Shown: one piece after another, positions 1-42,131 of the stretch
Layout: every line of letters begins with the position of its first letter
How positions within the stretch are numbered: position 1 is the first letter of the stretch
Source of the DNA: Candidatus Propionivibrio aalborgensis
Lineage (GTDB): Bacteria > Pseudomonadota > Gammaproteobacteria > Burkholderiales > Rhodocyclaceae
Direction: 5' to 3'
NCBI RefSeq assembly: GCF_900089945.1
Contig: NZ_FLQY01000029.1
Span: 1 to 42,131 of the forward strand
DNA: 42,131 nucleotides
The notes under the pieces: model-generated
The model's input: only the letters and a program-made list of their open reading frames with translations
Told to the model about the DNA's origin: nothing
Database searches by the model: none
Translations under genes and position numbers: made by a program

Positions 1-1
1 A

Positions 2-1438
2 CTAGATGACCTTGTAGGGTTTGTCGGTACCGTGGCATCTGGGGCTGACTTAACGAAGCTAGAGGAAGTTCTTTCGCCGGACTACGCGTCACATGCAGAA
101 GTTTTGAATACAATGACGCATCTTCGCGGAGCTAAGGACGAGGCGGTTATTTTTGCTGCTGATCATGTAAAGAACACCTTACCCAAGCTTTCGAGCGCAG
201 TGAAGGAAGTTCTGAATATGGGCGCTGACAAAGCCTACACGAAGGTTTTTCAAGCGCTTGGCAATAACGTGCGGCGTTCGGGTAATGCGTTATCTGAGGT
301 TGTCGATCCAAACGGTCTTCTGCTACTACCGTCTGCGATTACTCAAGTGATCAAGCTGTTCCGTTTACAGAATCGCTTACAGAGGGCGCAGCATAACTAT
401 TTCGCAATTGATGCGCTGCGACATCCTTTAGAAATACGCTATCTTAGGGAGCGCATTTCACCTTTCTACACGGTTGCAGTTTCTACCGACTCAACCAGCC
501 GCCGCACGCGGCTTGTTGACCTTGGCTACGGAAAACAAGCAATTGACGAGCTTGATGCAAAAGAGTACCCATCAGAAGTAAAGGACTCTAGGAAGACCGC
601 GATTGGTTACTCGGCATTCGTGTCACAGGACATACAGTCTTGCCTTGCAAGTTCCAGCATATATATCCGGAATTCCGGTACGCCTGAGGAGAAGGACTTT
701 CGTGAGTTAGGTAGGCAACTATGCCGATATGTAGCATTGATGCAGCATCCTGGCCTTGTAACACCAACAGCTGTTGAACGCTGCATGCATGCGGCGTTTG
801 CCGCAAAACTCAATTCTGGGTGCATATCTCGACAGGTTGGCGCTGTCGTCACAGATTCTAGCTATTCGATCAAGGCAGTCGGTTGGAATGACGCGCCACG
901 CGGACAAGTGCCATGCCTTTTGCGAAATACGTCTCACGCGTTGAACAAGAAGTGGGATGAGATAGCCTACAGCAAATTTGAACTCGGGGACGATACGTTT
1001 CGCGCTGCATTATCCAAGACCCCGCTGGGAAAACTTGCTCAAGAGCATACTAATGGACGCAACATCACCTATTGCTTTAAGGCAATTTACAACGGCATAA
1101 AGAAGGATAAGAACCAAGTCCACACACGCTCACTTCACGCAGAAGAGAATGCGTTTTTACAGATTTCTAGAAGCGGTGGCCAAGGATTGGACGGAGGATG
1201 TCTGTTCACAACGGCGAGTCCTTGCGAATTGTGTGCCAAGAAAGCGTATCAGTTAGGGATTAAGCAAATCTACTACATTGACCCATATCCCGGGATTTCA
1301 CTTGACCACGTTCTGTCTGGAGGAACCAGCCCGCCAGCTGTAACGCTTTTCTCTGGTGCGATTGGGCGTGCTTACCACGAGCTATATGAACCGACTATGG
1401 CCTATAAGGATGAACTAGATCGCCTCTGTTCGGGGTAG
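2..1438 (+). CDS. Anti-phage dCTP/dCMP deaminase, AvcD/DcdV type (5' end outside window)
   Basis: The frame is open back to the first bases of the window, so the true start is upstream; the GTG at 32 is probably an internal valine. The visible N-terminus has a glycine-rich strand-loop (GFVGTVASGADL) where this family carries its P-loop kinase-like domain, but no canonical GK[ST]. The C-terminal part is a zinc cytidine/deoxycytidylate deaminase domain. Counting from base 32, HAEEN supplies the zinc histidine (about 369) and catalytic glutamate (371), and PCELC supplies two zinc cysteines (about 398 and 401). Known relatives deaminate cytosine deoxynucleotides on infection, depleting dCTP, and are restrained by a small RNA (AvcI) encoded just upstream, which would lie outside this window. 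The gene looks clearly AT-richer than the genes from 2.4 kb on and sits beside a toxin-antitoxin pair, which suggests transfer. A plain ComEB-type dCMP deaminase is less likely because the protein is much longer. Confidence 0.82.
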   Translation, partial: LDDLVGFVGTVASGADLTKLEEVLSPDYASHAEVLNTMTHLRGAKDEAVIFAADHVKNTLPKLSSAVKEVLNMGADKAYTKVFQALGNNVRRSGNALSEVVDPNGLLLLPSAITQVIKLFRLQNRLQRAQHNYFAIDALRHPLEIRYLRERISPFYTVAVSTDSTSRRTRLVDLGYGKQAIDELDAKEYPSEVKDSRKTAIGYSAFVSQDIQSCLASSSIYIRNSGTPEEKDFRELGRQLCRYVALMQHPGLVTPTAVERCMHAAFAAKLNSGCISRQVGAVVTDSSYSIKAVGWNDAPRGQVPCLLRNTSHALNKKWDEIAYSKFELGDDTFRAALSKTPLGKLAQEHTNGRNITYCFKAIYNGIKKDKNQVHTRSLHAEENAFLQISRSGGQGLDGGCLFTTASPCELCAKKAYQLGIKQIYYIDPYPGISLDHVLSGGTSPPAVTLFSGAIGRAYHELYEPTMAYKDELDRLCSG

Positions 1439-1520
1439 GCCTGTCGGCACAAGAGCTAGCGCAGGGTTCCGAACAAGTATCGGCAAACCTTCATAACCAG
1501 CGGGGTTGAGGATATAGAGC

Positions 1521-1571
1521 CATTGGGGTCAGAGTGATTTGGGTTCTGAAATGTCAATTGTCTCTGACCTC
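1521..1571. repeat. REP/MITE-like inverted repeat
   Basis: An 8-bp perfect inverted repeat, GGTCAGAG (1527-1534) and CTCTGACC (1562-1569), flanks a 27-base spacer; a G-T and a G-C pair extend it outward. The GGGGTCAGAGT-type arm resembles palindromes that accompany REP-associated tyrosine transposases, but no such transposase is present here. It lies in the 234-bp gap between the deaminase and the toxin. I see no gene in the rest of that gap. Confidence 0.45.
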
Positions 1572-1637
1572 CATGGCTATTTCGTCTCGTCGCGACGATC
1601 CAGCCCGATTGAATACCCCAAAATGGCGCGTATGGCA

Positions 1638-1666
1638 TTGACAGATTGTAGCCACAGGGCTACAGT
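1638..1666 (+). promoter_or_regulatory. Sigma-70-type promoter with embedded operator for the toxin-antitoxin pair
   Basis: TTGACA at 1638-1643, a 17-base spacer and TACAGT at 1661-1666 form a good promoter. A perfect 7-bp inverted repeat, TGTAGCC (1647-1653) and GGCTACA (1658-1664) with a 4-base centre, lies between and over these boxes. That is where an HTH antitoxin would bind to repress its own operon. The expected transcription start, about 7 bases after the -10 box, falls on or next to the toxin GTG at 1673. Confidence 0.65.
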
Positions 1667-1672
1667 CACGCT

Positions 1673-1969
1673 GTGATTGAAATTCGCAAAACCGTCCTCT
1701 TTGCTCAGTGGCTCGACGACTTGCGCGACCTCCAGGCGAGAGCGCGCGTCCAGGCAAGGATTGAAAGGCTCGCTGCTGGAAATCCCGGAGATGTCGAACC
1801 GGTTGGCGAAGGTGTCTCGGAGTTGCGAATCAACTACGGCCCCGGTTACCGGGTGTATTTCAAGAAGCGCGGGCGAGAGCTGATCATTCTGCTGGCTGGT
1901 GGCGACAAGACTACCCAAGCCAAGGACATCAAGGCGGCATTGCGCCTCGCACGTAATCTTTCGGAGTAG
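1673..1969 (+). CDS. RelE/HigB-family toxin (Gp49-like addiction module killer protein)
   Basis: This 98-residue protein opens with IEIRKTVLFAQWLDDLRD and carries the central RVQARIERLAAGNPGDVEPV and GPGYRVYFKKRG segments typical of the phage-derived Gp49-like/HigB group of the RelE superfamily. Members are mRNA interferases that cut mRNA on the ribosome. The C-terminal QAKDIKAALRLARNL helix is also characteristic. The start is GTG at 1673, chosen because family members begin almost exactly with this sequence; no Shine-Dalgarno is visible and the predicted transcript start coincides with the GTG, so translation may be leaderless. The order is toxin first, antitoxin 5 bases downstream. It is intact and of normal length. 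RNA target preference cannot be read from the sequence. Confidence 0.88.
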   Translation: MIEIRKTVLFAQWLDDLRDLQARARVQARIERLAAGNPGDVEPVGEGVSELRINYGPGYRVYFKKRGRELIILLAGGDKTTQAKDIKAALRLARNLSE

Positions 1970-1974
1970 CAACC

Positions 1975-2274
1975 ATGACCAAGACCGTTACCACTCGCTA
2001 TGACGTCGCCGAGCACCTCAGAACCCAGGAGGAAATGGCCGCTTATCTTGAAGCCTGCCTTGAGGAAGCCGACGGGGATGCTGCATTCATTGCCAAAGCA
2101 CTCGGCGATATTGCTCGCGCCAAGGGTATGTCACAGGTCGCACGCGATGCCGGGCTGTCTCGCGAAAGTCTTTACAAAGCGCTATCCGGTGATCGTAGCC
2201 CCGGCTTCGACACCATCCTTAAAGTCATCCGCGCACTTGGGCTGAAGTTGCATGCCGAAGCTGGTCACGGCTGA
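1975..2274 (+). CDS. HigA-like HTH antitoxin
   Basis: This 99-residue protein has an N-terminal MTKTVTTRYDVAEHL segment and an acidic helix (EEMAAYLEACLEEADGD). A helix-turn-helix follows at about residues 50-85 (GMSQVARDAGLSRESLYKALSG), ending in FDTILKVIRALGLKL. This is the COG3636/addiction-module antidote pattern that partners Gp49-like toxins. It should neutralise the upstream toxin and bind the operator at 1647-1664. GGAG within the end of the toxin gene is a suitable ribosome site for the ATG at 1975, so the two genes are probably one transcript. Confidence 0.88.
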   Translation: MTKTVTTRYDVAEHLRTQEEMAAYLEACLEEADGDAAFIAKALGDIARAKGMSQVARDAGLSRESLYKALSGDRSPGFDTILKVIRALGLKLHAEAGHG

Positions 2275-2357
2275 CGAGGTGCCCAACCCTGCGGCGCGGG
2301 GGGCGCTGCGCGATGCCAGGATTCATGTTTCCTATCGCCACAACTTGAAGGGACGCT

Positions 2358-3122
2358 TCAGTCCTTGTTGCCCAGAAAGTGCTTGGCGTAGCGATTGTTC
2401 AGGCGCGACATTGGCATCAGGATCTGCAGGTCGGCGGTGTTGAAATCGGGGTCCCAGGCGGGATCGCCGCAAACGTAGGCGCCGGCGCGCAAGTAGCCTT
2501 TGAGCAGCGGCGGAAGTTCGGCCGGAAGGTCATTCCTCAAAGCCGCCAGCGGCAGCGGGCAACGCGGGAAGACGCGGTATTCGAGCGGACTCAGGTTTGC
2601 GTCAAGGCGCTTGTAGAGGCTTGCTGCGGCGTGTCCTCCATCGGCCATGCTGATGCTGGCACATCCGATCAGGTAGTCGTAGCGATTGTCCAGCATGTAT
2701 TTGGCCAGTCCCGCCCAGAGCAGTGAAATCGTCGCTCCGCTGCGGTAGTCGGCGTGTACGCAGGAACGGCCGATTTCGACCATGCGCGGGCGCAAATGCT
2801 GCAAGCGGGTCAGGTCGAATTCGTTTTCCGAATAGTATCCGCCGATCTTGCGCGCATTGTCCGGCGACAGGATGCGGTAGGTGCCCACCACGGCGCCGGA
2901 GTTCTCGTCGCGCACGACGAGGTGTTCGCAATACGGGTCGTAGATGTCCTGATCGACGCCCGGCTGGCGCGTCGGCAGTCTGGCGCCGAGTTCGCCGGCA
3001 AAGATGTGGTAACGCAGCTTCTGCGCTTCAAGTATTTCCCGCTCGCTTCGGGCGAAGCCGACCGACAAATTGCGGCGTGCCGGCTTCTGGTGCTGGCGGG
3101 TTTCGGTTACGCTGGATGTCAT
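2358..3122 (-). CDS. OlsB-like GNAT acyltransferase (ornithine lipid N-acyltransferase / COG3176 family)
   Basis: This 254-residue protein belongs to the hemolysin-like GNAT group that includes OlsB, which transfers a 3-hydroxyacyl group from acyl carrier protein to the alpha-amine of ornithine, making lyso-ornithine lipid at the inner membrane. The visible pattern is EREILEAQKLRYHIFAGELG near residues 28-47, then YDPYCEHLVVRD, VVGTYRILSP, and MVEIGRSCVHADYRSG, which is the core acyl-donor region. There is no membrane span. The ATG at 3122 is preceded by AAGGGGAT. No olsA-type acyltransferase is adjacent, so a full ornithine-lipid pathway is not shown here. It is divergent from the CDF gene. 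Substrate is inferred from family only. Confidence 0.72.
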   Translation of the reverse strand: MTSSVTETRQHQKPARRNLSVGFARSEREILEAQKLRYHIFAGELGARLPTRQPGVDQDIYDPYCEHLVVRDENSGAVVGTYRILSPDNARKIGGYYSENEFDLTRLQHLRPRMVEIGRSCVHADYRSGATISLLWAGLAKYMLDNRYDYLIGCASISMADGGHAAASLYKRLDANLSPLEYRVFPRCPLPLAALRNDLPAELPPLLKGYLRAGAYVCGDPAWDPDFNTADLQILMPMSRLNNRYAKHFLGNKD

Positions 3123-3270
3123 GGTTTATCCCCTTGTTGCGTTGTTGTGCTTGGGGCGAACTTTAGAAAAACGCCATTACAGCGAGATTGCGCGACGGTT
3201 AAGTTTCTGTGCGACGCGAATGTGAGCTCATGTGGTTCTTTGTTCTTGCGTGGCCTGCGATAATGCAGCG

Positions 3271-4188
3271 ATGAATGTCATGAGTCCCATAAGCCCCCCC
3301 TCCCTCAAGAACTACGCCTGGCTGTCGATCTGCGCCGCGCTGGCCACGATTCTGCTCAAGGGGATTGCCTGGTGGATGACCGGTTCGGTCGGCCTGCTTT
3401 CCGATGCGCTTGAATCCGTCGTCAATCTTGCCGGGGCGATGATGGCTCTGGCCATGATCACGGTCGCTGAACAGCCGGCGGACGACGATCACGCCTATGG
3501 GCACGGCAAGGCCGAGTACTTTTCCGGTGGCTTCGAGGGGCTGCTGATCCTGCTCGCCGCGGTCGGCATCGGCGTGGCTGCCATCGAGCGGCTGCTGCAT
3601 CCGCAGCCGCTGGAGCAACTCGGTGTCGGGCTCGCGGTATCGGTGGTCGCCTCGCTCGTCAATCTGTTTACCGCCCGCATCCTGCTGGCTGCCGGACTCA
3701 AGTATCGGTCAATGACACTGGAGGCCGATGCCCATCACCTGATGACCGACGTATGGACTTCGGTGGGTGTGATTGCCGGGGTCGGGAGTGTCGCGCTGAC
3801 CGGTTGGTTGTGGCTCGATCCCGTGCTGGCGCTCCTGGTCGCAGCGAATATCGTCTGGACCGGCTGGAAACTGCTGTACCGGTCGACGCAGGGTTTGATG
3901 GACGTGGCCCTGCCCAGCGAAGACAACGATTTGGTGCTGGCGATCCTGGACCGTTATCGCGAACAGGGGATCGACTTCCATGCCTTGCGCACGCGCGAGT
4001 CGGGTGCGCGCCGCTTTGTCGAGCTTCATGTTCTGGTTCCCGGCGAATGGACGATCCAGAAAGGCCATGAGCTCGCCGAGCGGCTGGAAGGCGATATTCG
4101 AGATGCGTTGCCGCGTGCGACGGTGCTCACGCACCTGGAGCCCCTGGACGACCCGGTGTCGCATGCGGATATTGAGCTTGACCGCTAG
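3271..4188 (+). CDS. Cation diffusion facilitator (CDF) metal exporter
   Basis: This 305-residue protein has an N-terminal six-helix transporter domain and a cytoplasmic C-terminal domain (from about residue 205, [18 protein letters not shown] onward). CDF proteins exchange protons for divalent metal, moving it from cytoplasm to periplasm. Family marks are [12 protein letters not shown] in helix 2, the [14 protein letters not shown] loop, and HLMTD in helix 5. The transport-site quartet reads E48, N52, H156 and D160, whereas FieF has D,D,H,D and zinc-type CDFs H,D,H,D, so the metal cannot be assigned. The start is ATG 3271; ATG 3280 is possible. GATAAT at 3259-3264 with an upstream TG may be an extended -10 box, which would leave little or no leader. 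The stop overlaps the next gene by 26 bases. Confidence 0.85.
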
Positions 4189-5134
4189 TCGGTTGGCGCT
4201 TTCGGCATTCCGCTGTTGGCGCCTGCTGTTGCCATGTACGCTGCTGCTGTTAATGCCAACGTCGGTGTGGGCGTGGAATGCCGCCGGACATCGGCTGGTC
4301 GCGAGCATTGCCTGGGAGAATCTTGACGCTCGCGCCCGTTCGGTGGCTGCGGATCTGTTGCGCGATCACCCGGACTACGAACGCTGGCGCAACAGGGCAG
4401 GGCATGACGACTCCGGCCGGGCGATCTTTATCGAGGCGTCGACCTGGCCCGACGATATCCGCAGCGACCCTCGCTTCTACAGCGCCGGCATTGACCCGGC
4501 AACTGAAACTCTGCCCGGCTTTCCGGACATGGAACGGCATCGCGATTGGCATTATGTGAATCGTCCGCTGGATGATTCGCCTTCGGCTGATCGGCAGCGG
4601 GAATCCCTATCCGGCTTGCTCGACCGGCAGCTCGTTGCGCTGGCCAAGGTGCTCGGTACGCCCGGCGCCCCCCGAAGCGAACGCGTCTATGCCTTGCCCT
4701 GGTTGATCCATCTGGTCGGCGATGCGCATCAGCCGCTGCACACCAGCATCCGGCTCGATCCGGATGGCAAATGGGACAAGCTGGGCAACGGCGTGCTCAT
4801 AACCAATCCGTTCAATCCGCGCAAACGCTCGTCAACGCTCCACGCCTATTGGGACGATCTGCCGGGCCCGCCCTGGCTGCGCGGCGAACGACTCGACCGG
4901 GCAAGCCGGGCGCTGATCGGTGCATATACTTGCCCCGCGCGATCAAACTCGGCGCAGTGGATTGACGAAAGCTGGCGACTGGCACGCAGCAGTGCCTACC
5001 CGCCAGATGACGAATACATTCCAACCCTCAGTGCGGCGTTTCATGAGCAGGCAAAGCAGATCGCCAACCGGCGGGTTGCCGAAGCGGGGTACCGGCTTGC
5101 CGATTTGCTCAATGACGAGCTCGGCAAGCAATAG
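4163..5134 (+). CDS. Exported S1/P1-type zinc nuclease
   Basis: This 323-residue protein has a signal peptide ending VWA at residue 37, leaving a mature N-terminus WNAAGHRL. In the S1/P1 family the mature N-terminal tryptophan, nearby histidines and aspartates bind a three-zinc cluster that cleaves single-stranded DNA and RNA and 3'-phosphomononucleotides. Matching ligand regions are [25 protein letters not shown] and LHAYWDD. The start at 4163 gives a sensible signal peptide; longer in-frame extensions run antiparallel to nothing useful and lie deep inside the CDF gene. The 26-base overlap with the metal exporter suggests translational coupling, and periplasmic zinc supply is an attractive but unproven link. 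Likely role: periplasmic or secreted nucleic-acid scavenging. Confidence 0.87.
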
Positions 5135-5236
5135 ACGGGGGCAAGGCTTTCCCTTCCTGCTCGAAAGGTGCCCGCTGCCCGTTCGCGTTCGCCGAATGAA
5201 TCGCGGATAATCACGCTTCAGTCTTTGGAGTACACC

Positions 5237-6250
5237 ATGAGCATTCTGGTTACCGGCGGTGCCGGCTATATTGGTTCACACACCTGCGTCGAACTGCTCA
5301 ATGCGGGTCATGCGGTTACGGTTTTCGACAACTTTTGCAACAGCAATCCCGAGTCGTTGGCGCGCGTCGAACGCATCACCGGCAAAAGGCCTGGCCTAGT
5401 TCGCGGGGATGTGCGCGACCGCGCGGCGCTGGTTTCCGCACTGCATGAGAGCGGGGCCGACGCGGTGATTCATTTTGCCGGGCTAAAAGCCGTGGGCGAG
5501 TCGGTGGAAAAACCGATCAGCTACTATGACAACAACGTCGTCGGAACCCTGCGCCTGCTTGAAGCGATGGGCGAGTGCGGCGTGAAAACCCTGGTCTTCA
5601 GTTCATCGGCCACGGTTTATGGCGACCCGCAGCGCCTGCCGCTGACCGAAGATCACCCCTTGTCGGCAACCAACCCCTACGGCCGCAGCAAGCTGATGAT
5701 CGAGGAGATTCTGCGCGACCTGTACCGCAGCGATCCGACCTGGCGCTTGGGCCTGCTGCGTTACTTCAATCCGGTCGGGGCCCACGACAGCGGCCTGATC
5801 GGTGAAGACCCGCGCGGCGTCCCGAACAACCTGCTGCCCTTTGTCGCGCAGGTGGCGGTGGGGCAACGCGAGTTCCTCAATGTATGGGGTGACGATTACC
5901 CGACGCCGGATGGTACCGGCGTTCGCGATTATATTCACGTCGTCGATCTGGCACTCGGGCACCTCAAGGCTCTTGCGCGCCTGCAGACGCACGCCGAATG
6001 CCTGACGGTGAATCTGGGCACCGGCACCGGGTACAGCGTACTTGAGATGGTGCGGGCATTTGAACAAGCCAGCGGACGGCCCGTGCCTTACCGGATTGCC
6101 GCGCGCCGGCCGGGTGACATTGCCTCCTGCTATGCCGAGCCGAAACAGGCACTGGCCTTGCTGGGCTGGCAGGCCGAGCGCGGGCTGGATGCGATGTGTG
6201 CGGATGCCTGGCGCTGGCAGAGCAGCAATCCGAAGGGTTTTGAAGGCTAG
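5237..6250 (+). CDS. galE: UDP-glucose 4-epimerase
   Basis: This 337-residue short-chain dehydrogenase/reductase interconverts UDP-glucose and UDP-galactose using bound NAD, supplying precursors for lipopolysaccharide and exopolysaccharide. Its NAD loop is [11 protein letters not shown] (residues 6-16), the catalytic serine region is FSSSATVYG (121-129) and the YxxxK pair is Y148/K152 in NPYGRSK. The substrate-side segment [15 protein letters not shown] is typical of GalE. Length is normal. The start is ATG 5237, 6 bases after TTGGAG; longer starts extend into unrelated sequence. It stands alone on its strand, followed 90 bases later by a ComB-like gene. The 102-base upstream gap contains GATAAT at 5206-5211 but no good -35 box. 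Confidence 0.95.
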
Positions 6251-6340
6251 AATGGTGGCCCATGCGCCGTCATACGTGATCCGTGATACTCCAGATACCG
6301 CGCGGGAATACTGAAGCGCAAGAAGGTCAGAAAATTCACC

Positions 6341-7045
6341 ATGCGCACCAGCCGCCTTTATCTCAATCGTCTGAATCAGGCGCCCGACCACATCGATGCG
6401 GTGGTCGTGATCGACGTGTTGCGTTCATTCTCGGTCGCTGCTTACGCCTTTGCGGCGGGCGCCAGCGTGATCTACCCGGTGGAAACGGTTTCCGAGGCGC
6501 TTTTCTTGCGAGCGGCGATGCCCGAGGCGGTGACGACCGGTGCGGTGGCCGGTGGCGACGCGGCGCCGGGTTTCGATTTCGGCAATTCACCCACCGCACT
6601 GCAAAACGCCGATCTGGCTGGCCGCCCGCTGATTCAGAGCACCGCCGCCGGCGTTCTCGGCCTGACCCGGTTTCGCCACGCACGCGCCTTGTTTGCCGGC
6701 AGCCTGCTCTTTGCCCGAGCAACGGCCCAGGCGCTGCTTGAGTTGAACCCGGACGAGGTGTGCTTCGTGATTACCGGCGAGTGGGTCGACCGCGACGGCG
6801 ACGAGGATGTAGCCTGCGCCGATTATCTGGAAGCCTTGCTGTCCGGCGCAAATCCGGACCCGGCGCCGTATGCCGCGCGCGTACGCGATTCGGATTTTGG
6901 TCGCCGCTTTCTCGCCGGCACCAACCCCAGCCTGCCAGCCAGTGACCTGGAGCTTTGCGCGGTGGCGGATCAGTTTGACTTTGCGTTGCGTGCAGAACAT
7001 CGGGGCGGTCGTCTGGAGCTTCAGCGTTATCGCCCGGGCGGTTAG
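6341..7045 (+). CDS. ComB-family phosphatase (2-phosphosulfolactate phosphatase-like)
   Basis: This 234-residue soluble protein matches the ComB family, founded by the magnesium-dependent enzyme that removes phosphate from (2R)-phospho-3-sulfolactate in coenzyme M synthesis. Family patterns are VVVIDVLRSFSVAAYAFAAGA near residue 20, FDFGNSPTAL, IQSTAAGVLGLTR, and GEWVDRDGDEDVACADYLEALL. This bacterium is not expected to make coenzyme M, and no sulfolactate genes are nearby, so the true substrate is unknown. The ATG at 6341 has an AAGAAGGT ribosome site. It converges with the M48 protease gene, with 95 bases between that hold no clear terminator. Confidence 0.75.
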   Translation: MRTSRLYLNRLNQAPDHIDAVVVIDVLRSFSVAAYAFAAGASVIYPVETVSEALFLRAAMPEAVTTGAVAGGDAAPGFDFGNSPTALQNADLAGRPLIQSTAAGVLGLTRFRHARALFAGSLLFARATAQALLELNPDEVCFVITGEWVDRDGDEDVACADYLEALLSGANPDPAPYAARVRDSDFGRRFLAGTNPSLPASDLELCAVADQFDFALRAEHRGGRLELQRYRPGG

Positions 7046-7140
7046 TTGGCGGCGTTGGCCCACCAAGCCATGCGCAAGGGCACAGACCTGACGGTGCGCT
7101 ACTGGCGGCTGTCAGCCGGCGCCAATCGTCGAATTTCGAA

Positions 7141-7977
7141 TCATCGCCGACGCGCCGCAACGTAAAGCGGCTGCACGCGCTCGGCATAGTTGCGCAGATC
7201 GGCGATGCGCGAATCGTGCGACGGGTGCGTCGACAGCCACTGCGGAACGCCGCCATCGGACACCTTGGCCATCTTCTGCCACAGGCTGATTGCCGCGTAC
7301 GGGTCGTAACCGGCGCGCGCCGCGAGTTCGACGCCGATACGATCGGCTTCCTGCTCCATGCCGCGCGAGTTGGGGCGCATATACGCCAGTTCTCCGATCG
7401 TGCTCAGCGCGCTCTGGCCGAGATCCGGATCGATGCCGAAGTACGAGCCGATCAACAGGCCGCCGACGGCAGCGGCGACGCCCATGCCTGCCGATTGGCC
7501 AGCCTTCTCGCGCCCGTGCTCGCGCAAGGCGTGCGCGATTTCGTGCCCCATCACCGCCGCCAGTTCGTCATCGGTTACGTCCAATTGGTCGATCAAGCCG
7601 GTATACACCGCGATCTTGCCGCCCGGCATGCACCAGGCGTTCACCTCCTTGGCACTGATCACATTCACTTCCCAGCGCCAGCCGGGCGCATCGCTGCGGA
7701 AAGCGGCGGTCGCCGGAATCAGGCGGTTGGCGATGGTACGCACGCGCTGCAGTTCGGCGGGATCGCGATTGAGCAAGCGCTTGGCGCGTGCCTCGTCGAT
7801 CGTCTCCTGATACGCCTTTGCGGCCGACCGATTGACCTCGGCCGACGAAATTAGCATGGTTTGCTGGCGATCGACGCCGACGACGCCTTTCGACGTCGTG
7901 CGCGTCGTCGCGCAACCGGCGACCGCGCCGGCGATCAGCAATGCGCAGAACCAATTCAAAATAGACTGTCGGGACAT
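7141..7977 (-). CDS. M48-family periplasmic zinc metalloprotease, lipoprotein (LoiP/YggG-like)
   Basis: This 278-residue protein starts with a lipoprotein signal (AVAGC, lipid cysteine at residue 22), so it is probably anchored to the outer membrane facing the periplasm. HEIAH at 145-149 supplies two zinc ligands and the catalytic glutamate; the third ligand lies in the EQEAD motif at 208-212. LSTHPSHDSRIADLRNYA near the C-terminus is the usual end of this group. Relatives such as LoiP and BepA degrade misfolded outer-membrane proteins. Start: ATG 7977 sits 5 bases after AGGAG, better than the in-frame GTG at 7983. Confidence 0.88.
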   Translation of the reverse strand: MSRQSILNWFCALLIAGAVAGCATTRTTSKGVVGVDRQQTMLISSAEVNRSAAKAYQETIDEARAKRLLNRDPAELQRVRTIANRLIPATAAFRSDAPGWRWEVNVISAKEVNAWCMPGGKIAVYTGLIDQLDVTDDELAAVMGHEIAHALREHGREKAGQSAGMGVAAAVGGLLIGSYFGIDPDLGQSALSTIGELAYMRPNSRGMEQEADRIGVELAARAGYDPYAAISLWQKMAKVSDGGVPQWLSTHPSHDSRIADLRNYAERVQPLYVAARRR

Positions 7978-8122
7978 GAGCACTCCTGGAAAAGACGAAA
8001 CTATGGACAGCAGGCGGGCAGTGGAGTTCAGGCCGCAGCACCGCCGGACCGGGGCCGCGGCGCGACGACTCTACAGCGGCCATACTTGAAACGAGCTTCC
8101 TCGGAAGGCTGAGTCGGTGATC

Positions 8123-8201
8123 TGGCGAGATCGGCTCGGCGAACGATGTTGCTCGCAATCGGCCGGTCTTTCATGATGTAGAGCTGCATCCAGAGACGGC
8201 C
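8123..8201 (-). pseudogene. Fragment of an FMN-dependent 2-hydroxyacid dehydrogenase gene
   Basis: Read on the minus strand this piece encodes VGRLWMQLYIMKDRPIASNI followed by VRRADLA. That matches residues GGRLWMQLYIMKDRSIARDI and VRRAGLA of the intact dehydrogenase at 9107-10294. A 23-base run is identical (8170-8192 and 9861-9883), while flanking positions differ, about four in five bases matching by eye. It therefore looks like a relic of a diverged relative rather than a fresh duplication. It ends abruptly at about 8201 against an MFS fragment. The stretch 7978-8122 upstream shows no recognisable gene. Confidence 0.75.
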
Positions 8202-8337
8202 AACGGCATCTACCGTATCGGCCTGGTGATGTTTACCCTTGCCTCGTTGGCGTGCGTGCTGTCCGATTTGCTCGCCACGCTAACCTTGATGCGCGCGCTA
8301 CAGGGCATTGGCGCGGCCGGAATCATGAGCGTTGCGG
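8202..8337 (+). pseudogene. Fragment of a DHA2-type MFS drug exporter
   Basis: The plus strand reads NGIYRIGLVMFTLASLACVL, continues through a short helix, and then MRALQGIGAAGIMSV. This is helices 3-4 of 14-helix MFS exporters (EmrB/QacA group), whose helix 4 carries ARALQGIGAA. Only about 45 codons remain; neither end of the gene is present. It joins the dehydrogenase relic on its left and an IS-like fragment on its right, with continuous reading frame into the latter by chance. Confidence 0.7.
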
Positions 8338-8369
8338 ACAAAATTTGGATAGGAAAGAGTCGCAGGGGC

Positions 8370-8459
8370 ATGGGTGAGTTTCATTTGTACTGCCAGCGCG
8401 GCGAGGCGGAAAACCGGATCAAGGAAACCCAGCTCGACCTCTTCGCGGAACCTCGTTGA
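8370..8459 (+). pseudogene. Fragment of an IS1380-type transposase
   Basis: The residues GEFHLYCQRGEAENRIKETQ and then LDLFAEPR, followed by a stop, match the conserved RGxxENRIKExQxDLFA block of IS1380-family transposases. No upstream DDE portion and no clear terminal inverted repeats are present, so this is a deletion relic. The preceding 8338-8369 segment (GGATAGG and neighbours) could be an element end but was not matched to anything. Confidence 0.7.
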
Positions 8460-8525
8460 AACTGCCTTGAACACCAGTAACAACGCGCCTTAAGGCAGTT
8501 CCGCCGACTTCCTCGGTGGAATTTT
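8460..8525 (+). terminator. Inverted repeat plus terminator-like hairpin
   Basis: AACTGCCTT (8460-8468) and AAGGCAGTT (8492-8500) form a perfect 9-bp inverted repeat with a 23-base loop. Overlapping its right arm is a second hairpin, TTCCGCCGA (8499-8507), loop CTTCC, TCGGTGGAA (8513-8521; one G-U pair), followed by TTTT. The second has the form of an intrinsic terminator for plus-strand transcription, perhaps left from the degraded element. It lies just beyond the end of the minus-strand gene at 8530. Confidence 0.5.
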
Positions 8526-8529
8526 CGGG

Positions 8530-9123
8530 CTAGTTGCGGGGCGCAAGCCTTAGCCAGAGCTGCGCGTCGAACGGCACCATGACCGCGCCGGCTTTGCCGT
8601 TTGACGAGTATTGATCCGCCCTGCCGAACAGCACCTTCTCGAAGGATACGTTCAAGACGATGTACGGTGTGCCTTCGAATGCAATGGACAGGCGGCGAAG
8701 GAGTGCTGGATCGAGGAGAACTGCCGAGGCAAGCTTGGCCCGCTCAGCCGGTTTTGCCTTGGAAATGCGCGCTGCCCAGTCAGGCTTGCCAAGCGCGGAA
8801 TCTGCGATGGTTCGGGACAGCCAGGGATAGGCGACGGCTCTTCCGAGCGAGAGAGAGGAAAGCTCGGAAGAACTGGCGGGCCGGTTGCGCAGCCACTCGG
8901 AAACGATCCGATGGTAGGTTTGTTCGTCGATCTCGCAGCGTTCAAAAGCAGTGGTGTGTGGACGAAGCGAAGCGGACGACCACGAAGGATGCTCCTCGAT
9001 AAAAGGCGTGCAGGCAAATACAACACTCGGGCCGAAAACGAAGCCGGAAGTCAGGCAGACGCCTAGAACGAGGCGCGAGATGGCTGCGGTGGGCATATGG
9101 CAGTGTTCAGTTTGCGTTTTCAC
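8530..9123 (-). CDS. Exported protein of unknown function
   Basis: I do not recognise this 197-residue protein. It has a signal peptide (about residues 10-37, hydrophobic LVLGVCLTSGFVFGPSVVFA) followed directly by C38; VFAC is a poor lipobox, so secretion rather than lipidation is more likely. C38 and a second cysteine in FERCEID could form a disulfide. The middle (YHRIVSEWLRNRPASSSE, then repeated KPAERAKLASAVLLDPALLRR) is helical; the end is probably beta. The GTG at 9123 overlaps the dehydrogenase stop by 17 bases; ATG 9096 is the alternative and gives a cleaner signal peptide. It probably shares the dehydrogenase transcript. Confidence 0.6.
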   Translation of the reverse strand: MKTQTEHCHMPTAAISRLVLGVCLTSGFVFGPSVVFACTPFIEEHPSWSSASLRPHTTAFERCEIDEQTYHRIVSEWLRNRPASSSELSSLSLGRAVAYPWLSRTIADSALGKPDWAARISKAKPAERAKLASAVLLDPALLRRLSIAFEGTPYIVLNVSFEKVLFGRADQYSSNGKAGAVMVPFDAQLWLRLAPRN

Positions 9124-10294
9124 GAACCAGCAGGTGAGGGCCGAGGTCGGCCAGTGAGTTGCATCCCAGTTGCCCTAGAACGCGGTCCACTTCCGCGGTG
9201 AGCAGGCCGATGGCGTGACGTGCGCCGTCCTCTCCCCCGGCGGCAAGGCCATACAGCGGTGCAGTCCCGATCATTACCGCTTGTGCACCCAGGGCGATTG
9301 CCTTGACCACGTCGGTGCCGCGCCGGAACCCGCTATCGACGATGATGGCGAGTCGGTCGCCAACTGCGCCGGCAATATCGGGCAGCACTTCGATCGGCGA
9401 GATACAGCCATCGAGCTGCCGCCCACCGTGATTGGTGAGGACGATCCCGTCGCAACCCAGGTCGGCGGCTCGTTGCGCGTCAGCGACGTTCAGCACTCCC
9501 TTCAGGATCAGCTTTCTCGGCCACTCTTCGCGCAGCCACTTCAGATCGTCCCAGGTTACGTCGGGCACCAGCAATTGCGGCAGGTAGGCGACCCCTGCAC
9601 GGGCGCTACGTGCTTCCGGAGGCAGGGCTTCGAGGACATTCTCGAATCTCGGTACGCCGTGCGGGATGATTACATCCACAACCCATCGCGGGTGGCGCGC
9701 AATATCGGCGAGGTTGCGCAGCGTCAGTTTCCCCGGTGCACGATAGTTGCGCCGGTCCCATTCCCGGAATCCAAAGACATTTGCGTCTGACGTCACGACC
9801 AGTGCTTCGTATCCGGCGAGGCCCGCTCGACGAACAATGTCGCGAGCGATCGACCGGTCCTTCATGATGTAGAGCTGCATCCACAATCGCCCTCCCGTAT
9901 CTGCCGCGAGCTCCTCGATGCGAACATTCGAGAATGTGCTCAGGGTGAACGGGATGCCGGTGGCCATAGCGGTACGTGCAAGGGCTGAATCGCCACGATG
10001 ACACAGCATGCCATTCATGGCTGTCGGAGCAATGATCAACGGTGAGCGCGATTCCTGACCGAACAGCATGATGCGCTGGTGCCGAGCGGTGGTGTCCACC
10101 AGGGTGTCGGGTACCAGGCCGATTGCTTCAAATGCCGCGCGATTCCGGTGCAGGGTGACTTCGTCTTCAGCGCCGCACTCGACGTATTCGAATGCGAAAT
10201 GCGGGACGCGCCGACGTGCAATCGAGCGCAACTCCTCGATAGATAGTGCGCGACGGAAATCGGTACCGGTGTATAGCTTGCGCTGGAGCGCCAT
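9107..10294 (-). CDS. FMN-dependent 2-hydroxyacid dehydrogenase (lactate/mandelate dehydrogenase family)
   Basis: This 395-residue protein belongs to the glycolate oxidase/L-lactate dehydrogenase (quinone)/mandelate dehydrogenase family, which oxidises an S-2-hydroxyacid to a 2-oxoacid with FMN. Visible marks are IIAPTAMNGMLCHRGD near the FMN site, RLWMQLYIMKDR with the conserved substrate tyrosine, VVTSDANVFGFREWDRRN, KLILKGVL with the flavin-stabilising lysine, NHGGRQLDG with the catalytic histidine and arginine, and DSGFRRGTDVVKA binding FMN phosphate. The start is ATG 10294 (MALQRKLYTGTDFRRA); longer starts lead into a stretch that looks like intergenic debris. Lactate versus mandelate or another substrate is not decided by the sequence. 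No lactate permease or regulator is adjacent. Confidence 0.85.
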   Translation of the reverse strand: MALQRKLYTGTDFRRALSIEELRSIARRRVPHFAFEYVECGAEDEVTLHRNRAAFEAIGLVPDTLVDTTARHQRIMLFGQESRSPLIIAPTAMNGMLCHRGDSALARTAMATGIPFTLSTFSNVRIEELAADTGGRLWMQLYIMKDRSIARDIVRRAGLAGYEALVVTSDANVFGFREWDRRNYRAPGKLTLRNLADIARHPRWVVDVIIPHGVPRFENVLEALPPEARSARAGVAYLPQLLVPDVTWDDLKWLREEWPRKLILKGVLNVADAQRAADLGCDGIVLTNHGGRQLDGCISPIEVLPDIAGAVGDRLAIIVDSGFRRGTDVVKAIALGAQAVMIGTAPLYGLAAGGEDGARHAIGLLTAEVDRVLGQLGCNSLADLGPHLLVRENAN

Positions 10295-10632
10295 GTTGGC
10301 GACCTGTCGTATGAAAGGGTTACCACGCAATCGTACATTTGAATGCGAAATAAGTGGCCACACTTTTGTCAGACGGCCAAGAACTCCAAAAGCAAGCGTG
10401 GTTCGCGCGTGATGTTTCCGGTATATTTCTCATAGCAATGCTTGGTGGCGAACTTCCAGGGCGAGCCTTGGCATTGACCACCGAAGCAAATTGATTGAGG
10501 TCAGGGAAATATGTCAGGACAAGCAACTAACCGTGAGCATTCGGTCCGTGGAATCCACTCCGTCATGGCATGGCGCGAACAGTTGGTTTTCGGTTTCCTT
10601 ACGCAGGCATGTCCAGACCTCGGAACTGCGCC
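10295..10632. other. 338-bp gap with a possible coding relic
   Basis: There is no intact gene here. On the minus strand, about 10371-10480 holds a stop-bounded stretch reading GSPWKFATKHCYEKYTGN and ending REPRLLLEFLAV before a stop, which reads like the tail of a real protein or mobile element rather than random sequence. I could not identify it. It should also contain promoters for the divergent dehydrogenase and protein-E-like genes, but no convincing -35/-10 pair was found. Confidence 0.35.
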
Positions 10633-11055
10633 ATGATTGGATCGGCTTTTCCCCAAAAAATTGTGCGGCGAGCATTCTGCGTGCTGGCCTCGTTTCTGCT
10701 CGCCGGCAGTGTGCAGGCGGAATGGTCCCAACTCGGCAGGACGGATACGTTTCGCCTCTATCTGGACCAGAAATTGATTCAGAAAAGCGGCGATTTCGTG
10801 CAGGTGTGGCAACTGATGGATTTTACGGTCGCGCAGTGGGCGGATGCGCGGACAGCGGTCGGCTCAATCAAGAATCTGATCGAGTATGACTGTACCCAGC
10901 CACGTTTACGAACGCTTGCCGCCGAGGCCTATACCGAACAGATGGGGGCCGGCCGGCTGGTGGCGAATGAGCGATTGTCGGACCCGCTATGGGAGAACGT
11001 TGCACCCGGAAGTACTGCCGAACAGATACGGAAAATCGCCTGCGGGAAGAAGTAG
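10633..11055 (+). CDS. Exported protein of the surface-adhesin protein E family
   Basis: This 140-residue protein has a signal peptide (IVRRAFCVLASFLLAGSVQA, cleavage before EWSQLG). The mature part follows the Adhesin_E pattern: tryptophan start, FRLYLDQKLIQKSGDFVQVW, a central LIEYDCTQPRLRTL with one cysteine, EQMGAGRLV, and a terminal IRKIACGKK with the second cysteine, likely disulfide-bonded to the first. The family is named after the Haemophilus adhesin, but most members in betaproteobacteria have no tested role and may be periplasmic. The start is ATG 10633; upstream in-frame starts would put a charged extension before the signal peptide. It converges with the c-di-GMP gene, with an 80-base gap. 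Confidence 0.72.
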   Translation: MIGSAFPQKIVRRAFCVLASFLLAGSVQAEWSQLGRTDTFRLYLDQKLIQKSGDFVQVWQLMDFTVAQWADARTAVGSIKNLIEYDCTQPRLRTLAAEAYTEQMGAGRLVANERLSDPLWENVAPGSTAEQIRKIACGKK

Positions 11056-11135
11056 AACGCCGTGTGCCATCCAGGGATCGGTTTCGGCAAGTCCGTTCCT
11101 GCAGTCAACGTCATTGAGCAAAAACGACCGCGCGA

Positions 11136-13229
11136 TCACGCTTGATTTGCAAATGCTTCAAAGTCTTCCAGGGGCAGTGGGCGGCTGAAGAAGTAGCCCT
11201 GGTAGGCGTGGCAGCCTGAAGCCGCCAGAAAGTCTTTCTGCGCCTCTGTTTCGACACCCTCGGCGATCACCCCCAGCCCCAGGCTCTGGGAAAGCGCCAC
11301 GATGGTTCGCGCAATGGCGGCGTCGTTGGGGTCGCTGAGCACATCACGAACGAACGACTGGTCGATCTTCAACTGATCCAGCGGCAGGCGTCTCAGGTAG
11401 GAGAGCGAGGAAAAGCCGGTGCCGAAATCATCGAGAGCGAAACTGACGCCTCTGGCTTTCAACAGAAACATCTTCTCAACGATTCCCTCGACGTCGGATA
11501 CGAACAGGCTTTCGGTCAGCTCAAGTTTCAATCGTTGCGGATTGGCGCCCGTTTGCTCGAGTACCGCCAACACTTGGTCGACGAAGTCGTCGGCGTGGAA
11601 CTGGCGCGCGCTGACGTTGACGGCCACCGTCAAGTTCGTCATCTGCGGAACGGCTGACCAGACTGCCAGTTGGGCGCACGCTGTTTCCAGAACCCAGCGA
11701 CCTAGCGGCACGATCAGACCGGTATCCTCGGCCAGGCGAATGAACTCAAGGGGGGGCACCAGGCCACGTTCGGGATGTTGCCAGCGCACCAGGACTTCGG
11801 CCCCCGTCACGCGGCCATCGTCAAGCATCTGGGCCTGGTAGTGCAGCAGGAATTGGCTATCGACGAGTGCTCGACGCAAATCGTTTTCCAGAGCGGCCCG
11901 TTCTTTCACCGCCGACTCCAGTGCGGGATCATAGAAGCGGGCTGCATTGCGGCCGGCCGTCTTCGACTCGTACATGGCCAGATCGGCCTGCTTCATCAGA
12001 CTATCGACGGTTGATGAATCGTTCAGGAACAGGGTGATGCCAATACTTGCCGTGCAATGGTGGGGAATTTCGCCCAGCGTGTAAGGCTGATTGAGCGAAG
12101 CAAGAATCTTTTCAGCGACCGTTTCAATCGCTGTTGCGGCCTGGGTCTCGATCGCACTCAGCCCGGCAAGCACGACCACGAATTCATCACCGCCCAGGCG
12201 CGCCACGGTGTCGCCTTCGCGCACGCACAGCATCAGACGCCAGGCTACCTGTTTCAGCAACTGGTCGCCCATGTCATGCCCGAGCGTGTCGTTGAGCGTC
12301 TTGAAATTATCCAGATCGATGAACAGCAATGCACCATGACAGCCCGTTCGCGAACTGACGGCAATGGTCTGTTGCAGCCGATCCTGCAGGAGCGTTCGGT
12401 TGGGCAGCCCCGTGAGCTGGTCAAAGTAGGCCAGATCCTGAATGCGTTCTTCGGCTTTTCTTCGCCCGGTGATGTCTTCGGCCGACGACAAGGTTCCCGT
12501 GATTGCCCCAGCTTCATCGCGAATCAGCCTGTTGTTCCAGGCGATCGTCAGTTCCTGCCCCGAGGCATTGATGATGCGGTTCTCGTAGTGCTCCAAGAGC
12601 TGCGTTTCTCCAGCCATCAGCGTGTCGAAGACTTGGTGTATTTCAGCGCGCTTGTCCGCCGGAACGAAATTGTCAAACCAGGACATTCCGAGCAGCGCGC
12701 TTTCGCTCTTGCCCAGCAACTGCGCGCCTTTCCTGTTGATCATCATGATCCGGCCTTCGCTATCGAGGGCCATGAGCATGACGCCGGCAATGTCAAGGTA
12801 GCGCTGTGCCGTATCGCGCTCCCTGGTCAGGTCGGCGTTCCGTATCTCGATCTGGTATTCGAGTTCGTGTTCGCGAGATTCGAGGATCCGGCGCTGTCGC
12901 CGCTCGTCCAGGATGATCGCCAGCATGAAGAGGAAATTGCGAATATGGTCAATATAGGGTTCAAAGGCCCCCATGTACTTGACCTTGAAAACAAGTTCGC
13001 CAAGGTTGCTGGAGCCGCATGCAAGAAGAAAGCGCTCGGGGGCGCCATCAGGGCTCGAAGATCCGGCATGGAATTCAACGAACCCGACTCCCGGAATATC
13101 GGACAGCCCTTCGAGAACGAAGGGAATGATCGCATCGTCCGGAAGCGAGGCAACGACACTCTGCATCAGCAAGAGCTGACCCAGCACTTGCACATCCACA
13201 CCAGAACTTGCCGGTATCCGGGAACTCAT
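11136..13229 (-). CDS. GAF-like/PAS/GGDEF/EAL cyclic-di-GMP protein
   Basis: This is a hybrid protein of about 697 residues. The N-terminal 110 residues look like a divergent GAF-type sensor, followed by a coiled coil (LDERRQRRILESREHELEYQ), a PAS domain (about 140-260) and then GGDEF (about 275-430). GGDEF is intact (ARLGGDEF) and has an RxxD inhibitory site, REGD, five residues upstream, so cyclase activity with product inhibition is expected. The EAL domain (450-690) reads EVL in place of EAL but keeps the metal glutamate, NVSARQF, DDFGTGFSS, LKID and AEGVET, so phosphodiesterase activity is plausible. No membrane segment is seen. The start is ATG 13229; TTG 13238, whose TTGA overlaps the upstream MEDS stop, is equally possible. 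It is paired with that sensor gene. Confidence 0.9.
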   Translation of the reverse strand: MSSRIPASSGVDVQVLGQLLLMQSVVASLPDDAIIPFVLEGLSDIPGVGFVEFHAGSSSPDGAPERFLLACGSSNLGELVFKVKYMGAFEPYIDHIRNFLFMLAIILDERRQRRILESREHELEYQIEIRNADLTRERDTAQRYLDIAGVMLMALDSEGRIMMINRKGAQLLGKSESALLGMSWFDNFVPADKRAEIHQVFDTLMAGETQLLEHYENRIINASGQELTIAWNNRLIRDEAGAITGTLSSAEDITGRRKAEERIQDLAYFDQLTGLPNRTLLQDRLQQTIAVSSRTGCHGALLFIDLDNFKTLNDTLGHDMGDQLLKQVAWRLMLCVREGDTVARLGGDEFVVVLAGLSAIETQAATAIETVAEKILASLNQPYTLGEIPHHCTASIGITLFLNDSSTVDSLMKQADLAMYESKTAGRNAARFYDPALESAVKERAALENDLRRALVDSQFLLHYQAQMLDDGRVTGAEVLVRWQHPERGLVPPLEFIRLAEDTGLIVPLGRWVLETACAQLAVWSAVPQMTNLTVAVNVSARQFHADDFVDQVLAVLEQTGANPQRLKLELTESLFVSDVEGIVEKMFLLKARGVSFALDDFGTGFSSLSYLRRLPLDQLKIDQSFVRDVLSDPNDAAIARTIVALSQSLGLGVIAEGVETEAQKDFLAASGCHAYQGYFFSRPLPLEDFEAFANQA

Positions 13230-13234
13230 GAGCG

Positions 13235-13855
13235 TCAATGATTGCGTGTGAGGAATTCGTCCGGTTGGATGTAGCAGGGGTTGCGAACCACGGCACCACG
13301 GATCACCATCATCGGGTGGACTTTAAGAATCTTCATGAGCGTTGCGCCATCGAAGGTGTTGGCGTCGTACTGACAGACGGCGGTTACCGGGTGTTCCTTC
13401 AGCAACAGGCTGACGCGGGATTCGTACTCCAGCAGACGCGAACCACCCGGTATGTGCTGGACCTCGGCAGACATCTCGCCGATGACGCGACAGGCAGGAA
13501 AGCCGTTGGTGACCGAATCTTCCTGGAACTGACGCAACAAACCGATCATCCGGTCCGGGTCGAAGAGGCCGCCCTGAAAATAGACGTCACTCGCGGCGGT
13601 GCATGAGAAGGCTCCGGATTCCTGGAGGCCATCGCTCGACAGGCTATGTTTGGCGAGGTGCCTGGCCAGGTGCGCTCGGTCGAGATTGTCAGTGAAGCAG
13701 GCGACCCGCTCTCCCGCGACGAGTCCACTGCGCAGAAATTCGAGCAGCGATTTCAAGCGCTCTTCGTCATGGTTGAAGATTTGGCAGACGTGCATCCCGG
13801 CGGGGAAAATTTGCTTGGTGAATCCGAGCGAAATCGTATGCGGTTCGTGTGACAT
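13235..13855 (-). CDS. MEDS (DcmR-like) sensory protein
   Basis: This 206-residue protein matches the MEDS domain (methanogen/methylotroph, DcmR sensory domain). It shows HVCQIFNHDEERLKSLLEFL with a GLVAGERVACFTDN turn near the start, SDVYFQGGLFDPDRMIGLLR in the middle, and CQYDANTFDGATLMKILKVH before MMVIRGAVVRNP. MEDS domains are thought to sense small, possibly halogenated or hydrocarbon ligands; in DcmR the domain responds to dichloromethane. No DNA-binding or output domain is attached, so the downstream overlapping GGDEF/EAL protein is the natural output partner. A perfect 9-bp inverted repeat lies upstream. Confidence 0.78.
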   Translation of the reverse strand: MSHEPHTISLGFTKQIFPAGMHVCQIFNHDEERLKSLLEFLRSGLVAGERVACFTDNLDRAHLARHLAKHSLSSDGLQESGAFSCTAASDVYFQGGLFDPDRMIGLLRQFQEDSVTNGFPACRVIGEMSAEVQHIPGGSRLLEYESRVSLLLKEHPVTAVCQYDANTFDGATLMKILKVHPMMVIRGAVVRNPCYIQPDEFLTRNH

Positions 13856-13916
13856 GAGCGACCCCTTCGCAAAGCCTGACTATCAAACTTACGTCTTGGG
13901 ATACTGTGCCTCGCAG

Positions 13917-13968
13917 ATGCCGCTCCGGTATAGCCAGCGGACGGGAAATCGCTTTGTCCGAGCGGCAT
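13917..13968. repeat. Inverted repeat upstream of the MEDS gene
   Basis: ATGCCGCTC (13917-13925) and GAGCGGCAT (13960-13968) are perfect 9-bp arms 34 bases apart, in the 140-bp gap between the ends of ccmI and the MEDS gene. There is no T-run on the minus strand, so a terminator for ccmI is unlikely; a regulator-binding site or leader hairpin for the MEDS transcript is possible. Confidence 0.4.
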
Positions 13969-13995
13969 GCGAAGGCTCAGTCTAGCAGAGTTGGC

Positions 13996-15237
13996 TCAGG
14001 GCTGAATCTGATCAATCACCAGCTTGATGTTCTTGCTGCCGGGTTTGACGCCCTTGATACTGCCAAAGAGGTCGCCGCTTGAGCTTTGCGCTTTTCCGGC
14101 TTTGGCCACGCGCGCTTCGACGCTGACTGTCTTGAACCCGGAAATCTTCTTCCCGCCCGGCAAGGCCATTGAATCGTCGAAACGGAATTTGAGCGGCAGG
14201 TCGGCAAGCTGTGCGCGCACCACCGCCAGCGGCATGCGCGACCCTTCTTCGGCTCGCGCAAAAACGAAGAGCAGATCGCCGGGTTTGGCCTGCGCGGCAA
14301 TCTTGCTGCTGATCGTCACCACACCGCTGATGCTTTCCGCAGGGATGGCATTAGGGCCGGTCGTGGTTATTCCTGGCGGCTTACCGCCGCTCTGTGCGTC
14401 GATTTCGCGCGCCTTGGCCACTGCCAATTCCAGCGACTGCGCCTCTTCCGAGCCAGGTTCGAGTTGTTGCAGCAGACGCTCCCAGTATCGGGCCACGGCG
14501 GAAAAATCCCTGCGCTCTGAGGCCGCCGCACCCGCCAGGAACAGCGCCTGCGGTTCGTTCGGGTCAATCTCCAGCGCGCGGGAAAGCAACTTGTCGGGTT
14601 GGCCCGCTAAGCTGCCACCATTGGCTTGCGCCAATACTTCGGCATAATCGGCCAGCAAGCTGGGGTCAGCATCGACCAGTGCGCCGCCGTGACTGTAGGC
14701 CTCGGCCGATTCGGAAAAACGGCCCAGGACCTTGTAGGAACGGGCGAGCATGACCCACCCTTTGGTGTCATCCGGGTTCTGCTTGAGCTTTTCGACCAAT
14801 TTGCCAAGCATCGCTTCGATCTGCTGTGGCCCGATTTGCGTCTGCGTCTGCGTCTGCGTTTGCGTCGGATCGAGCGCCTGCGGATTGCCGAGGATCAGAT
14901 AACCGGCCGTCGCGGCCAGCGGAAGCGCGATGAGCAAGGCCAGCGCGGTCTGGCGTCCGCCGCTCTTCGCCTGTGGCACCGTCTCGGGATGAACCTCGTC
15001 GAGCAGACGGCGCTGCAGTTCGCTTTTTGCCTGTTTCAGATCAGCGTCGGTGAGAATTCCTTCATCGTGGTCGCGTTCGAGTTCGCGCATCTGGTCACGA
15101 AAAATGTCCAGATTGGCTTCACCTCGATTGACCGTCTTTGCCGGCTTGGGGGTACGCCAAAGCGGCAACAACAGAATGCCCAGGACGACGAGGACGAGCA
15201 GCGCCGAGGCCAGGATGAAACCAGTCGTGGAAGTCAT
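13996..15237 (-). CDS. ccmI: Cytochrome c maturation protein CcmI
   Basis: This 413-residue protein is the apocytochrome chaperone of Ccm system I. It holds the C-terminal helix of unfolded apocytochrome c and passes it to CcmF/CcmH. It has an N-terminal membrane helix (FILASALLVLVVLGILLLPL), a cytoplasmic leucine-zipper-like stretch (LDIFRDQMRELERDHDEGIL), a second helix (ALALLIALPLAATAGYLIL), then a periplasmic TPR region (about 150-270) and a C-terminal beta domain. A run of Thr-Gln repeats sits between the second helix and the TPRs. It starts at ATG 15237, overlapping the ccmH stop by four bases, and ends the ccm operon. Confidence 0.92.
   Translation of the reverse strand: MTSTTGFILASALLVLVVLGILLLPLWRTPKPAKTVNRGEANLDIFRDQMRELERDHDEGILTDADLKQAKSELQRRLLDEVHPETVPQAKSGGRQTALALLIALPLAATAGYLILGNPQALDPTQTQTQTQTQIGPQQIEAMLGKLVEKLKQNPDDTKGWVMLARSYKVLGRFSESAEAYSHGGALVDADPSLLADYAEVLAQANGGSLAGQPDKLLSRALEIDPNEPQALFLAGAAASERRDFSAVARYWERLLQQLEPGSEEAQSLELAVAKAREIDAQSGGKPPGITTTGPNAIPAESISGVVTISSKIAAQAKPGDLLFVFARAEEGSRMPLAVVRAQLADLPLKFRFDDSMALPGGKKISGFKTVSVEARVAKAGKAQSSSGDLFGSIKGVKPGSKNIKLVIDQIQP
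14835..14864. repeat. Hexanucleotide tandem repeat inside ccmI
   Basis: Five tandem units of T(T/C)TGCG on the plus strand encode a Thr-Gln dipeptide array in the linker between the second membrane helix and the TPR domain of CcmI. Because the unit is six bases, copy-number change would keep the frame. Confidence 0.85.
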
Positions 15238-15758
15238 TTCGGCGGTTCTTCGATATTGAGCAGGCTGTCGGCCTGATCCTGTTCTTCCGCACTGAGCGGC
15301 GAGTCTATGATGGCCTTGTTACGGCGGCGCAGATAAACAAAGAGTGAGCCGATGGCGCCGACGAGGAGCAGCGCCGGACCAAACCACAAAAGCAGGGTTG
15401 TTCCCTTGAGCGGCGGACGGTAACGCACGAAGTCGCCGTAGCGGCTGACCATGAAATCCATGATCTCGCCGTCGCTCTTGCCGTCCTTGATCAGCGTACG
15501 AATCTCGCGACGAAGGTCGTTCGCCAGTTCGGCGTGGGAGCCGGACAAGGATTCGTTCTGGCAGACCAGACAGCGCAATTCAGAGGAAATCGCCACCATG
15601 CGCTTTTCGGCGACCTCATCCTCGGCGAGTGGCGTAGCTTCCTTGGAAAAAACCGGATTTACCACAGAGACACAGAGAACACAGAGAAGAGCAAAGTAGA
15701 AACCAGCCGAGAAATATTCTCTGCCCTTATGTGGCTCCTTGGAGAAAGATGCGTTCAT
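15234..15758 (-). CDS. ccmH: Cytochrome c maturation protein CcmH
   Basis: This 174-residue protein (single-domain CcmH/CycL) is the thioredoxin-like reductant of apocytochrome c haem-binding cysteines. The active motif is LRCLVCQNES with C63 and C66; one membrane helix near 120-145 (LLLWFGPALLLVGAIGSLFVYL) anchors it facing the periplasm. The N-terminus is odd: residues 12-38 form a signal peptide (core FALLCVLCVSVV) encoded by a dispersed ACAGAGA-type repeat, after which the ordinary mature sequence KEATPLAED begins. ATG 15758 overlaps the ccmG stop (ATGA) and has GGAG 8 bases upstream. The two leader cysteines are unusual for this protein. Confidence 0.93.
   Translation of the reverse strand: MNASFSKEPHKGREYFSAGFYFALLCVLCVSVVNPVFSKEATPLAEDEVAEKRMVAISSELRCLVCQNESLSGSHAELANDLRREIRTLIKDGKSDGEIMDFMVSRYGDFVRYRPPLKGTTLLLWFGPALLLVGAIGSLFVYLRRRNKAIIDSPLSAEEQDQADSLLNIEEPPK
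15661..15692. repeat. Dispersed ACAGAGA-type repeat within the ccmH leader
   Basis: The plus strand carries three ACAGAGA units (15664-15670, 15672-15678, 15681-15687) in the context ACCACAGAGACACAGAGA. This is the form of a dispersed intergenic repeat seen in many environmental bacterial genomes, where it is often mistranslated as HRDTENTE-type peptides. Here its complement encodes the hydrophobic core of the CcmH signal peptide. Confidence 0.65.
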
Positions 15759-16339
15759 TTATTCAACTCCGCAACCAGCGGCAGAATCTTGCCTGAAAAA
15801 TCATCAGGACTGATCGGCCCCGTGTGCTTCATGCGGATGATGCCGGCCTTGTCGATGACGTAGGTTTCGGGTACGCCATAGACGCCGTAGTTGATGCCAA
15901 CGCGGCCGTCGAGGTCAAGCACCGACAGGCGGTAGGGATTGCCATGCTGGTTCAGCCAGGCGTTCGACCGCTCCAGTGCCAGCTTCATTTCGGCGTCGGC
16001 GGTGAGCTTGTCCGAATCCAGTGCGCCGTCACCGCTCACTTCCTTGTAGTTGAGCCCGACCAGCGTTATCGCTTTGTTCTTCGCCATTTCAACGAGTACC
16101 GGATGTTCCTGCCGGCAGGAAACGCACCAGGTTGCCCAGACATTGAGCAGCCACACTCTGCCGAGCATGTCCTTCGGCGAGAATGTCCGCTCCGGCGAAG
16201 CCACTTGTGGCAGCGTAAACATCGGTGCCGGTTTGCCGACCAGTGGCGATGGCACATCGCGTGGATTGAGGTTGAGCCCGACAGCGAGCAGGATCACAAG
16301 AACGACAAAGCCGATCAGCGGCCAGAGAAAGCGGTTCAT
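15755..16339 (-). CDS. ccmG: Thiol:disulfide oxidoreductase CcmG/DsbE
   Basis: This 194-residue membrane-tethered thioredoxin-fold protein keeps apocytochrome c or CcmH reduced in the periplasm. It has a single N-terminal helix (LWPLIGFVVLVILLAVGL), the active site WCVSC (C72, C75; usual CcmG is WCxxC with acidic surroundings), the GVYGVPETYVIDK cis-proline region, and HTGPIS near the end. It receives electrons from DsbD-type proteins, none of which is in the window. It begins 9 bases after ccmF and overlaps ccmH by ATGA. Confidence 0.94.
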   Translation of the reverse strand: MNRFLWPLIGFVVLVILLAVGLNLNPRDVPSPLVGKPAPMFTLPQVASPERTFSPKDMLGRVWLLNVWATWCVSCRQEHPVLVEMAKNKAITLVGLNYKEVSGDGALDSDKLTADAEMKLALERSNAWLNQHGNPYRLSVLDLDGRVGINYGVYGVPETYVIDKAGIIRMKHTGPISPDDFSGKILPLVAELNK

Positions 16340-16348
16340 GATTCGTCC

Positions 16349-18340
16349 TCAGGCGCGCCGGGCCAGCGCGCCGAGTTGACTCGATGCGGCTCGGGACTTT
16401 ATCCGATAGCGACGGTCAGTCAAAGCGAAGAGGCCGCCGACCGCCATCAGCACGCAACCGCCCCAGATCCAGTCGACAAATGGTTTGTGATATACGCGAA
16501 CGGCCCAGGCGCCGTCTGGTCGGGACTTGTCGATCGGTTCGCCGAGCGAGATGTAAACGTCGCGTAGCAGGCCGGTATCGATTGCCGCCTCGGTCATCGG
16601 CATCGATCCGGAAACGTAGTTGCGTTTCTCCGGGTGCATTTTCCGAACGCGCTTGTCGTTGTTGAACAGGTCGATATCGCCGACCAGCGCCATGTAGTTG
16701 GGCCCCTTTTCCTGACGGACCCCGTTGAATCTGAAGGTGTAACCCCCCACGCTGACGGTATCGCCAATTTCCATTTTCACGTCTTTTTCGGTTTGGTAGC
16801 CATTGACCATCGTCACCCCGACGACGAAGACGGCAACGCCGACATGGGCCGTATGCATGCCGAAAAAGCTGCGCGGCTGCTTCAAGGCGGCGGTCACGAA
16901 GGGCTGGCCGGCGCGCGCTGCCTGCACGCGCCCGGCGAAATTGAGTGAGCCCGAGAGAACGATCCACGCGGCAAGCAGCAGGCCCAGGGCCACCAGCGGC
17001 TTCCATTCGCCGAACAGGAAAGGCGCCACGATGCCGACCGCTGCCGCCGCGAAAAAAGCCAGGCGCAGGATGCGCGCCAGCTCGCCGAAGCTGGCCTGCT
17101 TCCAGCGTGCAAACGGAGCGACGCCCATCAGGAATAGCGCCGGGATCATCAACGGTGCGAAGACGGAATCAAAGTAGGGCGGGCCGACCGACAGCTTGCC
17201 CAGGCCGAGCGCGTCGATGAGCAGCGGGTAAAGCGTGCCGAGCAAAACGGAAGCACAGGCGACGACCAGCAGAACATTGTTGGTGAGCAGCAGCGATTCA
17301 CGTGAAAGAAGGCCGAATCTGCCGCCCAGACCGACCTTTGGCGCTCGCCAGGCAAAGAGTGCGAGCGAGCTGCCGATGACTGCAACCAGAAAGACGAGAA
17401 TAAATATGCCGCGCGTCGGATCGGTGGCAAAGGCATGCACCGAGGTCAGCACGCCGGAACGCACCAGGAATGTACCGAGCAGTGAAAGCGAAAAGGCGGC
17501 AATGGCCAGCAGCACCGTCCAGTTCTTGAAGCTGCCACGTTTTTCGGTCACCGCCAGCGAGTGAATCAGCGCTGTGCCGACCAGCCATGGCATGAACGAA
17601 GCATTCTCGACCGGGTCCCAGAACCACCAGCCGCCCCAGCCAAGTTCGTAATACGCCCACCAGGAGCCCAGTGCGATGCCGAGGGTCAGGAAGATCCACG
17701 CCGCGGTCGTCCACGGGCGCGACCAGCGGGCCCAGGCGGCGTCGAGCTGGCCGGAGAGCAGGGCGGCGACGGCGAAGGCATAAGCGACCGAGAAACCAAC
17801 ATAGCCCATGTAGAGCATCGGCGGATGGAAGATCAAGCCTGGATCCTGCAACAGCGGGTTGAGGTCGCGTCCTTCCTCGGCGCCCGGCAGCAGGCGATCG
17901 AAGGGGTTGGAGGTAAGCAGGATGAAGAGCAGGAAACCGGCGGTAACCAGTGCCAGCACGCCGAGTACGCGGGCGATCAAGTAGTCGGGAAGCTGTTTCG
18001 AGAAGATCGAAACCGCCAGCGTCCACAATGACAGCATTACCACCCAGAGCAGAAGCGAACCTTCATGGCCGCCCCACACGGCGGCCACCCGGTATTGAAC
18101 AGGCAACAAGGTATTGGAATGCTGTGCAACATAGATGACCGAGAAATCGTTGTGAACGAATGCGCTGGTCAGGCACCCGAAGGCCACGGCCATCAGTACG
18201 GCCTGGGCCACTGCGGCGGGACGCGCCAGGGCGATCCAGCCGGGACGTCGCAGATGGGCGCCGATCAATGGCAGGGTGCCTTGTACGAGCGCTACGCAGA
18301 GCGCGACAATGAGAGCGAAGTGTCCGAGTTCGGGGATCAT
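16349..18340 (-). CDS. ccmF: Haem lyase subunit CcmF
   Basis: This 663-residue multi-pass membrane protein catalyses attachment of haem to apocytochrome c with CcmH and CcmI. The WWD periplasmic haem-handling motif is clear (LGWGGWWFWDPVENASFMPW), with flanking histidines such as HNDFSVIYVAQHSN and HPPMLYMGYVG. Roughly 15 hydrophobic helices and a large periplasmic loop before the last helix match family topology. Length is normal. Its start lies 23 bases after the ccmE stop. Confidence 0.96.
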   Translation of the reverse strand: MIPELGHFALIVALCVALVQGTLPLIGAHLRRPGWIALARPAAVAQAVLMAVAFGCLTSAFVHNDFSVIYVAQHSNTLLPVQYRVAAVWGGHEGSLLLWVVMLSLWTLAVSIFSKQLPDYLIARVLGVLALVTAGFLLFILLTSNPFDRLLPGAEEGRDLNPLLQDPGLIFHPPMLYMGYVGFSVAYAFAVAALLSGQLDAAWARWSRPWTTAAWIFLTLGIALGSWWAYYELGWGGWWFWDPVENASFMPWLVGTALIHSLAVTEKRGSFKNWTVLLAIAAFSLSLLGTFLVRSGVLTSVHAFATDPTRGIFILVFLVAVIGSSLALFAWRAPKVGLGGRFGLLSRESLLLTNNVLLVVACASVLLGTLYPLLIDALGLGKLSVGPPYFDSVFAPLMIPALFLMGVAPFARWKQASFGELARILRLAFFAAAAVGIVAPFLFGEWKPLVALGLLLAAWIVLSGSLNFAGRVQAARAGQPFVTAALKQPRSFFGMHTAHVGVAVFVVGVTMVNGYQTEKDVKMEIGDTVSVGGYTFRFNGVRQEKGPNYMALVGDIDLFNNDKRVRKMHPEKRNYVSGSMPMTEAAIDTGLLRDVYISLGEPIDKSRPDGAWAVRVYHKPFVDWIWGGCVLMAVGGLFALTDRRYRIKSRAASSQLGALARRA

Positions 18341-18363
18341 GATCGGTGGTCCGTTTCCTTCAT

Positions 18364-18843
18364 TTACGGCTTGAGGGTCTTGGCGCTGGCTTCGGCGGCC
18401 GCCTTGTTGGCTGCCGCGCGCTCATGCGCGTCGCCGATAGCTTTGGTGGCTTCCGGCGGCATGTAGTTCTCGTCATGTTTGGCGAGTACTTCACTGGCAA
18501 TGAAAATTCCATCCTCGCCGAGTTTGCCCTGGGCGACGGCGCCTTTCCCTTCTTTGAACAGGTCGGGCAGGATTCCCTTGTAAGCAACGACGATGTCCTT
18601 TTCGGTATCGGTCACGACAAAACGCAGGGTGACTCCATCGGGCTCGCGCTTGATCGAGCCTTCCCTGACCATGCCCCCGATGCGGAAAGACTTGCCCACG
18701 GGGGCTTCGCCCGCAGCGACCTGTGTCGGCGAAAAGAAGAACACCAGATTGCTCTGGAACGCATTCAGTACCAGGGCAACGACCAGGCCCAGAATGGCCA
18801 GGCCACCGATGATCAGCGCGATACGTTTGTGACGTGTTTTCAA
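18364..18843 (-). CDS. ccmE: Haem chaperone CcmE
   Basis: This 159-residue periplasmic haem chaperone is tethered by one N-terminal helix ([19 protein letters not shown]). H123 in [10 protein letters not shown] is the histidine that binds haem covalently, with Y127 as the axial ligand. The beta-barrel OB-fold lies between residues 45 and 125. The C-terminal tail is long and alanine-rich, as common in betaproteobacteria. Its ATG overlaps the ccmD stop by four bases. Confidence 0.96.
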
Positions 18844-19067
18844 TGCTTGCCTTTGGGAGATGTTTTGCGATCAGCGCTGCGGGCAGCGCTCTTGTCGGAG
18901 CGCTCGGCGCGGAATTGGCGTTTGAGACGTGCAACGAGACTCTTGTGACCCTGAATCAGCAAAACCGGTTCCAGTGCCATTAAGACCGCCATGACGCCAA
19001 CCGAACCCCAGACATAGATACCGTGGTTCCCCATGGCCAGAAATTCCGAAAAACTGTTCCAGTACAT
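18840..19067 (-). CDS. ccmD: Haem exporter accessory protein CcmD
   Basis: This 75-residue protein has a single membrane helix ([21 protein letters not shown]), preceded by the family's FLAMGNHG turn and followed by a highly basic cytoplasmic tail. CcmD stabilises the CcmABC complex and helps release haem-loaded CcmE. It is placed between ccmC and ccmE as usual. The tail is longer than in E. coli. Confidence 0.92.
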
Positions 19068-19085
19068 GCCTTGCTCCTTGCCGTC

Positions 19086-19829
19086 CTAGGTATCCAACTC
19101 GGCGCGCACCCAGTCGGTGTGCCGCTCGCGTTCCAGCATGATGCTCCGTACCCGCATCAACGCCACAGCGATCGAGTACATCCAGCAAGCGAGGGCGCAG
19201 AGCAGCATGCCCCAGAGCATCGTCGTGGCCATCGAAGGCGATTTTGTCAGACTGACCGACGAGCCCTGATGTAGGGTGTTCCACCATTTCACCGAGAAAT
19301 AGATGATCGGGATGTTGACCACTCCGACCAGCGCCAGGATGGCCCCCGCCTTGTCGGCACGGCGCGGGTCGTCGATCGACGACTGCAGGGCGATGAAGCC
19401 GACGTAGAGAAACAGCAGGATCAGCTCAGAGGTCAGGCGCGCGTCCCAGACCCACCAGGTGCCCCACATCGGTTTGCCCCACAGCGCGCCCGTCCAGAGT
19501 GAGAGAAAGGCGAAAAGCGCTCCGGTCGGCGCCAGTGCCGTGGCCATCATGCCCGACAGGCGGAAATTGAAGGCCAGCCCCAGTCCGGCCCAGAAAGCCA
19601 TCACCAGGTAAATGAACATCGACATCCACGACGCAGGTACGTGCAGGAAGATGATGCGGTAGCCTTCGCCCTGCTGCGCGTCCGTAGGCGCTACCAGAAA
19701 GCCGATGTAGAGCCCGGTGATGCCGAAAATCGCCGCCAGCGTCCAGAACCACGGAATCATTCTGCCGGCAAGCGGATAGAACGCTTGCGGGCTGGCAAAT
19801 TTGAACCAGTTGATCAGTTTGTTACTCAT
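19086..19829 (-). CDS. ccmC: Haem-handling protein CcmC
   Basis: This 247-residue six-helix protein loads haem onto CcmE. The WWD motif reads MWGTWWVWDARLTSELILLFLY, with the flanking histidine in FLHVPASWMSM and a second in WWNTLHQGSSV. The start is ATG 19829 (MSNKLINWFKFASPQAFYPL), whose first base is the last base of the ccmB stop (TAATG); longer in-frame starts are not supported. It is followed after 18 bases by ccmD. Confidence 0.95.
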   Translation of the reverse strand: MSNKLINWFKFASPQAFYPLAGRMIPWFWTLAAIFGITGLYIGFLVAPTDAQQGEGYRIIFLHVPASWMSMFIYLVMAFWAGLGLAFNFRLSGMMATALAPTGALFAFLSLWTGALWGKPMWGTWWVWDARLTSELILLFLYVGFIALQSSIDDPRRADKAGAILALVGVVNIPIIYFSVKWWNTLHQGSSVSLTKSPSMATTMLWGMLLCALACWMYSIAVALMRVRSIMLERERHTDWVRAELDT

Positions 19830-20497
19830 TATTCCAAGGCAATCCGTAATGCCGCTGCAGTTGGCCACGGTGCAAAAAACACGCCGCCCAGCGTTAGTGC
19901 GCCAAGCAGCGACAGATGGGCTTGCGCCCCGAGTCCGGTGACGACAGCATCAACCGCGCCCGCGCCAAAAATAAGCACCGGAATATACAGGGGAAGAACC
20001 AGCAGCGAAAGTAGCACACCGCTGCCGCGCACGCCCAGCGTCAGCGCTGCACCAATGGCTCCGATGCCGGACAGCGCGGGGGTGCCGATCAGCAGCGAGA
20101 TAACGAGCGTCCAAAGGGCCTCGCTGGATAGGTCGAACTGGATTCCGAGCACCGGTGCCAGCAGAGTCAGCGGAAGCCCCGAAACCAGCCAGTGTGCAAA
20201 CACCTTGCCGAGCACGATCAAGCCGAGTGGTTGCGGTGCCAACGCGAGCTGTTCCAGGGTTCCATCGCGATGGTCGTCGGCAAACAGGCGCGGTAGCGAC
20301 AACAGGGTGGATAGCAGGGCGGCGACCCACAGTACACCCGGTGCCAGCGTGCGCAACAGCTCCGGCTCCGGCCCGACACCCAGCGGAAACAGACTGACCA
20401 CAATGATGAAAAAGAACAGCGCCGATACGATATCCGACCGGCGACGCAGGGCCAGACGAAGGTCGCGACCGACGATGGCTCGAATCAGGGCAAGCAT
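19829..20497 (-). CDS. ccmB: Haem exporter membrane subunit CcmB
   Basis: This 222-residue six-helix membrane subunit works with the CcmA ATPase and CcmC in release of haem-CcmE. The conserved N-terminal RDLRLALRRRSDIVSALFFF and the cytoplasmic LFADDHRDGTLEQLALAP segment that contacts CcmA are present. It starts at ATG 20497, 70 bases after ccmA; the gap has no obvious terminator. The end overlaps the ccmC start by one base. Confidence 0.94.
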   Translation of the reverse strand: MLALIRAIVGRDLRLALRRRSDIVSALFFFIIVVSLFPLGVGPEPELLRTLAPGVLWVAALLSTLLSLPRLFADDHRDGTLEQLALAPQPLGLIVLGKVFAHWLVSGLPLTLLAPVLGIQFDLSSEALWTLVISLLIGTPALSGIGAIGAALTLGVRGSGVLLSLLVLPLYIPVLIFGAGAVDAVVTGLGAQAHLSLLGALTLGGVFFAPWPTAAALRIALE

Positions 20498-20567
20498 TCG
20501 TCAGTCGTCACTCAATGCGAAGTAGCGAAGCGGGCGTCAACATTTTCTATCTCAATTAGCATTACTT

Positions 20568-21182
20568 CTAGTTCAGCCGCAGTTCACGCACCGTGCCTGC
20601 GACAACCTCGACCGCTTGATGGGTGGTCAGCACGGCCAACCCACCGCGTTGCAGATGGGTACCGATCAGGCCGGCAACCAGTTCGACCGCGGCCGTATCC
20701 AGCGCCACGTAGGGTTCATCGAGCACCCACAGCGCCCTGCGCTCATTGACCAGCCTGGCCAGCGCCACACGGCGTTTCTGCCCCTGTGAGAGGTAGCGAC
20801 AAGCCAGATCCTCACGCCCGGCAAGGCCGACAATCTCAAGTGCATCAAGTGCTGCAACTTCATCGAGATGTTCGCCGGCTAGTCTGGCGGAGGACAGCAG
20901 ATTCTCGAGCGGCGTCAACTCTTCCTTGATGGCGTTGAAATGGCCGAGATAACACAACTCCCGGCGAAATTCCTCGCCGAGCTTGCCAATCAGCTCGCCC
21001 CGCCAGCGAATCTCGCCATCAGCCGGCGGTGACAGCCCGCAGAGCATGCGCAGCAGACTTGTCTTGCCGGAGCCATTTTTTCCCTGTAAATCAAGCATCT
21101 CGCCACCATCAAGGCGGAAACTGAGCTTCGAAAAAAGGCTTCGCTCGCCGCGTACGCATTCAAGGTTGGAGGCTTCTAACAT
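20568..21182 (-). CDS. ccmA: Haem exporter ATP-binding subunit CcmA
   Basis: This 204-residue ABC ATPase drives the CcmABC step of cytochrome c maturation. Walker A is GKNGSGKT (34-41), the signature is LSQGQKRR (131-138; the Q-K-R-R ending is typical of CcmA), Walker B is LWVLDEP (151-157) and the H-loop is TTHQ. It is the first gene of the ccm cluster, so the ccm promoter should lie in 21183-21622. Confidence 0.95.
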   Translation of the reverse strand: MLEASNLECVRGERSLFSKLSFRLDGGEMLDLQGKNGSGKTSLLRMLCGLSPPADGEIRWRGELIGKLGEEFRRELCYLGHFNAIKEELTPLENLLSSARLAGEHLDEVAALDALEIVGLAGREDLACRYLSQGQKRRVALARLVNERRALWVLDEPYVALDTAAVELVAGLIGTHLQRGGLAVLTTHQAVEVVAGTVRELRLN

Positions 21183-21622
21183 GCAGGGAACCCGAAAGGG
21201 AGCAGAGTCACATTATGCAGCCTTGAATCTGGTTTTTGTTTGATGCAAATCGGACTCTCAAGTTTGACTTTGTCCCGGAGTAGAATCAGCGTCAATACCC
21301 CGAGCTATTTCCCTGAATCCACGTTCAATGCTATTGTGCATGCCGGCTTTAACAAAGTTGAGTATGATGCTATATCTGTTAAGGTGATCCGGAACGATAT
21401 GCGAAGCATACACGATCAAGGTTTCCTGTCACCGGATCAAAAAAGAGAGAACGTGCCTGAAAAGGGCCGTCTCGTCACTGAATGGAGTTGCCGTGCTTTT
21501 GCCGTACTTGTTGGCAGCAAGATAACGAAAACATAAGGAAAATCAACCTGATCCGGCAATCCGGCGTAATTCCGGGCTGAAGGAAGTTAACCTTTCAACG
21601 AAAAAGATACGGACCCTTACCC
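21183..21622. other. 440-bp divergent gap between ccmA and hypF
   Basis: The gap is AT-richer than its surroundings and should hold both divergent promoters. An open frame at 21240-21536 has no ribosome site, no recognisable domain and a poor composition, so I do not call it a gene. No sigma-54-type box, riboswitch or strong terminator was seen. Confidence 0.5.
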
Positions 21623-23929
21623 GTGCAAACTTCCGATAACTCACACAACGTCTGCCAGCGCATCCGGCTCAGCGGTGTCGTGCAGGGCGTTGGCTTCAGG
21701 CCGTTTGTCTGGCGTCTGGCCAAGGAGCTTCTGCTTACTGGCTGGGTCAGAAAAGACGCGCGCGGCGTCGAGATTGAAGTGTGTGGTGCAGCGGAACAGG
21801 TACAGAATCTGATCGAGCGCTTGCAGAACGATGCTCCGGTGAAGGCGCACATCGATTCGGTGACGGCGCAGAACAGTCATGTTGAATGCGTAGCCGATGA
21901 TTTCTATATCCTGAATAGTCGTAGCGGTCGTGCTCCAGCGATGGTCGGACACGACTCGGCAGTCTGCCGCGATTGTCTGGCCGAAATGTTCGATCCGGCG
22001 AACCGGCGCTGGCGCTACGCGTTCACCAACTGCACAAATTGCGGTCCGCGCTACACAATTGCTCGTGCCCTTCCGTACGCTCGTGAACGAACCAGCCTGA
22101 AGAACTTTCCCCGCTGCCCGAAGTGCCAAAACGAAACCCAACGAAAGGATGGGCGGCACCACAATGATGAGGTGAATTGTTGTCCGAAGTGTGGGCCGCA
22201 GCCTGAATTGCTGGATGCCGAGGGGCGGCCTCTGCCGGGTGATCCGATTACGCAGGCCGTGGCGCTTCTGGCGCAGGGGAAGATTGTCGCGATCAAAGGC
22301 ATGGGCGGGTTTCATCTGGCCTGCGACGCTCGCAACGCGGTTGCAGTCGCTGTCCTTCGCGAGCGCAAGCAGCGGGATGAGAGGCCTTTCCCCGTGATGC
22401 TTGCCAACGCCTCGTCCGCGAGTGCTTTTGTTCAACTGGGTATCGGCGAACCGGGTCTGCTTGCAATGGCAGAGCGACCAATCATTCTGCTCAAGAAACG
22501 CCCAAGCTGTGACAAAGCCTTGCCCGGTGTGACGACCGGGCTGGGCTGGTTGGGGGTGATGATGCCCTTCACACCGCTACAGTACCTGCTCTTCCATGAA
22601 TCTGCTGGTCGCCCGCAAGGCCTTGGCTGGCTGGATCGTCCGCAGAAACTCGCGCTGGTCATGACCAGCGCCGACCCCGGTGGTGAGCCAACAGCCATTA
22701 GCAACGAGGAAGCCTTGCTGCGCCTGTCCGGTATTGCCGATGCTTTTCTGCTGCATGACCGTGAGATAAAGTCCCGTTGCGACGACAGTATTGCGCGCTC
22801 GGGCCCTGGTGGGCTGCAACTTGTGCGCCGCGCGCGTGGCTACGCGCCGAACGCGATCAAGCTGCCACGATCCGGCCCGTCTGTTCTGGCGGTAGGCGGT
22901 TGGTTCAAGAATACAGTCTGCGTGACCCGTGGCGACGAAGCGTTTATTTCGCAGCATATCGGCGATCTGGATAACGCGGCAGCCTGTGATTATTTTGAAT
23001 CAACCGTAACGCGTCTCCTCAAGCTCCTTGGCATCAAACCGGCGCTGGTTGCCCATGATCTTGACCGTAGCTTCCATTCGACGCGATTTGCCCTGGACTT
23101 CGCACAGCAGAGGGGCGTTCCGGCGCTCGCCGTTCAACATCACCACGCTCACACGGCTGCGGTTCAGGCCGAACACCGGATTGACGCTCCGGTTATCGGG
23201 CTGTCGCTCGATGGTATCGGCCTGGGGGCGGATGGTGGCGGTTGGGGGGGAGAGCTGTTGCGCGTCGATGGCGTATCGATGGAGCGTATCGGTAGTCTTG
23301 CGCCGATTGAACTCGCCGGTGAGCAGGCGCTGAGAGTGCCCTGGCGCCTGGCGGCGGCGGTGCTGCAGCAACTTGGTCGCGGCAAGGAAATTGAAAAGCG
23401 CTTTCCCGAGCAGCGGAGCGCTGCGGCGGTCGAAAAAATGCTTCTGCAAGGCATCACTTGTCCAAAGACATCGAGCCTTGGCTGTTACATCAATGCGGCA
23501 GCAGGTTTGCTCGGCATCAGCTCGATGATGGCTTTCGATGGCCAGGCGGCGGAATTGCTCGAAGGGATGGCCGATCGTTACGGTGATGTTCTGCCACTCA
23601 ATGGCGCCTGGTCAATTGAAAACGGTTGTCTGAATCTGCAGCCGCTGCTGGCCGTTCTGGCCGATGAAAAGATACCCGAACGCGGTGCGGCGATCTTTCA
23701 TGCCACGCTGGTTGCCGCCTTGACTGATTGGGTGTGTGCCATTGCGCCGTCAGGAAGCAAGATCGTGGGCAGTGGGGGCTGTTTCCTCAACCAGGTGCTT
23801 GCACGGGGTCTGCGCGCACGTCTTGGAGGCCGTGGCCTGCAATTGATCGAGGCTCGCCGTCTGCCGCCCAACGATGGAGGACTGGCCGTCGGTCAGGCCT
23901 GGGTTGCCCTGCAGTACCTGCTGGGGTAG
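21623..23929 (+). CDS. hypF: Carbamoyltransferase HypF (orphan, with unusual residues)
   Basis: This 768-residue protein is the [NiFe]-hydrogenase maturation enzyme that makes the cyanide ligand precursor by carbamoylating HypE. Domains in order: acylphosphatase (SGVVQGVGFRPFVWRLA, R26), two CX2CX18CX2C zinc fingers (about 115-205), a YrdC-like domain (KGMGGFHLACDA) and a Kae1-like carbamoyltransferase domain (VQHHHAHTAAVQAEH, DGIGLGADGGGWGGE). Two things are odd. The acylphosphatase asparagine is lysine (K44 in WVRKDARGVEI), and the usual RRFHAQP segment in finger 2 is GRHHNDE although the cysteines remain. The start is GTG 21623; a ribosome site is weak. No other hyp or hydrogenase gene is in the window. 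Function as true HypF is likely but not certain. Confidence 0.9.
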   Translation: MQTSDNSHNVCQRIRLSGVVQGVGFRPFVWRLAKELLLTGWVRKDARGVEIEVCGAAEQVQNLIERLQNDAPVKAHIDSVTAQNSHVECVADDFYILNSRSGRAPAMVGHDSAVCRDCLAEMFDPANRRWRYAFTNCTNCGPRYTIARALPYARERTSLKNFPRCPKCQNETQRKDGRHHNDEVNCCPKCGPQPELLDAEGRPLPGDPITQAVALLAQGKIVAIKGMGGFHLACDARNAVAVAVLRERKQRDERPFPVMLANASSASAFVQLGIGEPGLLAMAERPIILLKKRPSCDKALPGVTTGLGWLGVMMPFTPLQYLLFHESAGRPQGLGWLDRPQKLALVMTSADPGGEPTAISNEEALLRLSGIADAFLLHDREIKSRCDDSIARSGPGGLQLVRRARGYAPNAIKLPRSGPSVLAVGGWFKNTVCVTRGDEAFISQHIGDLDNAAACDYFESTVTRLLKLLGIKPALVAHDLDRSFHSTRFALDFAQQRGVPALAVQHHHAHTAAVQAEHRIDAPVIGLSLDGIGLGADGGGWGGELLRVDGVSMERIGSLAPIELAGEQALRVPWRLAAAVLQQLGRGKEIEKRFPEQRSAAAVEKMLLQGITCPKTSSLGCYINAAAGLLGISSMMAFDGQAAELLEGMADRYGDVLPLNGAWSIENGCLNLQPLLAVLADEKIPERGAAIFHATLVAALTDWVCAIAPSGSKIVGSGGCFLNQVLARGLRARLGGRGLQLIEARRLPPNDGGLAVGQAWVALQYLLG

Positions 23930-23935
23930 GGCGAA

Positions 23936-25003
23936 TTATCGAGCTACAAACCCGGGTTTGTAGCCGAGCGCCAGTCGAATTTTCTCGGCCACTTTTTCGG
24001 CATCGGCGCGACTTGCGTAAGGGCCGAGATGTACTCGGTACATACCGCCGCCGGCATTGATCCGGATCCCTTCCTGCAACCAGTCCAGCTCGCGCGATAA
24101 ATGCGAACGCAGATTTTCGGCATTGTCGGCGTTGGAGAAAGCCCCAAGCTGCAGGAAGACGCCTGTTGTGGCGACAGGCGGTGCGGAAGCCGAGACAGGC
24201 AGCCGTGCTGACGCTCCGGATGGTGGGGATTGGTCGGAGGCTTCGTCGCCATCCGCTCGGGTCGCCAGTATTTCAATCACGTCGCGTTGAGCCGCAGGGA
24301 CCGGTGACTTGGCGGTCTGAGCCGGCGGGTTGATCTGGGCGTAGGTCAGTTCGGTTGAGTCGCCGGGTAAAACAGTCTCTACTTCAACCTGCGTGCTGCC
24401 ATCGTTGATATAGCCGAGGCGGTGCGCAGCAGCATAGGAGAGGTCGATGATTCGGTCGGCATGGAAAGGGCCGCGATCCGTTACGCGAACAACCACGGTC
24501 TTGCCATTGCTCACACGCCTGACCCGCACATAGGACGGCACTGCCAGCGTCGGGTGTGCAGCGGTCATCGAGAACATGTCGTAGGGTTCGCCGATTGAGG
24601 TTTTCTGGCCGTGAAACTTCTTTCCGTACCAACTGGCGATGCCTGACTGCCGGAAGTGTTTGAGGCTGGTGTCCGGTATATACGACTTGCCAAGCACGTT
24701 GTACGGCCTGTTGGCAAAGCGATGCAGGGGTTCGCTGCGCGGCTGGGCGTCCGGAATGTCGTCCAGATTGTCCGGAATGTCGTCACCGGGGCCGTCGTCC
24801 TTGTAATACCCGCCGCCATGCTTTTGTATCACGCCAGGCTTGCGCGCAGGGCTTGTTGATTGGTTGCCGGGCGACGGGCCATCGGTGGCGCGTGGGATCT
24901 GACTGCTACAGGCGGAAAGAAACACCAGCACCAGCAGCAGCTCAGGCAGTGCGTTGCGCTTCTTGCCTGTCATGCGCACTCTTCTATTCACTACTCGCGT
25001 CAT
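23936..25003 (-). CDS. rlpA: RlpA-type septal lytic transglycosylase, lipoprotein
   Basis: This 355-residue protein has a lipobox (LSAC, lipid C32), so it is an outer-membrane lipoprotein. A double-psi beta-barrel occupies about residues 115-205 (GIASWYGKKFHG, TAAHPTLAVPSYVRV, VTDRGPFHADRIIDLS). The catalytic aspartate in the DRGPF motif is kept, although the common NDRGPF is TDRGPF here. A Pro/Ala-rich linker follows, then a C-terminal SPOR domain (FLQLGAFSNADNAENL to the end) that binds denuded peptidoglycan at the septum. The ATG at 25003 overlaps the rodA stop by four bases. Its last codons contain a 22-bp palindrome. It completes the rod-shape operon. Confidence 0.93.
   Translation of the reverse strand: MTRVVNRRVRMTGKKRNALPELLLVLVFLSACSSQIPRATDGPSPGNQSTSPARKPGVIQKHGGGYYKDDGPGDDIPDNLDDIPDAQPRSEPLHRFANRPYNVLGKSYIPDTSLKHFRQSGIASWYGKKFHGQKTSIGEPYDMFSMTAAHPTLAVPSYVRVRRVSNGKTVVVRVTDRGPFHADRIIDLSYAAAHRLGYINDGSTQVEVETVLPGDSTELTYAQINPPAQTAKSPVPAAQRDVIEILATRADGDEASDQSPPSGASARLPVSASAPPVATTGVFLQLGAFSNADNAENLRSHLSRELDWLQEGIRINAGGGMYRVHLGPYASRADAEKVAEKIRLALGYKPGFVAR
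23943..23964. repeat. Perfect 22-bp palindrome at the rlpA/hypF ends
   Basis: The arms GCTACAAACCC and GGGTTTGTAGC meet without a spacer to make a fully symmetric 22-bp site. It covers the last codons of rlpA and starts 14 bases after the hypF stop, where two converging genes nearly touch. Neither strand has a T-run after it. It may act as a transcript-end hairpin for both genes or as a protein-binding site. Confidence 0.8.
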
Positions 25004-26106
25004 TTTTTGACCAGCATTCGGTGTGAATGAATGCTCATGAGAATTCCCAGGCCGAGAAACAAGGTCACCAACGCGGTTCCACCATAGCTCATGAACGGCA
25101 GCGGGACCCCGACCACCGGCAAAATACCGCTGACCATGCCCATGTTAACGAAGGCATATGTGAAGAAGCTCAAGGTGATTGATCCACCCAGAACACGCGC
25201 GAAAAGCGTCGAAGCGTTGGCCGAGATCATGAGTCCACGGGCTATCAGCAGCAAATAGAGGGATAAAAGAATACTGTTGCCCAGCAAGCCGCGCTCTTCC
25301 GAGAACACGGCGAAAATGAAGTCGGTATGTCGTTCGGGGATAAATTCCAGGCGAGTTTGGGTTCCCTCAAGCCAGCCTTTGCCGAATCTTCCTCCGGATC
25401 CCATGGCAATCGTCGACTGAATAATGTGATATCCGGAACCGAGCGGATCGGTTGTCGGGTCGATCAATGTGAGGATCCGCTTGCGCTGGTAGCCGTGCAG
25501 CATGGTCCACGCAAAGGGCGCAACGCTGGCGCCCGCGATGATCATGCCGATGATCGCTTTCCATGGCAGGCCGGCAAAGAAAATAACGTAGAAACCCGAA
25601 GCGCCGACGAGAATCGCTGTTCCCAGGTCGGGCTGCTTGGCGATCAGACCGAATGGAATGAGCAGCAACAGGCCGGCAATCACAAAATGTCGGAAACGCA
25701 AGCCGGATTCGTACTTGTGAAAGTACCAGGCCAGCATCAGAGGCATCGCAATCTTGAGAATCTCGGCCGGTTGGATGCGTGTGAAACCCAGGGGTAACCA
25801 GCGTCTGGCCCCGTTGACCTTGACTCCCACCAGGAACACCAGAATCAGAAGAATAACGCCCACGATATAGAGTGGGACAGCAAAGCGCATCAGTTTTTGC
25901 GGGGGAGTCTGGGCAAGGGCCCACATTACCGCGACACCGATCCCGAGGTTGAGCAACTGGCCGGTTGCACGATTGTTGGAGTCGTAGGTGGCGCTATAGA
26001 CGGTTGCTATCCCGAACGCCATCAGGACCAGCGCTATTGCCAGCAAGGGGCCGTCGATATTTCCGGTGAGGCGCACCCAGAACCGGTTCAGAATTTGCTG
26101 GAACAA
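25000..26106 (-). CDS. rodA: Peptidoglycan glycosyltransferase RodA
   Basis: This 368-residue SEDS-family polymerase extends glycan strands from lipid II in the elongasome with its partner PBP2. It has ten hydrophobic helices. Family marks are ARRWLPLGFTRIQPAEILKI, the KQPDLGTAILV loop with the essential aspartate, and GYHIIQSTIAMGSGGRFGKG, followed by FIPERHTDFIFAVFSEERG and LPFMSYGGTALVT. The start codon is TTG 26106, with GAGGAG nine bases upstream inside the end of mrdA; no nearby ATG fits. Three bases separate it from mrdA. Confidence 0.96.
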   Translation of the reverse strand: MFQQILNRFWVRLTGNIDGPLLAIALVLMAFGIATVYSATYDSNNRATGQLLNLGIGVAVMWALAQTPPQKLMRFAVPLYIVGVILLILVFLVGVKVNGARRWLPLGFTRIQPAEILKIAMPLMLAWYFHKYESGLRFRHFVIAGLLLLIPFGLIAKQPDLGTAILVGASGFYVIFFAGLPWKAIIGMIIAGASVAPFAWTMLHGYQRKRILTLIDPTTDPLGSGYHIIQSTIAMGSGGRFGKGWLEGTQTRLEFIPERHTDFIFAVFSEERGLLGNSILLSLYLLLIARGLMISANASTLFARVLGGSITLSFFTYAFVNMGMVSGILPVVGVPLPFMSYGGTALVTLFLGLGILMSIHSHRMLVKK

Positions 26107-26109
26107 AGC

Positions 26110-28011
26110 CTAATTCTCCTCTTCCGGCGTGTCGTCTTCCTTTGCCGCGCCTTTGGGCAGCTTGCCCAGCAAGTAGTAGTCGAGCACCATGCGAGCGATC
26201 GGCGCTGCCGATTGAGAACCAAAGCCGCCATTTTCGACCAGTACAGCGAGCGCTATCTTGGGGTGATCCGCCGGCGCAAAGGCAATGAAGAGACCATGGT
26301 CATGTAATTCCTTCTTCAGTTTGCCGGCTCTGTATTCGGCGCCTTTCAGGCTGAAAAGCTGCGCCGTGCCTGTCTTGCCGCCCGAAACGTATTCCGCACC
26401 GGCAAAAGCGCGGGCGCCCGTTCCTTCCTTATTGACGCCAACCATCGCCTTCTTGATTATTTCTATGTTCTCGGGCTTCCAGGCGAGTGTGCGCAGTGGT
26501 TCAGGCTCGATCAAGACCTTTTCGCCCGTCTTGGTATCCGTAATGTACCTGACGAGGTGCGGTCGGTAGAACACGCCGTCGTTGGCTACGACCGCGATTG
26601 CTTGCGCTAGCTGGATCGGTGTGTAGGCGTTGTAGCCTTGACCGATCCCGATCGAGATCGTTTCGCCGGCATACCATTTCTGTTGCTCCCGGCTTTTGAA
26701 GCGACGCCTTTTCCATTCCGGCGAAGGCAGCACACCCTCCGACTCGCCTTCAATATCGATGCCGCTACGGCTACCCAGACCCAGGCTGCCCATGAAGCGC
26801 GCGATATTGTCGATGCCCAAATCGTTGGCTAGCATGTAGTAGTAGGTGTCGCAGGAATGGACAATCGACTTGTACATATCGACCGTGCCATGCCCCCCCT
26901 TCTTGTCATCGCGAAAATGATGTCCGCCGAAGTTGTAGAAGCCGGGGTCGGAGATTGTCTGACCGGCCGTGCGTTTGCCGATTTCAAGCGCGGCCAGGGC
27001 CATGAAAGGCTTGAATGTTGAACCCGGTGGGTAGGCCCCGTTCAGTGCCCGATTGACCATGGGGCGATCCGGCGAGTTGTTGAGCAAATCCCATTCATCC
27101 GAACGAATGCCATCGACAAAAAGATTCGGATCGAAAGTAGGTGTCGATACGAGCGCGAGAATTCCGCCGGTCGACGGCTCGATGGCGACCAGCGCACCAC
27201 GACGATCGCCAAACGCCTGTTCGGTGATTTCCTGCAATTTGGCATCGAGTGTCAGAGTCAGGTTATTCCCTGAAACAGGAGGGGTGCGCGACAGACTGCG
27301 AATCGCGTGACCTCCTGCATCGATTTCGACCTCCTCATAACCCGTCTCGCCGTGCAATTGAAACTCGTACTTCTGCTCCAGGCCGGTTTTTCCTATGTGG
27401 TCTGTGCCTCTGTAATTGGCTGCCTGCTCGTTCTTCTCGATGATTTCAAGATCGGTCTTGTTGATCCGATTGATATAGCCAATCGCGTGCGAGGCTCTTG
27501 AGCCGAGTGGGTATTGCCGGAACAGTCGCGCCTTTACTTCGACGCCGGGAAAACGGTAGCGATTGGCCGCAAATCGGGCAACTTCCTCGTCGCTCAATCG
27601 CGTGCGAATCGGCAGGCTCTCAAAAGACCTGCTCTCATCAAGCAGCTTGCGGAATCGACGCCGATCCTTGGACTCAATTTCTACCAGTTTGCCGAGATCC
27701 TCGATCATTGCATCGAGATTCTCGATTTTGGACGGCGTGATTTCGAGAGTGAACGCCGTGTAGTTCCGTGCCAGAACGATGCCATTGCGATCCATGATAA
27801 CCCCGCGGTTGGGGGCAATCGGCACCAGTGAAATACGATTGTCTTCGGCTCGCGTTGCGTAATAGTCGTGCTGAATCACTTGCAAGTAGAAAAACCGCGC
27901 GAACAGAATGGCGAAGCCCAGCACCACCACGCTCGCCGCAATCACGACGCGGAAGCGGAACCGTTCAATATCGCTATCGTGTGTGTTCTGCGGTGAATAC
28001 CGGGTACGCAA
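26110..28011 (-). CDS. mrdA: Penicillin-binding protein 2 (transpeptidase of the elongasome)
   Basis: This is a class B PBP of about 633 residues. It has a single N-terminal membrane helix (VVIAASVVVLGFAILFARFF), a dimerisation/pedestal region with RGVIMDRNGIVLARN, and the transpeptidase domain. The motifs are STFK (catalytic serine), SCD in place of SxN, and KTGTAQ. It crosslinks peptidoglycan made by RodA. The start is TTG 28011 (encoding the start of RTRYSPQNTHDSDIERF), preceded by GAGGAAA at 6 bases. The open frame continues upstream through mreD in a different frame, but that extension is shadow sequence. It lies 11 bases after mreD. Confidence 0.94.
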   Translation of the reverse strand: MRTRYSPQNTHDSDIERFRFRVVIAASVVVLGFAILFARFFYLQVIQHDYYATRAEDNRISLVPIAPNRGVIMDRNGIVLARNYTAFTLEITPSKIENLDAMIEDLGKLVEIESKDRRRFRKLLDESRSFESLPIRTRLSDEEVARFAANRYRFPGVEVKARLFRQYPLGSRASHAIGYINRINKTDLEIIEKNEQAANYRGTDHIGKTGLEQKYEFQLHGETGYEEVEIDAGGHAIRSLSRTPPVSGNNLTLTLDAKLQEITEQAFGDRRGALVAIEPSTGGILALVSTPTFDPNLFVDGIRSDEWDLLNNSPDRPMVNRALNGAYPPGSTFKPFMALAALEIGKRTAGQTISDPGFYNFGGHHFRDDKKGGHGTVDMYKSIVHSCDTYYYMLANDLGIDNIARFMGSLGLGSRSGIDIEGESEGVLPSPEWKRRRFKSREQQKWYAGETISIGIGQGYNAYTPIQLAQAIAVVANDGVFYRPHLVRYITDTKTGEKVLIEPEPLRTLAWKPENIEIIKKAMVGVNKEGTGARAFAGAEYVSGGKTGTAQLFSLKGAEYRAGKLKKELHDHGLFIAFAPADHPKIALAVLVENGGFGSQSAAPIARMVLDYYLLGKLPKGAAKEDDTPEEEN

Positions 28012-28022
28012 GGCAAATTTCC

Positions 28023-28544
28023 TCAAATTGGCCGGTTGGCGTCTCGGTCGACTGGTTGATACTGTGGCAGAAGCAGAATGAAAGTGAGTGGAAGCCACAA
28101 CAGGGCGCCTACGAAGGGTCCGGCAAAGAAGCTCAATCCAGGAAGGATCGCACCCGGCATGGCGCGAACACTGAATTGCACAAGCTGGACAAGCAGCAAC
28201 AGCGGGAGGATATGCAAGGCCTGCTGACCGAGCGGAAACCACAGGATGCGACGCGATAGCGCGGAGGCGGCATAGATAGCCAGAACGTAAGCAAGTGCAT
28301 GCTGCCCCATCAGGCTGGAATCGGCGACATCCATGGCCAATCCGAAAATGAAGCCTGATCCCATGCCGACGTAACGTTGCTCGCGAATGCTCCAGAAGAT
28401 GAGTAGCAAAGCCGCCCAGTCCGGCATCCATGGCCAGGCCGAGGTCGGCAGAAAGTTTAGCAGCAGCGCGGCCAGGAGCGTGATCAGGATGTACCAGGGC
28501 CGAACCGGCTGCAGAATGCGGGATGAGGATGAAGTGGGTTGCAT
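28023..28544 (-). CDS. mreD: Rod-shape protein MreD
   Basis: This 173-residue membrane protein has about five helices (YILITLLAALLLNFLP, ALLLIFWSIREQRYVGMGSG, FGLAMDVADSSLMGQHALAY). It is a scaffold linking MreC and the MreB cytoskeleton to RodA/PBP2. The start is ATG 28544, four bases after the mreC stop with AAGGA upstream; the longer in-frame start would overlap mreC and add a charged tail. The order mreC-mreD-mrdA is standard. Confidence 0.93.
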   Translation of the reverse strand: MQPTSSSSRILQPVRPWYILITLLAALLLNFLPTSAWPWMPDWAALLLIFWSIREQRYVGMGSGFIFGLAMDVADSSLMGQHALAYVLAIYAASALSRRILWFPLGQQALHILPLLLLVQLVQFSVRAMPGAILPGLSFFAGPFVGALLWLPLTFILLLPQYQPVDRDANRPI

Positions 28545-28548
28545 CGAC

Positions 28549-29478
28549 CTATTCCTTTTGCAATCGTTTCTTCTTCGCCCCGGATTTGGCCGAAGATTTT
28601 GCGCCAATGTCAGCGGCTTCGCTGTTCAACTGAGCGGGTAGAGGAATCGTCTCTCGCGGATCAAGCACCATGACTTCGCCGAAGTTCTCAACGCCCGCGA
28701 CGGGGACGCAGTAGATGCGAGCAAACGAGTATGAGGTATCGCGTTCGATGCTCACAACTTTGGCCACCGGGAGACCGGGCAACCATATCCCATCCAGCCC
28801 TGAAGTTACCAGGAGGTCGCCGATCTGTACATCCGCATTGGCCGGCATGAAACGCAACTCAAGCTGGCCGTTGCCCAGCCCGAAAACGACCGAACGCAGC
28901 CCGTTGCGCACGACCTGAACGGGTACAGCCTGCTCCTTGTCGGTAATCAGGGTGATCTCCGAAACAAAGGGAAAGACCCGGGTGACCTGGCCGACGACAC
29001 CCGCGTCATCGACGACCGGTTGCCCGGGAATGATATTGTCCTGTTGGCCCTTGTCGGCGATCACGCGGCGCGAGAAGGGGTCGCGTGCTGCATAAAGGAT
29101 CTGAGTCACCCGTCCATTCGCCTTGAGCCTGCTCTTTACATCAAGCAGCTTGCGCAGGCGCTCGTTTTCCACTTCGAGATGCTGCGTGCGCAATCGTGTC
29201 TCGGCGACGTCCAGTTGGGCGCGTTTCAAGCGGGCATTTTCATCCTGAAAGCGCGAGATGGCCGAAAAATAGCTGCCGACATTCTGGAGTGCTTCGACAG
29301 GAGCATGTGCAGCCTGTTGTATGGGGTGGGTGAACAATGACAAGCCTTGCCTGAGTAGCTCAAGCGTCTGAAAACGGGAATCAACGAAAATCAGGGCTAA
29401 CGAAAGCGCAGCATAGAATGTCAGCCGGGCCAGCGGTGCAGGTCCGCGCTTGAAGAACGGCGGCGGTTGATGATCCAT
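28549..29478 (-). CDS. mreC: Rod-shape protein MreC
   Basis: This 309-residue protein has one N-terminal helix (LTFYAALSLALIFVDSRF), a periplasmic coiled coil (about 65-115, ENARLKRAQLDVAETRLRTQ) and the two six-stranded beta-barrels that bind PBP2 (VIADKGQQDNIIPGQPVVDD, GLDGIWLPGLPVAKVVSI). It activates PBP2. The C-terminus has a lysine-rich tail after the folded part (SAKSGAKKKRLQKE). It lies 162 bases after mreB, with a stable hairpin in the gap. Confidence 0.95.
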   Translation of the reverse strand: MDHQPPPFFKRGPAPLARLTFYAALSLALIFVDSRFQTLELLRQGLSLFTHPIQQAAHAPVEALQNVGSYFSAISRFQDENARLKRAQLDVAETRLRTQHLEVENERLRKLLDVKSRLKANGRVTQILYAARDPFSRRVIADKGQQDNIIPGQPVVDDAGVVGQVTRVFPFVSEITLITDKEQAVPVQVVRNGLRSVVFGLGNGQLELRFMPANADVQIGDLLVTSGLDGIWLPGLPVAKVVSIERDTSYSFARIYCVPVAGVENFGEVMVLDPRETIPLPAQLNSEAADIGAKSSAKSGAKKKRLQKE

Positions 29479-29591
29479 TGCTTCAGCAAAAGGTACGGAA
29501 TGAGGAACAGGAGGTCATTGCGGCAATCAACGCGCGGTGATTACTCAAGAAGTTGACGACACGAACAAGCTGAACAGCCCGCACAAGTGAC

Positions 29592-29621
29592 GGGGAAGAG
29601 CAATACCGCTCACGCTTCCCC
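29592..29621 (-). other. Intergenic hairpin between mreB and mreC
   Basis: GGGGAAG (29592-29598) pairs with CTTCCCC (29615-29621), and an inner GAGC/GCTC adds to the stem. On the plus strand it is followed by TTTT, but the genes here run on the minus strand, where no T-run follows. It may stabilise or process the mreB transcript and so give more MreB than MreCD. Confidence 0.5.
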
Positions 29622-29640
29622 TTTTGTTCGCGACCGCATC

Positions 29641-30720
<1,080 letters not shown>

Positions 30721-30734
30721 TCAGCAAAGCATTT

Positions 30735-30763
30735 ATGATACCTTATATGGCTCTTTGTTTTAA
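30735..30763 (-). promoter_or_regulatory. Predicted mreB promoter
   Basis: On the minus strand, TTAAAA (30758-30763), a 17-base spacer and TATCAT (30735-30740) form a sigma-70-type promoter, matching 4 of 6 and 5 of 6 consensus bases. Transcription would begin near 30728, giving a leader of about 44 bases before mreB. The 100-bp gap also has to serve gatC on the plus strand, for which no clear boxes were found. Confidence 0.55.
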
Positions 30764-30784
30764 CACCTTACCGATCTCATAGCC

Positions 30785-31072
30785 ATGTCGCTCACCCTGG
30801 AACAAGTTCGGCGCGTCGCGCACCTCGCCCGGATCGAAGTCAGCGATGCCGAAGCGGAAACCACGCTCGGTCACCTGAACGGAATATTCGGCCTGATCGA
30901 AGAGATGCAGGCCGTCGACACCCGGGGCGTTGAGCCCATGGCACATGCTCAGGATCTCGCTCAGCGCTTGCGTAGCGACCGCGTCACCGAAGAAGATTGC
31001 CGCGATGCCTTTCAGGCCATTGCCCCCGAGGTCGAGGCCGGCCTGTACCTCGTGCCGAAGGTGCTCGAATGA
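30785..31072 (+). CDS. gatC: Asp/Glu-tRNA amidotransferase subunit C
   Basis: This 95-residue small subunit of GatCAB stabilises GatA and bridges it to GatB. It has the typical start [19 protein letters not shown] and end [10 protein letters not shown]. The complex turns Glu-tRNA(Gln) and/or Asp-tRNA(Asn) into the amidated forms. It is first in the gat operon; its stop overlaps the gatA start (ATGA). Confidence 0.96.
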
Positions 31073-32571
31073 CCGCGATGATCGCCCGCAACGTTTCGGC
31101 GTTGTCGCAGGCATTGGCGGCCAAGGAGATTTCCAGCGTCGAGCTGACACAACTCTATCTCGACCGGATTGCCCGCCTGAATCCTGAAATCAACGCGTTT
31201 GTCACCGTTGACGCCGACAAGAGCCTGGCGCAGGCAAGAGCGGCCGACGAATCGCGTGCCGTCGGGAAAGCTGGCAAGGGCGCCGGACCGCTGACTGGTA
31301 TTCCGCTCGCGCAGAAGGACATCTTTTGCACAAAGGGCTGGCTGACCACATGTGGTTCGAGGATGCTCGGCAATTTCGTTAGCCCTTACGATGCAACCGT
31401 TATCGAAAATTACAACGCCGCGGGTGCGGTGATTCTTGGCAAAACGAACATGGACGAGTTCGCCATGGGCTCCTCGAACGAAACGTCCTACTTTGGTGCG
31501 GTGAAAAACCCCTGGGATACGGCACGCGTCCCTGGTGGTTCGTCGGGGGGTTCGGCAGCGGCTGTGGCCGCCCTGATGGCCCCTGCGGCGACCGGTACCG
31601 ACACCGGGGGTTCCATCCGCCAGCCGGCGGCCTTGTGCAATCTGACCGGATTGAAGCCGACCTACGGCGTGGTTTCTCGCTACGGCATGGTCGCCTTCGC
31701 TTCTTCGCTCGACCAGGCCGGCCCGATGGGACGCTCGGCCGAAGACTGCGCGCTGCTGCTCAATGCCATGGCTGGCTTTGACGAACGCGATTCCACCAGC
31801 CTCAGTCGCGAAAAAGAAGACTATGGCCGCGAGATATCCGCCGCCGCTGGCGACAAGCCGCTGGCCGGACTGAAAATTGGTTTGCCCAAGGAGTTTTTCG
31901 GCACCAGCGAAAGATCGGGTTGCAGTCCTGAAGTCATGCAACTGGTTGACGCGGCGATCGCCGAATACCGCAAGCTGGGTGCAGAAACGGTCGACATCAG
32001 CTTGCCGAACATGAAGCTTTCGGTGCCCGCCTATTACGTGATCGCGCCGGCCGAGGCCAGCTCGAATCTCTCGCGCTTCGACGGCGTTCGCTATGGCTAC
32101 CGCGCCCCCGAGTACAGCGATTTGAACGAAATGTACGCCAGGAGCCGGGCCCAGGGCTTTGGCGTCGAAGTCAAGCGCCGTATTCTGATCGGTACCTACG
32201 TGCTCTCGCACGGCTATTACGATGCCTACTACCTGCAGGCGCAGCGGGTACGTCGTTTGATCGCCAACGATTTCGTGGCTGCCTTCCGGCAGTGCGATGT
32301 CATCATGGGACCCACCAGCCCGAGCACTGCGTTCAATCTTGGCGAAAAAGCGGCTGATCCGGTCCAGATGTATCTCTCGGACATCTATACCATTGCCGTC
32401 AACCTCGCCGGACTGCCGGGAATGTCGATTCCGTGTGGTTTTGCCAGCAGCCTGCCTGCGGGTCTGCAACTGATCGGCGACTATTTCAGCGAGGCAAAGC
32501 TGCTCAATGTCGCGCACCGATATCAGCAGACAACCGACTGGCATTTGCGGCATCCATCAGGTTTTGACTGA
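31069..32571 (+). CDS. gatA: Asp/Glu-tRNA amidotransferase subunit A
   Basis: This 500-residue amidase-signature enzyme releases ammonia from glutamine. The catalytic triad is K83 (PLAQKD), cis-S158 (GGSSGGS) and nucleophile S182 ([12 protein letters not shown]), at spacings matching characterised GatA. The start is ATG 31069, overlapping the gatC stop by four bases; an upstream in-frame start lies inside gatC and is not supported. Length is normal for the family. Confidence 0.97.
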
Positions 32572-32576
32572 CTTTG

Positions 32577-33095
32577 ATGAGGTTGATATTCGCCACGCTG
32601 CTTGCTTTGCTTCTCGGAGCCTGTGCTACCCCCGAGACGGCATCGCCTGATTCGTCCGGGCAGGTAGCGGCTGGCGCTTCTCAACCAACAGAAAAAATCA
32701 GGTCGCAGCCGCTGAAGCACTTGTTGGGCCGTACGCTCAAACCCATGCCTGACAAGGCGCTTGACGTGCGCACCAAGTGTCGTTTCCGCGATGTGGCCGG
32801 CGGGCGGGGAGCAATGGATTTGCAGGTGACGAAGGCCGAAGTCAAACGTTTCGTAGCCGAGGTGAGCATTCCCAAGCAGGGCGTATGCCATTTCGATATG
32901 AAGTATTTCAAGCAGACCGAGAGCTTTCCCAATGTGGTATTGACTGATGGCGCGAGCGGCTGCGTCGTCCGTATGTGGGAGCAGGAAAAGGGCGTTACGG
33001 TCGCTTTCAACGCCTGCCAGTCAAAGTGTGGTGGAGACGCTTTCAGTTATCTCTGGCCGATTCTGGTTGACACTCGGAATGGCCGTTGTACTTGA
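32577..33095 (+). CDS. Lipoprotein of unknown function between gatA and gatB
   Basis: I do not recognise this protein of about 172 residues. It has a clear lipoprotein signal ([18 protein letters not shown], lipobox LGAC). A Ser/Pro-rich linker follows, then a domain starting [14 protein letters not shown] with five further cysteines ([39 protein letters not shown] contain six in all), likely forming disulfides in the periplasm. It sits on the same strand 5 bases after gatA and 17 bases before gatB. ATG 32577 is preferred to the TTG at 32574. A role in tRNA amidation is not implied; it probably shares the transcript only. Confidence 0.75.
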
Positions 33096-33112
33096 CAGGT
33101 GGGCACGAAACG

Positions 33113-34567
33113 ATGAGCAAATGGGAAGTTGTAATTGGCATCGAGACACATGCGCAACTCGCGACCAACTCGAAAATTTTTTCCGGCAGTTCGACGGATT
33201 TTGGTGCGGCCCCCAATGTGCAAGCCAATGCTGTTGACATTGCGCTTCCCGGAGTGTTGCCGGTACTGAACAAGGGTGCTGTCGAATGCGCCATTCGATT
33301 CGGGCTGGCCGTTGATGGGGAGGTTGCAGCGAAATCGGTTTTCGCTCGCAAGAATTACTTCTACCCGGATCTACCCAAGGGCTATCAGATCAGCCAGTAT
33401 GAATTGCCGGTAATCGTTGGCGGCAGACTGGCGATTCAACTGGGCCAGGGAGACAGCCTCTCTGAGAAGGTCATCACCCTGACACGCGCGCATCTGGAAG
33501 AGGATGCCGGCAAATCGCTGCACGAGGATTTCCATGGCAAATCGGGAATTGACCTCAACCGTGCCGGAACGCCTTTGCTTGAAATCGTCAGCGAACCCGA
33601 CATGCGGTCCTCAGCCGAAGCTGTGGCCTACGCCAAGGCGCTGCACGCATTGGTTCGCTGGATCGGTATCTGTGACGGGAATATGCAGGAAGGGTCCTTC
33701 CGCTGCGATGCAAACGTCTCGGTTCGACCGGTCGGGCAGCAGAAGCTAGGAACCCGGCGCGAGATAAAGAATCTCAACTCCTTCCGCTTCATGCAGCAGG
33801 CCATCGACTACGAGGTGCAGTGGCAGATCGCCGAAATCGAGGAGGGCCGTTCGATCCAGCAGGCCACCGTGCTGTTTGACGCCGGAACTGGCGCGACTAG
33901 TGCGATGCGCTCTAAGGAAGACGCACATGACTATCGCTATTTTCCCGATCCCGATCTGCTGCCGCTGCTTATTGATCGCGATTGGGTCGAGCGAACGCGG
34001 GCGAGCATGCCGGAATTGCCGGTCGCCAAACGCGACCGCTTTGTCGCCCAGTACTCGCTGTCTTCCTATGATGCAACGACGCTCACCGCGTCGCGCGAAG
34101 TGGCCGGTTATTTCGAGGAAGCCGTGGCCGTTGGCGGTATCGGCAGCGCCAAAATTTGCGCCAACTGGGTGACGGTCGACCTCGCTGCGCGTCTTAATAA
34201 GGAAGGCCGCGAGATCGGCGAATCACCCGTCTCGCCCCACCAGCTTGGCGGATTGGTGGCGCGCATCGCCGACAAAACGGTATCAAACAACATAGCCAAG
34301 AAAGTGTTCGAAAGCCTGTGGAGCGACGAAGGCAAAACAGCCGATGACATCATCGAACAGCACGGTTTGAAGCAGATTACCGATAGCAGTGCAATCGAGG
34401 TGCTGATCAACGGGGTACTGGCAGCCAATGCATCGATGGTCGCCGAGTTCAAGGCCGGTAAGGAAAAAGCCTTCAATGCGCTGGTCGGCCAAGCGATGAA
34501 AGCGACCAAGGGCAAGGCCAACCCGCAACAGGTTAACGAACTGTTGCGAAAAAAACTCGGAGAGTAA
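33113..34567 (+). CDS. gatB: Asp/Glu-tRNA amidotransferase subunit B
   Basis: This 484-residue subunit phosphorylates the acyl group of Glu- or Asp-tRNA and completes amidation with ammonia channelled from GatA. Marks are [20 protein letters not shown] at the start, [38 protein letters not shown] and [16 protein letters not shown] in the catalytic cradle, and a C-terminal YqeY-like tail domain ending [15 protein letters not shown]. The start is ATG 33113; the longer frame runs into the lipoprotein gene. It converges with the coiled-coil gene, with 39 bases between. Confidence 0.97.
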
Positions 34568-34606
34568 AATTTCAAACGGTCTGCCGGAGTAACAGGCTCG
34601 CTGTCT

Positions 34607-35239
34607 CTATTGTCGCGTCAGTCCACGGCGGCTCAAATCGATGTACCGTCGTTTGTCCTCATCGTATTTCTCGCGAATGATCTTGAGTTCCTTTTGCTTG
34701 GACTCGATGATCGATTCCTGCGCCGTTATCTCGAAAGCCGTGTCGTTTAGTCCCTTCTGAACTGCAGCCGGCAACTGCTTCTTCTTGTAGAACTCGGCTT
34801 CGTCCTCGTATTGCTTGCGCTGCGCACGAATTTCGGCAATCTTCTCCTGAGCGGCTGCGATTGACCTCTGAACATCGTCCTGGGCGCGCGAACGCATTGC
34901 TTCAATGTCTTTCACGCTACCGTAAGTGTTGAGCAGTGCCTGATCCTTGCGCTGTTGTTCCTTGAGTGCCGCTTCTTCTTCTTTGCGTTTCGCCTCTTCA
35001 AGGGCTTGCTGGGCGCGCTCTTCGGCGGTCAGTGGAGCAGCCACGTTACGTAGAGTACGACCGGATGCGCCAATCTCTCGATAAGCCCGCCCGTAACACG
35101 CTTGTGGCAGCACATCGCCGCACACTTGCATGCCCTTTGCATCATCGCAGCAATAGAGTTTCCCTGCGGCCATGCCCGAACCACTGAGCGCAAGCGCAAT
35201 AGCCAATACGCCTAGCTTAATGAGCGGATGCAATACCAT
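34607..35239 (-). CDS. Exported coiled-coil protein of unknown function
   Basis: This 210-residue protein has a signal peptide ([20 protein letters not shown]). A short cysteine-bearing module follows ([31 protein letters not shown]), recalling DUF4124-like periplasmic proteins. The rest is a long alpha-helical, highly charged segment (about 75-205: [20 protein letters not shown] and [18 protein letters not shown]) that should form a coiled coil. Its function is unknown. The start at 35239 overlaps the pyrE stop by 23 bases, so it is likely translationally linked to pyrE. Confidence 0.72.
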
Positions 35240-35864
35240 ACTCTTGGCGATAAAGTGTTACTGCGGACTGATGCTCCTTGAAGTCGGAGCGCTCACGGAG
35301 AAATGCCATCAAATCGTCGAGTGTGGCCACCGCCACCACCGGGATTGCGAAATCCCGCTCCACTTCCTGCGTCGCCGACAAGTGCCCTCTGCCGCGTTCC
35401 ATGCGATCGAGTGCGATGACCACGCCGCACGGTGTTGCGCCCGCTGCACGGATCAACTCGACCGATTCGCGCACTGAGGTGCCGGCAGAAATGACATCGT
35501 CAATGATCAGCACACGTCCGGCCAGCGGGGCGCCGATGATGCTACCGCCCTCGCCGTGATCTTTGGCTTCCTTGCGATTGAAAGAAAAGGGCAGGTTGCG
35601 ACCCGCGCGTGCCAGTGCCAGAGCACTCACGGCAACAAGAGGAATGCCTTTATAGGCAGGTCCGAACAGGGTATCGACTGCAAGGCCGCTGGCGAGGATT
35701 GCTTTAGCGTAGAATTGCGACAGTCGGTCAAGCGCCGCACCATCATTGAACAAACCGGCATTAAAGAAGTAGGGCGACAGCCGCCCCGCCTTGGTCTTGA
35801 ACTCGCCAAAACGCAGAACGTCCTGTTCCAGGGCAAACTCGATGAATTCCTGACGAAAGTCCAT
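35217..35864 (-). CDS. pyrE: Orotate phosphoribosyltransferase
   Basis: This 215-residue enzyme makes orotidine 5'-phosphate from orotate and PRPP in pyrimidine synthesis. The PRPP-binding loop is [13 protein letters not shown] near residue 120, the flexible catalytic loop is [17 protein letters not shown], and [10 protein letters not shown] binds pyrophosphate. Length is normal. It is divergent from the exonuclease III gene with only 35 bases between the two starts, so their promoters must overlap or lie within the genes. Confidence 0.97.
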
Positions 35865-35899
35865 TGTGTACTAGCCAAAGCCTCGGGCGCGGAAGTGAC

Positions 35900-36682
35900 A
35901 TGTTACGCATCATTAACCTAAACCTCAACGGCATTCGTTCCGCGTGGCGCAAGGGAGTTTTGCCATGGTTGTCCGCTCAGAACGCTGACGTCGTTTGTCT
36001 GCAGGAATTGAAAGCACAGTTTGCCGATCTCTCTGACGAGATGAAGGCGCCCGCCGGTTTGCACGCGTACTACCACTACGCCGAAAAGAAGGGCTATAGC
36101 GGCGTCGGGTTGTGGTGTCGGCGGAAGCCTGATGCCGTCACCGAAGGTTTCGGTCACGCAGAGTTCGATGCGGAGGGGCGCTATTTGCGCGCCGATTTCG
36201 GCCCGCTCTCCGTGATTTCGCTTTATCTGCCATCCGGTTCGAGTTCGCCGGAACGTCAAGCGGCGAAGTTCAGTTTCATGGACGTGTTTCATCCGCACCT
36301 CCTTGATCTGGCGAAGAGTGGCCGCGATGTCGTGGTGTGCGGCGACTGGAACATTGCCCACCAGGAAATCGATCTCAAGAACTGGAAAAGCAACCAGAAG
36401 AATTCCGGTTTTCTGCCAGAGGAACGGGCCTGGGTCAGCCAAGTGCTGAACGAGGGTAACTGGTGCGACGTGTATCGCCAGCTACACGCAACAAGCACTG
36501 ACGAGTGCTACACGTGGTGGTCGAACCGCGGGCAGGCCTGGGCCAAGAACGTTGGCTGGCGGCTCGACTATCAACTGGCCTCGCCAGCTTTCGCCCGCAC
36601 CGCCCATGCTGCTGCTGTATACAAGGCCCAGCGTTTTTCCGACCACGCGCCGTTACAGATCGACTATGACTATGTGCTGTGA
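35900..36682 (+). CDS. xth: Exodeoxyribonuclease III family AP endonuclease
   Basis: This 260-residue enzyme cuts DNA 5' of abasic sites and removes 3' blocks in base excision repair. Motifs: NLNGIRSAWRKG, LQELKAQ (metal glutamate), GYSGVGLW, VVVCGDWNIAH (catalytic Asp and Asn), WRLDYQLAS and SDHAPLQIDY (catalytic histidine). The start is ATG 35900 (LRIINLNLNG), which matches family starts. The same window also carries a SMUG1-type glycosylase that generates abasic sites. Confidence 0.94.
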   Translation: MLRIINLNLNGIRSAWRKGVLPWLSAQNADVVCLQELKAQFADLSDEMKAPAGLHAYYHYAEKKGYSGVGLWCRRKPDAVTEGFGHAEFDAEGRYLRADFGPLSVISLYLPSGSSSPERQAAKFSFMDVFHPHLLDLAKSGRDVVVCGDWNIAHQEIDLKNWKSNQKNSGFLPEERAWVSQVLNEGNWCDVYRQLHATSTDECYTWWSNRGQAWAKNVGWRLDYQLASPAFARTAHAAAVYKAQRFSDHAPLQIDYDYVL

Positions 36683-36804
36683 ATCACGCTGTGACTCAGC
36701 GCATTGATAAGTGGCTTTAAATTAGATACCCTGAGGGTTGTGGTTCACGAGCACTCCCATCGTTTCGTGCCATTTCCCTTTTCCCTTATCACATGAGGTG
36801 TCCC

Positions 36805-37125
36805 ATGACTGAAGTTAACGAAATGTCCAACAATAGCAAACAGAAATTCGTCTCGGATATGAAGAGTGTCGTCGCCGATGCCGAGGAAATACTTCGTGCG
36901 ACTGCAGGTGTCGCTGGTGAAAAAATGGCCGATCTACGTGAGCGGGTCGGTGAGCGTTTGCGCGACGCCAAGCTGCGTATCGCTGACGCCGAGGCGCTGC
37001 TGGTCGATAAGACCAAGGCGGCGGCGCGAGCTACCGACGACTATGTCAATCAGAACCCTTGGCAGGCTGTCGGCGTCGCAGCGGGCATCGGTTTCCTGTT
37101 CGGTATCATTATCGGCCGTCGTTAG
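36805..37125 (+). CDS. DUF883 (ElaB/YqjD family) membrane-anchored protein
   Basis: This protein of about 106 residues has a long amphipathic, probably coiled-coil region (about 10-75) and a C-terminal anchor NPWQAVGVAAGIGFLFGIII ending GRR, the hallmark of the ElaB/YqjD/YgaM group. E. coli YqjD and ElaB bind ribosomes at the membrane in stationary phase. ATG 36805 follows GAGGTG. It is first of a four-gene cassette. The 122-bp gap upstream has TTGATA near 36702 but no good -10 partner. Confidence 0.88.
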   Translation: MTEVNEMSNNSKQKFVSDMKSVVADAEEILRATAGVAGEKMADLRERVGERLRDAKLRIADAEALLVDKTKAAARATDDYVNQNPWQAVGVAAGIGFLFGIIIGRR

Positions 37126-37138
37126 GCAGAACTTCGCT

Positions 37139-37549
37139 ATGAGCGACAGGTCAGGCAGAGGGAACAGCGGTTTATTCCATGCCCTGAAAAGCATCGTCGT
37201 CACGCTGCTTGCGAGCGGGAAGACGCGGCTTGAACTTCTCGGCAACGAACTCGAAGCTGAGAAGCTGCGTGCCATTCATTTGATTCTGATGGCGCAGGGA
37301 ATGGTGTTCTGTTTCGGAGTCTGTACGCTGCTCATTGTGGCCTTGCTTACTGCATTGTTCTGGGACAACCGGCTGCTTGTCTTGAGCGTGTCAACTGGGC
37401 TGTTCCTTGTTCTTAGTGGGGTTTTTTTCGCTCTGTTCAAGCGGTCGCTGCAGCGGCCCGAGCAAGTCTTTGCAACCAGTATTGCCGAGCTCAAGGAAGA
37501 TCTGCGCCAGTTGAAAGAGGCGGTTGGCCATGAATCAGCGGCTGAATGA
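37139..37549 (+). CDS. YqjE-like membrane protein (phage holin family PF07332)
   Basis: This 136-residue protein has an N-terminal amphipathic helix (LFHALKSIVVTLLASGKTRL), the family segment ELLGNELEAEKLR and two transmembrane helices (MAQGMVFCFGVCTLLIVALL, LLVLSVSTGLFLVLSGVFFA). It ends with a charged helix (IAELKEDLRQLKEA). The holin label is historical; YqjE-type proteins accompany DUF883 proteins in proteobacteria and their role is unknown. ATG 37139 lies 13 bases after the DUF883 gene. Confidence 0.85.
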   Translation: MSDRSGRGNSGLFHALKSIVVTLLASGKTRLELLGNELEAEKLRAIHLILMAQGMVFCFGVCTLLIVALLTALFWDNRLLVLSVSTGLFLVLSGVFFALFKRSLQRPEQVFATSIAELKEDLRQLKEAVGHESAAE

Positions 37550-37850
37550 ACTGCTTATTCGGCGTGGCCGATTGCTCGAACGCATCGCCACCCAACGTGC
37601 TGCGTTGGGTCAGGAGATGCCGCCTTTGCGAGCCGCACTGTATACGACGGATCGCATTGTGGCCGGCGTGCGCAGTGGTGTCGTCTTCATCAAACAACAT
37701 CCCAGCATAGTTACCGTCGCTGTTGCAGTGCTGGTCGTCTTGAAGCCGGGGCGCATCGTGCGCTGGGCAAAACGTGCTTTCTTCACTTGGCAAACCTGGC
37801 GGACACTGCGTGACAAATTGCCGATATTTGGTCTGAAAGCCGGTTTGTGA
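37530..37850 (+). CDS. YqjK-like protein
   Basis: This 106-residue protein begins MNQRLNELLIRRGRLLERIA, a basic helix common to the YqjK family, and has a short hydrophobic segment (IVTVAVAVLVVLKPGRIVRW) before a basic C-terminus. It overlaps the YqjE gene by 20 bases and the next gene by four, so the four products are probably made together. Function unknown. Confidence 0.78.
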   Translation: MNQRLNELLIRRGRLLERIATQRAALGQEMPPLRAALYTTDRIVAGVRSGVVFIKQHPSIVTVAVAVLVVLKPGRIVRWAKRAFFTWQTWRTLRDKLPIFGLKAGL

Positions 37851-38185
37851 GCGTTGAGCAAAGGGGCGAGACAGAATTGGCAAAAGCCAGTGTAGTTTCG
37901 CGCATGCTGGCCTCCCAGAAACGGCAGGCGCGAGGATTTGTCGCTGACGTCGTGCGCATGCGCGGATTGATGCCCTTGCTGATGAAAAATCGCAACGGCG
38001 ACAAATGGACAGCCAATGAAAAGTCCGAACTCCTGGACCAGTTGCGAGTTCTATCGCGCGTTTCACCGTATCTATTGTTTCTGCTCCTGCCTGGTTCCGC
38101 ACTGTTGCTGCCAGTTTACGCTTGGTGGCTTGACCGTCGGCGCGTACGGCGTGCGGCGCGCCCGGTTTCAGAGACTCTACCCTAG
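37847..38185 (+). CDS. Small LETM1-like membrane protein
   Basis: This 112-residue protein starts at GTG 37847, overlapping the upstream stop (GTGA). Its C-terminal half, LLDQLRVLSRVSPYLLFLLL then PGSALLLPVYAWWLDRRR, strongly recalls the membrane segment of LETM1-like proteins, where a proline-glycine bend is followed by a WWLDRRR-type end. LETM1 itself is a mitochondrial ion-exchange/ribosome-binding protein; function here is unknown. It is last in the cassette and converges with the SMUG1 gene 59 bases on. Confidence 0.6.
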   Translation: MSVEQRGETELAKASVVSRMLASQKRQARGFVADVVRMRGLMPLLMKNRNGDKWTANEKSELLDQLRVLSRVSPYLLFLLLPGSALLLPVYAWWLDRRRVRRAARPVSETLP

Positions 38186-38244
38186 GGATACGGGTATCGT
38201 CTCACGCTTTCCGGGGTCATCGCGGCCAGGATATTGCTGCTGGG

Positions 38245-38982
38245 TTAGTGCCAGACTCCCTGGGCGATCAGTTGCCGTGTCGCCGCTTCAGCCCAACCCC
38301 TGTTGGCTGCCGGGCTGGCTGGGCTGGGATGCAGCACTTTCCCGATGCTTACGTCCATACCTGTCAAAGCCTCGGTGGCGCGTTTCTCGGCAAAGCCGCC
38401 GACCCCGATCACCCACTGCGCTTCGAGCGCTGTCACGAGTTGCCTGAGATGTCGATCACAGGCCGCATTGAGCGGCTCCTTCTCGGCTGAAGGAAGTTTG
38501 TCCGGCGTAATGTTTCGGCCGCTGTCGAAAAAGGCCAAGGGACAATAGTTGGCAACAAAGTGGTTGGCGAAGAAAGCTTCTGCCTTGCCGAAGCGCTGTT
38601 GGAACAGTCCCCATAGACGTCGACCACTGACCTCGGAGCGCGTACAGGAAAATCCTTCAATCCGGCGTTTCGGGTTCTCCATTGCCGGTTTGTCAATTTG
38701 CGTTCTGATTCCCATCCAGTCGCGTACGGCAGCAATCTCGCCAAAGGGAACACCGCATTGAACCATGCCGAACGGTCCGGGATTCATACCGATGAAAACC
38801 ACTTTTTTGCGGCACGCGCCATAGCGGCGCAAATAGAGCTCGTGTGCCTCCCAAGCGTAAGCCAGCGGATTATAGATATGTGAAACTGGTAGAGCAAAGG
38901 TAAGTTTTTCAACCCTGGCCGACAGCTCACGAGCGGCGGCGATCAGCAGCTCGGCGCTTGAGGCGCTTGCCTCAGACGCCAA
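38245..38982 (-). CDS. SMUG1-type uracil-DNA glycosylase
   Basis: This 245-residue protein matches single-strand-selective monofunctional uracil-DNA glycosylase, family 3 of the UDG superfamily, best known from animals but present in some bacteria. It removes uracil and 5-hydroxymethyluracil from DNA. Motif 1 is GMNPGPFGM (65-73) and motif 2 is HPSPASPAANRGW (from 218). YNPLAYAWEAHELYLRRYG, FSCTRSEVSGRRLWG and FVANYCPLAFF are all SMUG1-typical. The start is TTG 38982, six bases after AAGGAG and overlapping the ampG stop by 11 bases; no ATG is near. It is last in the met-linked chain. Confidence 0.88.
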   Translation of the reverse strand: MASEASASSAELLIAAARELSARVEKLTFALPVSHIYNPLAYAWEAHELYLRRYGACRKKVVFIGMNPGPFGMVQCGVPFGEIAAVRDWMGIRTQIDKPAMENPKRRIEGFSCTRSEVSGRRLWGLFQQRFGKAEAFFANHFVANYCPLAFFDSGRNITPDKLPSAEKEPLNAACDRHLRQLVTALEAQWVIGVGGFAEKRATEALTGMDVSIGKVLHPSPASPAANRGWAEAATRQLIAQGVWH

Positions 38983-40246
38983 CTTGCGCTCCTTTGACCG
39001 GCACTATCTTCCACGGGGCCACCCGAGGAAGCAGCAGCATGCCGGGAATCGCCAGCGCAGTGCACAGCAGGAAGAAGCTGTACCAGCCGAGGCTTTCCAC
39101 GAGCCAACCCGCCGAAGCGTTGAAAAAGGTGCGCGGCACGGCAGCAAGGCTGGTGAACAACGCATATTGGGTTGCGGTATAGGCGGGGTGTGTTGAACGG
39201 GCTATAAAGGCGACGAAAGCCACAGTGCCCAGGCCAACGCCAAGCGCCTCGAAGCCAATGACGGTTGCGAGCGCCAGGCGTTGGTCAACGCCAATTTCCG
39301 TTTGTGGTCCGAGCCAGGCCAGCCAGGCAAAACCAAGAATCGATAGCAGTTGCACAACACCGAACAGCCACAGCGCGCGATTGATGCCCAGACGCACCAT
39401 CCACAGGCCGCCGAGAAGGCCGCCAAAGACCGCCGGCCATAGCCCGGCATGTTTGGCGATCAGGCCGATATCCGTTTTTGTGAAGCCCATGTCGAGGTAG
39501 AAGGGCGTCGCCAGTGCGGTGCACAGCGAATCGCCAAGTTTGTAGAGAAAAATGAAGGCAAGCACTAACAAGGCACCATGCAGACCAGAGCGACCCACAA
39601 ATTCGTGGAAGGGCTCGACAACGGCTTCACGCAGGGTCTTTGGCCTGGCATAGGCGTTGGTCGGTTCCTGGACCAGCAGGATCATGACCATTCCGGGCAG
39701 CATGAAGGCGGCGGTGATCCAGAATACCTGTGACCACGGCAACAGGTCGGCGAGAATCAATGACAAGGAACCGGGCACCAGCCCGGCGACACGGTAGGCA
39801 TTCACATGTACGGCATTGCCCAATCCCAGTTCGTTCTCCGTCAGCAGTTCGCGACGGTAGGCGTCCAGGGCGATGTCCTGGGTGGCGGAGAAAAGTGCGA
39901 GAAAGGTGGTAAGCCAGAGAACCGGGACGATGTCTGTGCTTGGCGACAGCCCGCCGAGCAGGCCAATGGTGAGCAGCAGGCCGATCTGCATGATCAGCGA
40001 CCAGCTGCGCCGCCGACCAAGGACGGGCAGGGCATAGCGATCCAGGAAAGGCGACCAGAGAAACTTCCAGGTATAGGGGAACTGGATCAGCGCGAAAATA
40101 CCGATGGTTTTGAGATTGACGCCCTCGCTACGCAACCAGGCCGGTAAGAGGTTCAGTAGCAGATAGAGCGGCAGACCGGAGCTGAACCCGGTGAAGACGC
40201 AGATCAGCATCTTGCGGGTCAGCAGCGCACTCAGCCAGGCTGGCAT
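38972..40246 (-). CDS. ampG: AmpG-like muropeptide permease (MFS)
   Basis: This 424-residue MFS transporter has about 12-14 helices and resembles AmpG, which imports N-acetylglucosamine-anhydromuropeptides for peptidoglycan recycling. Family marks are FTGFSSGLPLYLL at the start, FPYTWKFLWSPFLDRYALP, LGRRRSWSLIMQ and SATQDIALDAYRRELL. The start is ATG 40246, sharing its first base with the metW stop (TGATG). It follows metW directly, so it may be under the same SAM-responsive control. No ampD or ampC is seen. Confidence 0.85.
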   Translation of the reverse strand: MPAWLSALLTRKMLICVFTGFSSGLPLYLLLNLLPAWLRSEGVNLKTIGIFALIQFPYTWKFLWSPFLDRYALPVLGRRRSWSLIMQIGLLLTIGLLGGLSPSTDIVPVLWLTTFLALFSATQDIALDAYRRELLTENELGLGNAVHVNAYRVAGLVPGSLSLILADLLPWSQVFWITAAFMLPGMVMILLVQEPTNAYARPKTLREAVVEPFHEFVGRSGLHGALLVLAFIFLYKLGDSLCTALATPFYLDMGFTKTDIGLIAKHAGLWPAVFGGLLGGLWMVRLGINRALWLFGVVQLLSILGFAWLAWLGPQTEIGVDQRLALATVIGFEALGVGLGTVAFVAFIARSTHPAYTATQYALFTSLAAVPRTFFNASAGWLVESLGWYSFFLLCTALAIPGMLLLPRVAPWKIVPVKGAQVGV

Positions 40247-40866
40247 CAAGCCTTTCGACCCAGGCGATAGAAGGCCAGACTGCCGTTCAGATTCGGCTCG
40301 TCAGTCACCGGCTGTCCGGCATCGTCGAAAGCCAGCCGTTCGCGGATCTCGATGCCGAGTTTGTCGCATAGTGCGTCGAAGTCGGCAATTGTGAAGAAGC
40401 GCACGTTGGGTGTCTCGTACCATTCGAACGGCAGGTTCTCTGAAACGGGCATATGGCCTTGTGCAATCGCCTCCCGGTTGGCGCGATAGGCAAAGTTGGG
40501 AAAACTCACGACGGCTTCTTCAGCGACGCGCAGCATTTCGCCGAGAATTCGCTCGGTAGCGTGCATTGCCTGGAGCGCTTGGGAGATGATGGCGTGATTG
40601 AACGACCGGTTCTCGAAGCCGGAAAGGCCGCCTTCAATGTCGATCTGGATCACGTCGACGCCGTTGCGGATGCAGCCGAGCACGCTTTCGTGACTGATTT
40701 CGACGCCGTAACCGACGACGCCTTTGCTTTCGCGAAGATAGCGCAGCAACTTTCCGTCACCACAACCCAGGTCAAGTACGCGCTCTCCGGGCGGAATCCA
40801 GTTGGCGATGACGGCAAAATCGAAGCGCTCGCGCTCGATGGCCGTCAGCGGGTTTCCATTGCTCAT
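40246..40866 (-). CDS. metW: Methionine biosynthesis protein MetW
   Basis: This 206-residue protein has a class I methyltransferase-like fold: motif I is [15 protein letters not shown] and the next strand is [20 protein letters not shown]. MetW is required together with MetX for homoserine acylation in several proteobacteria and is thought to activate MetX rather than methylate. [20 protein letters not shown] and [16 protein letters not shown] match the family. The ATG overlaps the metX stop by four bases. Confidence 0.95.
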
Positions 40867-41990
40867 ACTGATATGTTCTCCAGGTAGGCGCGCAATACGG
40901 CGTGATAATAGGCGTCATCCAGCAGAAAGGAATCGTGCCCCGCGTCGCTATCGATTTCGGCGTAGGCAACGTGCCGCCTGTTGTGCAGAAGGGCAAAGAC
41001 AATCTCGCGCGAACGCGCGGGAGAAAAACGCCAGTCCGTTGAGAAACTGGCGACAAAGAACTTGGCTTTGGCCCGCGCCAGCGCAGCGGCCAGGTCGCCA
41101 TCGTAGGCGTAGGCGGGATCGAAGTAATCGAGGGCCTTGGTGGTGTTCAGATACGTGTTGGCGTCGAAGAAGCTGGCAAACTTGTCGCCTTGATAGCGCA
41201 GGTAGGACTCGACTTCAAAATCGACGTCAAAGCTGAACTTGTGCTCGCCATGGCGCAACTGACGGCCGAATTTTTCGCCCATCTGGCTATCCGAGAGATA
41301 GGTGATGTGGGCAACCATGCGCGCCAGCCGCAGGCCATGGACCGGCACGACGCCGTGTTCGGCGTAATGGCCGCCATGAAAGTCGGGATCGGAAAGAATA
41401 GCCTGACGAGCGACCTCGTTGAAAGCAATGTTTTGCGCCGACAGCTTGGGCGCGGAAGCAATCACCATGGCATGCCGTATGCGATCGGGGTACTGCAAGG
41501 CCCACTCGAGTGCCTGCATGCCGCCGAGGCTACCGCCGATGACTGCGGCCCAGGTATCTATGCCCAGATGGTCGGCCAGACGCGCGTGCGCCGCTACCCA
41601 GTCCTCGACCGTCACCATCGGAAAATCCGCCCCATAGCGTTTGCCGGTAATCGGGTTGACCGACAAGGGCCCTGTCGAACCGTAGCAGCCGCCGAGGTTG
41701 TTGACCCCGACGACAAAGAACTTGTCGGTATCGAGAGGCTTGCCGGGCCCAACCAGGTTATCCCACCAGCCAACGTTCGTGGGGTCGCTGGCGTCAACAC
41801 CGGCAACATGATGACCGCCGGAAAGGGCGTGGCATACCAGCACGGCATTGGAACGAGCGGTATTCATCGTCCCGTAGGTTTCAAATACCAACTCGAAGCC
41901 TGGAAGCAGTGCACCGCTCTTGAGTGCAATCGGCTCATTGAAATGGGCCCGTTGCGGCGCAACGATCCCGACAGAATTTTGTTGTGACAT
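40863..41990 (-). CDS. metX: Homoserine O-acyltransferase MetX
   Basis: This 375-residue alpha/beta-hydrolase commits homoserine to methionine by O-acylation. Its catalytic triad is S154 (GGSLGGMQA), D319 (STDWRFSP) and H352 (SDAGHDSF). [13 protein letters not shown] forms the oxyanion side and [12 protein letters not shown] binds the substrate. Acetyl-CoA versus succinyl-CoA cannot be settled by eye; many betaproteobacterial MetX use succinyl-CoA. The start is ATG 41990 with no strong Shine-Dalgarno. A SAM-II riboswitch and terminator lie directly upstream. Confidence 0.96.
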
Positions 41991-42007
41991 CGTGAACTTA
42001 TCGGAAG

Positions 42008-42041
42008 AAAAAACCCAGTCGGCCTGACAAAGCGGACTGGG
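42008..42041 (-). terminator. Intrinsic terminator in the metX leader
   Basis: On the minus strand, CCCAGTC (42035-42041), a 14-base loop and GACTGGG (42014-42020) form a perfect 7-bp stem followed by six U residues (42008-42013), ending 17 bases before the metX ATG. An alternative hairpin competes: AAAGCGGGAC (42045-42054) can pair with GTCCGCTTT (42029-42037) with one bulged G. That pairing would take three bases of the terminator stem plus its loop, so it acts as a candidate antiterminator. Confidence 0.9.
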
Positions 42042-42043
42042 CT

Positions 42044-42103
42044 GGTCCCGCTTTAGCCGTATTTATTAAGCGCCCGCAAGCTGATGATTCAAATCGGCGC
42101 TGG
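42044..42103 (-). promoter_or_regulatory. SAM-II riboswitch aptamer upstream of metX
   Basis: The minus strand reads AGCGCC, GATTTGAA, a short loop, GCTTGC, GGCGCT, TTAATAAATA and CGGCTAAAGCGGG, the order and content of the SAM-II (metA) aptamer. P1 is AGCGCC (42096-42101) with GGCGCT (42069-42074). The pseudoknot can be drawn between GCTT (42078-42081) and AAGC (42050-42053). SAM-II binds S-adenosylmethionine and turns methionine genes off. It is best known in alphaproteobacteria and mostly described as acting on translation; here a terminator follows. The promoter is probably beyond the right edge. Confidence 0.88.
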
Positions 42104-42131
42104 TTCGGAAACTTACCGGCAGTCCTTGGAA

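Follow-up and report, generated by a model that had tools for sequence, protein, structure and literature searches.

A predicted SAM-II riboswitch with a terminator and a competing antiterminator upstream of metX-metW in Candidatus Propionivibrio aalborgensis

The window, which is the whole 42,131-nucleotide stretch of DNA that was analysed, carries on its minus strand metX (40863..41990), the predicted regulated gene, which was identified with the NCBIfam MetX models (top match MetX_succinyl, 660.5 bits), and metW (40246..40866; TIGR02081, 244.3 bits), which overlaps it. Among named proteins, the closest MetX (93% identity) belongs to a Propionivibrio MAG. Homoserine O-succinyltransferase is the best NCBIfam model for the protein, with 660.5 bits against 563.1 bits for the acetyltransferase. 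A predicted SAM-II leader lies upstream at the end of the contig (C29), with the metX start codon 58 nt past the aptamer; all leader features described below are on the minus strand. A 245 amino acid reading frame elsewhere on this strand (38245-38982), beside an AmpG-type transporter gene, gave no NCBIfam match, and a sub-threshold Rfam match to SECIS_4 inside metX (41948-41966, plus strand; 21.6 bits against 38) is probably a short GC-rich hairpin found by chance.

The contig ends 29 nt past the aptamer, and sequence further upstream is supplied by contig C30 of the same genome. Positions 40701-42131 of the window overlap C30:1-1431 over 1431 bases, 1420 of them identical, and the leader is identical in both. 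All 11 differences fall within 40971-41127, and an overlap with differences between two contigs suggests either a strain mixture or an assembly overlap. A candidate -10 element (TAAGTT, 42110..42115) was recognised by eye; its -35-like partner, TTGACT, is outside the window and was taken from contig C30, where the pair stands directly before P1. TTGAC(T/A) and GTA(A/C)CTT occur at the equivalent place in all eight related metX leaders printed. This position agrees with the remark in the text of Corbino 2005 (PMC1273637) that SAM-II RNAs usually have a near-consensus promoter a few nucleotides upstream of P1. A consensus scan of the overlapping contig returned no promoter.

The aptamer (P1, L1 and the pseudoknot P2) spans 42049..42102. 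A sequence-only reading of this DNA had placed a SAM-II-type aptamer in the metX leader, and this identification holds: RF00521 (SAM_alpha) matches 42031-42110 with 33.6 bits, the features of the class are present and the downstream gene is metX by NCBIfam. The same reading had proposed a search with the Rfam covariance model, which gave a SAM_alpha match with an E value of 3e-6 in a 232-base search, but with a score under the 36-bit gathering threshold. The match surfaced through a genome search and the E-value mode, and the whole window searched at the Rfam gathering score gave no match to any family. The gathering score is a database inclusion rule and not a property of the RNA, and the window aptamer falls below it. 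Our own betaproteobacterial model, R1, rests on 32 aptamers drawn from the family and the order (alignment A2, 32 of 33 sequences, with L032 left out) and scores the window aptamer at 76.3 bits, a value that is high by construction because this aptamer is among the 32 source sequences. What is informative for R1 is control DNA and its matches at other loci, not the window score; in a control set of 800 kb, made up of other DNA from 20 of these genomes, its best score was 13.5 bits.

Pairing in the aptamer was followed in alignment A1, which holds 29 of 31 chosen metX leaders (L049 and L068 were left out and some ends trimmed). The 31 were selected for CCCAGTC in the terminator 5′ arm, with L014 and L118 also admitted. 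P1 is formed by AGCGCC (42096..42101) and GGCGCU (42069..42074); it is 99.4% paired across the 29 leaders, with one pair changed on both sides. P2 is formed by GCUUGC (42076..42081) and GCUAAAGC (42050..42057), the latter strand being common to the pseudoknot and the putative antiterminator. It too is 99.4% paired and is nearly invariant, so its support comes from form and not from covariation. P1 and P2 are in the SAM-II arrangement, and the conserved SAM-II core (GAUUUG, GCUUGC and GCUAAAG) is present. Genes of methionine/SAM metabolism lie downstream, metX-metW here and metH after a second copy in the genome. As several of the aligned metX leaders exceed the Rfam cut-off (L033, 45.7; L047, 41.7; L056, 40.2; L074, 38.4 bits), the window leader can be filed as SAM-II by homology. 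The sequence comparisons indicate that the element is most likely a SAM-II riboswitch and thus a predicted SAM sensor.

An intrinsic terminator follows the aptamer and precedes the metX start codon. It reads GCCCAGUC-C-GCUUUGUCAGGC-C-GACUGGGU, has a folding energy of -17.5 kcal/mol and is followed by a U6 tract read directly in the sequence (42008..42013), in agreement with the terminator with U6 that had been drawn from the sequence. Folding and the 29-leader alignment place its 5′ arm, GCCCAGUC, at 42035..42042 and its 3′ arm, GACUGGGU, at 42013..42020. Eight terminator pairs are kept in 100% of the 29 metX leaders, two of them with two-sided changes; the conservation of the 5′ arm is partly a matter of choice, given the selection for CCCAGTC. 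Terminators of -6 kcal/mol or lower follow 123 of the 131 family leaders, and terminators of -10 kcal/mol or lower follow 57 of 66 order-wide leaders; our terminator finder overlooks some that are plain by eye, e.g. in L045. Starting from 135 family loci and the window, we arrived at the 131 leaders by removing three in which the aptamer pattern was absent (L093, L126 and L129) and two that duplicate the leader of the window (L002 and L003). The consensus scan of the overlapping contig, with a loop limit of 8, did not list the window terminator.

The sequence-only reading had further drawn a 9-bp antiterminator hairpin, AAAGCGG(g)AC:GUCCGCUUU, with one bulged G. This hairpin is real as a fold (-8.3 kcal/mol alone) and its GCG:CGC core is conserved, but its AAA:UUU pairs are formed in 15-17 of the 29 metX leaders and it is part of a larger predicted pairing. 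A further helix, not drawn in that reading, joins the aptamer CGGC (42056-42059, before UAAAG) to GCCG (42020..42023) at the start of the terminator 3′ arm, and this second partner is paired in 99.1% of the cells of the alignment. With the CGGC:GCCG helix added, the antiterminator region has an energy of -12.8 kcal/mol as drawn by us and -15.4 kcal/mol as the MFE structure. Folding and alignment place its 5′ strand, CGGCUAAAGCGGGAC, at 42045..42059 (G42047 bulged) and its 3′ strand, GUCCGCUUU, at 42029..42037, within the terminator 5′ arm and loop. In the alignment the GCG:CGC pairs are formed in 25-29 of the 29 leaders and the next G:C pair in 22. Thus of the arm conservation that the reading had looked for, GCG:CGC is kept, as is CGGC:GCCG, while AAA:UUU is not. 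The candidate switch conserved among the metX leaders pairs CGGC-UAAA-GCGG with CCGC-loop-GCCG and so occupies all of the pseudoknot 3′ strand. The antiterminator excludes both of its competitors, GCUAAAGC being common with P2, and GUC and G42020 with the terminator stem.

The terminator stem itself has a conserved irregularity. Just inside the stem there is a mismatch in 29 of 29 metX leaders (C-C in 25, C-U in 4), and the loop adjoining it differs in length and sequence among the leaders. In the window the mismatched bases are C42034, which pairs with G42049 in the antiterminator (29/29 leaders), and the opposite C42021 (U in 4/29), which pairs with G42058; each of the two finds an aptamer G as its partner in all 29 leaders, the U as a G-U pair. 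Were there no further constraint on the terminator, nothing would call for the mismatch to persist, and these two bases, unlike the arm, were not selected for. The leaders are related to one another, however, and do not amount to 29 independent events. The conserved mismatch is the best single argument, drawn from the alignment, for the putative antiterminator. No two-sided change was found in the antiterminator pairs of the 29 metX leaders, so the compensatory changes that the first reading had proposed to look for did not appear; their absence would be natural with one strand held fixed by SAM binding, and covariation therefore cannot prove the antiterminator. The pseudoknot strand matches the window terminator better than dinucleotide shuffles do (z = -2.3), which makes chance an unlikely source of the match in this single leader, and it is the comparative evidence that carries the case for the predicted pairing.

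At equilibrium, with the aptamer unconstrained, the terminator occupies about 0.97 of the full-length leader, and without any energy for SAM or the pseudoknot the OFF and ON states have energies of -28.0 and -23.7. In stepwise folding the antiterminator dominates up to six bases of the 3′ arm (0.93) and the terminator from the seventh. Since the terminator wins at equilibrium in either state, control of the switch would have to be kinetic. At low SAM, the free CGGCUAAAGCGGGAC would pair with the terminator 5′ arm, the loop and the first bases of the 3′ arm once these have been copied, and RNA polymerase would clear the U tract before the terminator displaces the antiterminator. With SAM bound, GCUAAAGC would be held in the pseudoknot and the antiterminator would not form; the terminator could then do so, and transcription would halt before metX. 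The OFF logic first suggested, in which SAM leads to the terminator, stands as a model in which one aptamer strand is common to pseudoknot and antiterminator. Sequence and comparison support the arrangement of aptamer, terminator and a predicted competing antiterminator into which the P2 3′ strand enters in full, and we consider it likely that this SAM-II riboswitch acts by terminating transcription and so turns metX-metW OFF.

Complements of the pseudoknot strand were also counted in the terminators of other SAM-II leaders and in control terminators from the same genomes (305 found, reduced to 77 by a length and energy filter and then compared as 73 or 78 clusters). CGCT occurs in SAM-II terminators of 31 of 57 clusters against 12 of 73 controls, and GCTT in 21 of 57 against 5 of 73. 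Order-wide, the corresponding values are 11/32 against 1/78 for TAGC, 6/32 against 0/78 for TTTAGC and 4/32 against 0/78 for TTTGGC. These enrichment tests are partly post hoc: CGCT and GCTT were taken from the window, the other three motifs were picked after reading named metX leaders, and the latter were recounted on 69 order-wide loci, some of which are the same as earlier loci (e.g. L264, L266 and L281). Order-wide enrichment was also seen for AAGC, a motif that is no complement (10/32 against 8/78, p 0.0096), whereas in the family set it is not enriched (7/109 against 7/77).

Pairing energies follow the same trend. When pairing is anchored on AAAGC, the leader's own terminator is better than controls (p 2.6e-8) and reaches -5 kcal/mol or lower in 38 of 57 clusters. 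For GCUAAAGCG, SAM-II terminators pair better than controls (p 4e-4; order-wide, p 0.0016), and -6 kcal/mol is reached in 31 of the 54 clusters listed (fraction 0.57); a strong match to the pseudoknot strand is missing in a good part of the clusters. Of the 49 named metX leaders that R1 matches, 39 entered the GCUAAAGCG pairing and a scrambled-probe test, and the scrambled-probe control was not significant (rank 49/401). A leader's own terminator differed weakly from other SAM-II terminators in two tests (p 0.037 and p 0.035), and for this reason no leader-specific covariation is claimed. The trend is exemplified by leaders with a full nine-base partner of GCUAAAGCG, namely CGCUUUAGC (L208), CGUUUUAGC (L310 and L285), CGUUUUGGC (L274) and CGCUUUGGC (L280), which differ only at positions where a wobble preserves the pair. 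These comparisons indicate that the rule of complementarity to the pseudoknot strand extends past the metX leader group.

The element is widespread in the order. R1 had matches in 117 of the 150 genomes drawn from it and in 77 of the 92 genera, while Rfam SAM_alpha, apparently on the same draw of 150 genomes, which includes the genome of the window and some R1 source genomes, gave 25 above the cut-off and 66 at E ≤ 0.001. Of 395 genomes in the family, 194 match the Rfam model at E ≤ 0.001 and 72 do so above the cut-off. A score below the Rfam cut-off is thus usual in the betaproteobacterial group. These counts indicate that at its cut-off the public model misses most betaproteobacterial copies (25 against 117 of the 150 genomes), and annotation therefore probably understates how far metX and metH are under SAM control in this group. 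The R1 element is upstream of metX at 49 of 80 named metX loci, one of which has a partial match (L219, 23.3 bits).

Several variants were seen among these loci. Elsewhere in the genome of the window, metH is preceded by another SAM-II aptamer, which likewise has a terminator (L001:1501-1582; contig C101, 37417-37498). Approximately 49 of the 131 family leaders precede metH-like frames, approximately 57 precede metX and 8 precede sulfhydrylase-like frames, the NCBIfam check covering MetH of L001 and MetX of the window. GAUUGC replaces GCUUGC in the pseudoknot strand of several metH copies. Second SAM-II-like aptamers lacking a terminator are found 100-200 nt past the first in L010, L018, L045, L069, L080, L092 and L131, and others occur in genomes G430, G433, G447, G476, G514, G517 and G531; they precede short orphan frames, not met genes (by eye, a RadC-like frame in L092), and matched no Rfam family at E 0.1. 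In L222, L220, L230, L235, L240, L246 and L247, all upstream of metX, an insert of approximately 25-35 nt that could form a hairpin lies between P1 and the pseudoknot 3′ strand.

The favoured reading, transcription termination controlled by SAM, has to be weighed against a SAM-II aptamer followed by a terminator that does not respond to SAM, in which case the complementarity would follow from the high GC content and relatedness of the sequences, with SAM acting otherwise, e.g. on RNA stability. The preference for the terminator at equilibrium in both states, the lack of two-sided changes in the antiterminator and the weak or failed controls (own terminator against others, scrambled probe) are all compatible with this explanation, and the text of PMC9373788 describes a terminator past the Sinorhizobium meliloti metA SAM-II that is predicted to be unaffected by SAM. 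It is nevertheless unlikely, since the conserved mismatch is explained by the alternative pairing and the complements are enriched over real control terminators; in the same source the S. meliloti metZ leader RNA increases under high SAM.

The best-studied SAM-II RNA, the crystallised one from metX, has been described as a translational switch whose pseudoknot conceals the ribosome-binding site (PMC10907184), and a distant Shine-Dalgarno sequence within the S. meliloti metA switch is reported still to matter (PMC9373788). We regard such a translational switch as very improbable here, as 58 nt and a strong U6 terminator lie between the aptamer and the metX start. At that distance the pseudoknot cannot cover the ribosome site, and the direct-occlusion model was rejected, the ribosome-binding site being neither in P2 nor beside it. 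Slighter still is the chance that the leader belongs to a separate betaproteobacterial class, the 'metXZ element', which merely resembles SAM-II. The sub-cut-off Rfam score would fit such a class, as would the account of Leyn 2014 (PMC4239095), whose text reports no SAM_alpha in betaproteobacteria and calls the element new. Yet P1, P2, GAUUUG and GCUAAAG are all there, the aligned metX leaders L033, L047, L056 and L074 exceed the Rfam cut-off, and a legend in Corbino 2005 (PMC1273637) names Bordetella bronchiseptica among the organisms with SAM-II.

Termination control by a SAM-II riboswitch, as preferred here, has precedents. The sequence-only reading set it against a class usually described as translational and a betaproteobacterial context, but that it would be surprising for either is not supported: according to the text of Corbino 2005 (PMC1273637) many SAM-II RNAs bear putative terminators, and Barrick and Breaker 2007 (PMC2258182) describe SAM-II as the only aptamer that appears to be found most often with regulatory terminators in alpha- and betaproteobacteria. 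Judging from the text of these sources, the terminator-coupled SAM-II of betaproteobacteria is already known and is not unusual. With the members of the class (RF00521, SAM_alpha; the 'metA element' of Corbino 2005) the window leader shares P1, P2, the conserved L1, the GCUAAAG core, a methionine gene downstream and, as in many members, a terminator past P2; it differs from the RF00521 members in scoring under the Rfam cut-off and in that its SAM ligand is predicted from sequence.

The closest counterpart is the betaproteobacterial metX/metZ RNA element described in the text of Leyn 2014 (PMC4239095), with which the leader shares the taxon, metXW or metZ as downstream genes, a pseudoknot, a terminator and a speculated antiterminator. 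Leyn 2014 proposes other antiterminator strands (regions 3 and 4) and keeps the element separate from SAM_alpha. Based on gene, taxa and architecture, not on alignment, the metXZ element is very probably the same RNA as the window leader. A wider, joint proposal, which we hold to be somewhat more probable than its opposite, is that across betaproteobacteria the SAM-II switch would work by mimicry, the 5′ half of the terminator encoding a second partner of the whole GCUAAAGCG, and that the 2014 metXZ element would be this riboswitch. As parts of this proposal, the partner would take the form CGCUUUAGC, CGUUUUAGC or CGUUUUGGC or be split (e.g. CCGC...GCCG), it would change only so as to keep pairing with the aptamer strand frozen by SAM, and the metXZ element would have escaped recognition as SAM-II owing to too low a score with the Rfam model. 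In the open-access text passages searched, no paper was found that spells out this SAM-II antiterminator or equates metXZ with SAM-II.

Two further systems invite comparison. Termination is also predicted for the S. meliloti metZ SAM-II, the leader RNA of which (~100 nt) rises in high-SAM medium according to the text of Scheuer 2022 (PMC9373788); that system differs in belonging to an alphaproteobacterium and in preceding metZ. The tandem SAM-II/SAM-V and SAM-II/SAM-II arrangements reviewed in PMC9481103, where 44 double SAM-II are given as known, share a terminator past SAM-II, which is described for the SAM-II/SAM-V tandems and for some double SAM-II, whereas the window has a single aptamer before metX. 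What is added to these systems is small and consists of a fuller putative antiterminator, the mismatch in the terminator and the proposed order-wide mimicry rule; together they offer a concrete candidate antiterminator for a class in which catalogues of expression platforms mostly go by whether a terminator is present.
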